A DNA stretch of 64,000 nucleotides from Pseudomonas chlororaphis subsp. piscium (GTDB lineage: Bacteria > Pseudomonadota > Gammaproteobacteria > Pseudomonadales > Pseudomonadaceae): positions 310,001 through 374,000 of the forward strand of contig NZ_CP027707.1 in assembly GCF_003850345.1 (NCBI RefSeq), written 5' to 3'. Below the pieces are notes generated by a model. The model ran no database searches. It worked only from the letters and a program-made list of their open reading frames with translations, and was not told the DNA's origin. Of this stretch, positions 1 to 64,000 are shown in pieces (position 1 is the stretch's first letter; each line of letters begins with the position of its first letter). The translations under genes were made by a program, and so were the position numbers.

Positions 1-663
<663 letters not shown>

Positions 664-689
664 GAGTCTTCTGCGCCTGTTCGATTTTT

Positions 690-748
690 CGCGGGCAAGC
701 CTCGCTCCTACTGGTTGCACGTACTCGTAGGAGCGAGGCTTGCCCGCG
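690..748. repeat. REP inverted pair (REPIN)
   Basis: Two inverted copies of the fluorescens-group REP sequence, at 690-711 and 727-748, can form a long hairpin just after epsC. The same core recurs in inverted pairs at 3048, 11989, 42887 and 56770. Such pairs are mobilised by RAYT transposases; none is encoded in this window. Confidence 0.9.
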
Positions 749-893
749 ATGCTTTTCAGCGGCTCGCATGCCTGATGGCCATTCGCTTATTTAGCGCTGA
801 ACGATTCCCTCCGCGACACATCAGACCTTTCCTAAAACCTGTGAAATCAGGCGACCGCCGAGCCCGGCGATTAGTCCTTGCGCGCCTAACCGT

Positions 894-923
894 GTTTAAC
901 TTGAACGCTTGTTCAAGTTAAAC
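894..923. promoter_or_regulatory. Perfect 13-bp inverted repeat, candidate BetI-type operator
   Basis: The arms gtttaacttgaac (894-906) and gttcaagttaaac (911-923) are perfectly complementary around GCTT. It lies about 90 bp before the betT start. The TTGAAC-N4-GTTCAA core is the kind of site expected for a TetR-family repressor such as BetI, which controls choline genes in proteobacteria. That assignment is inference; no regulator gene is adjacent. Confidence 0.55.
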
Positions 924-1014
924 CGGCAGCTCGCTGCCCGCTCACAACAGGAGGCTTACCTTTGCTGAGTCCGATCTTTTCAGCCGCGTTTTACCCCCTC
1001 GAGGTGCACCGTTC

Positions 1015-3018
1015 ATGAGTGCATCGTCCATTCCCGCCAGCGGCCTGATCCGCATGAATCCGCCGGTGTTCTACTTCGCCGCGAGCTTTATCCTGGCCTT
1101 CGGCCTGGTGGTCATCGCCCTGCCGGAACAAGCCGGCGCCTGGTTGCTGGCCGCGCAAAACTGGGCGGCCAATACGGTCGGCTGGTACTACATGCTGGCC
1201 ATGACCCTGTACCTGGTCTTCGTGGTGGTCACCGCCTTGTCCGGCTACGGCAAGATCAAGCTCGGTGCCGACCACGACGAACCCGAATTCAGTTACCTGT
1301 CCTGGGCCGGCATGCTGTTCGCCGCGGGGATCAGCATCACGCTGTTTTTCTTCTGCGTCTCGGAACCTCTGACCCATATGCTGCAACCGCCCCAGGGCGA
1401 GGCCGGGACCGCGGACGCGGCGCGCCAGGCCATGCAGATTCTCTTCCTGCACTGGGGCCTGCATGGCTGGGGCGTGTTCGCCTTCGTCGGCATGGCCCTG
1501 GCGTATTTCGCCTACCGGCATAACCTGCCGCTGGCCCTGCGTTCGGCGCTGTACCCGCTGATCGGCAAGCGCATCAACGGCCCCATCGGCTACGCGGTGG
1601 ATGGCTTCGGCATCATCGCCACGGTGTTCGGCCTTGGCGCCGACATGGGCTTTGGTGTGCTGCACCTCAACTCCGGCCTAGACTACCTGTTCGGCATCGA
1701 CCACACCCAGTGGGTCCAGGTGGGCCTGATCACCCTGATGATGGGCGCGGCGATCATTGTCGCGGTGTCCGGCGTCGACAAGGGCGTGCGGGTAATGTCC
1801 GACATCAACATGCTGCTGGCCTGTGCGCTGCTGCTGTTCGTGTTGTTCGCCGGCCCCACCCAGCACCTGCTCAATACCCTGATCCAGAACCTCGGCGATT
1901 ACCTTGGCGCCTTGCCGACCAAGAGCTTCGACCTCTACGCCTATGACGAACCCAGCGATTGGCTGGGTGGCTGGACCGTCTTCTACTGGGCCTGGTGGAT
2001 CGCATGGTCGCCGTTCGTGGGCCTGTTCATCGCGCGGATTTCCCGTGGCCGGACCATCCGCGAATTCGTGTTCGGCGTGCTGCTGATTCCCCTGGGCTTC
2101 ACCCTGGCCTGGATGTCGATCTTCGGTAACAGCGCCATCGACCAGGTGCTCAACCACGGCATGAGCGCGCTGGGCCTGTCGGCCATCGAGAACCCCTCGA
2201 TGACCCTCTACCTGCTGCTGGAAACCTACCCCTGGAGCAAGACCGTCATCGCCGTGACGGTGTTCATCAGCTTCGTGTTCTTCGTCACCTCGGCCGACTC
2301 CGGCACCGTGGTGCTCTCGACCCTGTCGGCCCGTGGCGGCAACGCCGACGAAGACGGGCCGAAATGGCTGCGGGTGTTCTGGGGCGCGATGACCGCGCTG
2401 GTCACCAGCGCGCTGCTGTTCGCCGGCAGCATCGACTCGCTGAAGTCGGCGGTGGTGCTGACCTCGCTGCCGTTCTCGATGATCCTGCTACTGATGATGT
2501 GGGGGCTGCACAAGGCTTTCTACCTCGAGTCGCAAAAGCAGATCGCCCAGCTGCATTCGCTGGCGCCGGTGTCGTCGTCCTCGCGTCGCGGCAAGGGTGG
2601 CTGGCGTCAGCGTCTGAGCCAGGCGGTGCATTTTCCGTCGCGCGACGAGGTGTATCGCTTCCTCGACCAGACGGTGCGTCCGGCCATCGAAGAAGTGACC
2701 GCGGTGTTCGTCGAGAAAGGCTTGAACGTGATCACCCAGCCGGACCCGGCCAACGACAATGTCAGCCTGGAAATCGGCCATGGCGACCAGCATCCGTTCA
2801 TCTATCAGGTGCAGATGCGCGGCTACTTCACCCCGTCCTTCGCCCGTGGCGGCATGGGGCCCAAGGAGATGCGCAACCGGCGTTACTACCGGGCCGAGGT
2901 GCACCTGGCCGAGGGTAGCCAGGACTACGACCTGATGGGCTACACCAAGGAGCAGATCATCAACGACATCCTCGACCAGTACGAACGGCATATGCAGTTC
3001 TTGCATCTGGTGCGTTGA
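1015..3018 (+). CDS. betT: BCCT-family choline transporter BetT
   Basis: A 667-residue secondary transporter of the betaine/choline/carnitine family, predicted to bring choline across the inner membrane for oxidation to glycine betaine. About twelve hydrophobic segments fill residues 15-500. The family signatures are visible: a Gly-rich segment near residues 100-120 (FAAGISITLFFFCVSEPL) and the Trp-rich segment near 320-350 (WAWWIAWSPFVGLFIARI, then SRGRTIREF). The first motif resembles the proton-coupled choline carriers more than sodium-coupled BetP. A long cytoplasmic tail of roughly 150 residues, as in osmosensing BetT proteins, ends the protein. The ATG at 1015 was chosen because hydrophobic sequence starts soon after it; the upstream Shine-Dalgarno is weak. 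The perfect palindrome at 894-923 suggests repression in the absence of choline. betIBA is not in the window. Confidence 0.87.
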   Translation: MSASSIPASGLIRMNPPVFYFAASFILAFGLVVIALPEQAGAWLLAAQNWAANTVGWYYMLAMTLYLVFVVVTALSGYGKIKLGADHDEPEFSYLSWAGMLFAAGISITLFFFCVSEPLTHMLQPPQGEAGTADAARQAMQILFLHWGLHGWGVFAFVGMALAYFAYRHNLPLALRSALYPLIGKRINGPIGYAVDGFGIIATVFGLGADMGFGVLHLNSGLDYLFGIDHTQWVQVGLITLMMGAAIIVAVSGVDKGVRVMSDINMLLACALLLFVLFAGPTQHLLNTLIQNLGDYLGALPTKSFDLYAYDEPSDWLGGWTVFYWAWWIAWSPFVGLFIARISRGRTIREFVFGVLLIPLGFTLAWMSIFGNSAIDQVLNHGMSALGLSAIENPSMTLYLLLETYPWSKTVIAVTVFISFVFFVTSADSGTVVLSTLSARGGNADEDGPKWLRVFWGAMTALVTSALLFAGSIDSLKSAVVLTSLPFSMILLLMMWGLHKAFYLESQKQIAQLHSLAPVSSSSRRGKGGWRQRLSQAVHFPSRDEVYRFLDQTVRPAIEEVTAVFVEKGLNVITQPDPANDNVSLEIGHGDQHPFIYQVQMRGYFTPSFARGGMGPKEMRNRRYYRAEVHLAEGSQDYDLMGYTKEQIINDILDQYERHMQFLHLVR

Positions 3019-3047
3019 TTGGGGTCGGTGGCGTTTGTGCTACTGCC

Positions 3048-3118
3048 ATCGCGGGCAAGCCTCGCTCCTACAGAAGAAGATTGTGCGTGCTTCTGTAGGA
3101 GCGAGGCTTGCCCGCGAT
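3048..3118. repeat. REP inverted pair (REPIN)
   Basis: The arms at 3048-3076 and 3090-3118 match perfectly over 29 bases, including the flanking ctacagaag. It sits between the convergent ends of betT and the small membrane protein gene. A degenerate single copy is at 3431-3450. Confidence 0.9.
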
Positions 3119-3126
3119 CAGGGCCC

Positions 3127-3384
3127 TCAGGCCGGGCTCAATACCGTGAACAGCACCAGCGCCGCCACCGGCACGCCGAATACCACACTGCCGACCGCCA
3201 GCTCCGTGCTCAGGGGCTGTCCGGCGTGGACCATGCCCACCGCACCGTTGATCACCGTCAGCGCCAGCCACAGCACAACGAAACTGTAGGCCAGGGTCTG
3301 GCGGCCGAGGCCGATTTTTTCGCCGATAAACAGCATCAGCGCCAGGAGGACCAGGCCGAAGGAGGTGATGATCGCGGTGTGCAT
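3127..3384 (-). CDS. Small multi-pass membrane protein, function unknown
   Basis: An 85-residue, very hydrophobic protein with three predicted membrane spans: about residues 3-20 (AIITSFGLVLLALMLFIG), 30-52 (SFVVLWLALTVINGAVGMV) and 62-83 (LAVGSVVFGVPVAALVLFTV). I do not recognise a named family, though small proteins of this shape are common in Pseudomonas. It converges on betT with a REP pair between them and is not obviously in an operon. The start ATG at 3384 is preceded by a gaggacttc stretch that could act as ribosome-binding site. The hydrophobic pattern and absence of a better frame support a real gene. Confidence 0.6.
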   Translation of the reverse strand: MHTAIITSFGLVLLALMLFIGEKIGLGRQTLAYSFVVLWLALTVINGAVGMVHAGQPLSTELAVGSVVFGVPVAALVLFTVLSPA

Positions 3385-3563
3385 GATGAAGTCCTCGCGG
3401 GCGGGATTCGGGGTTGGCCTCGATGTGGCTATCGCGGGCAGGCTCGCGATGTTTCTCCAACCTGATGAGCTGAAGTGTGGTCGAGGGGCGCGCGACCTGC
3501 CGGGTAAATCGACTTTAGGAGTGTCCCCTGGCTCGTCGCTCCCGACAGCGAAAAGGCCAGGGC

Positions 3564-4304
3564 TCAGACGAGGCCGCCGTTGGCGCGCAGGATCTGCCCG
3601 TTGACCCAGGCGGCCGCCGGGCTGACCAGGAAGGCGATGACGTTGGCGATGTCTTCCGGCTGGCCGAGGCGCTCCAGGGGCGGCATCTTGGCGAAGCTCT
3701 GGATCTGTTCTTCGCTCTTGCCGTGCAGGAACAGTTCGGTGGCCACCGGGCCGGGGGCGACAGCGTTGACGGTGATGTTGCGCCCGCGCAGTTCCTTGGC
3801 GAACACCTGGGTCAGGGACTCCACCGCCGCCTTGCTGGCGATGTACACCGCGTAGCCCGGCAGGTTGAGGCCGACGGTGCTGCTGGAAAAGTTGACGATG
3901 CGTCCGCCGGCGTTCAGGCGGCTGGCGGCCTCGCGCAGGGTGTTGAAGGTACCGCGGGTGTTGATGGCGAAGGTCTGCTCGAACAGTTCGTCACTGTGTT
4001 GCGCCAGCGGCAGGACCTTGAGGATGCCGGCGTTGTTGACCAGCACGTCGACCTTGCCCAGTTGGGTTTCGGTCTCGTCGAACAAGCGGCGCACGTCATT
4101 GGCGTTGGCCACGTCGGCCTTGACCGCTATGGCCCGGTGGCCGGCCTGGCGCAGTTCCACCACCAGGGCCGAGGCTTCGGTGGCGCTGCTGGCGTAGTTG
4201 ATGGCGACGGCGAAACCTTCGCTGGCCAGTTGCTTGGCGATGACCGCGCCGATGCCGCGGGAGGCGCCGGTCACGATGGCAACTTTCGAAGTCTGGGTAG
4301 TCAT
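3564..4304 (-). CDS. SDR-family NAD(P)-dependent oxidoreductase
   Basis: A 246-residue classical short-chain dehydrogenase/reductase. The Rossmann cofactor motif TGASRGIG is at residues 11-18, NNAG at about 90-93, the catalytic Ser in NFSSSTVG, and the YxxxK pair in YIASK near residue 155. The C-terminal PGPVATELF segment is also typical. It resembles 3-oxoacyl-ACP reductase-like SDRs of unknown substrate. The arginine-poor cofactor loop does not settle NADH versus NADPH. The gene is divergent from a LysR regulator at 4442, an arrangement in which the regulator usually controls the SDR gene, so regulation by that protein is inferred. The substrate cannot be told from sequence. Confidence 0.88.
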   Translation of the reverse strand: MTTQTSKVAIVTGASRGIGAVIAKQLASEGFAVAINYASSATEASALVVELRQAGHRAIAVKADVANANDVRRLFDETETQLGKVDVLVNNAGILKVLPLAQHSDELFEQTFAINTRGTFNTLREAASRLNAGGRIVNFSSSTVGLNLPGYAVYIASKAAVESLTQVFAKELRGRNITVNAVAPGPVATELFLHGKSEEQIQSFAKMPPLERLGQPEDIANVIAFLVSPAAAWVNGQILRANGGLV

Positions 4305-4441
4305 GGCGAATTTCCTTCTGGGTAACGAGTGATTTGCTGCGGTGTGGAGGCAGACTCACATGTTTACCCAGGGTGATAAATGCGCCAGAGTTGGCTTGAC
4401 TGTTCAATATTCTCCAACAATCAATCGTCCGGGAGCCCGTC

Positions 4442-5332
4442 GTGGATCAAGTCAAAGCGATGAAGGTGTTCGTGCGGATCTACGAGCGCAGCAGCTTCAC
4501 CCTGGCCGCCGATGACCTGAACCTGCCGCGCGCCACCCTGACCCATACCCTCAACCAGTTCGAAGCCTGGCTCGGCACCCGCCTGCTGGAGCGCAGCACC
4601 CGCCGCGTGCGCCCGACCCTCGATGGCGAGGCCTATTACCTGCGCTGCGTACAGTTGCTGGCGGAGTTGGAAGAGGCCGAACTGGCGTTTCGCACGGTGG
4701 CGCCGAAAGGGCGCTTGCGGGTCGACCTGCACGGCACCCTGGCCAAGTACTTTGTGATTCCGGCCTTGCCCGAATTCATGGCGCGCTACCCGGAGATCGA
4801 GCTGTCCATCAGCGAGGCCGATCGTTTTGTCGACTTGATCGCCGAAGGGGTGGACTGCGTGCTGCGCGCCGGCACCCTGGGGGACTCGTCGCTGATCGGC
4901 CGGCGCGTGGCCAGCCTGCAGCAGATCACCTGCGCCAGCCCGGCGTACCTGCGCAAATACGGCGAGCCGAAGAGCCTCGACGAGCTGTCGCGGCACCGTG
5001 CGGTGAACTATGTCTCGCGCACCACCGCCAAGCTGTTTCCTTTCGAATTCATGGTCGATGGCGAACTGCGGGAAGTCGCCATCGATGGCGCGCTGTCGGT
5101 GTTCGGCGCCGAGATCTACGCCGCCTCAGCCGTGGCTGGGCTGGGCATCATCCAGTGCCCGCGCTACCGCATGGCGCAGCAGATGTCCCAGGGGCTGGTG
5201 CAGGAAATCCTCACTGATACGCCACCACCACCCATGCCGGTTTCCGTGCTGTACCCGCACAACCGCCAGATGTCGCCACGGGTGCGGGTGTTCGTCGACT
5301 GGCTGGCGGAGGTTTTCGCCAGGGCGGTTTGA
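4442..5332 (+). CDS. LysR-family transcriptional regulator
   Basis: A 296-residue regulator starting with GTG at 4442 behind a gggagc Shine-Dalgarno. Residues 1-60 are the winged helix-turn-helix (MKVFVRIYERSSFTLAADDL, RATLTHTLNQFEAWLG, LLERSTRRV). Residues 90-296 form the periplasmic-binding-protein-like effector domain. It belongs to the large LysR group commonly paired with a divergently transcribed oxidoreductase. The target is most likely the SDR gene starting at 4304, and the 137-bp intergenic region would hold both promoters and the operator. The inducer is unknown. Confidence 0.88.
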   Translation: MDQVKAMKVFVRIYERSSFTLAADDLNLPRATLTHTLNQFEAWLGTRLLERSTRRVRPTLDGEAYYLRCVQLLAELEEAELAFRTVAPKGRLRVDLHGTLAKYFVIPALPEFMARYPEIELSISEADRFVDLIAEGVDCVLRAGTLGDSSLIGRRVASLQQITCASPAYLRKYGEPKSLDELSRHRAVNYVSRTTAKLFPFEFMVDGELREVAIDGALSVFGAEIYAASAVAGLGIIQCPRYRMAQQMSQGLVQEILTDTPPPPMPVSVLYPHNRQMSPRVRVFVDWLAEVFARAV

Positions 5333-5456
5333 GTAGTGCCTGGGCGGCGCCGGTCATCGCTGCTTTCTGTATTGATTATCTGAATGTGTATAGTGTGTAT
5401 TGTTCGCCTTCGGCTGGGTATTGTGGTTTTTCGGGACGTATCGAAAGGACACGGCA

Positions 5457-5639
5457 ATGCGCAGTCGGGAACTGATCAGGATGATCGAGGAGGACGGGTG
5501 GTATCTGATCGCGGTCAAAGGCAGTCATCACCAGTACAAGCATCTGCACAAGCCGGGGCGGGTCACTATCCCTCACCCGGATGCGGATCTGCCCAGGGGC
5601 ACGATCCACAGCATCTTGAAACAGGCGGGCCTGAAATGA
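5457..5639 (+). CDS. hicA: HicA-family mRNA interferase toxin
   Basis: A 60-residue protein with the double-stranded RNA-binding-like HicA fold. The signature GSHHQYKH (residues 22-29) contains the catalytic histidine, and HPDADLPRGTIHSILKQAG matches the C-terminal family motif. HicA toxins cleave mRNA to stop translation. A longer frame reaching back to 5400 lacks family similarity upstream, so the ATG at 5457, behind cgaaaggacacggca, was chosen. The stop overlaps an ATG of the downstream frame (ATGA at 5636), and the antitoxin follows, so the pair is translationally coupled. Confidence 0.88.
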   Translation: MRSRELIRMIEEDGWYLIAVKGSHHQYKHLHKPGRVTIPHPDADLPRGTIHSILKQAGLK

Positions 5640-5668
5640 GGCCGGCCTTGAACGAAGAGGTCAACGAG

Positions 5669-6070
5669 ATGAAATTCCCGGTCGTGCTGCACAAGGATGC
5701 CGACTCCGGATATGGAGTGATCGTCCCCGATGTGCCGGGCTGTTTTTCCGCCGGTCATACCGCTGCGCAAGCCTTCGAGAATGTGAAAGAAGCCCTGTCG
5801 CTGCACTACGAAGGCCTGGTTGCCGATGGTGAGCCGCTGCCCCAGGTGCATGAGGTCGACGTGCATATCGACAATCCCGACTACGCCGGCGGCGTATGGG
5901 GGGTGGTCGAGTTCGATATCACACCGTACTTCGGCAAGGCGGTGCGTTTTAATGCGACGTTGCCGGAGCAACTGTTGGAGCGCATCGACCAGACAGTGAA
6001 GCGCGACCAGCGTTACCGTTCGCGCTCGGGTTTTCTCGCGGCAGCGGCACTGCGCGAGCTCTCCGCCTAG
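5669..6070 (+). CDS. hicB: HicB-family antitoxin with ribbon-helix-helix C-terminus
   Basis: A 133-residue antitoxin. The N-terminal partial RNase-H fold starts MKFPVVLHKD and includes SGYGVIVPDVPGCFSAGHT and the typical AFENVKEALSLHYEGLVADG segment. A C-terminal ribbon-helix-helix-like part (VRFNATLPEQLLERIDQTVK) should bind DNA and autorepress the operon. An in-frame ATG exists at 5636, overlapping the hicA stop. The ATG at 5669 fits the family start and has a gaagagg ribosome-binding site 8 bases upstream, so it is preferred. Neutralises HicA. Confidence 0.88.
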   Translation: MKFPVVLHKDADSGYGVIVPDVPGCFSAGHTAAQAFENVKEALSLHYEGLVADGEPLPQVHEVDVHIDNPDYAGGVWGVVEFDITPYFGKAVRFNATLPEQLLERIDQTVKRDQRYRSRSGFLAAAALRELSA

Positions 6071-6657
6071 GCATTGCCCGTCCCCATGGTCCTCATGGGG
6101 GCATGCCTGGCCTCTGTCCCTCGGCAATTTTCCTGTACCGCCCAGGCTTGGGAACCTTCGGTTCGGCCCGGCAGGGCGGTGTTTTACCGTCTATAAACAA
6201 CTGATGCAGCGCCTTGTTCGATGCCGTCTTCCTGGCTTTTCCAGGCAGCGCCGGCACCGACAGGGCCCTGTGTTTCCGGTGTTTTCCCCCCCTATTCCTG
6301 CTCCCAGCCAGCGTTGCTATTAACCGGGATATTACTTCGATTGGGGCTGCCTCTGAGCGACGATTTCGTACTGTATTACGTGGTACGTAATAAAATATTT
6401 CCATCGTCATATTTTTCTTCTGTTTTCTGGTCATTTCATTTCGGCAGCAGCGCTGTGCCAATGCCGTGTCCGGGCGTTCCGCCAGCAGGTGCCGGATGGT
6501 TTCAGTCATTTACCGCTCTTGAAGTGGCTGCGATCTCGCCTGGGCGTATGCTGGGCAACTTTCAGGCTCCGCTGATTCAGATGTTGCGAGGGCGCTTGCC
6601 CTGCACCAATGCGCATGGGCTTAAACCTGGGTGTTCAGGATAAATAGAGAGGGTTCG
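6071..6657. other. 587-bp gene-free spacer with a short palindrome
   Basis: No convincing gene is seen here. Open frames exist on both strands (plus 6221-6643, minus 6093-6509), but their composition is low-complexity and they lack good ribosome-binding sites. The segment 6290-6440 is visibly more AT-rich than its surroundings. It contains tattacgt-ggt-acgtaata (6374-6392), with 8-bp perfect arms, which could be an operator. It may be a remnant of inserted DNA linked to hicAB. Confidence 0.4.
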
Positions 6658-7695
6658 ATGACTTACCTTGCTGCCGAAAACCGCTACGACTCCATTCCCT
6701 ACCGCCGCGTCGGACGCAGCGGCCTGGTGCTGCCGGCGCTGTCCCTGGGCCTGTGGCACAACTTCGGCGACAGCACGCCGATCGACACCCAGCGTTCGTT
6801 GCTGCGCACCGCCTTCGACCTGGGCATCAACCACTTCGACCTGGCCAACAACTACGGCCCGCCCTACGGCAGCGCCGAGATCAACTTCGGTCGCCTGCTG
6901 CGGGAGGACTTCAAGCAGTATCGCGACGAGCTGATCATCTCCAGCAAGGCCGGCTGGGATATGTGGCCCGGTCCCTACGGCCAGGGCGGGGGCTCGCGCA
7001 AATACGTGCTGGCCAGCCTCGACCAGAGCCTGCAGCGCCTGGGGCTCGACTATGTGGATATCTTCTATTCCCACCGCTTCGACCCGGACACCCCGCTGGA
7101 AGAAACCGCTAGCGCCCTGGCCACCGCGGTGCAGCAGGGCAAGGCGCTGTACATCGGTATCTCGTCCTATTCCGGGGTGAAAACCCGCGAGATCGCGGCC
7201 TTGCTCAAGGAGTGGAAAGTGCCGCTGCTGATCCACCAGCCGGCCTATAACCTGCTCAACCGCTGGGTGGAAAAAGACCTGCTGGACACCACCGACGAAC
7301 TCGGCGCCGGGGTGATCGCCTTCACGCCGTTGGCCCAGGGCCTGCTGACCGACAAGTACCTCAATGGCATTCCCGAGGACGCGCGGGTCAATCGCCCGGG
7401 CGGTGGTTCGCTGCAAACCTCGCACCTGTCCGAAGCCAACCTCGCCCATGTGCGCGCCCTCAACGAAATCGCCAAGCGTCGCGGCCAGAGCCTGGCGCAA
7501 CTGGCCCTGGCCTGGACCTTGCGTGACCCACGAGTGACCTCGGCACTGATCGGCGCCAGCCGGCCGGAGCAGATCGTCGAGAACGTCGGCGCATTGCGGA
7601 ACCTGAACTTCAGTGCGGAAGAACTGGCGGAGATCGATCGTTTCGCCCGGGAAGGCGGGATCAATCTGTGGGAGAAGCCTTCAACCGCCGAATAG
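6658..7695 (+). CDS. mgrA: Aldo-keto reductase, L-glyceraldehyde 3-phosphate reductase (YghZ/MgrA) type
   Basis: A 345-residue AKR14-like enzyme with a TIM barrel. The catalytic tetrad is inferred from family motifs: Asp/Tyr in INHFDLANNYGPPYGSAE, Lys in LIISSKAGWDMWPGPYG, and His in DIFYSHRFDPDTPLEE. The C-terminal NADP-binding segment SALIGASRPEQI is clear. The glycine-rich insert WPGPYGQGGGSRKY distinguishes the YghZ group, which reduces L-glyceraldehyde 3-phosphate and methylglyoxal. The ATG at 6658, behind gagagggttcg, was preferred to an upstream in-frame ATG at 6631. It stands alone, followed by a degenerate REP pair. Confidence 0.85.
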   Translation: MTYLAAENRYDSIPYRRVGRSGLVLPALSLGLWHNFGDSTPIDTQRSLLRTAFDLGINHFDLANNYGPPYGSAEINFGRLLREDFKQYRDELIISSKAGWDMWPGPYGQGGGSRKYVLASLDQSLQRLGLDYVDIFYSHRFDPDTPLEETASALATAVQQGKALYIGISSYSGVKTREIAALLKEWKVPLLIHQPAYNLLNRWVEKDLLDTTDELGAGVIAFTPLAQGLLTDKYLNGIPEDARVNRPGGGSLQTSHLSEANLAHVRALNEIAKRRGQSLAQLALAWTLRDPRVTSALIGASRPEQIVENVGALRNLNFSAEELAEIDRFAREGGINLWEKPSTAE

Positions 7696-7730
7696 AGCTT
7701 GCCGTCATGCTGTAAGGCTGCCGCAGCTTC

Positions 7731-7810
7731 TGTAGGAGCCAGGCTTGCCGGCGATCGGGGCGGTGTGTGGTGTCAGGCATACCGCTATCGCGAGCAAGCT
7801 TCGCTCCTAC
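7731..7810. repeat. Degenerate REP inverted pair
   Basis: Two inverted REP copies (7731-7755 and 7787-7810) each carry substitutions (gagccaggcttgccgg; gcgagcaagcttcgc), so this pair is older than those at 690 or 11989. Confidence 0.75.
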
Positions 7811-7874
7811 CTGGGGTAGGGGGAATTCGGTAGTAATGAAGGGATGCGCCTTCTTCATGGGACGCCGGCAAATT

Positions 7875-8102
7875 CTATTTGTCAGGGGTTGGGTTGCGAC
7901 TTGGCAATTCAAGTTCAACCCCGTTGCATTCGCCAAAGCGGGTACGGATTCGGCTGCCAAGATTCCGGATGTCGGTTTCTTGAGGGAAGACCTTGAGCAG
8001 TATCTGGCGTACTTCCTCTTCTATCGAATATCCGTGGGATGCTGCCTGTTTTTGCAGAGGCGACATGATCGGGCCGATGAGCTTGTATAGGGCAATGGTC
8101 AT
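7875..8102 (-). CDS. FitA/VapB-like antitoxin remnant without partner toxin
   Basis: A 75-residue protein whose segment QAASHGYSIEEEVRQILLKV matches the second helix region of FitA-type ribbon-helix-helix antitoxins (family pattern: RAAxHGRSMEEExRxIL). The N-terminal beta strand normally reading like ITIRNLD is instead IALYKLIGP, so DNA binding may be altered. No PIN-domain toxin (FitB/VapC) is found on either side, so it is an orphan or decaying half of a toxin-antitoxin pair. The ATG at 8102 has a gagagg ribosome-binding site 8 bases upstream; a GTG at 8111 is an alternative. Confidence 0.55.
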   Translation of the reverse strand: MTIALYKLIGPIMSPLQKQAASHGYSIEEEVRQILLKVFPQETDIRNLGSRIRTRFGECNGVELELPSRNPTPDK

Positions 8103-8198
8103 GAGAAACACCTCTCAACTCACAAGAATTGAGAAGCTAACATCGGCGCCCCGGTTATGGGTCGCCCTCGGTCTTATTCAGATTTCTCCCAAGTAGAC

Positions 8199-9038
8199 TC
8201 AACGAAAAAACGGCACATCCCCAAGAATCGTCGCGCGGTGCATCACGCGGCGTTGCGGGCGGTAGTCGTCGACCGCGTAGTGCTGGGTCACGCGGTTGTC
8301 CCAGAAGGCCACGTCGTGGGTCTGCCAGCGCCAGCGGATGGTGAATTCCGGGCGGGTGGCGTGGGCGAACAGCAGTTTCAGGATGACTTCGCTTTCGCTG
8401 TCCGACAGCTCGTTGATCCTGGTCGTGAAGCCTTCGTTGACGAACAGCGACTTGCGCCCGCTGACCGGGTGGGTGCGGATCACCGGGTGCGACAGCGGCG
8501 GGTTTTTCCGCTTGGCCTCTTCCCAGCGCGCCAGGTCCTCCGGGGTATTGCCGAAGCGTTCCAGGGGGAAGGACTTGATGAACTCGTGAGTCGCGGTCAG
8601 GCCTTGCAGCAGCTTCTTCATCGGCTCCGAGAGTGCCTCATAGGCCGCGATGCCGCTCGCCCACAGAGTGTCGCCGCCGTAGGCCGGCAACAGCTTGGCA
8701 CTGAGCACGGCGCCCAGGGCCGGGGTCGGCAGGAAGGTCACGTCGGTGTGCCAGATGGCGTTGTCGCGCACGTCGGTTTCCGCGGTGTCGAGGATCAGCA
8801 CCTCCGGCTGTTCCGGCACGTTGGGGTAGATCGGATGGATATGCAGGTCGCCAAAGTTCGCCGCGAAGCGCGCCTGTTGCTGCGGGTCGATCGGCTGGTC
8901 GCGGAAGAACAGCACCTGATGCTGGAGCAGCGCCTGCTCGATGGCATCGCGCTGCTCGCTGGCCAGTGGCTGGCTGAGGTCGACGCCACCGATCTGGGCG
9001 CCCAGGGCGGAGCTTAAAGGGGTGATGGTCAGGCTCAT
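8199..9038 (-). CDS. tauD: Taurine dioxygenase TauD
   Basis: A 279-residue Fe(II)/2-oxoglutarate dioxygenase that oxidises taurine to sulfite and aminoacetaldehyde to supply sulfur. The iron ligands appear as H97 and D99 (IWHTDVTF) and H253 ([11 protein letters not shown]). R268, which binds 2-oxoglutarate, sits 15 residues after the last His, as in the E. coli enzyme. It is the last gene of the minus-strand tauABCD set, 84 bp after tauC. Expression is expected under sulfate starvation through CysB-type control, which is known for the family and not shown here. The sulfite released feeds cysteine synthesis, matching epsC at the window start. Confidence 0.93.
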
Positions 9039-9122
9039 GTCGTTCTCGAATGGAGCGCCGAATTGCCGGCGTGGTCAGTTCTGTCTGTAAGAAGTCTTGC
9101 CCGCTACAGGGTTACCGGGGTT

Positions 9123-9962
9123 TCAATGGGCCTGGCCATGCCAGGGCACCAGCTTGCGCTGCAGGGCACGCAGGCCCATTTCCATGGCGAAGGCGATCAG
9201 GGCGATGACCAGGATCCCTAGCACCACCACATCGGTGACCAGGAACTGCGCGGCGGACTGCACCATGAACCCCAGGCCGCTGGTGGCGGCGATCAGTTCG
9301 GCGGCGACCAGGGTCGACCAGCCCACCCCGAGGCCGATGCGCACGCCGGTGAGGATGTCCGGCAGGGCGCTGGGCAGGATCACATGGCGAATCAGCTGGG
9401 CCCGGGTCGCGCCCAGGGACTGCGCGGCGCGCAGCCGAGTCGGGTCCACGGTGCGCACGCCGGTGGCGGTGGCGATGGCGATCGGGGCGAAGATCGCCAG
9501 GTAGATCAGCAGCACCTTGGACAGCTCGCCGATGCCGCACCAGATGACGATCAGCGGCAGGTAGGCCAGGGGTGGAATCGGCCGGTAGAACTCGATCAGC
9601 GGGTCCAGCACGCCACGGGCGATGCGGTTGTGGCCGATGGCGATGCCCACCGGAATCGCGGTCAGCACGGCAAAACCCAGGGCCAGGCCGATGCGTCCGA
9701 GGCTCGCGCCCAGGTGCTGCCACAGGGTGGAATCCATATAGCCGCTGGTGACCAGCAGCCAGCCCTTTTGCAGCACGGCGGAAGGTGGCGGCAGGAACAG
9801 CGGTTCGATCAGGCCGCTGGCCGTCACCGCCCACCACGAGGCGAGCAGGACCACCAGGGTCAGCACGCTGATCCAGCGGGTGCTCAGGCTACGGCGCAGG
9901 GGCGCCGCGGTGCGTGGGGTGGCGGCTTTGGTCGTGGTGGCCGGGAGGTCGTAGCTGTTCAT
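9123..9962 (-). CDS. tauC: Taurine ABC transporter permease TauC
   Basis: A 279-residue inner-membrane permease with about six spans and the cytoplasmic EAA loop ([20 protein letters not shown], around residues 180-200) that contacts the ATPase. The segment [20 protein letters not shown] is typical of the SsuC/TauC subfamily. Its start overlaps the tauB stop by 4 bases (ATGA), showing tight translational coupling. Works with TauA and TauB to import taurine. Confidence 0.93.
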
Positions 9963-10753
9963 GCGCGCTCCTGCCGCAAGACGGCACTGCGTTGGGAGAA
10001 CACCCGGGCCAGCACGTGTTCGCGGGTTTCGATAAAGCGCGGGTCGGACTTGATTGCCCGGGCCGATTCGCCGGCCGCGTAACGCCGGCCGAAGTCCAGG
10101 CTCAAGCGCTCGACGATCTGCCCCGGGTTGGGCGCCAGGAGGACCAGGTCGGTGGCGAGGAATACCGCTTCCTCGATGTCGTGGGTAATCAGGAACACTG
10201 GCTTGGCGGTGCGTTGCCAGACTTGCAGCAACAGCTCCTGCATCTGTTCGCGGGTGAAGGCATCGAGGGCGCCGAAGGGCTCGTCCATCAGCAGCACCCG
10301 CGGGTCGGCGGCCAGGGCGCGGGCCAGGCCCACACGCTGGCGTTGTCCGCCGGAGAGCTGCCAGATGCGCCGCTTGTCGAAGCCGGCCAGGTCCACCAGG
10401 GCGAGCATTTCCCGGGCGCGGGCTTCACGTTGGTCGCGGGCGATGCCGGCCAGCTCGAGGCCGAAGCCGACGTTGGCCAGTACGTCCTGCCAGGGCAGCA
10501 GGGCGTCATCCTGGAACACCACGCCGCGTTCGGCGCTCGGGCCGGAAACCGGCACGCCATCCAGAGTGATGCGCCCGGCGCTGGGTTCGACGAAACCGGC
10601 GATCAGGTTCAACAACGAAGTCTTGCCACTGCCGGAAGGGCCGAGGGCGACCAGCAGCTGCTGGGGCCCGAGCGTCAGGGAAATATCCGCCAGCACCGGT
10701 TCGGCGGCGCCGGGGTACTGTGCGCTGATGCGCTCCAGTTGTAGCAAGGCCAT
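9959..10753 (-). CDS. tauB: Taurine ABC transporter ATP-binding protein TauB
   Basis: A 264-residue ABC ATPase. Walker A is [11 protein letters not shown], the signature is [15 protein letters not shown], Walker B is [12 protein letters not shown], and the switch His is in ITHDIEEA. The frame extends to 10810, but the ATG at 10753 has a clear aaggag ribosome-binding site and starts the conserved [10 protein letters not shown], so it is preferred. It lies 109 bp after tauA and overlaps tauC by 4 bases. Energises taurine uptake. Confidence 0.93.
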
Positions 10754-10862
10754 GACGGCGCTCTCCTTATTAGATGCAGCCCTTTTCAGATGCCGCTTTT
10801 GCAGGTGCAAGACGTGCTACGAGAACGCCGGGCCTGGGCCCGGCGACCTCTGCGGCGAACCT

Positions 10863-11843
10863 TCAGTTGGTGATGTACTTGGCGCTGACGTACGGCGCGT
10901 AGTCCGGCAGAACCGCCTCGACCTTGCCCTGCTCCTTGAGGAACACCGCGGTGTCGGTAATGGCCTTGGTGGTCGGCGCGCCAAGGCTGATGACCTGGTC
11001 GGCCGCCAGTGGGTAGACGTTGCCCTGCAACAGCAGCGGAATGTCGCTGGCCTTGGCGCCGGAGAGTTTCACCAGCTTGTCGACGTTGCTCTGCTCGGCC
11101 AGCCAGGCTTTTGGGTCCTTGCGGTAATCGGCGTAGGCGTCCAGGGTCACCTTGGCGAAGGCGGTGACGATTTCCGGGTGCTTCTCGGCGAAGTCCTTGC
11201 GCACGATCCAGGCGTCGAAGGTCGGCGCGCCGAACTGGGCCAGTTCGCCGGAGGTGATCAGCACCTTGCCGTTTTCCTTGGCCACGCCCAGCGCCGGGTC
11301 CCAGACGTAGGTGGCGTCGATGTCGCCGCGTTTCCAGGCGGCGATGATCGCCGGTGGCGCGAGGTTGAGAATCTGTACTTTCGACGGGTCGATTTTCCAG
11401 TGCTTGAGCGCGGCCAGCAGGCTGTAGTGGCCGGTGGAAACGAAGGGCACGGCGACTTTCTTGCCGACCAGGTCCTGGGGTGTCTTGATCCCGGATCCGT
11501 CGCGGGCCACCAGGGCTTCGGCGGCGCCGATCTGGGTGGCGATAAGGAAGGTTTCCACCGGCACCTTGCGGGTGATCGCGGCGGTCAGCGGGCTGGAGCC
11601 GAGGTAGCCGATCTGCACATCGCCCGAAGCGATGGCGGCGATGATGTCGGCGCCGTTGTCGAACTTGCGCCAGTCGATCTTGGCCTGGGTGACCTTTTCG
11701 TAGGTGCCGTCGGCCTGGGCGACCTTCGCCGGATCGACGGTGGTCTGGTAGGCGACGGTGACGTCGGCTGCCTGGGCGAAGAAGCTCGCGGTGGCCAGGG
11801 ATACGGCCGCCAGGAGGCGAAGGGGAAGGTGCAGTTTCATCAT
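10863..11843 (-). CDS. tauA: Taurine ABC transporter substrate-binding protein TauA
   Basis: A 326-residue periplasmic binding protein with a signal peptide (LPLRLLAAVSLATASFFAQA, cleavage near residue 25). It has an NMT1/TauA-type fold: DVTVAYQTTVDPAKVAQADG, GDVQIGYLGSSPLTAAITRK, and YVWDPALG. It captures taurine and delivers it to TauBC. First gene of tauABCD. The double ATG at its start follows gaggagctt. The upstream 11880-11960 region is very AT-rich and should hold the promoter. Confidence 0.92.
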   Translation of the reverse strand: MMKLHLPLRLLAAVSLATASFFAQAADVTVAYQTTVDPAKVAQADGTYEKVTQAKIDWRKFDNGADIIAAIASGDVQIGYLGSSPLTAAITRKVPVETFLIATQIGAAEALVARDGSGIKTPQDLVGKKVAVPFVSTGHYSLLAALKHWKIDPSKVQILNLAPPAIIAAWKRGDIDATYVWDPALGVAKENGKVLITSGELAQFGAPTFDAWIVRKDFAEKHPEIVTAFAKVTLDAYADYRKDPKAWLAEQSNVDKLVKLSGAKASDIPLLLQGNVYPLAADQVISLGAPTTKAITDTAVFLKEQGKVEAVLPDYAPYVSAKYITN

Positions 11844-11879
11844 GAAGCTCCTCGACAGGCGGCCAAGTGTGGACGTGGG

Positions 11880-11965
11880 AGGAGACTAAATGATCTAATA
11901 ATCTAAAAATAAATAACTTTTTAGAATTAGCTTAAAAGAGGAATCTTCTAAAGAGAGCACTTTTT
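11880..11965 (-). promoter_or_regulatory. tauA: AT-rich tau operon promoter region
   Basis: This stretch, read on the minus strand into tauA, is markedly AT-rich in a GC-rich setting, with a run of a/t from 11887 to 11935. That is typical of a CysB/Cbl-type activated sulfonate promoter. I could not fix exact -35/-10 boxes. Confidence 0.4.
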
Positions 11966-11988
11966 TGAAGGGGAGCGCTTTGCGCTCC

Positions 11989-12049
11989 ATCGCGGGCAAG
12001 CCTCGCTCCTACAGGACAGCGCCGTGTAGGAGCGAGGCTTGCCCGCGAT
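11989..12049. repeat. REP inverted pair (REPIN)
   Basis: Perfect 25-base arms at 11989-12013 and 12025-12049. It is preceded by a small hairpin ggagcgc-ttt-gcgctcc (11972-11988). Lies between gshA's 3' end and the tau promoter. Confidence 0.9.
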
Positions 12050-12064
12050 AAGCGCCATAGGCGC

Positions 12065-13648
12065 TTAGTTGCTGATCGCCAGGATACTGGCCTGATACGA
12101 GCCGACAAACACGTCGAAATCACCGACTTCGTTCTGTTCCAGCTCGGCCTGTTGCTGCAGGGAGCTGCGCGCGGCTTCTTCGAAACGGGCCTGGTCTTCC
12201 TTGCTCAGGGACTCGCTGCGGAAGAACTCGGCGTGGGCCAGGCTCTGGCGCAGGGAGAACTGGCTGAAGCTTTCCTTGTGCTCCTGCATGGCGGCCAGGA
12301 CCTGGGCCGAAGGCGTCAGGGACGCATCCTTGACCTTGGCCAGTTGGGCGTCCAGCGCCTTGCTGTGGGCATCGCTGCCGTGGCTGCGGTCGAGCAGGGC
12401 AGCCAGCGGCGCGATCTTTTCCAGCAGTTCGCCGGCCCATTCCTTGAGCTCCACCAGCTGTCCCTGGCGCAGCAGGTGCAGGCCCGGACGGCGACCTTCC
12501 TTGACCACTTTGAGGAAGTTCGAGGTGGCGTTGCCGCACTCGTTGTTCTCCAGCAGCGGGCTTTCGTTGAGCGCGCAATACAGCAGGAAGGCATCGAGGA
12601 AGCGGGCTTCCTGCACGTCGATGCCCATCGGCAGGAACGGGTTGATGTCCAGGCAGCGCACTTCGACGTACTGGATGCCGCGGGCCATCAACGCCTGGAT
12701 CGGCCGCTCGCCGGTGTAGGTCACGCGTTTCGGGCGGATGTTGGAGTAGTACTCGTTTTCGATCTGCAGGATGTTGGTGTTGAGCTGGACCCACTCACCG
12801 TCCTGGTGGGTGCCGATCTCCACATAAGGCGCGTACGGCGTGGCGACGGCCTTGCGCAGGCTGTCGGTGTAACTGTTCAGGTCGTTGTAGCAAGGGGTCA
12901 GGCCGGCCTGGGCGTTGCTCTGGTAGCCCAGGTCGCTCATGCGCAGGCTGGTGGCGTACGGCAGGTACAGGGTCTCGGCGTCCAGCTGTTCCAGCTGGTG
13001 CGAGCGCCCGCGCAAGAAGCCCGCGTCCAACGCCGGCGAGGCGCCGAACAGGTACATCAGCAGCCAGCTGTAGCGGCGGAAGTTGCGGATCAGCGCGATG
13101 TACGCCGACGACTGATAGTCGCGGTCGCTGCCGACGAAGCCTTCGGCCTGCTTGAGCAGCGGCCAGAGCTGCTCCGGCAGGGAGAAGTTGTAGTGGATCC
13201 CGGCGATGCACTGCATGGTCTTGCCGTAACGCAGGGCCAGGCCCTTGCGGTACACGTACTTGAGCTGGCCGATGTTGGAGGTGCCGTAATAGGCGATCGG
13301 GATGTCTTCCTCGGCCGGCAACGGGCACGGCATCGATGGACTCCACAGGTACTCGTTGCCGAGCTTGCTGTAGGCGAAACGGTGAATCTTGTCGAGGCTG
13401 GCCAGGGTGTCCGCCGGATCGGACAGGGCCGGGGTAATGAACTCCAGCAGCGACTCGGAATAATCGGTGGTGATCTGTTCGTTGGTCAGCGCGGAACCCA
13501 GTTCTTCCGGGTGCGGGGTCTGTGCCAGGCGCGCTTCGCCGGTCACGCGCAGGCATTCGCGCTCGATACCGTGCAGGCACTGCTCGAGCAGAGAGAGGTT
13601 AGCGCGCTCGCCGAGCAGAGCCAGGCGGCGGTTGAGAAGTTCGCTCAA
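12065..13648 (-). CDS. gshA: Glutamate-cysteine ligase GshA
   Basis: A 527-residue gamma-proteobacterial gamma-glutamylcysteine synthetase, the first and rate-limiting step of glutathione synthesis in the cytoplasm. Family motifs include [45 protein letters not shown], and [12 protein letters not shown]. The length fits E. coli GshA (518). An in-frame ATG exists at 13663 but has no ribosome-binding site. A TTG at 13648 lies 7 bases after aagga and gives the family-typical start (M)[17 protein letters not shown], so TTG is taken as the start. Transcribed alone; the REP pair lies downstream. Confidence 0.93.
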
Positions 13649-13941
13649 GTTGGATTCCTTCACGCGTCAGTCGCCCCAATATGGGGGTGGGCAGGACGGT
13701 CTACAAGGGTGAAGTTGAAACTGGCGTTTTCGCCTGGTCGTTGAGCCGGCCTGGCCCGATTTTGCAAGCACCACGCTTCATCCCTGAATCTGGCTTTAGC
13801 GCAGGCAGAAAACTCCGGCGCCGCTTTCGCAGCGCCGAAATTAACTCAAATCGATGACAGGGAGCTAGGTTTGTCGATGTTCGAACGCGGGCCGCGTCGC
13901 TAGCGGACGAATTGGCGTCGCGGCTGCCACCAAAGGGGCCC

Positions 13942-14325
13942 TCAGAGGACCGCGAACGTGCCTTGTGCCTTGGCGATCAGTTTGTCGCCTTGCATCACAT
14001 CGGCCTCGACCACCAGGGTGCGGCGGCCCGGGTGGATCACCCGGGCGTGGCAGACCACGTCGCCCTCGGCGACCGCGCGGATGTAGTTGATCTTGCACTC
14101 GATGGTCGCGCTCTGCTGGTCGAAGCCGTGGGAGCTGGAACAGGCCAGCCCCATGGCGATGTCGACCAGGCTGAAGATCGCCCCGCCGTGCAGCTTCTGA
14201 CCGCGATTGCGCAGCTGCGGCGTCAGCGTCAGGGCGACGTCGGCTTCACCGACCTCCAGACGCTGCAACCGGCAGCCGAGCAGTTGGCTGAATGCGCTTT
14301 CGGTCAAGCCGGCCGGGATCTCCAT
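13942..14325 (-). CDS. PaaI/YdiI-type hotdog-fold thioesterase
   Basis: A 127-residue hotdog protein. The motif QKLHGGAIFSLVDIAMGLAC carries the HGG signature and the catalytic acidic residue of the PaaI group, and the following ATIECKINYIRAVAEGDVVC is the conserved central strand. It hydrolyses acyl-CoA or aryl-CoA thioesters; the substrate cannot be inferred. Its ATG shares one base with the tex stop (TGATG), so the two genes are cotranscribed and coupled. Confidence 0.85.
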   Translation of the reverse strand: MEIPAGLTESAFSQLLGCRLQRLEVGEADVALTLTPQLRNRGQKLHGGAIFSLVDIAMGLACSSSHGFDQQSATIECKINYIRAVAEGDVVCHARVIHPGRRTLVVEADVMQGDKLIAKAQGTFAVL

Positions 14326-16649
14326 CAGCGTTTCTTCAACTGCTTGGCGTTGGCGAACAGCGAAGCCATGGCGTTGTTGGTCGGGGCCGCGGCCACGGTT
14401 TCCTTGCGCGGGGCGCTGTTGCCCGACGCGCGTGGCGCCGAGCCTGGACGCGAACCGCGGGCGCCGTCGATCTTCTCGCCCGGGGTGTCGCTCATGCGCA
14501 TCGACAGGCCGACGCGTTTGCGCGGGATGTCGACTTCCATGACCTTGACCTTGACCACGTCGCCGGCCTTCACCGCTTCACGCGGGTCCTTGATGAACTT
14601 CTCCGACAGCGCCGAGATGTGCACCAGACCGTCCTGGTGCACGCCGATGTCGACGAAGGCACCGAAGTTGGTGACGTTGGTCACCACGCCTTCGAGGATC
14701 ATCCCCAGTTGCAGGTCCTTGAGGTCCTCGACGCCTTCCTGGAACTCGGCGGTCTTGAACTCGGGGCGTGGATCGCGGCCGGGCTTGTCCAGTTCCTGGA
14801 GGATGTCGGTGACGGTCGGCAGGCCGAAGGTCTCGTCGGTGAACTTCTTCGGATCCAGGCGCTTGAGGAAGCCGCTGTCGCCGATCAGCGAGCGGATGTC
14901 GCGGTCGGTCTCGGCGGCGATGCGTTGCACCAGCGGGTAGGCTTCCGGGTGCACCGCGGACGCGTCCAGCGGGTTGTCGCCGTTCATCACGCGCAGGAAG
15001 CCAGCGGCCTGTTCGAAGGTCTTTTCACCCAGGCGGGCGACCTTCTTCAGCGCGGCGCGGGTCTTGAACGCACCGTTTTCATCACGGTGGCTGACGATGT
15101 TCTGCGCCAGGGTGGTGTTGAGGCCGGAGATCCGCGCCAGCAGGGCTACCGAGGCGGTGTTGACGTCCACGCCGACGGCGTTCACGCAGTCCTCGACCAC
15201 CGCATCCAGGCCGCGGGCCAGTTTCAGCTGCGACACGTCGTGCTGGTACTGGCCGACGCCGATGGATTTCGGATCGATCTTCACCAGCTCGGCCAGTGGG
15301 TCCTGCAGGCGGCGGGCGATGGACACCGCGCCACGGATCGATACGTCGAGATCGGGGAATTCCTTGGCGGCCAGTTCCGACGCCGAGTACACCGAAGCAC
15401 CTGCCTCGGAGACCATGACCTTGGTCATGCGCATGGCTGGGTATTTCTTGATCAGCTCGGCGGCCAGCTTGTCGGTTTCACGGCTGGCGGTGCCGTTGCC
15501 GATGGCGACCAGGTCCACCGAGTGCTTGGCGCACAGCGCGGCCAGCACGGCGATGGTCTGGTCCCACTTGTTGTGCGGTACGTGCGGGTAAACGGTGGCG
15601 TGGTCCAGCAGCTTGCCGGTGGCATCCACCACCGCCACCTTGCAGCCGGTGCGCAGGCCCGGGTCGAGGCCCAGGGTCGCGCGCGGGCCGGCCGGAGCGG
15701 CCAGCAGCAGGTCGTGCAGGTTGTGGGCGAAGACGTTGATCGCCTCGGTTTCCGCGCTGTCGCGCAGCTCGCCCAGCAGGTCGGTTTCCAGGTGGGTGTA
15801 GAGCTTGACCTTCCAGGTCCAGCGCACCACTTCGCCGAGCCATTTGTCCGCCGGGCGGTTCTGGTTCTGGATGCCGACCTGCTGGCCGATCATGCCTTCG
15901 CACGGGTGCATGGTGCCCGGCAGTTCTTCACCGACTTTCAGCGCGGAGCTGAGGATGCCTTCGTTGCGGCCACGGAAAATCGCCAGGGCGCGGTGCGACG
16001 GCATGCTCTTCAGCGGTTCGTCGTGTTCGAAGTAATCGCGGAACTTGGCGCCTTCCTCTTCCTTGCCAGCGATCACGCGGGCACTGAGGGTGGCTTCCTG
16101 CTTGAGGTAGTTGCGCAGCTTGTCCAGCAGGCTGGCGTCTTCGGCGAAGCGCTCCATGAGGATGTACTTGGCGCCTTCCAGGGCGGCCTTCACGTCGGCC
16201 ACGCCTTTTTCCGCGTCGACGAAGCGCGCGGCTTCGCTTTCCGGGGTCAGGCTCGGGTCGTTGAACAGGCCGTCCGCCAGTTCGCCGAGGCCGGCTTCCA
16301 GGGCGATCTGGCCCTTGGTGCGGCGCTTCTGCTTGTACGGCAGGTAGAGGTCCTCGAGGCGGGTCTTGGTGTCGGCGAGCTTGATGTCGCGGGCCAGTTC
16401 CGGGGTCAGCTTGCCTTGCTCCTCGATGCTGGCGAGGATGCTGATGCGCCGTTCGTCGAGTTCTCGCAGGTAGCGCAGGCGCTCTTCCAGATGACGCAGT
16501 TGGGTGTCATCGAGGCTGCCGGTCACTTCCTTCCGGTAGCGGGCGATGAAGGGCACGGTGGAGCCTTCATCCAATAGAGCGACGGCCGCTTCGACCTGTT
16601 GTGGGCGTACACCGAGTTCCTCGGCAATGCGGCTGTTGATGCTGTCCAT
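14325..16649 (-). CDS. tex: Tex-family transcription accessory protein
   Basis: A 774-residue nucleic-acid-binding protein. In order it has the N-terminal helical Tex domain, a YqgF/RNase-H-like domain ([20 protein letters not shown] near residues 330-350), helix-hairpin-helix pairs (residues about 490-560) and a C-terminal S1 domain ([20 protein letters not shown] near 650). Tex is an essential or pleiotropic RNA-associated factor affecting transcription in proteobacteria. An in-frame ATG five codons upstream exists, but [14 protein letters not shown] at 16649 matches the family start. Tex (YhgF), OmpR/EnvZ, HslR, HslO and PckA are also neighbours in E. coli. Confidence 0.93.
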
Positions 16650-17010
16650 AAAACCACCTGACAAATTGTGAAAGCAGGCCCGCCGGCACGGAAAACTGGG
16701 CTCGGCGAGTCTGGTTGAGCGGCCTGGCGTGCGCCGCTGCCTGGATCAAAGGGCTGCCTGTTGACCCGTGAAATCGAACAATTACTGCCTGGCCGGGAAA
16801 AATAAAAAGTGGCCACGGGCGATAACGATCAGAGGTTGCCTGACACAAAAGGCGGCGCATTATAACCAGCGTTCCAGTCTTCGGGGGTATCGGCCCACTG
16901 GCGGCCGACGGCGGGTTTTCTGGCGGTTGAGGAAAAATCTGCTAACAATGCACACGGTGCGTATAACGGCAGCTACGCCATAATGCGCACCGAGATAAAA
17001 GGAGCATCTG
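16650..17010. other. Divergent promoter region between tex and ompR
   Basis: A 361-bp spacer between oppositely transcribed genes, expected to carry both promoters. It contains AT-rich tracts (16770-16830) and ataaaaggagcatctg, which provides the ompR ribosome-binding site. No gene is supported here; an apparent small plus-strand frame at 16768-16983 has no family features. Confidence 0.5.
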
Positions 17011-17751
17011 ATGAGCAGCACTGCACAAACTGCCGAAGGCGAAAAAATTCTTATTGTTGACGACGACCCGGGGCTGAGCAGCCTGCTGGAGCGTTTCTTC
17101 GTCAGCAAGGGCTACCGTGCCCGCGCGGTTCCCAACACCGAGCAGATGGACCGTCTGCTGGGTCGCGAAGTATTCAACCTGGTCGTCCTCGACCTGATGC
17201 TGCCTGGCGAAGACGGCCTGACCGCGTGCCGCCGCCTGCGCAGTGCGAACAACCAGATCCCGATCATCATGCTCACCGCCAAGGGCGACGAGCTGAGCCG
17301 GATCAAGGGCCTGGAGCTGGGCGCCGACGATTACCTGGCCAAGCCGTTCAACCCCGACGAACTGATGGCGCGGGTCAAGGCCGTGCTGCGTCGCCAGTCG
17401 GCTCCGGTGCCGGGCGCGCCGGGCAGCGAAGACGAAAACGTCACCTTCGGCGACTACGAGCTGTCCCTGGCCACCCGCGAACTCAAGCGCGGCGCCGAAG
17501 TGCACATGCTCACCACCGGTGAGTTCGCGGTGCTCAAGGCCCTGGTGATGAACGCTCGCCAGCCGCTGACCCGCGACAAATTGATGAACCTGGCCCGTGG
17601 CCGCGAGTGGGATGCCCTGGAGCGTTCCATCGACGTGCAGATCTCCCGCCTGCGCCGGATGATCGAACCCGATCCGTCCAAGCCGCGTTATATCCAGACG
17701 GTCTGGGGCGTGGGTTATGTGTTCGTGCCGGATGGCACCACCACCAAGTGA
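17011..17751 (+). CDS. ompR: Two-component response regulator OmpR
   Basis: A 246-residue OmpR regulator. The receiver domain has the acidic pocket DDD (residues 17-19), phosphoacceptor D61 (VVLDLMLPGEDG) and conserved K111 (YLAKPF). The winged helix-turn-helix effector domain ends VDVQISRLRR and YIQTVWGVGYVF. Responds with EnvZ to osmolarity and controls porins and related genes. The ATG follows ataaaaggagcatctg. envZ starts 107 bp downstream, separated by a REP-derived hairpin. Confidence 0.95.
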   Translation: MSSTAQTAEGEKILIVDDDPGLSSLLERFFVSKGYRARAVPNTEQMDRLLGREVFNLVVLDLMLPGEDGLTACRRLRSANNQIPIIMLTAKGDELSRIKGLELGADDYLAKPFNPDELMARVKAVLRRQSAPVPGAPGSEDENVTFGDYELSLATRELKRGAEVHMLTTGEFAVLKALVMNARQPLTRDKLMNLARGREWDALERSIDVQISRLRRMIEPDPSKPRYIQTVWGVGYVFVPDGTTTK

Positions 17752-17760
17752 CCGATGATT

Positions 17761-17839
17761 TGTAGGAGCGAGCGCCCGGGCCGGCAAACGACCCGGGCGC
17801 TCGCATTCCGCAACTCTGCGAGCGCGACTCGCTCCTGCA
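17761..17839. repeat. Degenerate REP with strong internal hairpin between ompR and envZ
   Basis: REP-like ends (tgtaggagcgag and ctcgctcctgca) flank a perfect 12-bp hairpin (17769-17780 with 17792-17803, cgagcgcccggg). Without a U tract it is not a classical terminator, but it could reduce envZ expression or protect the ompR mRNA end. Confidence 0.75.
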
Positions 17840-17858
17840 AAGCGTGTAATGGCTGTTT

Positions 17859-19172
17859 ATGAAAACCCCGCTGTGGTTCCCGCAAAGCTTCTTCTCTCGC
17901 ACCCTCTGGCTGGTGCTGATCGTGGTGCTGTTCTCCAAGGCGCTGACCCTGGTTTATCTGTTGATGAACGAGGACGTGCTGGTGGACCGTCAGTACAGCC
18001 ACGGCGTGGCCCTGACCCTGCGCGCCTATTGGGCCGCCGACGAATCCAACCGCGACCAGATCGCCGAGGCCGCCGGGCTGATCAAGGTGGTCGGCAGCGG
18101 TGTGCCGGCGGGCGAGCAGCATTGGCCCTACAGCGAGATCTACCAGCGGCAGATGCAGGCCGAACTGGGCGCCGACACTGAAGTGCGCCTGCGCATGCAC
18201 GCCCCGCCGGCGCTCTGGGTGCGCGCGCCGAGCCTGGGCGACGGCTGGCTGAAAGTGCCGCTGTATCCGCACCCGCTGCGGGGGCAGAAGATCTGGAGCG
18301 TGCTTGGCTGGTTCCTGGCGATCGGCCTGTTGTCCACGGCTTCGGCGTGGATCTTCGTCAGCCAGCTCAACCAGCCCCTCAAGCGCCTGGTCTATGCCGC
18401 CCGGCAACTGGGCCAGGGGCGCAGCGTGCGGCTGCCGATCAGCGATACGCCGAGCGAGATGACCGAGGTGTACCGCGCCTTCAACCAGATGGCCGAGGAT
18501 GTGGAGCAGGCCGGACGCGAGCGCGAGCTGATGCTGGCGGGGGTGTCCCACGACCTGCGCACGCCGCTGACCCGCCTGCGCCTGTCGCTGGAATTGATGG
18601 GTAGCCATAACGACCTGACCGACGACATGGTTCGTGACATCGAAGACATGGACGCGATTCTCGATCAGTTCCTGGCCTTTATCCGCGACGGCCGCGACGA
18701 GTCGGTGGAGGAGGTCGATCTCAGCGACCTGGTGCGTGAAGTGGCGGCGCCCTACAACCAGAACGATGAAAAGGTGCGCCTGCGCCTGGAACCAATTCCG
18801 CCGTTCCCGTTGCGCCGGGTGTCGATGAAGCGCCTGTTGAACAACCTGATCGGCAACGCGTTGAACCACGCCGGTACCGAAGTCGAAGTGGCGGCCTATG
18901 TATCGGGCGACACCAGCGCGCCTTATGTGGTGCTGAGTGTGATGGACCGTGGCGCGGGCATCGACCCGTCGGAGCTGGAGGCGATCTTCAACCCCTTCAC
19001 CCGCGGCGACCGTGCCCGGGGCGGCAAGGGCACCGGCCTGGGCCTGGCCATCGTCAAGCGGATCGCCTCGATGCACGGCGGCAATGTCGAATTGCGCAAC
19101 CGCACCGATGGCGGCCTGGAAGCGCGGGTGCGCTTGCCGTTGGGGTTGTTGTTGCCCAGGGATGCAGTGTAG
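17859..19172 (+). CDS. envZ: Osmosensor histidine kinase EnvZ
   Basis: A 437-residue inner-membrane sensor kinase. Membrane spans are at about 14-36 and 145-168, enclosing a periplasmic domain of roughly 110 residues, followed by HAMP (170-222). The H-box is AGVSHDLRTPLTRLRLSLEL with H231, and the ATPase domain shows LIGNALNHAG (N box), DRGAGIDP (G1) and KGTGLGLAIV (G2). Phosphorylates and dephosphorylates OmpR. The TAG stop (19170-19172) is the second to fourth base of a REP copy, so the C-terminus was set by REP insertion. Confidence 0.95.
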   Translation: MKTPLWFPQSFFSRTLWLVLIVVLFSKALTLVYLLMNEDVLVDRQYSHGVALTLRAYWAADESNRDQIAEAAGLIKVVGSGVPAGEQHWPYSEIYQRQMQAELGADTEVRLRMHAPPALWVRAPSLGDGWLKVPLYPHPLRGQKIWSVLGWFLAIGLLSTASAWIFVSQLNQPLKRLVYAARQLGQGRSVRLPISDTPSEMTEVYRAFNQMAEDVEQAGRERELMLAGVSHDLRTPLTRLRLSLELMGSHNDLTDDMVRDIEDMDAILDQFLAFIRDGRDESVEEVDLSDLVREVAAPYNQNDEKVRLRLEPIPPFPLRRVSMKRLLNNLIGNALNHAGTEVEVAAYVSGDTSAPYVVLSVMDRGAGIDPSELEAIFNPFTRGDRARGGKGTGLGLAIVKRIASMHGGNVELRNRTDGGLEARVRLPLGLLLPRDAV

Positions 19173-19192
19173 GAGCGAGGCTTGCCCGCGAT
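19168..19192. repeat. Single REP overlapping the envZ stop codon
   Basis: A full REP unit (tgtaggagcgaggcttgccc onward) starts two bases before the envZ stop. Its TAG serves as that stop. Confidence 0.85.
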
Positions 19193-19263
19193 GGGGCGCG
19201 TAGCGCCCCTGGCCCTGCATATGTGTTCTGCCTAGTGGAATGCAGCTCCAGCGTCGGCTGCTT

Positions 19264-20169
19264 TTATCCCTTGCCCTTGGTCCGGGTCATGTTCGGGCCA
19301 CCGTTTTTCTCGATGTGCTCGATGATGATCCCCGCCACGTTCTTGCCGGTGGTGGTCTCGATGCCTTCCAGGCCCGGCGAGGAGTTCACCTCCATCACCA
19401 GCGGCCCGTGGTTCGAGCGCAGGATATCCACGCCCGCCACGCTCAGGCCCATGACCTTGGCCGCGCGCAGGGCGGTCATGCGTTCTTCCGGGGTGATCTT
19501 GATCAGGCTGGCGCTGCCGCCACGGTGCAGGTTGGAGCGGAACTCGCCGGGCTTGGCCTGGCGCTTCATCGCGGCAATCACCTTGTCGCCGACCACGAAG
19601 CAGCGAATGTCGGCGCCGCCGGCTTCCTTGATGTACTCCTGGACCATGATGTTCTGCTTCAGGCCCATGAAAGCCTCGATCACCGACTCGGCCGCCGTGG
19701 CGGTTTCGCACAGCACCACGCCTATGCCCTGGGTGCCTTCCAGCACCTTGATCACCAGCGGCGCGCCGTTGACCATTTCGATCAGGTCGGGAATGTCGTC
19801 CGGCGAGTGGGCGAAGCCGGTCACCGGCAGGCCGATGCCACGACGGGACAGCAATTGCAGGGAGCGCAGCTTGTCCCGCGAGCGGGCGATGGCCACCGAC
19901 TCGTTGAGCGGGAACACGCCCATCATTTCAAACTGGCGCAGCACCGCGCAGCCATAGAAGGTCACCGACGCGCCGATCCGTGGAATCACCGCATCGAAAC
20001 CTTCCAGCGGCTTGCCGCGGTAGTGGATCTGCGGCTTGTGGCTGGCGATGTTCATATAGGCGCGCAGGGTGTCGACCACCACCATTTCATGGCCACGCTC
20101 GGTGCCGGCTTCGACCAGGCGGCGAGTGGAATACAGACGCGGGTTACGCGACAGCACAGCGATCTTCAT
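19264..20169 (-). CDS. rimK: Ribosomal protein S6-type alpha-L-glutamate ligase RimK
   Basis: A 301-residue ATP-grasp ligase that adds glutamates to the C-terminus of ribosomal protein S6. The N-terminal RimK domain starts [20 protein letters not shown]. The ATP-grasp core shows [20 protein letters not shown] and [20 protein letters not shown], and metal ligands are in [14 protein letters not shown]. In Pseudomonas RimK remodels the proteome and affects virulence-type traits. Its start overlaps the rimB stop by 4 bases, forming a rimB-rimK unit on the minus strand. Confidence 0.94.
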
Positions 20170-20648
20170 GCAACACCTGTGGCAGAGGTAGTGGACACCG
20201 GGAACACCGGTTTGTCTTGAACGTATTTGATCCCTGGATTGACCACCAACTGGCCATCGATCAGGGCTTTGGAGCCGAGCAGCAGGCGATAGCGCATGGC
20301 CTTGCGGCAGGCGAGGGTGAACTCCACCCGCCAGACCCGATCGCCGAGCGCCAGGGTGGTGCTGATCACGTAGCGCACCTGCGCCTGGCCGTTGGAGCTT
20401 TTAATGGTTTTCATCGCCACCAGCGGCGCTTCGCAACGCCGGTGACGCAACTGCACCACGCTGCCCAGGTGCGCGTTGAAGCGCACCCACTGCTCACCGT
20501 CGCGCTCGAACGGCTCGATCTCGGTGGCATGCAGGCTGGAGGTGCTGGCGCCGGTATCGATCTTGGCGCGCAGGCCGGCGACTCCCAAATCCGGAAGCGC
20601 CACCCACTCGCGCAGACCCACGACGGTCAAATGGTCAAATGTCTTCAA
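20166..20648 (-). CDS. rimB: RimB-type retropepsin-like protease (ATP-dependent zinc protease family)
   Basis: A 160-residue protein with the aspartic-protease-like motif [14 protein letters not shown] (residues about 29-42). The pair of glycine/serine-rich strands and [21 protein letters not shown] are typical of the family annotated as ATP-dependent zinc proteases. In P. fluorescens the equivalent RimB acts with RimK on modified S6. Coupled by a 4-base overlap to rimK, which supports that role. The 219-bp region upstream, towards divergent hslR, has no other gene. Confidence 0.85.
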
Positions 20649-20867
20649 ATGTGCTCAACCGCTGAGGAACCCGCTCGTACCGTCAAGCGGCCGAATTCGC
20701 GGTATTCACGCAGAATAATGGGTAAAAGGCGACAGATATCTAAGCCCGGATCCACAGCTCCCGGACGGGTTGCCGCAGAGCCTCGCATTCTAAACCGAGC
20801 CATCGCAATTCATGGCACGAGAGAAACGGTAGTACAGTTCGAAAATATTTCAGAATGAGGAAATGCC

Positions 20868-21266
20868 ATGGCACAAAAAGCCGAAGACGACGACAAGGTC
20901 CGTCTGGACAAATGGCTGTGGGCGGCGCGCTTCTACAAGACTCGTGCGCTGGCCAAGGCCGCCATCGAAAGCGGCAAGGTGCATCACCGTGGCGAGCGCT
21001 GCAAACCGGGCAAGGAGCCGAGGGTCGGCGACGAGTATGAGATACGTACTGGTTTCGACGAGCGCACCGTGGTGGTCCAGGCCCTGTCGATCGTGCGCCG
21101 TGGGGCGCCGGAGGCGCAGGCTCTCTATACGGAAACCGAAGCCAGCATCGCCAAGCGGGAAAACGCCGCGGCCCTGCGCAAGGCCGGCGCCCTGGGTGTG
21201 AGCACCGACGGCAAGCCGACCAAGAAACAGCGGCGCGACCTGTTCAAGTTCCACAGCCACGAATAA
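20868..21266 (+). CDS. hslR: Heat-shock protein Hsp15 (S4-domain ribosome-associated protein)
   Basis: A 132-residue basic RNA-binding protein. The S4 domain covers residues 10-70 (VRLDKWLWAARFYKTRALAK, AIESGKVHHRGERCKPGKE), followed by a Lys/Arg-rich tail ending KKQRRDLFKFHSHE. Hsp15 binds stalled 50S subunits carrying nascent chains. The ATG follows gaggaaatgcc. Its neighbours hslO and pckA match the E. coli order, though here a PAP2 gene lies between hslR and hslO on the other strand. Confidence 0.93.
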   Translation: MAQKAEDDDKVRLDKWLWAARFYKTRALAKAAIESGKVHHRGERCKPGKEPRVGDEYEIRTGFDERTVVVQALSIVRRGAPEAQALYTETEASIAKRENAAALRKAGALGVSTDGKPTKKQRRDLFKFHSHE

Positions 21267-21271
21267 GCCCC

Positions 21272-21382
21272 TGTAGGAGCGAGGCGTGCCCGCGATCAGC
21301 TGCGAAGCAGCGGTTGCAGCCCTCTAACGATTCTCTGGAGGGCGCATCTTCTGTATTCAATCGCCGGCAAGCCGGCTCCTGC
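21272..21382. repeat. REP unit (21272-21296) and variant inverted unit (21359-21382)
   Basis: A direct REP copy (tgtaggagcgaggcgtgcc) after hslR, and an inverted diverged copy (atcgccggcaagccggctcc) next to the PAP2 gene end, bracket about 60 bp of spacer between convergent genes. Confidence 0.75.
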
Positions 21383-22186
21383 TCAGGCTGTAGCCCGCAC
21401 CACGCTCAGGCGCGACAACAACGGCAGCTTGCCCAGCAGGTTGAACAGCGGGTTGGTCACCCGCAGCAGGAAGTTCGAGGCCTTGGCCGCGTATGGGGTG
21501 TAATAGCCCCAGCCAAGTGCCCAGACCGCCAGCAGCACACCGCCGATATAGTCGTCCTGGCCCCAGTGCGCACCGGCCACCAGGCGCGGCATCATGAACA
21601 GCAGGGTCAGGCCCCAGATCACCAGGAACTGGCCGACACCGCGGCTGAACACGCCCATGAACAGCGCCCAGATCAGCAAGACCGAAGCGTGGTCGCCGGG
21701 GAAGCTCTGGCTGGAACGGTCCTTGAGCTCCCAGGTTTTTTCCCAGTGCGGGAAGTAGTCGCTCATGTGCACGGCATCCTGGAGCATCATCGACGGGCTG
21801 TCGTGCTGCCAGCCCATAGTGTCGGCGAGCTTGGAGAACAACAGGCGGATAATCAGCATCAAGACCAGGATCGACAGGAAACCGAAAAAGGCCCGGCGCA
21901 CGTCCAGGGCTTTGAACACCCAGTCCCCGCGAATCAACAGGGTCAGCAGGATCAGCCCGACTATCGCGTCGAAAGGCCTGAGGCTGGCCACGGCCCAGAT
22001 ATGCAGCCAGGTGGAGTTGCTCGCAAGGGGAGCATTCAGCAGGCGGAACAGCCATTCGTCGAACATCACGCAAAGCATGTGCCCGCTTGGCCATAACCAG
22101 AAACCCAACAGCGCCAGAGGGAGCAAGTTGCACAGCACCAGCTTGCCGAGGTTCCACCTTGCTTGGAACAAACCCGGATTGTTCAT
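21383..22186 (-). CDS. PAP2-family membrane phosphatase
   Basis: A 267-residue integral membrane protein with about six spans and the phosphatidic-acid-phosphatase active site. The pieces are KDRSSQ then SFPGDHAS (catalytic His region, near residue 170) and PRLVAGAHWGQDDYIGG (second catalytic His and Asp, near 200). The family removes or transfers lipid-linked phosphate groups. The spacing resembles LpxT/lipid phosphatase proteins rather than acid phosphatases. The frame extends to 22270, but the ATG at 22186 has a ggaggcatttt ribosome-binding site, so it was chosen. Divergent from hslO. Confidence 0.85.
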   Translation of the reverse strand: MNNPGLFQARWNLGKLVLCNLLPLALLGFWLWPSGHMLCVMFDEWLFRLLNAPLASNSTWLHIWAVASLRPFDAIVGLILLTLLIRGDWVFKALDVRRAFFGFLSILVLMLIIRLLFSKLADTMGWQHDSPSMMLQDAVHMSDYFPHWEKTWELKDRSSQSFPGDHASVLLIWALFMGVFSRGVGQFLVIWGLTLLFMMPRLVAGAHWGQDDYIGGVLLAVWALGWGYYTPYAAKASNFLLRVTNPLFNLLGKLPLLSRLSVVRATA

Positions 22187-22287
22187 AAAATGCCTCCAAC
22201 GGCAGAAAATCGTGCACCGTAATAGTGCGAAAATCGCAATTTTCATGTCTTGTAACCATTTTGTCATCACTTCAGATACCCAGACCT

Positions 22288-23190
22288 ATGACTCATTTGC
22301 CGGATACCGACTTCACCCAACGCTTCATCTTCGATGACAGCGACGCCCGCGGCGAGCTGGTGGCGTTGGAGCGCAGCTATGCCGAAGTCCTCGCCAAACA
22401 CGCTTACCCGGAGCCAGTCGCGCAACTGCTCGGCGAGCTGATGGCGGCGGCCGCGCTGCTGGTCGGCACGCTGAAGTTCGATGGCTTGCTGATCCTCCAG
22501 GCTCGTTCCGAAGGCCCGGTGCCGTTGCTGATGATCGAGTGCTCCAGCGAGCGCGAGATCCGTGGCCTGGCGCGCTACGACGCGGAGCAGATTGCCCCGG
22601 ACGCGACCCTGGCCGACCTGATGCCCAATGGCATGCTGGCCCTGACCGTCGACCCGACCCACGGCCAGCGCTACCAGGGCATCGTCGACCTGGACGGCGC
22701 CACCCTGTCGGAATGCTTCACCAACTATTTCGTCATGTCCCAGCAGGTCGGCACCCGTTTCTGGTTGCACGCCGACGGTCGTCGCGCCCGTGGCCTGCTG
22801 CTGCAGCAACTGCCGGCCGACCGCCTCAAGGATGAAGAAGACCGCGCCGCCAGCTGGCAGCACATCACCGCGCTGGGCAGCACCCTGACTGCCGATGAAC
22901 TGCTGAGCCTGGACAACGAAACCGTGCTCCATCGCCTCTACCATGAAGAAGCCGTGCGCCTGTTCGATGTGCAGCCGCTACGCTTCCGTTGCAGCTGCTC
23001 GCGGGAACGCTCGGGCAATGCGCTGGTCAGTCTGGGTCTGGAAGATGCGCAGAAGCTGGTGGTCGAACACGGCGGCAGCATCGAGATCGATTGCCAGTTC
23101 TGCAACGAGCGCTACCTGTTCGATGCGGCCGATATCAGCCAATTGTTCGCCGGAGCGGGTGTCGAGTCGCCGTCAGATACTCGTCACTAA
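22288..23190 (+). CDS. hslO: Redox-regulated chaperone Hsp33
   Basis: A 300-residue cytoplasmic holdase activated by oxidation. The N-terminal substrate-binding fold covers residues 1-230. The C-terminal zinc switch has four cysteines, as CSCS (about residues 234-237) and CQFC (about 268-271). Zinc loss and disulfide formation activate it. The ATG at 22288 ([13 protein letters not shown]) matches the family start; a further upstream in-frame ATG at 22225 gives a non-conserved tail. It precedes pckA by 179 bp. Confidence 0.93.
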
Positions 23191-23309
23191 AACGGTTCAG
23201 CGCAGGTAAATCACCTGGCAAGCGCCGGATTAACGCCGTTCTGACGGGAGGGCCCTACTCTTTTTGGGCTTTTCTGGCATAATCCGGCGCACTTTTTTCG
23301 CGGTAGTAG

Positions 23310-24911
<1,602 letters not shown>

Positions 24912-24931
24912 GCATCGGGTAAGTGGTTCAA

Positions 24932-24960
24932 GAAGCCGCCCTTCGGGGCGGCTTTTTATT
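24932..24960 (+). terminator. Rho-independent terminator of pckA
   Basis: The stem agccgccc-ttcg-gggcggct is followed by tttttatt. The NA37 module's downstream gene ends at 24962 on the other strand, so it may serve both. Confidence 0.9.
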
Positions 24961-24961
24961 T

Positions 24962-26239
24962 TCAGTTATTTATAATTTTCGCTGAAAAGAATTCAAGAGT
25001 CGAAATGGCTAGTTCTTTATACGTTTCTTGATTAGGTCCGAAGTAATAGATAATAATCGCAGTTGCAAAAATAGTTGGGAGCCAACATGCAACTTGATAC
25101 CAGCTTAAAGTTTTATCTAGGTATTTTTCGTTGGCTATTAAGGCCTTGCTGGCATTAGAGATGTCTTTGTTAAGTTCGTCGGGATAAGAATTGGCTTTGC
25201 CCTGAAATGCTGTAAAGGTTATTGTTCTAGATGATATTAGGCGGCTCAATTGATTTTTCTGGTTTGTAATCGATGCTGTTGTAATTAATGAGAGAATTAG
25301 TAAGCCTAGTGCGGCAAGTACAGACTCAATTAATGAGTTTAATTTTACAATGGCAATAACTGCTGCAAACGATATGGGAATGCTTAGGACTTTTCCTGTT
25401 GTTTCACTAGTGATTTTTGATAATTGCTCCGCTACAGACATTTGTGCAGTAGCAACCTCTTTTTTAGCCTTATGGAAGGAGAAGCCACTTAAGTAGGTAC
25501 TGAGGTTGTTGTTGTATAGTTTTAAGAATGAGTCCCACTCCAGAATGAGGTTTTCAAACCTGTTTTCAGGAGGTATATGGTCGCAAAATTCTACAATCGA
25601 ACTCTTGAATGTATAGGTTTTGGCTTGATGATGGGAGTCAATAGATTCATCTTCTGATGCGAGACTATCAAGCAAGGTAGTATTTACTGGTCTAAGCGAG
25701 TTTCTGGTGATTCTAGTTTTTACTGCGGTTGTTTTACTTTTTGTATCGCCCTCATGTTGAGTGAAAATTAGATTGAAGGAGTTTGAGTCATTTTTTTCAT
25801 CATGATAGTCTGCAATTATTGATAGGTTTTTTATCAGTTTGCAGATATTTGTTATTTGTTGGATTTCTGCTGTTGGGGTCTCAAAGCTAGAATAGTTATT
25901 TGATATTATGTAGTAGGTGCTTGGAATCTCTCCTTTACCTGTGAACTGTATTAGCTCGTCAAGGTTGTCATAAAATTTACTATTTGTATTTGAAGCTAAA
26001 ATCCAAGTGAACTCTGCTGAGACCCATTTTGATGGAATGGGCTCCTCAGGAAGTATTTCGGTTTTATCAATGATGAGCTCTGAAAAACGCCCATGGTTTT
26101 GTGGTGCGTTATGAAGTTCACTCAAAAGTGTGCATGATGAATAAGTTACCTCTCCTTTGAACTTCCCTCCCTCGACCACCGGTCTTCCAGCGGCTCTGTA
26201 TAGAGAAACTACATTTTCAAGTGATTGAGTGTTAGTCAT
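24962..26239 (-). CDS. Membrane protein of unknown function, partner of NA37-like gene
   Basis: A 425-residue protein that I do not recognise. Residues 1-280 look soluble and polar, Asn/Ser-rich. Hydrophobic spans are seen at about 284-299, 303-323 (VLAALGLLILSLITTASI) and 381-400 (YQVACWLPTIFATAIIIYYF). A charged linker (325-378) lies between the second and third. The C-terminus is short. The gene is strikingly AT-rich, with codons like ata, tta and aat, unlike the GC-rich flanks, which indicates horizontal acquisition. It overlaps the upstream NA37-like gene by 4 bases (ATGA), so the two products are probably made and used together. The layout of a large cytoplasmic sensor-like part plus membrane anchor recalls effectors of phage-defence modules; that is inference only. 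Confidence 0.7.
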   Translation of the reverse strand: MTNTQSLENVVSLYRAAGRPVVEGGKFKGEVTYSSCTLLSELHNAPQNHGRFSELIIDKTEILPEEPIPSKWVSAEFTWILASNTNSKFYDNLDELIQFTGKGEIPSTYYIISNNYSSFETPTAEIQQITNICKLIKNLSIIADYHDEKNDSNSFNLIFTQHEGDTKSKTTAVKTRITRNSLRPVNTTLLDSLASEDESIDSHHQAKTYTFKSSIVEFCDHIPPENRFENLILEWDSFLKLYNNNLSTYLSGFSFHKAKKEVATAQMSVAEQLSKITSETTGKVLSIPISFAAVIAIVKLNSLIESVLAALGLLILSLITTASITNQKNQLSRLISSRTITFTAFQGKANSYPDELNKDISNASKALIANEKYLDKTLSWYQVACWLPTIFATAIIIYYFGPNQETYKELAISTLEFFSAKIINN

Positions 26240-27366
26240 TTTTTGATCGCAGATTTTTCAGATTTTTGCTGTGCTAACTCGCTCTCTAGCAGCTCCTCAA
26301 GGGCTTGAGGTAGTTTGTTGAATGTGAGTTTTTTGCTTTTTTTATCAAAGTAGATTGATGCGTTAGGGTCGTCGCTAAAAGATAACTTCTCAAACTTTAT
26401 TTGAAGGCTTTCATCCTTGTAGCTTACATGTGTGAACTTCTGAAGTGTGGAGTGACTAATGGGGAACTCAACGGGTATTGCATGTTCATCCCCGTTAAGA
26501 TATTCAATAAACTCCTCCGCGATCTTGTCTGCTTGGTCTTTTATTTCTGATGGTATATATTTTCGCGCTAGGTTTTCAATTTCTGAAAGGCGTATTGAGT
26601 CACCTGGTTTCTTTTTGTTTAGGTATTCGACTAAGTCTTCTCGGAACTGACTTTTAAATTTGGATATCTGTGGCGTGTTAGCAAAGAAGACAGAGCTTTC
26701 TTTTATGAGGGTTTTGGTGGCGAGTGCCGAAGCGGTTCCTTTTGCACAACCTAAAGCTGTGACGAAATATCCAGCAGCGGATTGTGTGCTGCTAGGACTC
26801 ACGAAACTTAAGTAATTTATTTCTTGCCTTTCTGGAAGGGGAACAGTTCTATGTGAATGGTATTTTTTTATATTTATTCTAGCGGCTTGATTAAGCTTGG
26901 TGAGATCAAGTTCAAGTAACTCTTCGGGTTCAAGGTTTGCGCTCAACCTGAAGCCTTCTCTACTTTTAATCATTGCGATCATGAAGAAACGATTACCGGA
27001 TACTTCATAGTCGGAAAATAAGAGATACCCACCAGATGCTGGAGTGATTTTCTCTGCTTTCTCAAAAAGGTTTTCCATGACCGCTCGACTTATAGTCATA
27101 AAGTCATTGCTGGTTGGGCTTTGGAGAACTGCGTACTTATGAAAGCTCTCAGGGAATAGGCCGCGATCTTTGCTGTTACTGAAGACACCATAGTGAGCAC
27201 TATTCTGTTTTCGACCATAAACGCTAGTGACTTCATTGACTACTTTGTTTACAGTCGTGTTATTGGGGTCAAGTGGTAGTTTTCTAATGATGGATGGTTG
27301 AATGGCCTTGTGTTGTGTTTTTACAAGTTCGTGTATGACGGCGAAATTTATTTTTATATCGCTCAT
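26236..27366 (-). CDS. Nucleoid-associated protein, NA37/YejK (NdpA) family
   Basis: A 376-residue protein related to the 37-kDa nucleoid-associated YejK/NdpA. The pattern of the family can be followed: INFAVIHELVKTQHK at the N-terminus, VYGRKQNSAHYGVFS, GGYLLFSDYEVSGNRFFMIA (residues about 113-132), EELLELDLTKLNQAARIN, and YLSFVSPSSTQSAAGYFVTALGC. It is longer than the chromosomal YejK (about 335) and, unlike it, AT-rich and linked to a membrane-protein gene. The housekeeping form binds the nucleoid. This copy, in an accessory operon, may sense or bind DNA from invaders, which is inference. The start ATG at 27366 follows aagggatat. Confidence 0.8.
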   Translation of the reverse strand: MSDIKINFAVIHELVKTQHKAIQPSIIRKLPLDPNNTTVNKVVNEVTSVYGRKQNSAHYGVFSNSKDRGLFPESFHKYAVLQSPTSNDFMTISRAVMENLFEKAEKITPASGGYLLFSDYEVSGNRFFMIAMIKSREGFRLSANLEPEELLELDLTKLNQAARINIKKYHSHRTVPLPERQEINYLSFVSPSSTQSAAGYFVTALGCAKGTASALATKTLIKESSVFFANTPQISKFKSQFREDLVEYLNKKKPGDSIRLSEIENLARKYIPSEIKDQADKIAEEFIEYLNGDEHAIPVEFPISHSTLQKFTHVSYKDESLQIKFEKLSFSDDPNASIYFDKKSKKLTFNKLPQALEELLESELAQQKSEKSAIKK

Positions 27367-27704
27367 ATATATCCCTTGAATTGCGTATTTAGAGTTGCGC
27401 AGTCTAGGATAAAATTTACAGTTAATACTCTTTGTAGACGGCGATTTTTTGATAGGAAAAAAGATTGCAGCTTCGAGAAAGGGAAGGTTTTTGGGTGAGA
27501 TTTATCAGTGGTTTTGTGACTCATCCTTGGCTAATCCTATGGTTTTTCTGCTTCCTTTCTATAGGTTTTAGGAGATTAAACCGGAATAGAGTCAATTTGC
27601 TACTGCCTGATGACTATAGGTCATCAGGTCTGTTACTGGAGGAGGGGGGGGTAGGAATGAGGTCGCAGGGTCACAACTTCATTCCTACTCTGTTTTGAGG
27701 TGTT
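27367..27704. other. AT-rich spacer with two hairpins
   Basis: A 338-bp spacer between the NA37-like gene and the next minus-strand gene. It contains two inverted repeats: 27606-27628 (cctgatgac/gtcatcagg) and 27651-27688 (gtaggaatga/tcattcctac with an 18-base loop). A run of eight G's is at 27643-27650. The NA37 promoter should lie in the 27367-27600 part. Plus-strand frames here (27298-27498, 27465-27698) lack any coding character. Confidence 0.5.
27651..27688 (-). terminator. Hairpin downstream of the 27.7-kb small gene
   Basis: The 10-bp arms lie 17 bases beyond the small gene's stop, read on the minus strand. It lacks a U tract (followed by eight C's), so it is a possible mRNA end structure rather than a proven terminator. 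Confidence 0.4.
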
Positions 27705-27959
27705 TTACACCCTAAATTGGGCAGTCTCCAACAAGTCACAGCCGTCCTGCACCAACAGGTAAAGGGCGTTAATGATATGGGCTGTATCTTTGGTGTCGGC
27801 CTGATGAAAGCTAAGGCAAGTCAGGGTCTCAAGCAGATCTGCTGCGGCCCGCAAGCGTTGTTGGGCACAGATGTAAATGTCTTGCTGATTGGCTTGGCTG
27901 TCGATGAAAAGGACGGGCCCGTCAGTAAAATTGCTTTTGAGAGCAAGATAGCGATCCAT
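27705..27959 (-). CDS. Small helical protein, DUF3077-like
   Basis: An 84-residue protein, mostly alpha-helical (AQQRLRAAADLLETL, HIINALYLLVQDGCDLLE). Its layout (a short strand LFIDSQ followed by two amphipathic helices) resembles the DUF3077/DUF6124-type small proteins that are numerous in fluorescent pseudomonads, and it resembles weakly the 85-residue protein at 62080. It lies 3' of a conserved structured element (28073-28262). The ATG at 27959 has an aggagatga ribosome-binding site. A 23-codon frame (27962-28033) precedes it and stops 2 bases before its ATG. Function unknown. Confidence 0.65.
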   Translation of the reverse strand: MDRYLALKSNFTDGPVLFIDSQANQQDIYICAQQRLRAAADLLETLTCLSFHQADTKDTAHIINALYLLVQDGCDLLETAQFRV

Positions 27960-28072
27960 TATTCATCTCCTAGGATAGCGAAGGTGAAAGAGGGAGATGA
28001 TATTGGCGTGTTGAGGCTGACTCTCTAGAGGCATATCGATTACTCACTTTGCTGTTAAGTAACCGCCGCCAT

Positions 28073-28262
28073 CGTGACCAAACGATGGGAGGCGGACTGT
28101 GCGCGGGTTGGTCAACCGGAACAGCAACCGGCACGCCCAAAGGCGTCCCACACACAGCCGCCATAGCAATGCGCTACACAGCCATGAAGATGGCGGTGCG
28201 CATGATGACATTTATGTGAGCTGTTGTCGGGTGACCAAACCCGCTCGCTGATTTTTTCAGCG
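28073..28262 (-). promoter_or_regulatory. Conserved structured element, copy A (upstream of small gene)
   Basis: Plus-strand landmarks are tgaccaa (28074-28080), ttggtca (28107-28113) and tgaccaa again (28231-28237). An outer stem pairs ggcgg-a-ctgtg (28090-28100) with cacag-ccgcc (28152-28161). A small hairpin is acgcc-caaa-ggcgt (28132-28145), and another is tcgctga-tcagcga (28244-28262). Every one of these is present in the copy at 62466-62663 with different bases that still pair. The element lies 114 bp or more upstream of the 27959 start, so it is a candidate 5' leader RNA or regulatory DNA. Confidence 0.7.
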
Positions 28263-28363
28263 ACAGTCCGAACTCTAGGCTGCCTGCAGGGACCGCTCAA
28301 TAAGCTGAATTCGACGTGGTTTGTAAGGCAATTCCTTTTCGCAGAGACCGCTAGCGGCCGCGT

Positions 28364-28717
28364 TTAAATCCCCTCCAGCTCCCGCGTATCCCAGCGCTTG
28401 GCCTTGATCGCCTGGTACAGCATGCCGATGGTCAGCGGGATCTTGTCGCCGCGCCCCTTGGCCCTGCGTTTGAAGAACACGTCGTAGCCTTCGGGCTGGA
28501 AGTAGCGGTAGGCGTCGTAGTCGATAAAGTCGATGGCGAACAGTTCTTCCAGTTCCTGTATCAGCTGTTCGGCGTCCGCGCCGTCGCAGCCCAGGTCGAG
28601 GTTGATGGCGGTCTTGAGGCTGATGCCTTTGCGTTCGGGCAGGCCGATTTCTTCGTGCAGCAATTGCATGAGCTGGCGCATGGTCGGGTCGTCGGGGAAG
28701 CCGGGGGCGAGGTGCAT
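28364..28717 (-). CDS. DUF1493-family (acyl-carrier-protein-like) protein
   Basis: A 117-residue protein. It shows the DUF1493 pattern: LKTAINLDLGCDGADAEQLI (with the DLGCDG turn resembling the phosphopantetheine-site region of carrier proteins) and FIDYDAYRYFQPEGYDVFFK, ending with LTIGMLYQAIKAKRWD. The role of this family is unknown. It is divergent from the RNase-toxin gene at 28910, with a 192-bp gap, and next to the structured element. The long frame reaching 29458 is shadow of the toxin gene, so the ATG at 28717 was chosen because it starts the family-like sequence. Confidence 0.75.
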   Translation of the reverse strand: MHLAPGFPDDPTMRQLMQLLHEEIGLPERKGISLKTAINLDLGCDGADAEQLIQELEELFAIDFIDYDAYRYFQPEGYDVFFKRRAKGRGDKIPLTIGMLYQAIKAKRWDTRELEGI

Positions 28718-28863
28718 GGTGGGTCGTCCGCAAGGTCTGTCGGTGGTGCCAATCGGCCTCCAGTTTAGGGCCAATCGTTGGACCTGAACGAAAAAGAAAA
28801 GTCGCTCGACCAGCTCGGATTTGCCTGACAGCCAGGACCTCCTCGCGCTGGGTAACGTGAGAG

Positions 28864-28882
28864 CCCCGGTTGAAGACCGGGG
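28864..28882 (+). other. GC-rich hairpin in the toxin gene leader
   Basis: ccccggt-tgaag-accgggg with 7-bp perfect arms, 27 bases before the ATG at 28910. It could control transcription or translation of the toxin. Confidence 0.45.
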
Positions 28883-28909
28883 ATTTCCCAGGCAACCGAG
28901 CAAAGGACT

Positions 28910-30115
28910 ATGGCCCGCAACAAGGACGTGCCCCAGGTATGGCAGCACTACGACGCTGACGGTGGCGGTTATCGCCGCCTGCGCGATATGACCGCGAGCG
29001 AATTGGCTGAGCGTGATGAGGCGCAGCGGGGTTATGAGCAGATGCTCGCTCGCCAGCAGGCCTATGAAGAGCGGTTGCCGACTACACGGGTGGAATCGCA
29101 ACCAGCGCCCGTTGGTTGCGTGTTCACCAAGTCTTGCAAGCTGCCGAACGCAGTCATCGACTACGTCACCCCGACAGGCTTCATACCAACTGATGCGGTA
29201 GGGAATTACGGCGCGTTGACGCTGCTGGGCGGTCGTGAGTTCGAGGCGGGTGGGCGAGTGCCCCTCAAGCGTATCAGCGGTGCGCTGCCTGCCAATCTCG
29301 GTGCCTTGACCCTGGGTGGGGTCTCCGTGGGTTCTGGCGCCACCGGCAGTGGCCTGGGGCTGATCTCCTCGGGCGTAGCGGCCGGTGCATTGCTGGGGCT
29401 GGTGGCCTTGCTCGCTCCATCGAGCCTGGGTGACGGCGCGCTGTACAGCGAAGAACAACTACGCAATCTCAAGCAAGCTCGCACCCGGCTACGCCTGCGA
29501 GTTGAACAGCAGGCCGATGGCAGCCTCAAGGGCTACGGCTTCAACACCCAGGGGCGCCGCGAGTGGGAAATGATTCCGGTGGCTCAGTTCGAGGCCCGTG
29601 GCGAGCAGCAAGTGGCCGACCTGGGCGATGGCATCACCCTCACCTGGACCCCGGCGGTGGACCCTTCGAGCACCATAGGGATACCACCGCTGGAAGCGGC
29701 TCCACAGACTCCACCGATCTGGATTTTCCCGCCGACTGAGGCGGCGGAGCGGATCATCGTCAGTCCGATTTATCCGCCGGAGTATCGGGATTTTATTCTG
29801 GTGTTTCCGGTGGGGGCGGGTGTTAAGCCACTTTATGTGGTGTTAAGTGTTCCAGGAAAACTGGGCCACTATCCTCCACCCAAGGAACTAGCAGCTTTTC
29901 CTGATACTTATTTGGTCCCTTCTAAAAACTCTGTGAGGGGTGGAGGTGCCAGGCGTAAACGCTGGTTGGATTCTAAAGGGCGGATTTATGAATGGGACTA
30001 CATGCACGGTACGGTGGAACAATACGATAAGCAGGGTAGGCATTTAGGTGAGTTTGATGCCGAGACTGGCCAGCGGCTTGAGGATGCAAAACCTGGACGG
30101 AGAACAGCCAAATGA
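28910..30115 (+). CDS. S-type pyocin-domain protein with colicin E3-type ribonuclease domain
   Basis: A 401-residue toxin. Residues 20-60 are a helical, charged segment. Residues about 65-300 match the pyocin_S scaffold (GCVFTKSCKLPNAVIDYVTP, then ALYSEEQLRNLKQARTRLRL and GYGFNTQGRREWEMIPVAQF) with a Gly/Ala-rich hydrophobic stretch at about 140-175. Residues about 350-401 match the colicin E3/cloacin 16S rRNase: KGRIYEWDYMHGTVEQYDKQ, then GRHLGEFDAETGQRL. The catalytic set is complete: D363, H366, E370 and R398, at the same mutual spacings (3, 7 and 35 residues) as D510/H513/E517/R545 of E3. It lacks the long N-terminal receptor-binding and TonB region of normal pyocins, so delivery is unclear. 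The immunity gene overlaps its stop by 4 bases. Confidence 0.85.
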   Translation: MARNKDVPQVWQHYDADGGGYRRLRDMTASELAERDEAQRGYEQMLARQQAYEERLPTTRVESQPAPVGCVFTKSCKLPNAVIDYVTPTGFIPTDAVGNYGALTLLGGREFEAGGRVPLKRISGALPANLGALTLGGVSVGSGATGSGLGLISSGVAAGALLGLVALLAPSSLGDGALYSEEQLRNLKQARTRLRLRVEQQADGSLKGYGFNTQGRREWEMIPVAQFEARGEQQVADLGDGITLTWTPAVDPSSTIGIPPLEAAPQTPPIWIFPPTEAAERIIVSPIYPPEYRDFILVFPVGAGVKPLYVVLSVPGKLGHYPPPKELAAFPDTYLVPSKNSVRGGGARRKRWLDSKGRIYEWDYMHGTVEQYDKQGRHLGEFDAETGQRLEDAKPGRRTAK

Positions 30116-30342
30116 AACATGAGGTGGTTGCGTTTGATCGAGATACCGAGCGAGTGGCATTCAGCATTGATCTGCCTGGGGAGAACCTGGAGCAGCTCAC
30201 TGCTCTGATGGGATGGCAAGAGCCTGATGATCCTATCTATGAGTACGAGCTATCAGACGAACAAATAGCGGCTTTAGAGAAGCTGATAGGCCGCCACTTT
30301 CACAGTCCGGATTACCTGTTTTTCCTGTCGTGCAGTGTGTAG
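30112..30342 (+). CDS. DUF7683-type immunity protein (predicted)
   Basis: A 76-residue acidic protein starting in the toxin stop codon overlap (ATGA, 30112-30115). The pattern FDRDTERVAFSIDLPGENLE, ALMGW, YEYELSDEQIAALEKL and FHSPDYLFFLSC fits a small family (DUF7683) often seen after S-type pyocin genes in Pseudomonas. Immunity to the E3-type RNase is predicted from position and acidic charge. It does not resemble classical ImmE3/cloacin immunity proteins. Confidence 0.75.
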   Translation: MKHEVVAFDRDTERVAFSIDLPGENLEQLTALMGWQEPDDPIYEYELSDEQIAALEKLIGRHFHSPDYLFFLSCSV

Positions 30343-30387
30343 TGAGATCTGTATTACTTGTCTTGAAACGGCATGGAGCAGAGTGTC

Positions 30388-30645
30388 ATGGGATATCGGT
30401 TTGAAGCTTTCGGTAGCAAATCTTTTTCCATAATGGGCTTTCGCCCTGGCGAGGATAAATTGGCTTTTGAGCTAAGCATGAGTTTATCGAGCACCGATCT
30501 GAGCCCGGTGATGAACTGGACCAATGACAATGAACATATCGGTGCCGATTTTCTGCTCACGGTCAGTCAGATAGTTGAAATAGAACAGTTGTGTTTTGTT
30601 GATTTACCTAGAGGTTTGGACCTTTATCTAGCTTCGTCAGGCTGA
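30388..30645 (+). CDS. Second immunity-like protein, diverged paralogue of the preceding gene
   Basis: An 85-residue acidic protein. It can be aligned with the preceding protein over KLAFELSMSLSSTDLSPVMNW and FLLTVSQIVEIEQLCFVDLP, so it looks like a diverged duplicate. The ATG at 30388 has ggagcagag upstream; an ATG at 30373 in the same frame has none. It may protect against a different toxin variant (orphan immunity), as commonly found after toxin exchange; that is inference. Confidence 0.6.
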   Translation: MGYRFEAFGSKSFSIMGFRPGEDKLAFELSMSLSSTDLSPVMNWTNDNEHIGADFLLTVSQIVEIEQLCFVDLPRGLDLYLASSG

Positions 30646-30964
30646 ACCGATATTGGTGAGGAAGCATCGGAGGATTGCACCAAGAGTGGTGCATTGATTC
30701 GCTTAAATACATCCTCAACTACAGCGCTCCTGCATAGATGGAGCTGATGTCGAGTCAGCGCAATTGAGCGGCACAGACATAAGGTTTTTCCTCTGGAGTG
30801 CTTCATATTCTATTGCCCACCCTCAGGTAGCTTCAGGGATTCCCGCAGCCCCCCACTTTTCCCGATGGATTAGCGAGCAAACCCCAAAAAAACTGTGTAT
30901 GGTGCGCGCCAAATCTGCCGGGTACCCTTGGGTGCCGACTTCATACACTTAAAGGGAATTAGGT
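30646..30964. other. 319-bp spacer, no gene seen
   Basis: No coding frame with convincing features. The far end should hold the promoter of the YfaP-like gene, whose ribosome-binding region is aaagggaattaggt (30950-30964). This spacer marks the right border of the accessory patch. Confidence 0.5.
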
Positions 30965-32140
30965 ATGCGCTTGTTTCGCGTGACTTCGATTTTTTCGTTG
31001 TGGGCATTGGCGTTTTCGGTGACGGCGCAGCAGCTGCCGGTCGAGGTGCTGAGTGCGGTGGTCAAGGACCAGAAGATCGCCGATGCCGAAGTGCTGGTGC
31101 AGCGCAATGGTGCCCAGAGCGTTGTCGGTCGTACCAATGCTCAAGGCCAGGTGACCCTGACCACCGACTTCGCCGATGACCCCAGCAACCTGCTGATCAT
31201 CAAGAAACCCGGCTACTCCAACCTGGTGGTCAAGTGCCCGTGCAGCGGCATGACCTACGCCATCAGCCCGGTGATGCAGAACCTCGACGGTCTGCGCGTG
31301 GTGCTGACTTGGGGCGCTACCCCTAGCGATCTCGATTCGCACATGATCTTCCCGGGCAACAACATCTACTTCCGCAACCAGCAAGGCGAAGATGCCCACC
31401 TGGACGTCGACGATATCGACGGCTACGGCCCGGAAACCATCACCCTGGAAAAGAAACACTACGGCGAAAGCTATGTGTACGCGGTGCATGACTACAGCAA
31501 CCAGACTCGCCCGGAGTCCCGTCAGCTTGCCGCCAGCCAGGCCAAGGTGTTCGTGTACATGGGCCAGTCGCTGGTGCGCACCTACTACGTGCCACAGGAT
31601 CGCAGCGGTAACCTGTGGACCGTGTTCCGCATGACCGGCAATGGCGACTTCCAGGACATCAACACCCTCAGCGGCGTGACCGTCGATGCGCAGGACGTGT
31701 TGAACGAAGTGTCGCCGTTGCTCGATGACAAAGTGGAAGTTGCCGCCGTTGCCGTCAGCAGCAGCGCACAAGCCGATGCGAAAACCCTGAACCGCAAGGG
31801 CGAAGAGGCTTACCACGCCGGTAACCTGCAGCAAGCCATCGACTTCTACCGTCAGGCCATCGAGCTGAACAACGGCTACGGTCAGGCCTACAGCAACCTT
31901 GGCCTGGCCTATCAGAAAGCCGGCAACACCGCCGAATCGATCTGGGCCAACCGCAAGGCCATTGCCCTCGCCAGCGGCAGTTCGGCGGCCACCGTGCGCG
32001 CCAGTTCCTACTACAACATCGCGCGTATCTACGAAGCGGCCGGCCAGTTCGCCGATGCCCTGCGTCACTATCAGTTGGCCAAGCAGCAGAAGGCCAACCC
32101 GGTGTATGACAAAGCCATCGAGCGTGTGCAAAACCGCTGA
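30965..32140 (+). CDS. Secreted YfaP-like (DUF2135) protein with TPR repeats
   Basis: A 391-residue protein with a signal peptide (residues 1-22, LFRVTSIFSLWALAFSVTAQ). The N-terminal half holds a carboxypeptidase-regulatory-like beta domain and the DUF2135/YfaP core: VLTWGATPSDLDSHMIFPGN, GPETITLEKKHYG, and YVYAVHDYSN. Residues about 265-385 are two to three tetratricopeptide repeats (AEEAYHAGNLQQAI-type helices; NGYGQAYSNLGLAYQKAGNT), which should bind a partner protein. Periplasmic or outer-membrane associated, function unknown. It precedes a polysaccharide deacetylase-like gene with a hairpin between. Confidence 0.78.
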   Translation: MRLFRVTSIFSLWALAFSVTAQQLPVEVLSAVVKDQKIADAEVLVQRNGAQSVVGRTNAQGQVTLTTDFADDPSNLLIIKKPGYSNLVVKCPCSGMTYAISPVMQNLDGLRVVLTWGATPSDLDSHMIFPGNNIYFRNQQGEDAHLDVDDIDGYGPETITLEKKHYGESYVYAVHDYSNQTRPESRQLAASQAKVFVYMGQSLVRTYYVPQDRSGNLWTVFRMTGNGDFQDINTLSGVTVDAQDVLNEVSPLLDDKVEVAAVAVSSSAQADAKTLNRKGEEAYHAGNLQQAIDFYRQAIELNNGYGQAYSNLGLAYQKAGNTAESIWANRKAIALASGSSAATVRASSYYNIARIYEAAGQFADALRHYQLAKQQKANPVYDKAIERVQNR

Positions 32141-32164
32141 TTCACGGGTGTTGATCTGACCCCC

Positions 32165-32191
32165 ATAACGCGCCGTCCCACGGCGCGTTAT
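32165..32191 (+). terminator. 12-bp hairpin between YfaP-like and deacetylase genes
   Basis: Perfect arms ataacgcgccgt / acggcgcgttat around ccc. The U tract is poor (gcattta), so it might be a leaky terminator or mRNA-protection stem, leaving the downstream gene partly cotranscribed. Confidence 0.6.
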
Positions 32192-32209
32192 GCATTTATG
32201 GAGGTTGTT

Positions 32210-33334
32210 ATGCGGGTTCTGGTTGTTGCGTTGATGTTGTCCCTGTGGACGGCCGTTGCCCAGGCTGCCGGCCCGATGGTGTTCGCCACCATCGATCGCA
32301 GTAGCTGGCCGGGTTCATTGGCCACGCAAGCGGGCTTCGATACCGCCTCGCGCGCGGAAATCCTGATGTTCGGCAAGGCCCTGCTGGCCAGCGAGGCGCT
32401 GGACGATGCCAGCCTCAAGCAGCGCCTGGGCGTCAAGGCGCTGGACCATCATTCGGTCGAGCAAGTGCGCGAGCGTTTCTGGATACGCCTACTCAGCAGT
32501 TACCACAGCGCCAGCCAGGACTGTGAAGGCGCCGCCTTCTGCCCGCTGGTGCGTAACCTGGATGACTTGCGGCAACTGGCCCAGGGTTTCACCGGAACGG
32601 TCAGCCCGGCCTATGACGCCTGGGCCCAGGTGAGCCGCCAGTTTCATGAGCAGTACCTGAACGAACAGCTGCGCCTGGCGGCGTTGTTCCCGAAGATCAG
32701 CAGTGAGATCGAACGTTTCGACAGCGCCGAGCTGATGGGCGACGAGCTGGCGGACCGGCAGTTTCTGCTGACCTTCGACGACGGCCCGACGGCCGCGGGC
32801 GGCCATACCGATACGCTGGCCAATGTGCTGCGGGCCAACGATCTGCATGGCCTGTTCTTCGTGCTGGGCGAGCCGTTCCAGGCGCGTCTGCGCAAGTCGT
32901 CGCCGGCGCAAATGCGCGAGTTGTACAGCGGCCAGTGCGTTGCCCTGCATGGCTGGGAACATAAATCCCACAGCGCCTGGAGCGAATGGCAGCAGTCCAT
33001 CACCCGTTCCGCGACCCTGGTGCGCGGCACGTTGCCGGATGACTACCAGCCGCTGTTCCGCCCGCCTTATGGCCAGCGCCAGAGTGACAGTGCGGCGTTC
33101 TTCAAGGCCCAGGGTATCAAGGTGATGCTCTGGGGCATCGACTCCCAGGACTGGAGCAAGAGCATCAGCGCCAGCGCGGCGAGCCAGCGGGTGCAAACCC
33201 TAATGTTGCTGTGGCGCCGGGGGATCATTTTGTTTCACGACATTCACAACAAGGCGCCTGCCGCAGTGCCGACGCTGATCGCCGCCAATAAGAGCAATGG
33301 CGTGAAGTGGGTGGATTGCCGCGCAACGCGGTAA
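32210..33334 (+). CDS. Polysaccharide deacetylase (NodB-fold), exported
   Basis: A 374-residue protein with a signal peptide (MRVLVVALMLSLWTAVAQA). The C-terminal NodB domain shows the five motifs: LLTFDDGPT (catalytic Asp and metal Asp), HGWEHKSH (metal His pair), LFRPPYGQR, IDSQDW and ILFHDIH. About 150 residues between the signal and the domain have no known family. It removes acetyl groups from a cell-wall or exopolysaccharide substrate in the periplasm; the substrate is not determined. The ATG at 32210 follows ggaggttgtt. Confidence 0.84.
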   Translation: MRVLVVALMLSLWTAVAQAAGPMVFATIDRSSWPGSLATQAGFDTASRAEILMFGKALLASEALDDASLKQRLGVKALDHHSVEQVRERFWIRLLSSYHSASQDCEGAAFCPLVRNLDDLRQLAQGFTGTVSPAYDAWAQVSRQFHEQYLNEQLRLAALFPKISSEIERFDSAELMGDELADRQFLLTFDDGPTAAGGHTDTLANVLRANDLHGLFFVLGEPFQARLRKSSPAQMRELYSGQCVALHGWEHKSHSAWSEWQQSITRSATLVRGTLPDDYQPLFRPPYGQRQSDSAAFFKAQGIKVMLWGIDSQDWSKSISASAASQRVQTLMLLWRRGIILFHDIHNKAPAAVPTLIAANKSNGVKWVDCRATR

Positions 33335-33347
33335 TAACACGATTTTT

Positions 33348-33381
33348 ATCGCGAACCATCGGGTGCCTGGTGGTTCGTGAT
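33348..33381 (+). terminator. Possible stem-loop after the deacetylase gene
   Basis: atcgcgaacca pairs with tggttcgtgat with one mismatch. No clear U run; weak evidence. Confidence 0.35.
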
Positions 33382-33522
33382 ACACCCTGAAAAACTCTGC
33401 ATAACCCCAGCCGGACAGCATTCTCCGCCTCCCTGTATCATCCCGTAGCCTTTCTTCCCCGACCTTTTCCCGACCCTGTGCCAGTCTGCAAGGCACGTCA
33501 GCGGTCAAAGGAGTGACAGCTT

Positions 33523-35457
33523 ATGCACGACACCCTCGAACAGGTCTTCGGTTATCCACAGTTTCGTCCCGGCCAGGAGGCGGCGGTCAGCGCGGTATTG
33601 GCCGGGCGCTCGGCGGCGGCGATCTTTCCCACGGGCTCCGGCAAGTCCCTGTGCTACCAGCTGCCGGCCTTGCTGCTGCCACACCTGACCCTGGTGGTCT
33701 CACCGTTGCTGGCGCTGATGCAGGACCAACTGGCGTTTCTGCAGCGGCACGGCATCGCCGCGGCGAGCATCGATTCGGCGCAGAGCCGCGACGACGCCAA
33801 CGAGGTCATGGCGCGGGCGCGCTCCGGTGAACTGAAGATCCTGATGATCTCGGTGGAGCGTCTGAAGAACGAGCGCTTTCGCAACTTCCTGCAGCAGGTG
33901 CGGATTTCCCTGCTGGTGGTGGACGAGGCGCACTGCATCTCCGAATGGGGCCATAACTTTCGCCCCGACTACCTCAAGCTGCCGGACTACCAGCGCCAGT
34001 TCAACATTCCCCAGGCCCTGCTGCTGACCGCTACCGCCACGCCCAAGGTGATCGCCGACATGCAGGCGAAATTCGCTATAGCCGAACAGGATGTAGTGAC
34101 CACCGGTTTCTACCGGCCCAACCTCAACCTGCTGGTGGAACCGGTGCGTGGCCAGGACAAGCGCCGGCGCCTGGTGCAGTGGATGAGCGAGCGTCCCGGG
34201 CAGCCGAGCATCGTCTATGTCACCTTGCAGAAAACCGCCGAGCATATCGCCGAGCATCTGAGTCGCAACGGCATCCAGGCCCAGGCCTATCACGCCGGGC
34301 TGCCCCATGAGCAGCGCGAGGCCATCCAGCGTCAGTTCATGGCAGGCCAGTCCAATTGCATTGTCGCCACCATCGCTTTCGGCATGGGTATCGACAAGAG
34401 CGACATCCGCAATGTGGTGCATTTCGACCTGCCCAAATCCATCGAAAACTACAGCCAGGAAATCGGCCGCGCCGGGCGTGATGGTCAACCTTCCGACTGC
34501 CTGGTGCTGGCCAACCGCGACAGCCTCAACGTGCTGGAAAACTTCGTCTACGGCGACACGCCGGAGCTGGAAGGCATTCGTTGTGTGCTGGACGAGCTGC
34601 AGGGCGCGGCGCCCGACGGGCAGTGGGAGTTCCTGCTGGGGCCGCTGGCGGACCAGAGCAACATTCGTCAGCTGCCGCTCAAGACCTTGCTGGTGCAGCT
34701 GGAACTGCGTGGCCTGATCGCGCCGCGTTACGCCTACTTCGCCGAATACCGCTTCAAATTCCTCGAGGAGCCGGAAGTGCTGCTGGCACGTTTCGAAGGT
34801 GAGCGCCGAGAGTTCGTGGCGGCGATCATCGAGACCTCCAGCCGTGCCCGAACCTGGGCCACGGTGAATTTCGACGCGCTTTATCAGCAGCATCAGGCCG
34901 AGCGTAACCGAGTGGTGAAGGCCCTGGACTACTTCCAGGAAAAGGGTTGGGTCGAGCTGGAAAGCAAGCAGATGACCGAGGTCTACAACCTGCTGGAGAC
35001 GGGCTTCGATGCCGCGACCCTGAGCCAGCAATTGCACGCCTATTTCAAGCAGCACGAAAGCAGCGAGATCGCGCGGATCCACGCGATGCTCGAACTGTTC
35101 GCCACCGAGCAGTGCCTGGGGCATCGCCTGGCGCAGTATTTCGGCGATGACCAGGCGCCGCAGCGGTGCGGGCATTGTTCGGTGTGCCACGGCCAGGTGG
35201 CCCGCCTGCCGGAGCCGCCAGCCTTGCCCGCGCTTGTGGATAAAAACTTCGACGCGCTGTGCGGTGAATTTATCCACAGGCACCAACAACACAGCGGTGC
35301 GACTCCGGGAGCGGAACGGCTGACGCGTTTCCTGTGCGGGATCAGCGTGCCGCTGTTCACCAAGCTCAAGGCGCGGTCGATCCAGGGTTTTGCAGTGCTC
35401 GAGGATTACCCCTACGCCGAAGTGCGCGATTGGGCCGAACATCACCTCAAAGCCTGA
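33523..35457 (+). CDS. recQ: RecQ-family ATP-dependent DNA helicase
   Basis: A 644-residue superfamily-2 helicase. In order: Q-like motif FGYPQFRPGQEAAV, Walker A FPTGSGKSLCYQLPAL (about 31-46), DEAH box VVDEAHCISEWGHNFRPDYL, ATATPKV, AYHAGLPHEQRE, and QEIGRAGRDGQ motif VI. The C-terminal zinc-binding/winged-helix part carries cysteines at RCGHCSVC. An HRDC domain is not evident. Unwinds 3'-tailed DNA during recombination repair. ATG behind aaaggagtgacagctt. The chromosome may have another RecQ, so the symbol is tentative. Confidence 0.87.
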   Translation: MHDTLEQVFGYPQFRPGQEAAVSAVLAGRSAAAIFPTGSGKSLCYQLPALLLPHLTLVVSPLLALMQDQLAFLQRHGIAAASIDSAQSRDDANEVMARARSGELKILMISVERLKNERFRNFLQQVRISLLVVDEAHCISEWGHNFRPDYLKLPDYQRQFNIPQALLLTATATPKVIADMQAKFAIAEQDVVTTGFYRPNLNLLVEPVRGQDKRRRLVQWMSERPGQPSIVYVTLQKTAEHIAEHLSRNGIQAQAYHAGLPHEQREAIQRQFMAGQSNCIVATIAFGMGIDKSDIRNVVHFDLPKSIENYSQEIGRAGRDGQPSDCLVLANRDSLNVLENFVYGDTPELEGIRCVLDELQGAAPDGQWEFLLGPLADQSNIRQLPLKTLLVQLELRGLIAPRYAYFAEYRFKFLEEPEVLLARFEGERREFVAAIIETSSRARTWATVNFDALYQQHQAERNRVVKALDYFQEKGWVELESKQMTEVYNLLETGFDAATLSQQLHAYFKQHESSEIARIHAMLELFATEQCLGHRLAQYFGDDQAPQRCGHCSVCHGQVARLPEPPALPALVDKNFDALCGEFIHRHQQHSGATPGAERLTRFLCGISVPLFTKLKARSIQGFAVLEDYPYAEVRDWAEHHLKA

Positions 35458-35573
35458 TACGTGCTTGCCCGATCCATCCGCTGAATGCCGCTCATCACAG
35501 GAATAAATTTCAAAAATACCCTGGGCCTGATTATGGTGGTTTGCGTCTTCGAGCCACCTACAAGGGAGCCACT

Positions 35574-36806
35574 ATGAGCCAGATCGAGATTCAGCGCGCC
35601 GCGGTGATCGGTGCCGGGACCATGGGCCGCGGGATTGTGATGTGCCTGGCCAATGCCGGGGTCGCGGTGCAGTGGGTGGACAACAATCCGCAGATGCTCG
35701 AACAGGCGCTGACAGCGGTGACCGAGACTTATGCACACAACGTGCGTCAGGGTCGGATCGATCAGGTGGAGGCCGACGCGCGCCGGGCCCGGGTAAGCGC
35801 AGCAGCGGATTATCCGGCGATTCGCGATGTGGACCTGGTGATCGAGGCGGTCTACGAAAACCTCGAGCTGAAGCAGAAAATCTTCCGCGAACTCGATGGC
35901 CTGCTCCAACCTCGGGCGATCCTGGCAAGTAACACCTCGGCGCTGGATATCGACGCCATCGCCGCAGTCACCCGGCGTCCGCGGCAGGTGCTGGGCCTGC
36001 ATTTCTTCAGCCCGGCCCACATCATGAAGCTGCTGGAAATCGTGCGGGGCGCTGCGACTGCGCCGCAGGTGCTCGAGGCCTCGCTGGCGCTGGGCGAACG
36101 AATGGGCAAGGTCAGTGTGGTGTCCGGTAACTGCCCTGGCTTCATCGGCAACCGCATGTTGCGTACCTATGTGCTGGAGGCGCGCAAGATGCTGCTGGAA
36201 GGGGCTTTCCCTTATCAGGTGGATGCCGCATTGCAGGGCTTCGGTTTTGCCATGGGCCCGTTCCGCATGTACGACGTGGTCGGCATCGATTTGGAGTGGC
36301 GCGCCCGACAGCTGGCCGGCAAGGGCCAGGAGGCGCACGAAGTGCAGGTGGATAATCGCCTGTGCGAGGCGGGTCGGTTCGGCCAGAAGAGTGGCAAGGG
36401 TTATTACCATTACGAGCCCGGCAGTCGCCAGGCCGAGCATGATGTGCAGGTCGATGCCCTGGTTCAGGAGGTCAGCGAAGGCCTGGGCTACCGTCGTCGC
36501 GACATTGGTCCCGAGGAAATCCTCGAACGCTGCCTGCTGGCGCTGGTCAACGAAGGCGCGAAGATACTAGAGGAAGGCATCGCCGGTTCTGCACAGGATA
36601 TCGACCTGGTGTACCTCAACGGTTATGGCTTCCCGGCAGACAAGGGCGGGCCGATGAGCTGGGCGGACCGGCAGGGGCTGGTGTCCATTCAGCAAGGGTT
36701 GCTGCGGCTGCAAGCCGAGTCGGGCGCGCACTGGAAGCCGGCGCGGTTGATTGACGAGCTGGTGCAGGCTGGCAAAGGGTTTGCCGATCACCGGGCCATC
36801 GGTTGA
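35574..36806 (+). CDS. 3-hydroxyacyl-CoA dehydrogenase
   Basis: A 410-residue NAD-dependent enzyme of beta-oxidation. The Rossmann motif is AAVIGAGTMGRGIVMCLANAG at the N-terminus. IEAVYENLELKQKIF, ILASNTSALDID and LGLHFFSPAHIMKLLEIV, containing the catalytic His, follow. The C-terminal duplicated dimerisation domain shows GNCPGFIGNRM and FAMGPFRMYDVVGID. No enoyl-CoA hydratase domain is fused. The ATG at 35574 follows caagggagccact; an upstream extension has no family similarity. A thioesterase gene follows at 36874. Confidence 0.88.
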   Translation: MSQIEIQRAAVIGAGTMGRGIVMCLANAGVAVQWVDNNPQMLEQALTAVTETYAHNVRQGRIDQVEADARRARVSAAADYPAIRDVDLVIEAVYENLELKQKIFRELDGLLQPRAILASNTSALDIDAIAAVTRRPRQVLGLHFFSPAHIMKLLEIVRGAATAPQVLEASLALGERMGKVSVVSGNCPGFIGNRMLRTYVLEARKMLLEGAFPYQVDAALQGFGFAMGPFRMYDVVGIDLEWRARQLAGKGQEAHEVQVDNRLCEAGRFGQKSGKGYYHYEPGSRQAEHDVQVDALVQEVSEGLGYRRRDIGPEEILERCLLALVNEGAKILEEGIAGSAQDIDLVYLNGYGFPADKGGPMSWADRQGLVSIQQGLLRLQAESGAHWKPARLIDELVQAGKGFADHRAIG

Positions 36807-36873
36807 AATAGGCATCGCCTGATCGACCACACCATGGTCGCCTTCCAGACACCTTGCCTCCGAGATCTAGCCA

Positions 36874-37305
36874 ATGACCGACCGCATGCCGCAACGCACC
36901 GACTACCGCCACTTCCAGCCCATCATCACGCGCTGGCACGACAACGATGTGTACGGTCATGTGAATAACGTCACCTACTACAGCTTCTTCGACACGGCGG
37001 TGAACACCTACCTGATCAAAGAGGGTGGCCTGGATATCCATGACGGCGAGGTGGTGGGTTTCGTGGTGAGTTCGGCCTGCGATTACTTTGCCTCGATCGC
37101 TTTTCCCGAGCGCATCGAGATCGGCCTGCGCGTCGGCAAGCTGGGCAACAGTTCGGTGCAGTACGAGCTGGCGGTGTTCAAGGCGGGAGAAACCGATGCC
37201 TGCGCGGCGGGGCGCTTCGTGCATGTGTTCGTCGATCGGGCATCGAACCAGCCGGTAGGGATTCCTGACAGTCTGCGTGCGGCGCTGGAACGCTTGCTGA
37301 TGTGA
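36874..37305 (+). CDS. Acyl-CoA thioesterase, 4-hydroxybenzoyl-CoA thioesterase (YbgC/FadM) type
   Basis: A 143-residue hotdog-fold enzyme. [20 protein letters not shown] carries the catalytic Asp/His segment of this subfamily. Hydrolyses acyl-CoA; the substrate is unknown. Same strand as the hydroxyacyl-CoA dehydrogenase with a 67-bp gap, suggesting a fatty-acyl or aromatic acyl-CoA role for both. Confidence 0.85.
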
Positions 37306-37312
37306 AGCACAA

Positions 37313-37403
37313 AAAAGACCGCAGCCTTCAGGCGGCTCCTTGGAGTTCATCCCGGGGGTGATGAACCCTGCCTGGCAGGAGCTGCCGTCAGGCTGCGGTC
37401 TTT
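37313..37403. terminator. Large bidirectional stem-loop
   Basis: The outer arms aaagaccgcagcct (37315-37327) and aggctgcggtcttt (37390-37403) pair. An inner stem gttcatcc/gatgaac (around 37346-37365) gives a cross-shaped fold. It lies between convergent genes, so it probably ends both transcripts. Confidence 0.8.
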
Positions 37404-37433
37404 CGTGTCAGTAGGCTGCGACCGTTTCAGGTC

Positions 37434-37919
37434 TTAGTCGCGCCAGTGACGTTTGTGCTTGCGATGCCCGTAGGCATGGCCACGACCCGGGTGGCCGTCG
37501 CGGTAGTAGCGGCGGTCGTCGTCGTAGTCGCGATCGCGGTAACGGCGATCGTCACGATCGCTGGAGTTGCCCATGTGGTTACCCAGTGCGCCGCCGACGC
37601 CACCGCCCGCTGCTGCGCCGATCAGGCTGCCAGTGGTGCCCCCCACGCTGCGACCGACCACGTTACCGCCGGCTGCGCCCAGCGCACCACCGATAGCGGC
37701 TTCGCCACGGCTGCGTCTGTCGGCACCCACGGCACTGCCGCCCGCGCCGCCCAGTGCGGCACCGATGGTGGAACCGGTGTTACCACCAATCGATTGGCCG
37801 ACGACCGAGCCTAGAACCCCGCCCAATGCGCCGCCCACACCTGCTTCAGTGGTGCCGCCGGCAGAGGCGATGCCGCTGACCAGGCCAAGGGACAACAAGA
37901 GAATCGAGGAGAACTTCAT
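37434..37919 (-). CDS. Glycine-zipper (YMGG-like) outer-membrane-associated protein
   Basis: A 161-residue protein with a signal peptide (MKFSSILLLSLGLVSGIASA), then about 90 residues of glycine-zipper sequence (GGALGGVLGSVVGQSIGG and similar repeats) that likely inserts into or packs on a membrane. A charged, Asp/Arg/His-rich C-terminus (residues 117-161; RDRDYDDDRRYYRD, HRKHKRHWRD) follows. No lipobox cysteine is seen. Function unknown; such proteins are common in Pseudomonas envelopes. Confidence 0.78.
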   Translation of the reverse strand: MKFSSILLLSLGLVSGIASAGGTTEAGVGGALGGVLGSVVGQSIGGNTGSTIGAALGGAGGSAVGADRRSRGEAAIGGALGAAGGNVVGRSVGGTTGSLIGAAAGGGVGGALGNHMGNSSDRDDRRYRDRDYDDDRRYYRDGHPGRGHAYGHRKHKRHWRD

Positions 37920-38126
37920 AGAGGAGCCTCAAAGGGATGACGGCGCGATCCTGAGGCTGTGTTGAGGCGCTTACAATCAAAATCCGACGAATAGCACGAG
38001 TTGTACACAATCTCGTAACTTGTTGTTTTTAGTAGGGAACTTATCTCGTTTTTGCGAGTCTGTAGCTACTTGGAAAAGGCTGCTTTTGGATGAAAGCGGC
38101 CTTTTTTGTGCCTGCGATTTCGTCGG
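37920..38126. ncRNA. Candidate small RNA with its own hairpin terminator
   Basis: This spacer has no open frame. On the plus strand it contains a small hairpin ctcg-tttttg-cgag (about 38047-38060) and then aaaaggctgcttt-tggatg-aaagcggcctttttt (38073-38106), a good terminator. No plus-strand gene lies upstream. The same stem may simply end the minus-strand fdhF gene (stop at 38127), so a bidirectional terminator is the alternative. Confidence 0.35.
38073..38106. terminator. Terminator hairpin downstream of fdhF-like gene
   Basis: aaaggctgcttt / aaagcggccttt stem with T tracts on both sides (six on plus, four on minus). It starts about 21 bases beyond the fdhF-like stop. Confidence 0.7.
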
Positions 38127-40471
<2,345 letters not shown>

Positions 40472-40475
<4 letters not shown>

Positions 40476-41311
40476 GCTTGTTTCTCCATCGCAGGGCTAT
40501 AGACCCGTGGCGCACTTTTTTGCGGCAGGTGAATGAGGTTGAGGTTGTGCCGGCGCGCCCATTGCAGGGCCAGGCCGGTGGGCGCCGACAGGCTGACCAG
40601 GGTCTGGATGCCGGCGCGCAGGACTTTCTGGATCAGTTCCAGGCTGCAGCGGCTGGTGACGATGGCCACGCCGCCGGCAGTGGTTATGTTCTGGCGGATC
40701 AACGCGCCGATCAGCTTGTCCAGGGCGTTGTGCCGGCCGATATCTTCACGGCCCAGCAGCAGCTCGCCCTGGGCGTTCATGAACACCGCGGCATGCACCG
40801 CGCCGGAATGCTGGCCCAGGGGCTGGAAGGCGCTGATGCGCTGGCGCAGGCCATCGAGCCATTCGGCCGGCGGCAACGGCGCGCCGGGCAGCACCTTGAG
40901 GTCCGGCAGGGCCTGCTCCACGGCTTCCACGCCACACAGGCCGCAACCGCTGGTACCGGCCAGTTGCCGGCGTTGCTGCTTGAGGTTCCAGAAGGCGCGG
41001 CTGGAGATCTGTACCTGTGCGTACTGGGCCGAACCGCTGCCGCTCAGTTGCAGGTCGTAGATGTCCGAGGCGTCGCCGATGATGCCGCTGCCGAGACTGA
41101 AGCCGACGATGAAGTCTTCCAGGTCGCTGGGGGTGACCAGCATCACGGCCTGGCTGATGCCGTTATAGGCGATCGCCAGCGCGACTTCCTCGGCGAGCGC
41201 GGTGCTGGCCGATTCCGTGTGGTCGAGGTTGCTGTAGCGGTAGTTCTGACTGGCGGCGGGCGCGGGCGTTTTCGCAGTGGGCGTCGCGCAAGCCGGGCGC
41301 TGGGGTTTCAT
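40472..41311 (-). CDS. fdhD: Formate dehydrogenase accessory sulfurtransferase FdhD
   Basis: A 279-residue protein that moves sulfur to the molybdenum cofactor of formate dehydrogenases. The catalytic CxxC loop is CGLC in AGTSGCGLCGVEAVEQ (residue about 120). AVFMNAQGELLLGREDIGRH and NALDKLIGALI follow the family pattern. Its first 30 residues are Pro/Ala-rich and poorly conserved. First gene of an fdhD-fdhF minus-strand pair, with 4-base overlap. Confidence 0.9.
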
Positions 41312-41405
41312 GGGGCATCACCGGCGGAATATCCAGCCCTAAGACTAAGCGCGTCAATGTGTCGCGTCTAATTGCTAGTACTGATGTGCCGATAGATGCC
41401 GTCGA

Positions 41406-42293
41406 TCAAGACTCGCTCGGTGATTTTTGCTGTAGGGCGAAGCATGCCTCGGCCAGGGCCGAGCGCGGTGCGCTGCGGCGCATGATCAGGCCCAGGTGCG
41501 CCAGGGTGTTGGCGTCTGCTATGGGCTGCAGGCGCAGGTGTTCGGTGAGGGCTTCCAGGCCGCCGTCCAGCGGCATGATCGCGCAGCACAGGCCGCCATG
41601 TACGGCTTGCAGCAGTTGATGCACGGCATCGGTCTGCAGCAGCGGTTGAGGGGTGAGGCCGCGACTGTGGAAGTTATGGTCGATGGACTGGCGAAAATGC
41701 ATGCCGCTGGTCAGCATGCCCAGCGGCAGTTCGATCACGGCCTCCCAGCTCAGGGGCTGCTCGCCGAAGCTGAAGAAGCGTTGGTCGTAGAGCAGGCCCA
41801 TGCGGGTTTCGCCGAGGGCCAGGGATTCGAAGCGTTCGCTGTCCAGGCGCTCCAGATAGGAAACGCCGATATCCAGGCGATTGCTCGCCAGCTGTTCGAG
41901 GATCTGCTCGGAACTCAGCGCCGACAACTCGAAGCGCAGGTTCGGGTGCGCCTGGTGCAGGCGCTGCATCAGTGGCAGCGGGTCGAAGCTCGACAGCGGT
42001 ACCACTCCCAGGCGCAGGGTGCCGACCAGATTGCCGCGACAGGCGGCGGCCTCGGCCTGCAGTCCATCGTAGGCGGCCAGCACGCTGCGGGCCCAGGCCA
42101 GCACCCGTTCCCCCGGGGCGGTGAAGCCCTCGAAACGCTGGCCGCGGTTGACCAGCGGCAGCTCGAGTTCCTCCTCGAGGTTGCGCAGGCGCATGGACAG
42201 GGTCGGCTGGGTGATGTGGCAGCGCGCGGCGGCCTGGCCGAAGTGGCGGGTTTCGTCGAGAGCGATGAGGAATTTCAGCTGTTTGATGTCCAT
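41406..42293 (-). CDS. LysR-family transcriptional regulator
   Basis: A 295-residue regulator. The helix-turn-helix is MDIKQLKFLIALDETRHFGQ then AAARCHITQPTLSMRLRNLE. An effector-binding domain follows from about residue 90. It lies upstream of, and in line with, fdhD-fdhF (95-bp gap) and divergent from the LysM gene at 42432. It could control either unit; no effector is known. Confidence 0.87.
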   Translation of the reverse strand: MDIKQLKFLIALDETRHFGQAAARCHITQPTLSMRLRNLEEELELPLVNRGQRFEGFTAPGERVLAWARSVLAAYDGLQAEAAACRGNLVGTLRLGVVPLSSFDPLPLMQRLHQAHPNLRFELSALSSEQILEQLASNRLDIGVSYLERLDSERFESLALGETRMGLLYDQRFFSFGEQPLSWEAVIELPLGMLTSGMHFRQSIDHNFHSRGLTPQPLLQTDAVHQLLQAVHGGLCCAIMPLDGGLEALTEHLRLQPIADANTLAHLGLIMRRSAPRSALAEACFALQQKSPSES

Positions 42294-42431
42294 CTTCGCT
42301 TCCTGGGCGCGGGGGGAGGCGATTCTAGCGTGCTTGCCGTGCAGAGAGTCATTGGTCGATTTTGAACCTCGCCTCTCAGGGCTGGTCTAGTCTTTCGCGT
42401 CTGGACCTATTAAACCCAAGGAGTGTGCACC

Positions 42432-42872
42432 ATGAGTATTTTTAGCTTTGTGAAAGAAGCGGGCGAAAAGCTTATCGATTTGTTGACGCCGGGTAATGCC
42501 AATGCGGGCGAACAGCTGAAGGAGCACATCGCCAAGGTCGGCCTGGGTAACCCCAACGTCCAGGCTACCGTGGAAGGCGACAAGGTCATCGTGACCGGCG
42601 AAGTGGCCAGTCAGGAAGAGAAGGAAAAGATTCTGCTGGCCGTGGGCAACATCGAAGGTGTCGGCAGCGTCGACGACCAGATCACCGTCACCGGTCCTGT
42701 GGCGGCTGCCGCGCGTTTTGTCACCGTGAAAAAAGGCGACACCCTCAGCGCCATTTCCAAGGCTGTGTACGGCGACGCCAACAAGTACAACAAGATCTTC
42801 GAGGCCAACAAGCCGCTGCTGTCGCACCCGGACAAGATCTATCCGGGCCAGGTACTGCGCATTCCAGAATGA
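42432..42872 (+). CDS. BON/LysM potassium-binding protein (Kbp/YgaU type)
   Basis: A 146-residue protein with a BON domain (about residues 20-85; [20 protein letters not shown]) and a C-terminal LysM domain (about 95-145; [35 protein letters not shown]). Matches E. coli Kbp (149 residues), which binds potassium. No signal peptide is present, in agreement with the cytosolic E. coli protein. The ATG at 42432, behind aaggagtgtgcacc, was chosen over a GTG at 42423. Confidence 0.88.
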
Positions 42873-42886
42873 TTGCGTAACACCCT

Positions 42887-42930
42887 TCGCGGGCAAGCCT
42901 CGCTCCCATGGGAGCGAGCTTGCCCGCGAT
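42887..42930. repeat. REP inverted pair (compact)
   Basis: Arms tcgcgggcaagcctcgctcc (from 42887) and the inverted copy (42908-42929) meet with almost no loop. Sits between the convergent ends of the LysM gene and yrfG. Confidence 0.85.
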
Positions 42931-42934
42931 GCAT

Positions 42935-43597
42935 TCATAGCCCCTCGATCAACTCTCGATAATCCCCCAGCGCGGCAAATTCCGCCGTGTCTTTCGGCCC
43001 CTTGCGGCTGTCCGGTTCACTCACCGCCAACAGATGGGCCACACCGAAATTCCGCGCGCTGCGCAGGATTGGCAGGGTGTCATCGATAAACAGGCTGCGT
43101 GCCGGATCGAAGTCGATATCCGCTTGCAGCGCGTCCCAGAACTGCGGGTTCTCCTTGGCGAAGCCGTAATCGTGGGAACTGATCAAACGTTCGAAATAGG
43201 GCGCCAGCTCGACTTTTTCCAACTTCAATGACAACGAGTCGCGGTGCGCATTGGTGATCAGCACCACGCGTTTGCCGGCCTGCTTGATCGCCGCGAGAAA
43301 GGTATCGGCGTCCGGGCGCAGGGAGATCAGGTGGGCGGTCTCCAGCTTCAGTTCGCGCACCGGCAACTTCAGTTCGGCGCTCCAGAAGTCCAGGCAATAC
43401 CACTGCAATTGTCCGGCGTTACGCTCGAACAGCGGTTGCAGTTCCATTTCCGCCATGGCGCGGCTGACGCCATGCAGCTCGGCATAGCGCTGGGGCAGGT
43501 GCTCCATCCAGAAGTGGTTGTCGTAGTGCAGGTCCAGCAGGGTACCGTCCATATCCAGCAGAACGGTATCGATGTCGCGCCAGGGCAGTGAAGGCAT
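42935..43597 (-). CDS. yrfG: HAD-family GMP/IMP nucleotidase YrfG
   Basis: A 220-residue haloacid-dehalogenase-like phosphatase. Motif I is LLDMDGTLLDL (residues 13-23), motif II VVLITNAHRD, motif III Lys in FAKENPQFW, and motif IV SLFIDDTLPIL. YrfG hydrolyses GMP and IMP. The frame extends far upstream (to 44248) in antisense to nudE; MPSLPWRDIDTVLLDMDGTL at 43597 is the family start. Divergent from nudE at 43688, as in other gamma-proteobacteria. Confidence 0.9.
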   Translation of the reverse strand: MPSLPWRDIDTVLLDMDGTLLDLHYDNHFWMEHLPQRYAELHGVSRAMAEMELQPLFERNAGQLQWYCLDFWSAELKLPVRELKLETAHLISLRPDADTFLAAIKQAGKRVVLITNAHRDSLSLKLEKVELAPYFERLISSHDYGFAKENPQFWDALQADIDFDPARSLFIDDTLPILRSARNFGVAHLLAVSEPDSRKGPKDTAEFAALGDYRELIEGL

Positions 43598-43687
43598 GGA
43601 GAACGTCTCGAACGGTAGAAAGATATCCGACACAAACAATCGGGAAAGCCGCGTTATAGTAGCGCGTTCACGCCAAGGAGCCTTTGT

Positions 43688-44254
43688 ATGCGCCAGAAAC
43701 CCACCGTACTCGCCCGCGAGATCGTCGCCACCAGCCGTCTGTTTTGCGTCGAAGCGGTGCAGTTGCGCTTTTCCAATGGTGTGGAGCGCACCTACGAGCG
43801 CCTGGTGGGCAAGGGCGCGGGCTACGGCGCGGTGATGATCGTGGCGATGCTCGATGCCGATCATGCGGTGCTGGTCGAGGAATATTGCGGCGGTACCGAC
43901 GCCTATGAGCTGTCCCTGCCCAAAGGCCTGATCGAGCCCGGCGAGGATGTGCTGGCGGCGGCCGAGCGCGAGCTCAAGGAGGAGGCCGGTTTTGGCGCGC
44001 GGCAGCTGGAACACCTGACCGAGCTGTCGTTGTCCCCCGGCTACATGAGCCAGAAGATCCAGGTGGTGCTGGCCACCGACCTCTACGAAGAGCAGCTGGA
44101 GGGCGACGAGCCCGAGCCGATGCGCGTGGACAAGATCAACCTGCGCGAGCTGTCGAGCCTGGCGCAGAACCCGCAATTCACCGAGGGCCGCGCCCTGGCC
44201 GCGTTGTACCTGGCCCGCGACCTGCTGACCCAGCGCGGCGCCTTTCAAGCATGA
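43688..44254 (+). CDS. nudE: ADP compounds hydrolase NudE
   Basis: A 188-residue Nudix hydrolase acting on ADP-ribose, NADH and diadenosine-type compounds. The Nudix box GLIEPGEDVLAAAERELKEE (residues about 79-98, continuing AGFG) has the GX5EX7REUXEEXGU pattern. ATG behind ccaaggagcctttgt. Overlaps cysQ by 4 bases (ATGA), forming a two-gene unit. Confidence 0.92.
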   Translation: MRQKPTVLAREIVATSRLFCVEAVQLRFSNGVERTYERLVGKGAGYGAVMIVAMLDADHAVLVEEYCGGTDAYELSLPKGLIEPGEDVLAAAERELKEEAGFGARQLEHLTELSLSPGYMSQKIQVVLATDLYEEQLEGDEPEPMRVDKINLRELSSLAQNPQFTEGRALAALYLARDLLTQRGAFQA

Positions 44255-45093
44255 GCGAACAATCGATGAATTTTCCCCACCCGTTGCTGGCGCCGGTGAT
44301 CGACCTGGCCTTGAAGGCCGGCGAGGCGATCCTGCCGTTCTGGCGCGCCAATGTCGCCGTCACCAGCAAGGCTGATGAGTCGCCGGTGACCGCGGCCGAC
44401 CTGGCGGCCCACCATCTGATCGTGCAAGGCCTGACCGCGCTGGACCCGAGCATCCCGGTGCTTTCCGAAGAAGACGCCGATATCCCTCAAGACGTGCGTG
44501 CCGGCTGGCAGCGCTGGTGGCTGGTGGACCCGCTGGACGGCACCAAGGAATTCATCTCCGGCAGCGAAGAGTTCACCGTCAATATCGCCCTGATCGAACA
44601 GGGGCGGGTGGTGTTTGGCGTGGTGTCGATGCCGACCAGCGGTCGCTGCTATTTCGGCGGCGCCGGCCTCGGTGCCTGGCGCGCGGACAAGGGCGAGGCG
44701 CCGGTGGCGATTCGCGTGCGTGACAGCCTGACGGCGGGTGAAGCCTTCACCGTGGTCGCCAGCCGTCGGCATACCAGCCCCGAGCAGGAACGTTTGCTGG
44801 CCGGGCTGAGCGCGACCCTGGGCGAGTTGCAACTGGCGAACATCGGCAGCTCGTTGAAGTTCTGCCTGCTGGCCGAAGGCGCGGCGGATTGTTATCCGCG
44901 ATTGGCGCCGACTTCGCAGTGGGACACCGCGGCGGCCCAGGGGGTGCTGGAGGGTGCTGGAGGCGAGGTGCTGGATCTGAGTGGCGCGCCGTTCTGCTAC
45001 CCGGCGCGGGAGTCGCTGCTCAATGGCTTCTTCCTGGCGCTGCCGGCCAAGGCCGCATGGCGTGGACGCTTGCTGGAGCTGGTGCGGGGCTGA
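44251..45093 (+). CDS. cysQ: 3'(2'),5'-bisphosphate nucleotidase CysQ
   Basis: A 280-residue inositol-monophosphatase-like enzyme that degrades 3'-phosphoadenosine 5'-phosphate left by sulfate reduction. Metal-binding motifs are VLSEEDAD (about 70-77), WWLVDPLDGTKEFISGSEEF, and WDTAAAQGVLEGAGG. Its start overlaps the nudE stop by 4 bases. It links to the sulfur genes in the window (epsC, tauABCD). Confidence 0.92.
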   Translation: MSEQSMNFPHPLLAPVIDLALKAGEAILPFWRANVAVTSKADESPVTAADLAAHHLIVQGLTALDPSIPVLSEEDADIPQDVRAGWQRWWLVDPLDGTKEFISGSEEFTVNIALIEQGRVVFGVVSMPTSGRCYFGGAGLGAWRADKGEAPVAIRVRDSLTAGEAFTVVASRRHTSPEQERLLAGLSATLGELQLANIGSSLKFCLLAEGAADCYPRLAPTSQWDTAAAQGVLEGAGGEVLDLSGAPFCYPARESLLNGFFLALPAKAAWRGRLLELVRG

Positions 45094-45096
45094 TCT

Positions 45097-45230
45097 TTGT
45101 AGCCGCTGGCGCAGCCTGCGATCGGCTGCGCAGCAGTCGTAAAACTGTCAGCGCGGTGTGTCAGACGGAACATCGTCAATCGATTTACGGCCGCTTTACG
45201 CCCGATCGCAGGCTGTGCCAGCGACTACAG
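45097..45230. repeat. Inverted pair of a second REP family
   Basis: ttgtagccgctggcgcagcc (from 45097) pairs with the diverged inverted copy ending gccagcgactacag (45230). This core (tgtagccgctg..gcagcctgcgatcgg) differs from the main REP family and recurs once at 61986. Confidence 0.8.
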
Positions 45231-45232
45231 GT

Positions 45233-45688
45233 TCACCGGTGCAACACGTATTGCCCGGTAAAGCGCACCGCATCGTCATCGCTGCCGGCATTCACCACCC
45301 GGGTGTGCAGGATCAGCCGCGCGCGACCGTAGCGCTCATACATAGTCACGAACCTGTGCCACACCTCTTCGCTCGGCGCGGCGCAGATGGCCGTGGCGTC
45401 GCTGGTCACCGGCAGCGGGTAGCTGATCTGCCCTTCCTGAATCACGATGTGCCCGTCGTCGATCCCCGCTTCTTTCAACCTCAGGTGCAGCCAGCCCCAG
45501 CCGGCCAGTACCGCGCCGCAATACAGGCTGCCGCCGAACATGGTGCTCTTGTGGTTGACGTTGGCTTCCAGCGGCAGTTGCAGGCGCAGCTCATGTTCGC
45601 GCCAGTCGAGCACTTTCAGGCCCATGTCCCGCGTCAGGGGAATGTCGTGATGGAGGATGGATTCCAGGTGACGACTGTCGCGGTTCAT
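45233..45688 (-). CDS. YiiD C-terminal-type thioesterase-like protein
   Basis: A 151-residue hotdog-like protein. LPLEANVNHKSTMFGGSLYC (with the conserved NHKST-GFGGS type motif) is the signature of the thioesterase domain found at the YiiD C-terminus. Substrate unknown. The ATG at 45688 follows gaggccctgc; an in-frame upstream ATG at 45736 would overlap the dctD 3' end. Confidence 0.8.
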   Translation of the reverse strand: MNRDSRHLESILHHDIPLTRDMGLKVLDWREHELRLQLPLEANVNHKSTMFGGSLYCGAVLAGWGWLHLRLKEAGIDDGHIVIQEGQISYPLPVTSDATAICAAPSEEVWHRFVTMYERYGRARLILHTRVVNAGSDDDAVRFTGQYVLHR

Positions 45689-45739
45689 GCAGGGCCTCGG
45701 TTGTGAAGGTGGTGCTTTAACAAGATTAGTCGGCATCGC

Positions 45740-47143
45740 TCAATCGATATCGTCGCCGCTAGAACTGGCGCCGCTGTCGCCGAAGCTCAGGCCGTGTTTG
45801 CGCAGTTTGTCATGCAGGGTCTTGCGTGGAATACCCAGGGCTTCGGCGAGGCTGCGCAGCGAGTTGTGGGAGCGGGCCAACTCGGCGGCGATCAGGCTCT
45901 TTTCGAAGTTTTCCACCTGCTCGCTCAGGCCGCCCTCGACCACCGTCGGCGCCGGCTGCGAGGAGCCGCCATCCGCCGCGCTGTTGTCCAGGGCCAGTTC
46001 CAGGCCGAGGGCGAAGCGTTCGGCGGCGTTCTGCAGTTCGCGCACGTTGCCCGGCCAGCTGTGGCGCAGCAGCAGGGCGCGCTGTCCCGGTTGCAGTTCG
46101 TGGGGCGGCAGGCCGTGGCGGGCGCTGGCCTCGTCGGCGAAATGCTGGAACAGCAACAGGGCGTCTTCGCCGCGTTCGCGCAAAGGTGGAATACGCAGCG
46201 GCGCGACATTCAGGCGGTAGTACAGGTCGGCGCGGAAGCGTCCCTGGTCGGCCGCCTGGCGCAGGTCTTCCTTGGTCGCGGCGATGATGCGGATGTCCAG
46301 CGGGATCAACTGATTGCCGCCCAGGCGCTCCACCACCCGCTCCTGCAGCATGCGCAGCAGCTTGACCTGCACGTCCAGGCTCATGCTTTCGATTTCATCG
46401 AGGAACAGCGTGCCGCCGTTGGCGAATTCGAACTTGCCGATGCGGCGCTTCTGCGCGCCGGTAAAGGCCCCCGGCTCGTGGCCGAAGAGTTCGCTTTCGA
46501 CCACCGATTCGGCCAGGGCGCCGGCGTTGATCGCCACGAACGGACCGTTGCGTCGGCTCGACAGGTCGTGCAGCGCCCGTGCCACCACTTCCTTGCCGGC
46601 GCCGGTCTCGCCGAGGATCAGCACGTCGGCCTTGGTCGCCGCCAGGGCGCCGATCTGCTCGCGCAGACGCAGCATCGGCGCGGACAGCCCGACCAGCCGC
46701 GCGCTGAGCTCCTGGCGGTCGCTCAGGGCCAGGCGCAGGCTGCGGTTGTCCAGGACCAGGCGGCGCAGGGCCAGGGCCCGGCGCACACTGTCGAGCAGGG
46801 CATCGCTGGCGAAGGGTTTCTCCAGGAAGTCATAGGCCCCGGCGCGCATCGCCTGCACCGCCAGCGGCACATCGCCGTGGCCGGTGATCAGCAGCACCGG
46901 CAGCTCAGGGTCCTGGCCGTGCAGTTCGCTGAGCAGTTCGAGGCCGTCCATGCCGGGCATGCGGATGTCGCTGACCACTACGCCCGGCCAGTCGCGTTCC
47001 AGGCGCGCGGCCAGGCCCTGGGCTTCGCCCAATGGCAGGATCTTCAGCCCCGCCAGGTCCAGGGTCTGGCTCAGGGCCTGGCGCAGGTGCGGATCGTCGT
47101 CGATCAACACCACCTGCACGTCACTGGTGATCGGTGTACTCAT
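45740..47143 (-). CDS. dctD: Sigma-54-dependent response regulator DctD
   Basis: A 467-residue NtrC-type activator. The receiver domain has D59 (VVVSDIRMPGMDG). The AAA+ domain shows Walker A GETGAGKEVVARALHD, the sigma-54-contacting GAFTGA loop (EPGAFTGAQKRR), and Walker B GGTLFLDEIES. The C-terminal Fis-type helix-turn-helix is LRSLAEALGIPRKTLHDKLR. It should turn on C4-dicarboxylate transporter genes from sigma-54 promoters. Overlaps dctB by 4 bases. No dct transporter gene is in the window; the MifR assignment is an alternative. Confidence 0.85.
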   Translation of the reverse strand: MSTPITSDVQVVLIDDDPHLRQALSQTLDLAGLKILPLGEAQGLAARLERDWPGVVVSDIRMPGMDGLELLSELHGQDPELPVLLITGHGDVPLAVQAMRAGAYDFLEKPFASDALLDSVRRALALRRLVLDNRSLRLALSDRQELSARLVGLSAPMLRLREQIGALAATKADVLILGETGAGKEVVARALHDLSSRRNGPFVAINAGALAESVVESELFGHEPGAFTGAQKRRIGKFEFANGGTLFLDEIESMSLDVQVKLLRMLQERVVERLGGNQLIPLDIRIIAATKEDLRQAADQGRFRADLYYRLNVAPLRIPPLRERGEDALLLFQHFADEASARHGLPPHELQPGQRALLLRHSWPGNVRELQNAAERFALGLELALDNSAADGGSSQPAPTVVEGGLSEQVENFEKSLIAAELARSHNSLRSLAEALGIPRKTLHDKLRKHGLSFGDSGASSSGDDID

Positions 47144-48948
47144 ACGCTGCGGTCCTCGGACGGTTGCAGGCTCACTCCCGGCGCGCCGGCGCGCAGCCGC
47201 AGGGTAATCAGGGCGCCGCCTTCGCGGTGGTTGGAGAACGACAGTTCACCGCCAAAGGCGCGCATCAGGGTGTCGCAGATCGCCAGGCCCAGGCCAAGGC
47301 CCTGGGTACGGGTCTTGGTGGTGTAGAAAGGCTCGCCGGCGCGGCCCAGGGCCTCCATGCAGAAGCCCGGACCGTTGTCGCGAATGTACAGATTGACGCC
47401 CGTGGCGGTGGATTCGGCACTCAGCCAGAGTTTGCGCGGCGGGCCTTTTTCGGTCAGGGCATCCAGGGCGTTGGCCAGCAGGTTGCCGAGTACCTGGCGC
47501 AGGCGCGTCTCCCCGGCCTCGACCCACAGGGTGGCCGCTGGCAGGTCGCGGATCAGCTCCACTTCCATCGCCCGTCGGCGCTTGGCCAGCAACGCCAGGG
47601 CATCGTCTAGCGCCGGTTGCAGGGCAACGCTTTCCGGCGCGTGGCGGTCGCGGCGGGCAAAGGCGCGCAGGTGGGCGATGATCGAGGCCATGCGCCCAGT
47701 CAGTTCGCTGATCAGCTTGAGGTTGCCGCGGGCATCCTCGGTGCGCTGGTGGTCCAGCAGCACCTCGGCGTTTTCCGCGTAGCTGCGGATCGCCGCCAGC
47801 GGCTGGTTGAGTTCATGGCTGATGCTCGCCGACATGGTGCCCAGGGCCGAGAGCTTGCCGGCCTGCACCAGGTCGTCCTGGGCGCGCACCAGTTCCTGCT
47901 GGGCGTGCTCGCGCTCCAGCACTTCCTGCCTGAGGCGGCGGTTGAGGCCTTCCAGGTCGCTGGTACGTTCGGCCACGCGCATTTCCAGCTCGCGCCGGGC
48001 CTTGGCTTCGAAGGCGATGCGCTCCAGGTAGTGGCGACGGCGCTGCATCATCAGCCCGAGCAGCAGCATCAGCACCAGCAGCGTGGCGCCGCCCACCGCC
48101 ACCACCGTGCGCACCGGGCGGTCGATCAGAGTGCGCGGGGCAAGGATGCTCACGCTCCAGCCGGTTTCGTCGATCTGCCGGGTCTGGGTCAGCCAGGCGC
48201 TGGAGTCGAGGTTCAACGGCCGTGGATCGCGGGTCGGGTAGGGCTGGATGGCGACTATGGCCTTGCTTTCGTCTTCGCTCAGCGGGCGGGTCGAGCGGAA
48301 ACGCCATTCCGCCCGCGAGGTGAGAATCACCACGCCATTGTGGTCGGTGACCACCAGTTGCTCGGGGGTCTTGCCCCAGAGGCTTTCGGTGTGGTCCAGG
48401 TCGACCTTGACCACCAGCACGCCGATGATTTTCTCGCCCTTGCGCACGGCGGCGGCGAAGAAATAACCGCGCTTGGCCGAGGTGGTGCCCAGGCCGAAGA
48501 AACGCCCCAGGCGCCCGGCCATGGCCTCGCTGAAATACGGGCGGAAGGAGAAATTGCGGCCGACAAAACTGTCGTGCTTGTCCCAGTTGGACGCCGCCAG
48601 GGTGTTGCCGGAGGTGTCCATCAGGTACATCACTTCGGCCCCGGTCTGGGCACTGATGTTTTTCAGCAGGCGGTTGGCGTTGCCCTGGGTCACGCCGTCG
48701 TCCGGCGCACCGAGGACCGCGCGCAGTGCCGGCAGCTCGCCGAGAATCTGCGGCAGCACTTCATAGCGGTGCAGGGTGCCCAGCAGGTTGGCGACGTAGA
48801 GGTCGAGGGTCTGGCGGTTCTGCCCCGCCAGTTCGCTGCGGTAATAACGCTCGGCCAGATGCTCCAGCGGCCACAGCAGCGGCGCCAGGCACAGGGCCAG
48901 CAAAGCCAGGCTACGCCAGCGGGGGCGTCGGGGAAGGGGTGGAGTCAT
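47140..48948 (-). CDS. dctB: C4-dicarboxylate sensor histidine kinase DctB
   Basis: A 602-residue sensor kinase. It has an N-terminal span near residues 10-28, a periplasmic double-PAS (dCache) sensory domain (30-280), a second span (about 283-305), and a coiled coil (315-370). The H-box is GTMSASISHELNQPLAAIRS, where His is the phosphosite, followed by N and G boxes (LLANALDAL, IRDNGPGF, GLGLGLAIC). DctB senses succinate, fumarate or malate. It is the first gene of a dctB-dctD unit on the minus strand. Confidence 0.86.
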   Translation of the reverse strand: MTPPLPRRPRWRSLALLALCLAPLLWPLEHLAERYYRSELAGQNRQTLDLYVANLLGTLHRYEVLPQILGELPALRAVLGAPDDGVTQGNANRLLKNISAQTGAEVMYLMDTSGNTLAASNWDKHDSFVGRNFSFRPYFSEAMAGRLGRFFGLGTTSAKRGYFFAAAVRKGEKIIGVLVVKVDLDHTESLWGKTPEQLVVTDHNGVVILTSRAEWRFRSTRPLSEDESKAIVAIQPYPTRDPRPLNLDSSAWLTQTRQIDETGWSVSILAPRTLIDRPVRTVVAVGGATLLVLMLLLGLMMQRRRHYLERIAFEAKARRELEMRVAERTSDLEGLNRRLRQEVLEREHAQQELVRAQDDLVQAGKLSALGTMSASISHELNQPLAAIRSYAENAEVLLDHQRTEDARGNLKLISELTGRMASIIAHLRAFARRDRHAPESVALQPALDDALALLAKRRRAMEVELIRDLPAATLWVEAGETRLRQVLGNLLANALDALTEKGPPRKLWLSAESTATGVNLYIRDNGPGFCMEALGRAGEPFYTTKTRTQGLGLGLAICDTLMRAFGGELSFSNHREGGALITLRLRAGAPGVSLQPSEDRSV

Positions 48949-49077
48949 GGGAGCGATGCGCCTGTGGGTACAGGCGCATTATGCCTAGGCCTGACCGGCA
49001 AGACACAAGCATCGCTGACGCTTGCCGCCGATGGCCAAAGTCAGGCGCATCGGCGGGCTTGACTGGTGGTGACGGGG

Positions 49078-49623
49078 TTAGGGGAACACATCCGCTTCTG
49101 TCAGCAGTTTGCCCGCCTGGTCCTTGGCCGAGAGTTTTGGCGCTTCGTCGAGTTGCCAGTCGATGGCCAGTGTTGGATCGTCCCAGCGAATACAGCGCTC
49201 GGCCGACGGGGTGTAGTAGTCGGTGGTCTTGTAGAGGAACTCGGCAAACTCGCTCAGTACCACGAAACCGTGGGCGAAACCTTCCGGCACCCAGAGTTGA
49301 CGGTTGTTCTCAGCCGACAGGCGTACCGCCACCCACTTGCCGAAGTGCGGCGAGCTGCGACGGATATCCACTGCCACATCGAGGACTTCACCGGCGATGA
49401 CTCGCACCAGTTTGCCTTGGGTGTTTTCCAACTGATAGTGCAGGCCGCGCAGTACACCTTTTTGCGAGCGGGAATGATTGTCCTGAACGAACTGGGTGTT
49501 CAGGCCGGTTGCCTCTGCAAAAGCCTTGGCATTGAAGCTTTCATAGAAAAAGCCTCGCTCGTCACCAAATACCTTGGGCTCAATGATCAGAACACCGGGC
49601 AGGTCGGTGGTGACTACATTCAT
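49078..49623 (-). CDS. rfbC: dTDP-4-dehydrorhamnose 3,5-epimerase
   Basis: A 181-residue cupin enzyme of dTDP-L-rhamnose synthesis. Conserved pieces are DERGFFYESFN, QDNHSRSQKGVLRGLHYQ (catalytic His), RVIAGEVLDVAVDIRRSSP and WVPEGFAHGFVVLSE. The frame continues upstream, but MNVVTTDLPGVLIIEPKVFG at 49623 is the family start. Follows rfbB by 65 bp on the minus strand. rfbA and rfbD are not in the window, so they must be elsewhere or lost. Confidence 0.93.
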   Translation of the reverse strand: MNVVTTDLPGVLIIEPKVFGDERGFFYESFNAKAFAEATGLNTQFVQDNHSRSQKGVLRGLHYQLENTQGKLVRVIAGEVLDVAVDIRRSSPHFGKWVAVRLSAENNRQLWVPEGFAHGFVVLSEFAEFLYKTTDYYTPSAERCIRWDDPTLAIDWQLDEAPKLSAKDQAGKLLTEADVFP

Positions 49624-49688
49624 GGGGTCTCTCCAGCAAAGTGAATTTGTTGCGGCCGTGGCCGGGTATTGTTCAATACGAATACTGC

Positions 49689-50771
49689 TTAGGCAATCAG
49701 GTCGCGGGTGTCGCTGAAACCCAGCCGTTGCCCTTGATAGCTGCCGTCCTGCACGTGCTGGCACCATTCCAGGTTATCCAGGTACCACTGCACGGTCTTG
49801 CGCAGGCCACTGGCGAAGGTTTCTTCCGGCACCCAGCCCAGTTCGCGCTCGATCTTGCCTGCGTCGATGGCGTAGCGCAGGTCGTGGCCGGGGCGGTCCT
49901 GGACGAAGGTGATCAGGTCGGCGTAGTGCTGCACGCCTTCGGGTTTGCGTGGCGCCAATTCTTCCAGCAGTTGGCAGATGCCGCGCACCACGTCGATGTT
50001 CTTCTGTTCGTTGTGGCCGCCGATGTTGTAGGTCTCGCCGACCACGCCTTCGGTCACCACTTTGAGCAGGGCGCGGGCGTGGTCTTCGACGAACAGCCAG
50101 TCGCGCACTTGCAGGCCGTTGCCGTACACCGGCAGCGGTTTTCCGGCCAGGGCGTTGAGGATCACCAGCGGGGTGAGTTTTTCCGGGAAGTGGAACGGCC
50201 CGTAGTTGTTCGAACAGTTGGTGACCAGTACCGGCAGACCATAGGTGCGCTGCCAGGCGCGGACCAGGTGGTCGGACGCGGCCTTGCTGGCGGAGTAGGG
50301 CGAGCTGGGGGCGTAGGGCGTGGTTTCGGTGAACAGGTCGTCGACGCCGTGCAGGTCGCCGTACACCTCGTCGGTGGAAATATGGTGGAAGCGGAAGGCG
50401 CTTTTCTCTGCCGCCGGCAGGGCCTGCCAGTAGGCGCGGGTGGCTTCCAGCAGGCTGTAGGTGCCGACGATGTTGGTCTGGATGAAGTCTGACGGACCGT
50501 CGATGGAACGGTCGACATGGGACTCGGCGGCCAGGTGCATGATCGCCTGGGGCTGGAAACGTTCGAGCAGGGCGCTGACGGTGGCCTGGTCGACGATATC
50601 GGCCTGGACGAACTCGTAGCGGGTGTCGCTGGCGATGCTCGACAGCGACTCCAGGTTACCGGCGTAGGTCAGCTTGTCGAGGTTGAGCACTTCGTGTTCG
50701 GTGTTGCGGATCAGGTGGCGAATCAGCGCCGATCCAATAAAACCGGCACCGCCGGTAACGAGAATGCGCAT
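49689..50771 (-). CDS. rfbB: dTDP-glucose 4,6-dehydratase
   Basis: A 360-residue extended SDR. The Rossmann motif is [16 protein letters not shown] and [14 protein letters not shown] binds nucleotide. [13 protein letters not shown] and [15 protein letters not shown] carry the YxxxK catalytic pair. Second step of dTDP-L-rhamnose synthesis for lipopolysaccharide or exopolysaccharide. Starts a minus-strand rfbB-rfbC pair. Confidence 0.94.
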
Positions 50772-50993
50772 ATGGGTAGGCCTTCTTCCCTAAGACGTGG
50801 AGTCGAAAATGGAGCATAGCTTGTCGGCAGCCAGCGGCCGCTGCAAGGGGCGCCGACGTCTGGCCCGGGTATTCGCATCCTGTTTACCTTCCCGGTGGCG
50901 GTGAGCCCTTGTCGACTGCCCGGGCCGGGGGGTTGCGTAACGCCTGGCGCAGTGGCGATATACGCATCTGACAATAATTCCAGGGGTCGTTCC

Positions 50994-53906
50994 ATGTTGC
51001 TCGCCACGTTGATTCACCGCGCCAGTCTGCCCGGTCCGCAGGTCACCCCACAGCAGGCGCTGGATCTGCTCGAGGTGCATTACGGCCTTGGCGGCACGCT
51101 GCAATCGTTGGGCAGCCAGCAGGATCTCAACTACCGGCTCGACAGCCCCCAGGGACGTTTTGTCCTGAAGATCTGCCGTGGCGACTACGCGGCCCTGGAA
51201 CTACAGGCCCAGCATGCGGCGCTCAAGCACCTTGGCACCCACCCCGAACTGCACGTACCCCGGGTGATCCCGGCGAAGAACGGCGCCGACCTGCTGTCCC
51301 TGGAAGTCGATGGCCAGGCGCTGCATGTGCGGCTGCTCGACTACATCGAAGGCCAGCCGCTGACCCACCTCAAGCACCTGGGCCCCGAGCTGGCGGCCGG
51401 CTTCGGTCGGTTGTGCGGGCAGATGGACCTGGCCCTGGCGGACTTCCAGCACCCAGGACTTACGCGGACCCTGCAATGGGACGCGCGTCACGCCCATAGC
51501 CTGATCAAGCACCTGTTGCCGGTGATCGCCGACGAACAACAGCGCAGCCTGATCGCCGAAGTGGCCGAGCAGGCCGAGCGCCGTGTGCAGCGCCTGGCCG
51601 AGCAGTTGCCGGTGCAGGCGATCCACCTGGACATCACCGACGACAACGTGGTCTGGCAGCGCGATGCCCAGCGCCACTGGCAGGTGCAGGGGGTGATCGA
51701 CTTTGGCGACTTGATCCGGACCTGGCGCATCACCGACCTATCGGTGACCTGCGCGGCGCTGCTGCACCATGCCGAGGGCGATCCGTTGTGCATCCTGCCG
51801 GCGGTCCGCGCCTACCACGCGGTCAATCCTTTGCAGCAGGCCGAGCTGCTGGCGCTGTGGCCGCTGATCGTGGCCCGCGCCGCGGTGCTGGTGCTCAGTG
51901 GCGAACAGCAGGTGAGCATCGACCCGGGCAACCAGTACAGTCGCGACAACCTGAGCCATGAATGGGAGATCTTCCGCGTCGCCACCTCGGTGCCGTTCGA
52001 GTTGATGGAAGCAGCCATCCTCGGAGCGGTGGGCCAGACGCTGCCGGCCATCGCCAGCGAAGGTTTCGCGCCCTTGTTGCCGGGCCTGGTGGGGCGCGAG
52101 TTCGCCCTGATCGACCTGGGCGTGCTCAGCCCGCACTTCGAGGCTGGCAACTGGGAGCAGCCGGAAATCGATACCCGGCTGTTGCAGCAGGCCGCCGCGG
52201 CCCATGGGCTGGCGGCCAGTCGCTACGGGCAGTACCGCCTGTCCCGGACCTGCCCGGACAGTGCCGTCGAGCCGGATACCTTCCCCTTGCATGTGCAGTT
52301 GCAGGTGCCGTCGGGCACGGCGGTCGAAGCGCCTTTTGCCGGGGTGCTGCACCGCGCCGCCGACGGTTCGTTGCGCCTCGACGGCCCGCAATTGAGTGTG
52401 CGGCTGTGGGGCGTCACGCCCTCGGTGCATGCCGGCGCGGCGCTGGTCAAAGGTCAGGTGTTGGGAGTGGTGGACGGTGGGCTCAAGGTCCAGCTGTGCC
52501 GTGGTGCGCAGCTCGATCCGCCGCTGTTCTGTACTCCATCGCGAGCCGTGGCGTGGCAGGCGCTGTGCCCGTCGCCGGCGGCGCTGCTGGGCCTGGCCTG
52601 CGACGCCGAGCCGGAGCTCGATCCGCAAGCCTTGCTGGCGCGGCGCGATGCCAGTTTCGCCCGCTCGCAGAAGCACTATTACCTCGACCCGCCACGTATC
52701 GAGCGCGGCTGGCGCAACCACTTGATCGACATGCAGGGCCGTTCCTACCTGGACATGCTCAACAACGTCGCGGTGCTCGGTCACGGCCACCCGCGCATGG
52801 CTGCCGAGGCCGCGCGCCAGTGGTCGCTGCTCAACACCAACTCGCGCTTCCACTACGCGGCGATTGCCGAGTTCTCCGAGCGCCTGCTGGCGCTGGCGCC
52901 GGATTCCATGGACCGGGTGTTCCTGGTCAACAGCGGCAGCGAGGCCAACGACCTGGCGATCCGCCTGGCCTGGGCCTACAGCGGCGGGCGCGACATGCTC
53001 AGCGTGCTGGAGGCCTACCACGGCTGGACGGTGGGCGCGGACGCGGTGTCTACCTCGATCGCCGACAACCCCCAGGCCCTGAGCAGCCGCCCGGACTGGG
53101 TGCACCCGGTGACCGCGCCCAATACCTATCGCGGTGAGTTCCGTGGCCAGGACAGCACCCCGGACTACGTGCGCAGCGTCGAACACAACCTGGCCAAGCT
53201 GGCGGAGCAGAATCGCCAGCTGGCCGGCTTCATCTGCGAGCCGGTGTATGGCAACGCCGGCGGCATCGCCCTGCCGCCGGGTTACCTGCAGCAGGTCTAT
53301 GCGCTGGTCCGCGCCCAGGGTGGGGTGTGCATCGCCGACGAGGTGCAGGTCGGTTACGGGCGCATGGGCAAATTCTTCTGGGGCTTCGAAGAGCAGGGCG
53401 TGGTGCCGGACATCATCACCATGGCCAAGGGCATGGGTAACGGCCAGCCGCTGGGGGCGGTGATCACCCGCCGGGAGATCGCCGAAGCGCTGGAGGCCGA
53501 AGGTTATTTCTTCTCCTCGGCCGGCGGCAGCCCGGTGAGTTGCCGGATCGGCATGGCGGTGCTGGACGTGATGGAGGAAGAAAAACTCTGGGAAAACGCC
53601 CAACTGGTCGGTGGCCACTTCAAGCAGCGCCTCGAAGCCCTGATCGAGCGTTATCCGCTGGTGGGCGCGGTGCATGGCTCGGGGTTCTACCTGGGCCTGG
53701 AGCTGATCCGCAATCGCCAGACCCTGGAGCCGGCCACGGAGGAGACTGCCCTGCTGTGCGATCGCCTGCGCGAGCTGGGAATCTTCATGCAGCCCACCGG
53801 CGACTACCTGAACATCCTCAAGATCAAGCCGCCGATGGTCACCACGCGCCAGAGCGTCGACTTCTTTGTCGACATGTTGGCGAAGGTGCTGGACGAGGGG
53901 CTCTGA
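50994..53906 (+). CDS. Three-domain protein: APH-type kinase, M23/lipoyl-like, class-III aminotransferase
   Basis: A 970-residue fusion. Residues about 30-350 look like an aminoglycoside/choline-kinase-type phosphotransferase (QAIHLDITDDNVVW catalytic loop at about 210, GVIDFGDLIRTW for the metal). Residues about 430-560 hold a beta-rich M23/lipoyl-like part (EAPFAGVLHRAADGSLRLDG). Residues about 590-970 are a PLP-dependent class-III aminotransferase (VNSGSEANDLAIRLAWAYSG, IADEVQVGYGRMG, Lys812 in TMAKGMGNGQPLG). Such fusions are known in Proteobacteria, where a kinase and PLP lyase/transaminase may act on amino alcohols or polyamines; the substrate here is inferred only. The neighbouring agmatine-to-putrescine genes support a polyamine or amine role. 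ATG behind caggggtcgttcc. Confidence 0.83.
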   Translation: MLLATLIHRASLPGPQVTPQQALDLLEVHYGLGGTLQSLGSQQDLNYRLDSPQGRFVLKICRGDYAALELQAQHAALKHLGTHPELHVPRVIPAKNGADLLSLEVDGQALHVRLLDYIEGQPLTHLKHLGPELAAGFGRLCGQMDLALADFQHPGLTRTLQWDARHAHSLIKHLLPVIADEQQRSLIAEVAEQAERRVQRLAEQLPVQAIHLDITDDNVVWQRDAQRHWQVQGVIDFGDLIRTWRITDLSVTCAALLHHAEGDPLCILPAVRAYHAVNPLQQAELLALWPLIVARAAVLVLSGEQQVSIDPGNQYSRDNLSHEWEIFRVATSVPFELMEAAILGAVGQTLPAIASEGFAPLLPGLVGREFALIDLGVLSPHFEAGNWEQPEIDTRLLQQAAAAHGLAASRYGQYRLSRTCPDSAVEPDTFPLHVQLQVPSGTAVEAPFAGVLHRAADGSLRLDGPQLSVRLWGVTPSVHAGAALVKGQVLGVVDGGLKVQLCRGAQLDPPLFCTPSRAVAWQALCPSPAALLGLACDAEPELDPQALLARRDASFARSQKHYYLDPPRIERGWRNHLIDMQGRSYLDMLNNVAVLGHGHPRMAAEAARQWSLLNTNSRFHYAAIAEFSERLLALAPDSMDRVFLVNSGSEANDLAIRLAWAYSGGRDMLSVLEAYHGWTVGADAVSTSIADNPQALSSRPDWVHPVTAPNTYRGEFRGQDSTPDYVRSVEHNLAKLAEQNRQLAGFICEPVYGNAGGIALPPGYLQQVYALVRAQGGVCIADEVQVGYGRMGKFFWGFEEQGVVPDIITMAKGMGNGQPLGAVITRREIAEALEAEGYFFSSAGGSPVSCRIGMAVLDVMEEEKLWENAQLVGGHFKQRLEALIERYPLVGAVHGSGFYLGLELIRNRQTLEPATEETALLCDRLRELGIFMQPTGDYLNILKIKPPMVTTRQSVDFFVDMLAKVLDEGL

Positions 53907-53929
53907 AGCCAAAAGCTACAGGATCGGTG

Positions 53930-53972
53930 CTTCTGCAGGAGCAGGGGGGACGCCCAGTCCTTGCCTGCGATA
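53930..53972. repeat. Degenerate REP remnant
   Basis: tctgcaggagcaggg...ccttgcctgcgatag still shows both REP ends but with an altered centre. Confidence 0.45.
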
Positions 53973-53994
53973 GTGCCCCTACAGACATCCTCAG

Positions 53995-54046
53995 AACCTC
54001 GATAAATACCGATAACAATCGGTATTTATCGAGGTTTATTTTTTAT
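53995..54046 (+). terminator. Perfect 19-bp inverted repeat followed by T tract
   Basis: Arms 53995-54013 and 54018-54036 pair perfectly around AACA, followed by tttattttttat. It fits a strong Rho-independent terminator of the aminotransferase gene. It is unusually AT-rich and long for one. Confidence 0.8.
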
Positions 54047-54193
54047 CCGTAGATTTTTACGCTTTTAAAGTCGATTTTTATCGGATATAAAGTCATCCCT
54101 GTCGGGACCCGGCCAAGCCGCGTCCGGCCTTGCCCTTTTCTGTCATCGGCCGATGCCACCATCGGTCCTTTGCTGCTGCCCAGGAGATGATTC

Positions 54194-55072
<879 letters not shown>

Positions 55073-55077
55073 TCGAC

Positions 55078-56184
55078 ATGACCACATTGAAAAGCACCCC
55101 TCGCGCCGACGGCTTCTACATGCCAGCCGAGTGGGCGACGCAGACCCAGACCTGGATGATCTGGCCCGAGCGCCCGGACAACTGGCGCCTGGGCGGCAAG
55201 CCGGCGCAAGCCGCGCACGTAGCGGTGGCCAAGGCCATCGCCCGCTTCGAACCGGTGACCGTGGCAGTGTCCGCGGGCCAGTATGAAAACGCCCGGGCCC
55301 GCCTGGACGTGCCGAATATCCGCCTGGTGGAGATGTCCAGCGACGACGCCTGGGTCCGGGATACCGGCCCGACCTTCGTCATCAACGACAAGGGCGAAGT
55401 CCGTGGCGTGAACTGGGACTTCAACGCCTGGGGCGGTTTCGACGGCGGCCTGTATTCGCCGTGGAACCGTGACTCGCAGGTGGGTGGCAAGATCCTCGAG
55501 ATCGAGCGCAGCCCGCGTTACCGCACCGAGGGCTTCGTGCTCGAAGGCGGCTCGATTCACGTCGACGGCGAAGGCACGGTGATCACCACCGAAGAGTGCC
55601 TGCTCAACCGCAATCGCAACCCGCACATGAACCGTGCCGAGATCGAAGCGGTGCTCAGCGCCAACCTGGCTGTGGATAAGGTCATCTGGCTGCCGGATGG
55701 CTTGTACAACGACGAAACCGACGGCCATGTGGATAACTTCTGCTGCTACGTGCGTCCGGGCGAAGTGCTGCTGGCCTGGACCGACGACCCGCAGGACCCT
55801 AACTACCCGCGCTGCCAGGCGGCGCTGAAAGTGCTGCAAGACAGCACCGATGCCAAGGGTCGCCCGTTCACCGTGCACAAGATGCCGATTCCGGGGCCGT
55901 TGTACGCGACTGAAGAAGAGTGCGCGGGCGTCGACCCGGTGGATGGCACTCAGGAGCGTAATCCGTCGGTGCGCCTGGCCGGTTCCTATGTGAACTTCCT
56001 GATCGTCAACGGCGGCATCATCGCCCCGAGTTTCGACGACCCCCTGGATGCCCAGGCCAAGGAAATTCTGCAGAACCTGTTCCCGCAACATGAAGTGGTG
56101 ATGGTGCCCGGCCGCGAGTTGTTACTGGGGGGCGGAAATATCCATTGCCTTACCCAACAGCAACCGGCGCCACACAAGGTTTGA
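55078..56184 (+). CDS. aguA: Agmatine deiminase AguA
   Basis: A 368-residue penta-propeller guanidino hydrolase making N-carbamoylputrescine from agmatine. Key pieces are [15 protein letters not shown] (substrate Asp), [37 protein letters not shown] (catalytic His), and [15 protein letters not shown] with C357 as nucleophile. Lies 5 bp after aguB, so the pair is one operon for agmatine use and putrescine synthesis. Confidence 0.94.
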
Positions 56185-56257
56185 GTGTTGTTGTAACAGC
56201 CTGTGACGCCTGATTGACGGACTGTTACATGGATCCAATCCGGCGTCGTCCGGCAAG

Positions 56258-56288
56258 CCCGCAGCCCTGATGGACTGCGGGTTTTTTT
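56258..56288 (+). terminator. Rho-independent terminator of aguBA
   Basis: cccgcag / ctgcggg stem (56258-56264 and 56275-56281) followed by ttttttta. An additional 8-bp inverted repeat tgtaacag/ctgttaca (56192-56199, 56222-56229) sits upstream with a 22-base loop. Confidence 0.9.
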
Positions 56289-56430
56289 ATATCCGAAAGT
56301 TAGTAATCGCGGGACTTTGGCATAGCTCTTGTATCTCTCGCGAGGTCACTCTGAGGCCGGTGGAACTGCGATGTTCTGTCATAAACCTTGGATAAGTTAG
56401 CCGCTCACAAACCGGGAGAGAGCGCTGGAG

Positions 56431-56631
56431 ATGAATATGGTCAGCGAGCGGACTTCACATCCCTTGGCAATGAATAGCGAATCGCTTCAGGTTCTGGCGC
56501 GATGGTTGAAGTCCAATGGAACGCGACAGGTCCGGGAAACCGACCCGCGCCGGATGATCCTCGATCGTTACCCAGCTGGTTTGTTCAGCGAGGCGGAACT
56601 CGAAGCGTTGTGGGATGTGCTGGAAGGATAA
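56431..56631 (+). CDS. Small conserved hypothetical protein
   Basis: A 66-residue protein of unknown function. No domain is recognised. Helical segments LQVLARWLKSNGTRQV and FSEAELEALWDVLEG are separated by a short Arg-rich loop. The ATG at 56431 lies behind gggagagagcgctggag; the ATG at 56437 is possible. A clean terminator follows at 56653, which supports a real short transcript. Confidence 0.6.
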   Translation: MNMVSERTSHPLAMNSESLQVLARWLKSNGTRQVRETDPRRMILDRYPAGLFSEAELEALWDVLEG

Positions 56632-56652
56632 GCAAACAACGGATTGGTAAAG

Positions 56653-56685
56653 GCGCTGCCCGGATGGCAGCGCTTTTTTTTGCGC
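56653..56685 (+). terminator. Rho-independent terminator
   Basis: gcgctgcc / ggcagcgc stem followed by eight T's, 22 bases after the small gene's stop. Confidence 0.9.
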
Positions 56686-56769
56686 GGGTTTTGGCGGAGG
56701 CGATCGGCCGATCCTCGCTTGCCGGTGATGGGAACATCGCGGTTTGTCTGATGCACCGCGTTATCGTTC

Positions 56770-56832
56770 ATCGCGAGCAAGCTTCGCTCCTACAGGATCG
56801 GGGCTTTTGTAGGAGCGAGGCTTGCCCGCGAT
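56770..56832. repeat. REP inverted pair
   Basis: Arms 56770-56794 and 56808-56832; the left arm has the cgagcaagctt variant also seen at 7787. Downstream of the siderophore-receptor gene end. Confidence 0.85.
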
Positions 56833-56870
56833 AAGCACAACGCGGTCTGGCCGATACACCGCGTATCCGC

Positions 56871-58976
56871 TTAAAAGCTGTAGGTACCAGTGACCACCAG
56901 GCTGCGTGGATCGCCGAACTGGATCTGCCCGGCGCTGGTGGCCGAGGAGTAGTAAGTGCGGTCGCTGATGTTGTTCAGCGCGGCCCGCAGGTCCCAGTCC
57001 TTCTGCCGGAAGCCGGCCAGGGCGTCCCAGCGGCCATAGCCCGGAAGCATCACGGTATTGGCGTTGTCGGCATAACGATCACCCACCAGGGTCAGGCCGG
57101 TCTCGGCGTACCAGCCCATTTCCGGTTTCCAGGTCACGAACAGGCTGCCGTTGCGCTTGGCCACGTTGTTCACCCGGTTACCTTCGTCACCGTTATTGCT
57201 CTTGACCACGGTAGCGTCCTGCAGGCCGATGCCACCGCGTATCGACCAGTTGCCGACGATCTTGCCGGCCGCGGTCAGTTCCACGCCGCGTGAGCGCTGC
57301 AGGCCGGTCAGCAGGATCACGTTCGGGTCTTCCACGCTGCGGCTGCGACGGTTGTAGAGCTCCAGCTCATAGACCGCCAGGGTGGTGCTGAAGCGGTCGT
57401 CGAGCCAGTCGCTCTTGACCCCGATTTCCTTCTGCCGGGTACGCTCGGGGCTCAGGTCGTTGGTGTTGCCGTTGGCGTTCGGGGTGATGCCGATCAGGCC
57501 GCCGCCGACGGGGGAGAAGCTCTTGCTCCAGGAGGCGTAGAAGGAGTGGTTCTCCAGCGGAGTCCAGACCACGCCCAGGCGGGGGCTGGTGCTGTGACTG
57601 TCGCGGTCGTCCTTGCGATCCAGGAGCTTGTTGTGGGTCTCGACGTTGAAGTTGTCGTAGCGCAGGCCGGCGAGCACTTGCCACTGATCGTTCAGGCGTA
57701 GCTGGTCCTGGATATAGACGGCGCGGCTTTCCACCTCGCTGTGGTTGTAACTGGACGCCACCATTTTCCCGGTGTGGCGCAGGTTTTTATCCGGGTTGAA
57801 CGGGTCCAGGGACGGCACGGCCTGGCCACCGGCGCTGACCGCCGCTGCGGTGTAGAGCTTCGGATCGCGTCGCTGGCTGCCCAGCTCGACACCTGTCAGC
57901 ACCCGGTGCTCGAGGCCGAAGGTATCGAAGGTGCCTTCCACTTCGAGGTTGTTGTAGAGGTTGCGGGTGTTCAGGTCCTGCTGCCAGCGCTGGCGGTTCA
58001 CCCGCTTGGTGCGGCTGTCGTAGCCGGTCTGGTAGGTGTTGTCGAAATCGCTGTTGAGCTTGAACAGGCTCAGGGTATGGCGCAGTTGCCAGTTGTCGTT
58101 CAACTCGTAGCTGAGCTTGGAGCGCAGGGACTGGGACTTGTCGTCGATGTAGTCGCGCTTGTCGCCGTAAGTGGTGTCGCGACTCACGTCCGCCGGGCGC
58201 CCGTCGATCCCCGGGATGCCGCGGTCCGGCGTGCGGTTGTAGCGGCTGTATTCGTACTGCACCAGCCAGTTCAGGTCTGGCGTCAGCTGCCAGCTCATGG
58301 ATGGCGCGAACAGCTGGCGACTGCCACTGACGCCGTCGCGGAAGCTGTTGTTGTCCTGGTTGCCCATGTTCAGGCGCAGGCTGATGTTCTCGCTGGGGTC
58401 GGCGCTGAGGTCGGCATACAGGCTGCGCAGGTCTTCGCTGCCGCCTTTGACTTCGACGCTGGAGTGGCGGCCGAACTGCGGCAACTTGCTCACCCGGTTG
58501 ACGATCCCGCCCTGGCTGCCACGGCCGTAGAGCACCGCCGCCGGGCCCTTGAGCACCTCGATGCGCTCGATGTTGTGCAGGTCGCGCACGTACTGGCTGT
58601 CGTCACGGACGCCGTCGAGGTAGAAGTCGTTGCTGGCGTCGAAACCGCGAATGCGCAGGCTGTCGAAGCGGGTGTCGGCACCACTGCTGACGTTGGGAAT
58701 ACCGCTCAGGGCCGTGCCCAGATCGTTGATGCCGTAGTCCAGCACGTTGCTGGTCTTCACCGAGTCGATGGCTTGCGGCACGTAGCGCACCGGCGTGGCG
58801 GTGCGGGTCGCGGTGCTGACTTCCTTGACTCGTGGGTCGTCGGCATCGACTTCTGCGCTGATGGCGGTAGCCGGCAGGGTGGTCGGGGCGGCGCAGGTGA
58901 AACCGGCCGTCAGCGAGGCGCAAAAGCCAAGGGTGAGGGGAGTCAGGCGGAAGGGGGCAGGCATGGAAAAACGCAT
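56871..58976 (-). CDS. TonB-dependent siderophore receptor
   Basis: A 701-residue outer-membrane receptor. Signal peptide residues 1-29 (RLTPLTLGFCASLTAGFTCA), plug domain about 55-170 (AIDSVKTSNVLDYGINDLGT, RIRGFDASNDFYLDGVRDD, VLKGPAAVLYGRGSQGGIVN), then a 22-strand barrel ending in the typical aromatic residue, TGTYSF. It resembles the Fiu/PiuA catecholate receptors. No N-terminal signalling extension for an ECF sigma/anti-sigma system is present. Imports ferric siderophore with TonB energy. The ligand is not determinable. Confidence 0.88.
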   Translation of the reverse strand: MRFSMPAPFRLTPLTLGFCASLTAGFTCAAPTTLPATAISAEVDADDPRVKEVSTATRTATPVRYVPQAIDSVKTSNVLDYGINDLGTALSGIPNVSSGADTRFDSLRIRGFDASNDFYLDGVRDDSQYVRDLHNIERIEVLKGPAAVLYGRGSQGGIVNRVSKLPQFGRHSSVEVKGGSEDLRSLYADLSADPSENISLRLNMGNQDNNSFRDGVSGSRQLFAPSMSWQLTPDLNWLVQYEYSRYNRTPDRGIPGIDGRPADVSRDTTYGDKRDYIDDKSQSLRSKLSYELNDNWQLRHTLSLFKLNSDFDNTYQTGYDSRTKRVNRQRWQQDLNTRNLYNNLEVEGTFDTFGLEHRVLTGVELGSQRRDPKLYTAAAVSAGGQAVPSLDPFNPDKNLRHTGKMVASSYNHSEVESRAVYIQDQLRLNDQWQVLAGLRYDNFNVETHNKLLDRKDDRDSHSTSPRLGVVWTPLENHSFYASWSKSFSPVGGGLIGITPNANGNTNDLSPERTRQKEIGVKSDWLDDRFSTTLAVYELELYNRRSRSVEDPNVILLTGLQRSRGVELTAAGKIVGNWSIRGGIGLQDATVVKSNNGDEGNRVNNVAKRNGSLFVTWKPEMGWYAETGLTLVGDRYADNANTVMLPGYGRWDALAGFRQKDWDLRAALNNISDRTYYSSATSAGQIQFGDPRSLVVTGTYSF

Positions 58977-58998
58977 CCAGAAGGGTGAAGGAAACAGT

Positions 58999-59050
58999 GG
59001 GCGCGAATGGTAATGCTTGCTATTTACTTTCGTTAATTATTCTTGAAAAG
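58999..59050 (-). promoter_or_regulatory. Possible Fur-controlled promoter of the siderophore receptor
   Basis: The stretch upstream of the receptor gene (aatggtaatgcttgctatt, 59006-59024 plus the following AT-rich bases) resembles a Fur box only moderately (about half the consensus positions). Iron control is expected for the gene class. Confidence 0.35.
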
Positions 59051-59218
59051 TTCCCTGGACGGATTGTTTCAATTTGTGTCTGGATTGAAATGTGGTGGAT
59101 ACATCATTGATTCGACCGATTCGCGAAACAAACTAAAAGCCATTCCGGCGTTTTTCATCCAGGGCCACAGGCATAGTCTGCCGCCATCGAATTTATCGGC
59201 CTTGTCCCGGAGCCTTGC

Positions 59219-59914
59219 ATGTCAGCAGCGACCCTTCATTACATCTACGATCCTTTGTGCGGCTGGTGCTACGGCGCCAAGCCGCTGGTGCAGGCGGCCC
59301 AGGCGGTGCTGCCGGTGGTGACCCATGGCGGCGGCATGATGACCGGGCGCAACTGCCAGCAGGTTTCGCCGCAACTGCGCGACTACGTCATGCCCCATGA
59401 CCGGCGCATTGCCGAATACACCGGGCAGCCGTTCGGCGAGGCCTACTTCGAAGGCTTGCTGCGCGACTATTCGGCTCTCTTCGATTCGGCCCCGCCGATT
59501 GCCGCGGTACTGGCGGCGCAGGCGCTCGCCGGGCGCGGCCTGGAATTGCTCGGACGCTTGCAGACGGCGCATTACGTCGAAGGGCGACGCATCGCCGATG
59601 TCGGCGTACTGTTGGAACTCGCCGAAGGCCTGGGCTTTGAGCGTGGCGAGTTCGAGGAAGCTTTCGAGTACGCCGCGGCGAACAGCCTGAACGAGCACAT
59701 CAAGGCCAGCCGCGCCTTGTTGGCCCGGGTAGGTGGCCAGGGTTTCCCTACCCTGGTACTGGAGCAGGACGGTCAGTTCAGGCTGATCGATATCAGCCCC
59801 TGGTTGGGCAAGCCGCAGGCATTCGCCGAGTGGCTGAGCGAGGCCTTCGGCACGTCCGAGGTCGAGCTTTCACCCAGCCTGCAGGCCTGTGGCCTGGACG
59901 GTTGCGCCCTTTGA
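59219..59914 (+). CDS. DsbA-family thioredoxin-fold protein
   Basis: A 231-residue protein. YIYDPLCGWCYGAKPLV gives a CGWC active site (C14, C17), and the long helical insert and terminal strands (GFPTLVLEQDGQFRLID with cis-Pro) fit the DsbA/FrnE family. No signal peptide, so probably cytoplasmic. Likely an oxidoreductase or isomerase-like enzyme; the substrate is unknown. NTF2-like gene follows at 59942 on the same strand. Confidence 0.82.
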   Translation: MSAATLHYIYDPLCGWCYGAKPLVQAAQAVLPVVTHGGGMMTGRNCQQVSPQLRDYVMPHDRRIAEYTGQPFGEAYFEGLLRDYSALFDSAPPIAAVLAAQALAGRGLELLGRLQTAHYVEGRRIADVGVLLELAEGLGFERGEFEEAFEYAAANSLNEHIKASRALLARVGGQGFPTLVLEQDGQFRLIDISPWLGKPQAFAEWLSEAFGTSEVELSPSLQACGLDGCAL

Positions 59915-59941
59915 ACCATCCACTTATTGACGGAGTCACCC

Positions 59942-60337
59942 ATGGATAACCTGGCACTGATCAAAAGCACCTACGAAGGGGCCAACTCCCAGGAGAACGC
60001 GAAAAACACCGCCGCCGCCCTGGCCGCCGATGCGCGCTGGACCGAGGCGGCAGGCTTTCCCTACGCCGGCACCTACGTCGGTTTCGATGCCGTGGTGGAG
60101 AATGTCTTCAAGCGCCTGGCCACCGAATGGGAAGGGTTTGCCTTCACCGTCGAGAACTATGTGGCCCAGGGCGACAAGGTGTTCGCCTACGGCAATTACA
60201 GCGGCGTCTATAAAGCCACGGGCAAACCGCTGAATGCCCGCGTGGCCCATTTATGGACCCTCAAGGATGGCAAGGTCACGCACTTCGAACAGTTCGTCGA
60301 CAGCCATACCGTGCAACTGGCCATCAAGGATCGTTAA
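59942..60337 (+). CDS. NTF2/SnoaL-like protein
   Basis: A 131-residue cone-fold protein (IKSTYEGANSQENAKNTAAA at the start, YVAQGDKVFAYGNYSGVYKA and ARVAHLWTLKDGKVTHFEQF). Family members are small-molecule isomerases or binding proteins; function unknown. ATG behind ggagtcaccc; a TTG at 59927 in frame is not needed. 27 bp after the DsbA-like gene, so probably cotranscribed. Confidence 0.78.
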   Translation: MDNLALIKSTYEGANSQENAKNTAAALAADARWTEAAGFPYAGTYVGFDAVVENVFKRLATEWEGFAFTVENYVAQGDKVFAYGNYSGVYKATGKPLNARVAHLWTLKDGKVTHFEQFVDSHTVQLAIKDR

Positions 60338-60379
60338 GTTCTTAGACGATTTTTGCCTATTTTCAGACGATTCTTGAAA

Positions 60380-60409
60380 TTGACACACTGTTCGGGGCGC
60401 GGCTAGGAT
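60380..60409 (+). promoter_or_regulatory. Sigma-70-like promoter upstream of the porin gene
   Basis: TTGACA (60380-60385) and TAGGAT (60404-60409) are separated by 18 bases. Followed within the leader by a terminator-like hairpin. Confidence 0.6.
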
Positions 60410-60452
60410 TCGCGCCAACGCCTGTGGCCAACGGCCATGACATTCAAATAAT

Positions 60453-60490
60453 AAAAGGCCCGCCGCGATTCTTCGTGGGCGGGTCTTTTT
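60453..60490 (+). terminator. Terminator-like hairpin in the porin leader
   Basis: aaaaggcccgcc pairs with ggcgggtctttt (one G-U), with T's after it. It lies after the predicted promoter but before the porin ATG at 60574, so it could be an attenuator, or a terminator for the upstream NTF2-like gene. Confidence 0.6.
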
Positions 60491-60573
60491 GTTCTGGCCT
60501 GAAAAAAGAGCGCTTAAGCGCCGTTTCCAAGGAGCACCACAGCGCGTCATCAACCCGTAATAAGGAAAATAAA

Positions 60574-61878
60574 ATGTTGAACAAGCGGATCGGTCTGATC
60601 GCACTGGGGATTCTGAGCAGTACTCAAGTTATGGCTAACGACCAGGCTGAGTCCAAGGGTTTTGTCGAAGACAGCAGCCTGAAAATCCTGCTGCGCAACG
60701 CCTACATCAATCGCGACAAGAAAAACGGTAACGACGACCAGCGCGAGTGGGGTCAAGCGGCCATCGGTACCTTCTCGTCGGGCTTCACCCAAGGCACCGT
60801 GGGCGTGGGCGTCGACGCCTTCGGCCTGTACGGCCTGCGCCTGGATAAAGGCAGCCACAGCGGCGGCCAGGGCATCGACTTCTTCAAGCCAAGCGAAGGC
60901 GGCAACAAGAGCCCGGCAGGCGACCTGGCCAAGGCCGGCGCCGCGGTCAAGTTCCGCCTGTCCAACACCGTCCTGACCTACGGCGACCAGATGCCGGCCC
61001 TGCCGGTGCTGAGCTACGACAATGGCCGTCTGCTGCCGGAAAGCTACACCGGTACCCTGATCACCTCCAAAGAGATCAAGGGCCTGGAGCTGAACGCCGG
61101 TCGTTTCACCGCCGAGTCGCGTAAAAGCGCCGAAGGCCGTGACAGCGGTGGCCTGAAGTCGATCAACGTATTGGGCGGTAGCTACCAGTTCACCGAACAG
61201 TTCAAGGGCTCGCTGTACGCTTCCGACGTCGAAGACGTGCTGAAGAAGCAGTACGTGAACCTGAACTACGTGTTCCCGCTGGCCACCGATCAGTCCCTGA
61301 CCTTCGACTTCAACGGCTACCGCACCAAGCTGGACAAGTCCTACGCAGAAGACGTCAACGCAGGCGGCCAGGACAACAAGATCTGGAGCCTGGCGGCCAC
61401 TTACGCCACCGGCCCGCACTCGTTCACCCTGGCGCACCAGCGCAGCACCGGCGACAGCAACCTGGGCTACGCCTACGGCGGTTACCAGCGTGGTCAGAAT
61501 CGCGTGGGCGACGGTGGCAACACCATCTACCTGGCCAACTCCTACTGGTCCGACTTCAACGCTGAAGACGAACGCAGCTGGCAGCTGGGCTACGGTCTGG
61601 ACTTCGGTGCCTTCGGCGTACCGGGCCTGACCTACAACCTGGCTTACGTGCGTGGCGACAACATCACCTCCACCAACAGCGATGGCCAGACCACCACTGG
61701 CGGCACCGAGCGTGAAATCTTCAACCAGTTCAAGTACGTAGTCCAGAGCGGCCCGGCCAAGGACCTGAGCGTCAAGGTGCGTAGCTCGATCCTGCGCGTA
61801 TCGCAGAAATCCAGCGGCTACAACGACAGCGGTAACGAACTGCGTGTGTTCGTCGACTACCCGATCAACGTGTTCTGA
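60574..61878 (+). CDS. OprD-family outer membrane porin
   Basis: A 434-residue outer-membrane channel. Signal peptide MLNKRIGLIALGILSSTQVMA, then the start of the beta-barrel GFVEDSSLKILLRNAYINRD. The OprD pattern continues (GFTQGTVGVGVDAFGLYGLR, TYGDQMPALPVLSYDNGRLL, and final residues VDYPINVF). These channels take up basic amino acids, carboxylates or aromatic acids; the substrate is not determinable. The ATG at 60574 follows taaggaaaataaa. A terminator is at 61919. Confidence 0.9.
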   Translation: MLNKRIGLIALGILSSTQVMANDQAESKGFVEDSSLKILLRNAYINRDKKNGNDDQREWGQAAIGTFSSGFTQGTVGVGVDAFGLYGLRLDKGSHSGGQGIDFFKPSEGGNKSPAGDLAKAGAAVKFRLSNTVLTYGDQMPALPVLSYDNGRLLPESYTGTLITSKEIKGLELNAGRFTAESRKSAEGRDSGGLKSINVLGGSYQFTEQFKGSLYASDVEDVLKKQYVNLNYVFPLATDQSLTFDFNGYRTKLDKSYAEDVNAGGQDNKIWSLAATYATGPHSFTLAHQRSTGDSNLGYAYGGYQRGQNRVGDGGNTIYLANSYWSDFNAEDERSWQLGYGLDFGAFGVPGLTYNLAYVRGDNITSTNSDGQTTTGGTEREIFNQFKYVVQSGPAKDLSVKVRSSILRVSQKSSGYNDSGNELRVFVDYPINVF

Positions 61879-61918
61879 TGAACGCCTGATCGCGGCCTGA
61901 TGCAAGGCCGGCAATAGA

Positions 61919-61946
61919 AAAAGCCCCGACTGGTTCGGGGCTTTTT
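61919..61946 (+). terminator. Rho-independent terminator of the porin gene
   Basis: aagccccga / tcggggctt stem followed by ttttttg, 40 bases after the stop. Confidence 0.9.
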
Positions 61947-61985
61947 TGTGGGCGTTGTCCCGTCCTGAATAGCCCCGTAGCTCCC

Positions 61986-62027
61986 TGTAGCCGCTGCCGC
62001 CAGGCTGCGATCGGGCGCGAAGCGCCC
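61986..62027. repeat. Second-family REP unit with hairpin
   Basis: tgtagccgctgccgccaggc followed by ctgcgatcgggcgc-gaa-gcgccc. Same family as at 45097. Confidence 0.7.
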
Positions 62028-62079
62028 GCGCTCCAAAGGGCTGCGTAACCCCCGCAGCCCATATCGCCACACGCCGCTG

Positions 62080-62337
62080 TTACTCCAGCACCTTCACCAC
62101 ATCATCGATCAGCGCCTTACTCATCGCCTGCAAGTAATGCGACGCCCAGGCATGCCGGTCGGTGCTGCGCTCCATGGCCGCGTCTTCGGCCAGCCGCTTG
62201 GCGATATGCAGCAGGTCCGAGGCGTGGGACAGGGCCTCACGGATCGGAATGCCGCTGCTGACGTGGAACAGGGGTTCGCCTGCGTGGAAAGGGCAGGGGG
62301 TGAGGCCGGGGGTTTTTAGGTCTTGAAGATGAGTCAC
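62080..62337 (-). CDS. DUF3077-family small protein
   Basis: An 85-residue protein of the DUF3077 family common in Pseudomonas: PCPFHAGEPLFHVSSGIPIR, EALSHASDLLHIAKRLAEDA and a second helix SHYLQAMSKALIDDVVKVLE. Function unknown. It starts at a GTG (62337) placed inside the stop codon of a 30-residue upstream frame (GTGA overlap), behind gcgtcggaggtgcaca. The structured element copy B lies about 130 bp upstream. Confidence 0.78.
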   Translation of the reverse strand: MTHLQDLKTPGLTPCPFHAGEPLFHVSSGIPIREALSHASDLLHIAKRLAEDAAMERSTDRHAWASHYLQAMSKALIDDVVKVLE

Positions 62338-62426
62338 TGTGCACCTCCGACGCTGGAAAGCACGTCAAGGGTGGGACTGGGGCACAGATTGGTGATGCAG
62401 GTTTCAAGCGGATTGATGGCGTCCAT
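62334..62426 (-). CDS. 30-residue leader/partner frame coupled to the DUF3077 gene
   Basis: ATG at 62426, behind acggagcgacatc, encodes 30 residues (starting MDAINPLETCITNLCPSPTL). Its TGA overlaps the GTG of the DUF3077 gene by 2 bases. Two Cys residues are present. The good ribosome-binding site and exact overlap suggest translational coupling; it may be a leader peptide or a small partner. No family recognised. Confidence 0.5.
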   Translation of the reverse strand: MDAINPLETCITNLCPSPTLDVLSSVGGAQ

Positions 62427-62465
62427 GATGTCGCTCCGTTTACTGAGAGGGAGCTACCACGTTCG

Positions 62466-62663
62466 TTACCAAGCGAAGGGGTGGCAGCTGTACGCAGGTT
62501 GGTAAACCGGGGTAAACGAGCCCGGCAGACCCGAAGGTCTCCCGCGCACAGCCGCCATGACAAAATGGCAGGCGCAAAAAAAGCGCCTGCACTCGTCACG
62601 GGGGGCGCTGTAGCGCCGTTTACTCATCGGGTTACCAAGCCCGGTCGTTGAATTTGCAACGAC
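62466..62663 (-). promoter_or_regulatory. Conserved structured element, copy B (upstream of DUF3077 gene)
   Basis: Plus-strand landmarks are ttaccaa (62466-62472), ttggtaa (62499-62505, exactly 33 bases on, as in copy A) and ttaccaa again (62632-62638). The outer stem pairs ggc-a-gctgt-a-cgc (62483-62495) with gcg-c-acagc-c-gcc (62544-62556). A hairpin agacc-cgaa-ggtct (62527-62540) has a UUCG loop in the minus-strand RNA. An insert hairpin gcaggcgc/gcgcctgc holds a 7-T loop. The upstream hairpin is gtcgttg/caacgac (62644-62663). Pairing is conserved against copy A despite base changes. Confidence 0.7.
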
Positions 62664-62768
62664 GGGCGAGAGGTTAGCGTGGTGCTCGGTGGGCTGCAAC
62701 AGCGGGCAAAGCAAAGTGACAATTCGGGGTCTAGGAGGTTTGTTGGCGACTTTGATTTATCAGGTCAC

Positions 62769-63164
62769 TCAGGGTTGTTGCGCCTGAAAGCTCTGCAGAT
62801 AAGCCAGCAGATTGTCGATCTTCTCCTGATCGCTCAACCCCCAGAAAATCATCCGCGTGCCAGGCACCACCGCCTTCGGATCTTCCAGATAGGCCACCAG
62901 CTTGTCGCGGGTCCAGACAATGCCGGACGACTTCATCGCCTCGGAGTACTGATAGTCCGCCACGCTGCCTGCCGTGCGCCCGAAAACCCCATTGAGCTGC
63001 GGCCCAAAGGAACTGCGCACCGAAGGCCCGATATTGTGGCAGCCGCCGCAAATGCGCTTGAACAGCTTGCCACCGGCCTCGGCATCGCCCACTGCTTCTG
63101 CCTGGGCGTGGAGCGATAGCAGGCTGAGCATCAGGGCCAAGGTCAGGGCGGCGGTTCTTTTCAT
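62769..63164 (-). CDS. Class-I c-type cytochrome
   Basis: A 131-residue periplasmic electron-transfer protein. Signal peptide MKRTAALTLALMLSLLSLHA, then the heme-binding CGGCH at residues 39-43. The axial Met is probably in VPGTRMIFWGL and the C-terminal helix is KIDNLLAYLQSFQ. It resembles cytochrome c2/c550-type soluble cytochromes. The frame extends to 63197 but MKRTAAL at 63164 gives the signal peptide. No partner oxidase is adjacent. Confidence 0.88.
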   Translation of the reverse strand: MKRTAALTLALMLSLLSLHAQAEAVGDAEAGGKLFKRICGGCHNIGPSVRSSFGPQLNGVFGRTAGSVADYQYSEAMKSSGIVWTRDKLVAYLEDPKAVVPGTRMIFWGLSDQEKIDNLLAYLQSFQAQQP

Positions 63165-63217
63165 GTTCGGCTCCGGATCGGGTGTGGCTGGTAACAAAAG
63201 TGGGGGGCTATTTGAGC

Positions 63218-63337
63218 ATGGCGGGCACGGCGTTGGGGATGCTGTTCGGCCTGTTGTTTGAGTTGCTGAATCAGAAAGCCCTTAAAGCCAAGGTTGGGTG
63301 CTACTTAATAGAGTGTTCCGCTAGCTCATCAGGATGA
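63218..63337 (+). CDS. Possible 39-residue hydrophobic small protein
   Basis: ATG at 63218, behind tggggggctatttgagc, encodes 39 residues with a hydrophobic helix (MAGTALGMLFGLLFELLNQK). It stops 7 bases before the pyocin-like gene, so it could be coupled. Weak evidence: no family recognised, small size. Confidence 0.3.
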   Translation: MAGTALGMLFGLLFELLNQKALKAKVGCYLIECSASSSG

Positions 63338-63344
63338 TTCTCTT

Positions 63345-64000
63345 ATGGCTGGCGACCCTTTCGCAGGACACCACTGCAAAGTCTGTTATGAACAAGCAAT
63401 GAAGGAAAAGAAGCGGTTCGATGCACTTTTGCGCGATGAACGCAGGCAACTCGTCAAGGCGCCACCGCTTCCTGCCGATCCCCCATCTCCTCCAGAAAAA
63501 AATCCCTCCCCCGTGCTCAGGGGCTGTGTTTTTGCCAAGTCCTGCACATTGCCGGATGGGGTTATAAATCACAGCAATCCTGGCGGATTTGTACCGGTCG
63601 AATCGTTGAAACAGTACGGCGCCTATGCAGTGCTGGGTACTGGTAGTGCAATATCCATTACCGGTACCGCTCTGCAATGGATTGGTGGTTCCAGTAACGC
63701 TGCAACCCTAGCAAGCCGCCTGGGAGGAACCTTGGCATTGGGCGTCGTCGAGGGCTGCGTAGGTGCACCTCTTCTGGTGGGGACGGTTGCGTTGCTGATG
63801 CCAGACATCACGTCAGCTGACAGTGCGTTTTACACGTCTGAGCAGTACGCACAGTTGAGCCAAGGCAACACACGGGTCCGGGTGAATGTTAAACACCTGC
63901 CAAACGGATCGGTCAGTATTTACGGGTTTTACACAGGGACGAAGAGTGAGTGGCAACGTGTGCCGGTAATCACTGCTCGGGTTCAAGGTGAACAGCTAGT
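63345..64000 (+). CDS. S-type pyocin-domain protein, 3'-truncated by window edge
   Basis: The frame is open from ATG 63345 to the window end (218 residues visible). N-terminus HHCKVCYEQ with a charged coiled-coil-like segment, a proline-rich linker, then GCVFAKSCTLPDGVINHSNP and the Gly/Ala-rich hydrophobic stretch, then FYTSEQYAQLSQGNTRVRVN. These match the protein at 28910 segment by segment (GCVFTKSCKLPNAVIDYVTP; LYSEEQLRNLKQARTRLRLR). The toxin domain and immunity gene are outside the window. aggatgattctctt precedes the ATG. Confidence 0.82.
   Translation, partial: MAGDPFAGHHCKVCYEQAMKEKKRFDALLRDERRQLVKAPPLPADPPSPPEKNPSPVLRGCVFAKSCTLPDGVINHSNPGGFVPVESLKQYGAYAVLGTGSAISITGTALQWIGGSSNAATLASRLGGTLALGVVEGCVGAPLLVGTVALLMPDITSADSAFYTSEQYAQLSQGNTRVRVNVKHLPNGSVSIYGFYTGTKSEWQRVPVITARVQGEQL

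Follow-up and report, generated by a model that had tools for sequence, protein, structure and literature searches.

What is the folded element that lies near 28 kb in the 64,000-nt stretch of Pseudomonas chlororaphis subsp. piscium DNA analysed here (the window), and what does it control? The word TGACCAA occurs there at 28075-28081 and again at 28232-28238, with its complement TTGGTCA between them at 28108-28114 (the first-pass annotation, which had recognised all three, placed them one base too low). In a second copy near 62.5 kb the same places are occupied by TTACCAA and TTGGTAA, the words having changed together as that annotation had described; we refer to the two elements as copy A and copy B. 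The pattern of a word followed after 26 nt by its complement is found twice in the 64 kb and in 0 of 100 dinucleotide shuffles. The annotation took the element for a selected minus-strand RNA of no named family, in which the middle word pairs with one flank or the other and so switches a small gene downstream.

Identity and layout of the two copies

We searched the window against Rfam at curated cut-offs. Copy A matched RF01695, the C4 antisense RNA, at 28085-28168 (-) with 66.4 bits, and copy B matched it at 62477-62562 (-) with 79.7 bits (cut-off 45 for both). The element thus has a name, and the RF01695 match rules out an unnamed RNA family. Phages P1 and P7 are where C4, a silencing device, first became known. 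As read from the sequence, copy A is very probably a complete C4-type antisense element on the minus strand, which would silence a leader ORF and an 84-aa gene.

All parts of copy A lie on the minus strand and follow one another in the order given here. A pattern search places a promoter-like site in front, with a -35-like TTGAGC (28295..28300) and, 17 nt further on, a -10-like TAGAGT (28272..28277) that stands 33 nt before a1. Next come the a1b1 leader element (28224..28278; RF03163, c4-a1b1, 32.9 bits, E 1.3e-6, below the cut-off of 46.7) and its boxes a1, TTGGTCA (28232..28238), and b1, AACAGC (28220..28225). Within the C4 RNA (28085..28168), the b' box TTGCTGTT (28120..28127) is situated at the third helix and its loop, and the a' box TGACCAA (28108..28114) covers an unpaired stretch and the first pairs of the closing stem; a GG is present where the first stem begins on its 5' side, the place expected for RNase P cleavage. 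Behind the C4 are a2, TTGGTCA (28075..28081), and b2, AACAGCAA (28049..28056), the latter directly 5' of a weak SD-like AGTGAG that belongs to a leader ORF of 23 aa (27963..28034). This ORF stops 3 nt before the start of the 84-aa gene (27705..27959), which has an AGGAG of its own. The a' box is complementary to a1 and to a2 over 7/7 nt each, while b' pairs with 8 nt of b2 and 6 nt of b1.

Copy B, also on the minus strand, has the same order of parts: a promoter-like TTGCAG-N17-TAACCT (62671..62699), an a1b1 element (62624..62677; RF03163, 51.8 bits, over the cut-off of 46.7), the C4 RNA (62477..62562), a leader ORF of 30 aa (62334..62426) and an 85-aa DUF3077 gene (62080..62337; PF11275, 111.6 bits, cut-off 21), which the leader overlaps by 4 nt (GTGA). 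Its a' box (62499-62505) lies inside the C4, and its a1 (62632-62638) and a2 (62466-62472) boxes lie outside it. An isrK match (RF01394, 51.5 bits, cut-off 50) at 62576-62663 overlaps the a1b1 element; in copy A, isrK scores 20.4 bits and, like c4-a1b1, stays below its cut-off. The window also holds a match to the Pseudomonas sRNA P34 (RF02405) at 37819-38189 (+), with 177.2 bits.

Covariation of the fold and co-change of the boxes

The annotation had described an outer stem and two hairpins that change while keeping their pairing. This holds across the 25 C4 cores that we found in the genome to which the window belongs, where 96.2% of the alignment cells are paired, both sides have changed in 15 of 25 pairs and every measure lies above all 500 shuffles; this is not to be taken as a probability, since the copies are related paralogs and relatedness inflates such shuffles. 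When the partners were slid by 1-3 columns as a control, pairing fell to 29-49%. At the positions given by the alignment columns, the matches a'/a1, a'/a2, b'/b1 and b'/b2 of these copies exceed all 20,000 re-pairings.

We extended the comparison to 151 pooled elements, comprising the 25 own copies, 30 from genus genomes and 96 from scans of DUF3077, QslA and copy-A loci (own-genome repeats and two elements cut by the locus end, L169 and L180, being left out), which gave 124 distinct elements once duplicates and short flanks were removed. In 114 of them a single 7-mer occupies a1, the site opposite a' and a2 (28 different words are in use), against 6.4/124 when a1 was taken from another element. 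Three of the 10 elements that do not fit match at a2 only, and a'/a2 match over 7 nt in 117/124. Downstream, b'/b2 match over at least 7 nt in 87/124 elements, vs 7.1% of mismatched pairs.

These observations bear on the switch that the annotation proposed, in which a' pairs with a1 or with a2 of a single transcript and the choice decides expression. The three boxes would indeed share a transcript and their pairing is exclusive, and a' may pair with its own a1 or a2. Moreover, among the 24 own copies with L020 left out, T-runs of at least 4 occur between a1 and the C4 in 18, a loose script finds an upstream-pairing arm in 14, and in ten an arm of 5-6 nt is followed by such a T-run, as in a terminator. 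However, the covariation falls on the C4 fold, members of the C4 family are reported to act, once processed, on target mRNAs (PMC5320573), and in copy A itself no T-run separates a1 from the C4, all of which makes a switch of this kind unlikely. What stood of the annotation's reading is a selected minus-strand RNA structure and, most likely, control of the small gene downstream; the middle segment is better read as the body of a processed antisense RNA than as an intramolecular switch. The b boxes, the leader ORF and the promoter-like site had escaped the annotation, as had 23 of the 25 copies.

Between b1 and the C4, several own copies also carry a T-run along with GGCGC/GCGCC repeats, as in isrK (in copy B, 62576-62663 (-)). 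Such features are suggestive, and no more than that, of a terminator ahead of the C4 itself in several own copies.

Distribution, inheritance and downstream genes

The annotation had proposed a search for further copies in front of similar genes, and its outcome was favourable. In the own genome (7.07 Mb, one contig) 25 C4 matches were found, all over the cut-off, with 150 of 2559 candidates scored. The neighbouring gene is of the DUF3077 family or of a weakly matching DUF3077/DUF6124 group in 12 cases, DUF6124 in 1, of the copy-A family in 10 (broken in L023) and QslA-like in 1 (L009; 20.7 bits for part of the frame and 38.1 bits for the whole frame), and 1 copy (L020) has none. Conversely, 12 of the 13 DUF3077 matches of this genome have a C4 upstream, and among its 18 copy-A family matches a C4 lies directly upstream of 10, one follows a C4-led DUF6124 gene (L002) and 7 have none. 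Taking own and foreign copy-A family loci together (n=30), a whole C4 is present in 19 and a C4 cut by the locus end in 2. With L020 set aside, 20 of the 24 remaining own copies have a promoter-like TTGNNN-N16..18-TANNNT 24-36 nt upstream of a1, compared with a mean of 0.12/24 in mononucleotide shuffles. The leader ends at or overlaps the next start in copy A, L009 and six DUF3077 copies (L001, L004, L005, L007, L012, L018); in other copies the gene follows the element directly. Beyond this genome, 138 of the 149 genus genomes searched contain C4; in 33 the count is 27, which equals the number of candidates scored there and makes these counts at least 27. It was also found in at least 24 of 369 genomes of the class (at most 11 candidates scored per genome), and in none of 14 control genomes.

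Some loci depart from the common layout. L023 (C1:405598-405680) keeps its C4, its a2 has decayed and its gene has two in-frame stops; its paralog at C1:4917893 has an open gene and no C4. At L020/L204 (C1:999984-1000069) the C4 has neither a matching a1 nor a matching a2, and a DUF6124 gene stands upstream of it, not downstream as in the common layout. Leaders of the a1b1 type without a C4 precede copy-A paralogs at C1:222443, 738208 and 4917736 of the own genome and at L200 (seen by eye). Three of these C4-less a1 words equal words of resident C4s (L013/L017, L016 and L008/L010), and one differs by a single base (L023/L024). It is possible, judging from these words, that such leaders are trans targets of resident C4s.

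To place copy A among its relatives, we compared loci L167-L180 with the window for shared flanking DNA. Seven relatives share it. Near 24957, at the end of a gene that we take to be pckA, the DNA is common to G002, G005, G010, G011 and G016, and near 33.4 kb to the same genomes except G010; G017 shares it at 28.4 and 30.9 kb, and G006 at 30.9 kb only. Because flanking DNA is shared in this way, the place of copy A is inherited. A C4 is present at this place in 5 of the 7 relatives; in L171 (G002) and L173 (G010) none was found beside the gene within the 3.2 kb searched. We then compared seven copy-A elements: our own, those of the five placed relatives and L186, which is known by its gene and not by its place. 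In six of them a2 matches a' over 7 nt, and in L172 over 5 nt. In L167 the pair a'/a2 reads TGGCCAA/TTGGCCA, both words having changed in concert, and a1 retains the former word, with pairing still possible through G-U. Across the elements the a word is mostly conserved; the b words vary, in most cases together with their partners, with b'/b2 matches of 6-9 nt.

The flanks of copy A hold pckA, NA37, DUF1493 and S-type pyocin genes, and Pfam assigned none of eight flanking proteins to a phage family (two had no match at all). Beside copy A, 28910-30645 (+) encodes a 401-aa S-type pyocin that bears a Cytotoxic domain; behind it come a DUF7683 gene and one for a 90-aa protein of no family, both perhaps immunity genes. 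The copy B DUF3077 protein has no match in 50,697 phage records and matches one plasmid of 72,556.

These data weigh against copy A being a decaying, now functionless remnant of a prophage. The family is known from phages, the b' loop of copy A is shortened in the RF01695 alignment, and L020 and L023 show that broken copies exist. Nevertheless, a place common to relatives, an a word that is mostly kept and b words that follow their partners, the 7-nt a'/a2 match across the pooled elements, the flanks and phage records just described, and a gene that is open and has homologs in P. chlororaphis and P. protegens make such a remnant highly improbable.

Chromosomal C4s could also silence incoming phages that carry matching boxes, the small genes being incidental. 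This has been proposed for the C4-like RNAs of Acinetobacter, beside a control of host transcripts (PMC5320573), and DNA similar to copy A is found in 3 of the 50,697 phage records. Yet each C4 matches the boxes of its own neighbour, which would be superfluous in a pure anti-phage repertoire, and we consider this role improbable as an account of copy A.

The copy-A protein (84 aa) has no Pfam or NCBIfam match. Its model is a helical hairpin that includes two short strands (mean pLDDT 88), and the model of the DUF3077 protein resembles it (pLDDT 87). Assignment of the copy-A protein to DUF3077 (PF11275) was rejected, as it matches 0 Pfam families and hhalign against the DUF3077 alignment gave a probability of 0.5%. 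A common ancestry of the C4-controlled proteins was likewise dropped, the profile comparisons between copy-A, DUF3077 and QslA having given nothing. Structure searches with the copy-A and DUF3077 models returned no solved match at E <=0.001 (4ng2, the QslA structure, is not among the matches listed, which proves nothing), and the DUF3077 alignment had one match among the sequences of solved structures, a designed peptide, at E 0.023. Since no solved structure matches, an anti-activator reading of the copy-A and DUF3077 families has two sources, the common control element and QslA. The association with C4 would nonetheless give a starting point for understanding the DUF3077, DUF6124 and copy-A families.

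QslA is named a LasR anti-activator in Pfam (PF18226) and is described as acting on MvfR (PMC6068238). Our QslA alignment finds PDB 4ng2 chain E with E 7e-23, and a C4 lies upstream on the same strand at 93 of 105 loci of QslA relatives, the sets of which partly overlap (19/27, 32/34, 27/29 and 15/15). Twelve QslA loci without a C4 (L083-L087, L091, L099, L102, L106, L136, L158 and L164) were searched again and gave no match; L099 and L158 are near contig ends. No near-identical copy of the 4ng2 stretch was found, the best being 60% identical (L238, with a C4); L164, without one, has 55%. These loci suggest that qslA is under C4 control in many Pseudomonas. Such control of a quorum-sensing brake would put a phage-type antisense RNA into quorum-sensing control, and a search in which each name was entered separately found no title or abstract start that mentions it. 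A Pseudomonas-type qslA locus with a C4 is also present in L118, whose record title names the cyanobacterium Kaiparowitsia implicata, probably through contamination.

Proposed control and comparison with known systems

We propose that a single promoter would drive a transcript from a1-b1 through the C4 body, a2-b2 and the leader ORF into the 84-aa gene. Within it, the C4 body would fold as in P1 and P7 and presumably be released by RNase P. The freed C4 would use a' and b' to bind a2 and b2 of other transcripts, with a1-b1 as an additional target at their 5' end. Pairing at a2/b2 would block the start of the leader ORF and hence expression of the 84-aa gene, until some signal, presumably, relieves the silencing. 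The AGGAG of the 84-aa gene is not covered by the boxes, so repression in copy A would run through coupling or early termination. With its short b' loop and poor leader SD, the control chain of copy A is weaker than in most copies, and its C4 score is the fourth lowest of the 25.

Because the words differ between copies, each C4 would be expected to recognise mainly its own transcript in the cell. Across 23 elements (L020 and L023 dropped), non-cognate pairs in which all 7 positions are Watson-Crick number 16/506, or 27/506 with G-U counted; the former arise because some words are shared between copies. In a crude sum of RNAduplex energies, 9 of 25 targets have their cognate C4 as the best partner (7 of 25 with the a box alone), and five other C4 RNAs beat the cognate one on the copy A target. 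Since these sums do not favour the cognate C4, our claim is limited to matched words, and insulation is unproven. With more than 20 natural antisense pairs in a single cell, this genome would allow one to study how short matched words may become before crosstalk sets in.

A broader and more doubtful reading, which we put forward tentatively, is that an antisense device of phages may have become, in Pseudomonas, a routine cassette controlling more than 20 small genes, most of which have a C4 RNA and matched words of their own. These genes would form parallel, largely insulated silenced circuits, with many of them encoding small protein-binding anti-activators of the QslA kind and with C4-less paralogs that keep an a1 word of a resident C4 as its trans targets. 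If so, loss of one C4 RNA would release one regulator.

The closest known system is immI of P1 and P7, with a' and b' loops and RNase P cutting (PMC5320573) and, in P1, the operon layout c4-icd-ant (PMC8198154, PMC8201110). The fold, the a'/b' boxes, the downstream targets, the upstream a1/b1 (RF03163) and a short ORF before the main gene are alike, the leader ORF of copy A being placed like icd (in position only). In contrast to immI, the elements described here are chromosomal and number 25 in one genome, the flanks of copy A are neither phage nor prophage, and the main genes are not of the antirepressor (ant) family; in 24 copies they belong to the copy-A, DUF3077, DUF6124 and QslA-like groups, one of them being broken. 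The isrK RNA of Salmonella prophage Gifsy-1 (RF01394), a leader ahead of translationally coupled ORFs (PMC12197685), is matched just over its cut-off by copy B and well below it by copy A; unlike in isrK, DUF3077 and not anrP comes next in copy B. QslA relatives share the position downstream of the same kind of element, and their alignment has no profile similarity to those of copy-A and DUF3077.

C4 was listed in Proteobacteria and phages by Weinberg 2010 (PMC2864571), and Weiss 2016 described many C4-like RNAs in one Acinetobacter genome, in what was believed to be the first such report (PMC5320573). Among the title and abstract starts covered by our search, outside which most subscription journals lie, none tied C4 to DUF3077, DUF6124 or similar gene families. 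The RNA family and its multi-copy chromosomal occurrence in Acinetobacter are therefore already known. The group 1 C4-like sRNAs of Acinetobacter baumannii AB5075 resemble ours in their many chromosomal copies and variable a' loop, and are reported there as expressed and apparently processed, whereas ours are known from sequence; that description assigns them no targets, whereas most copies here have matched a1/a2 boxes and an adjoining gene (PMC5320573). What our analysis adds to these systems are putative cognate targets, the gene families and a link to QslA: chromosomal C4 RNAs would gain a concrete target in the adjoining gene, recognised by words that change together.
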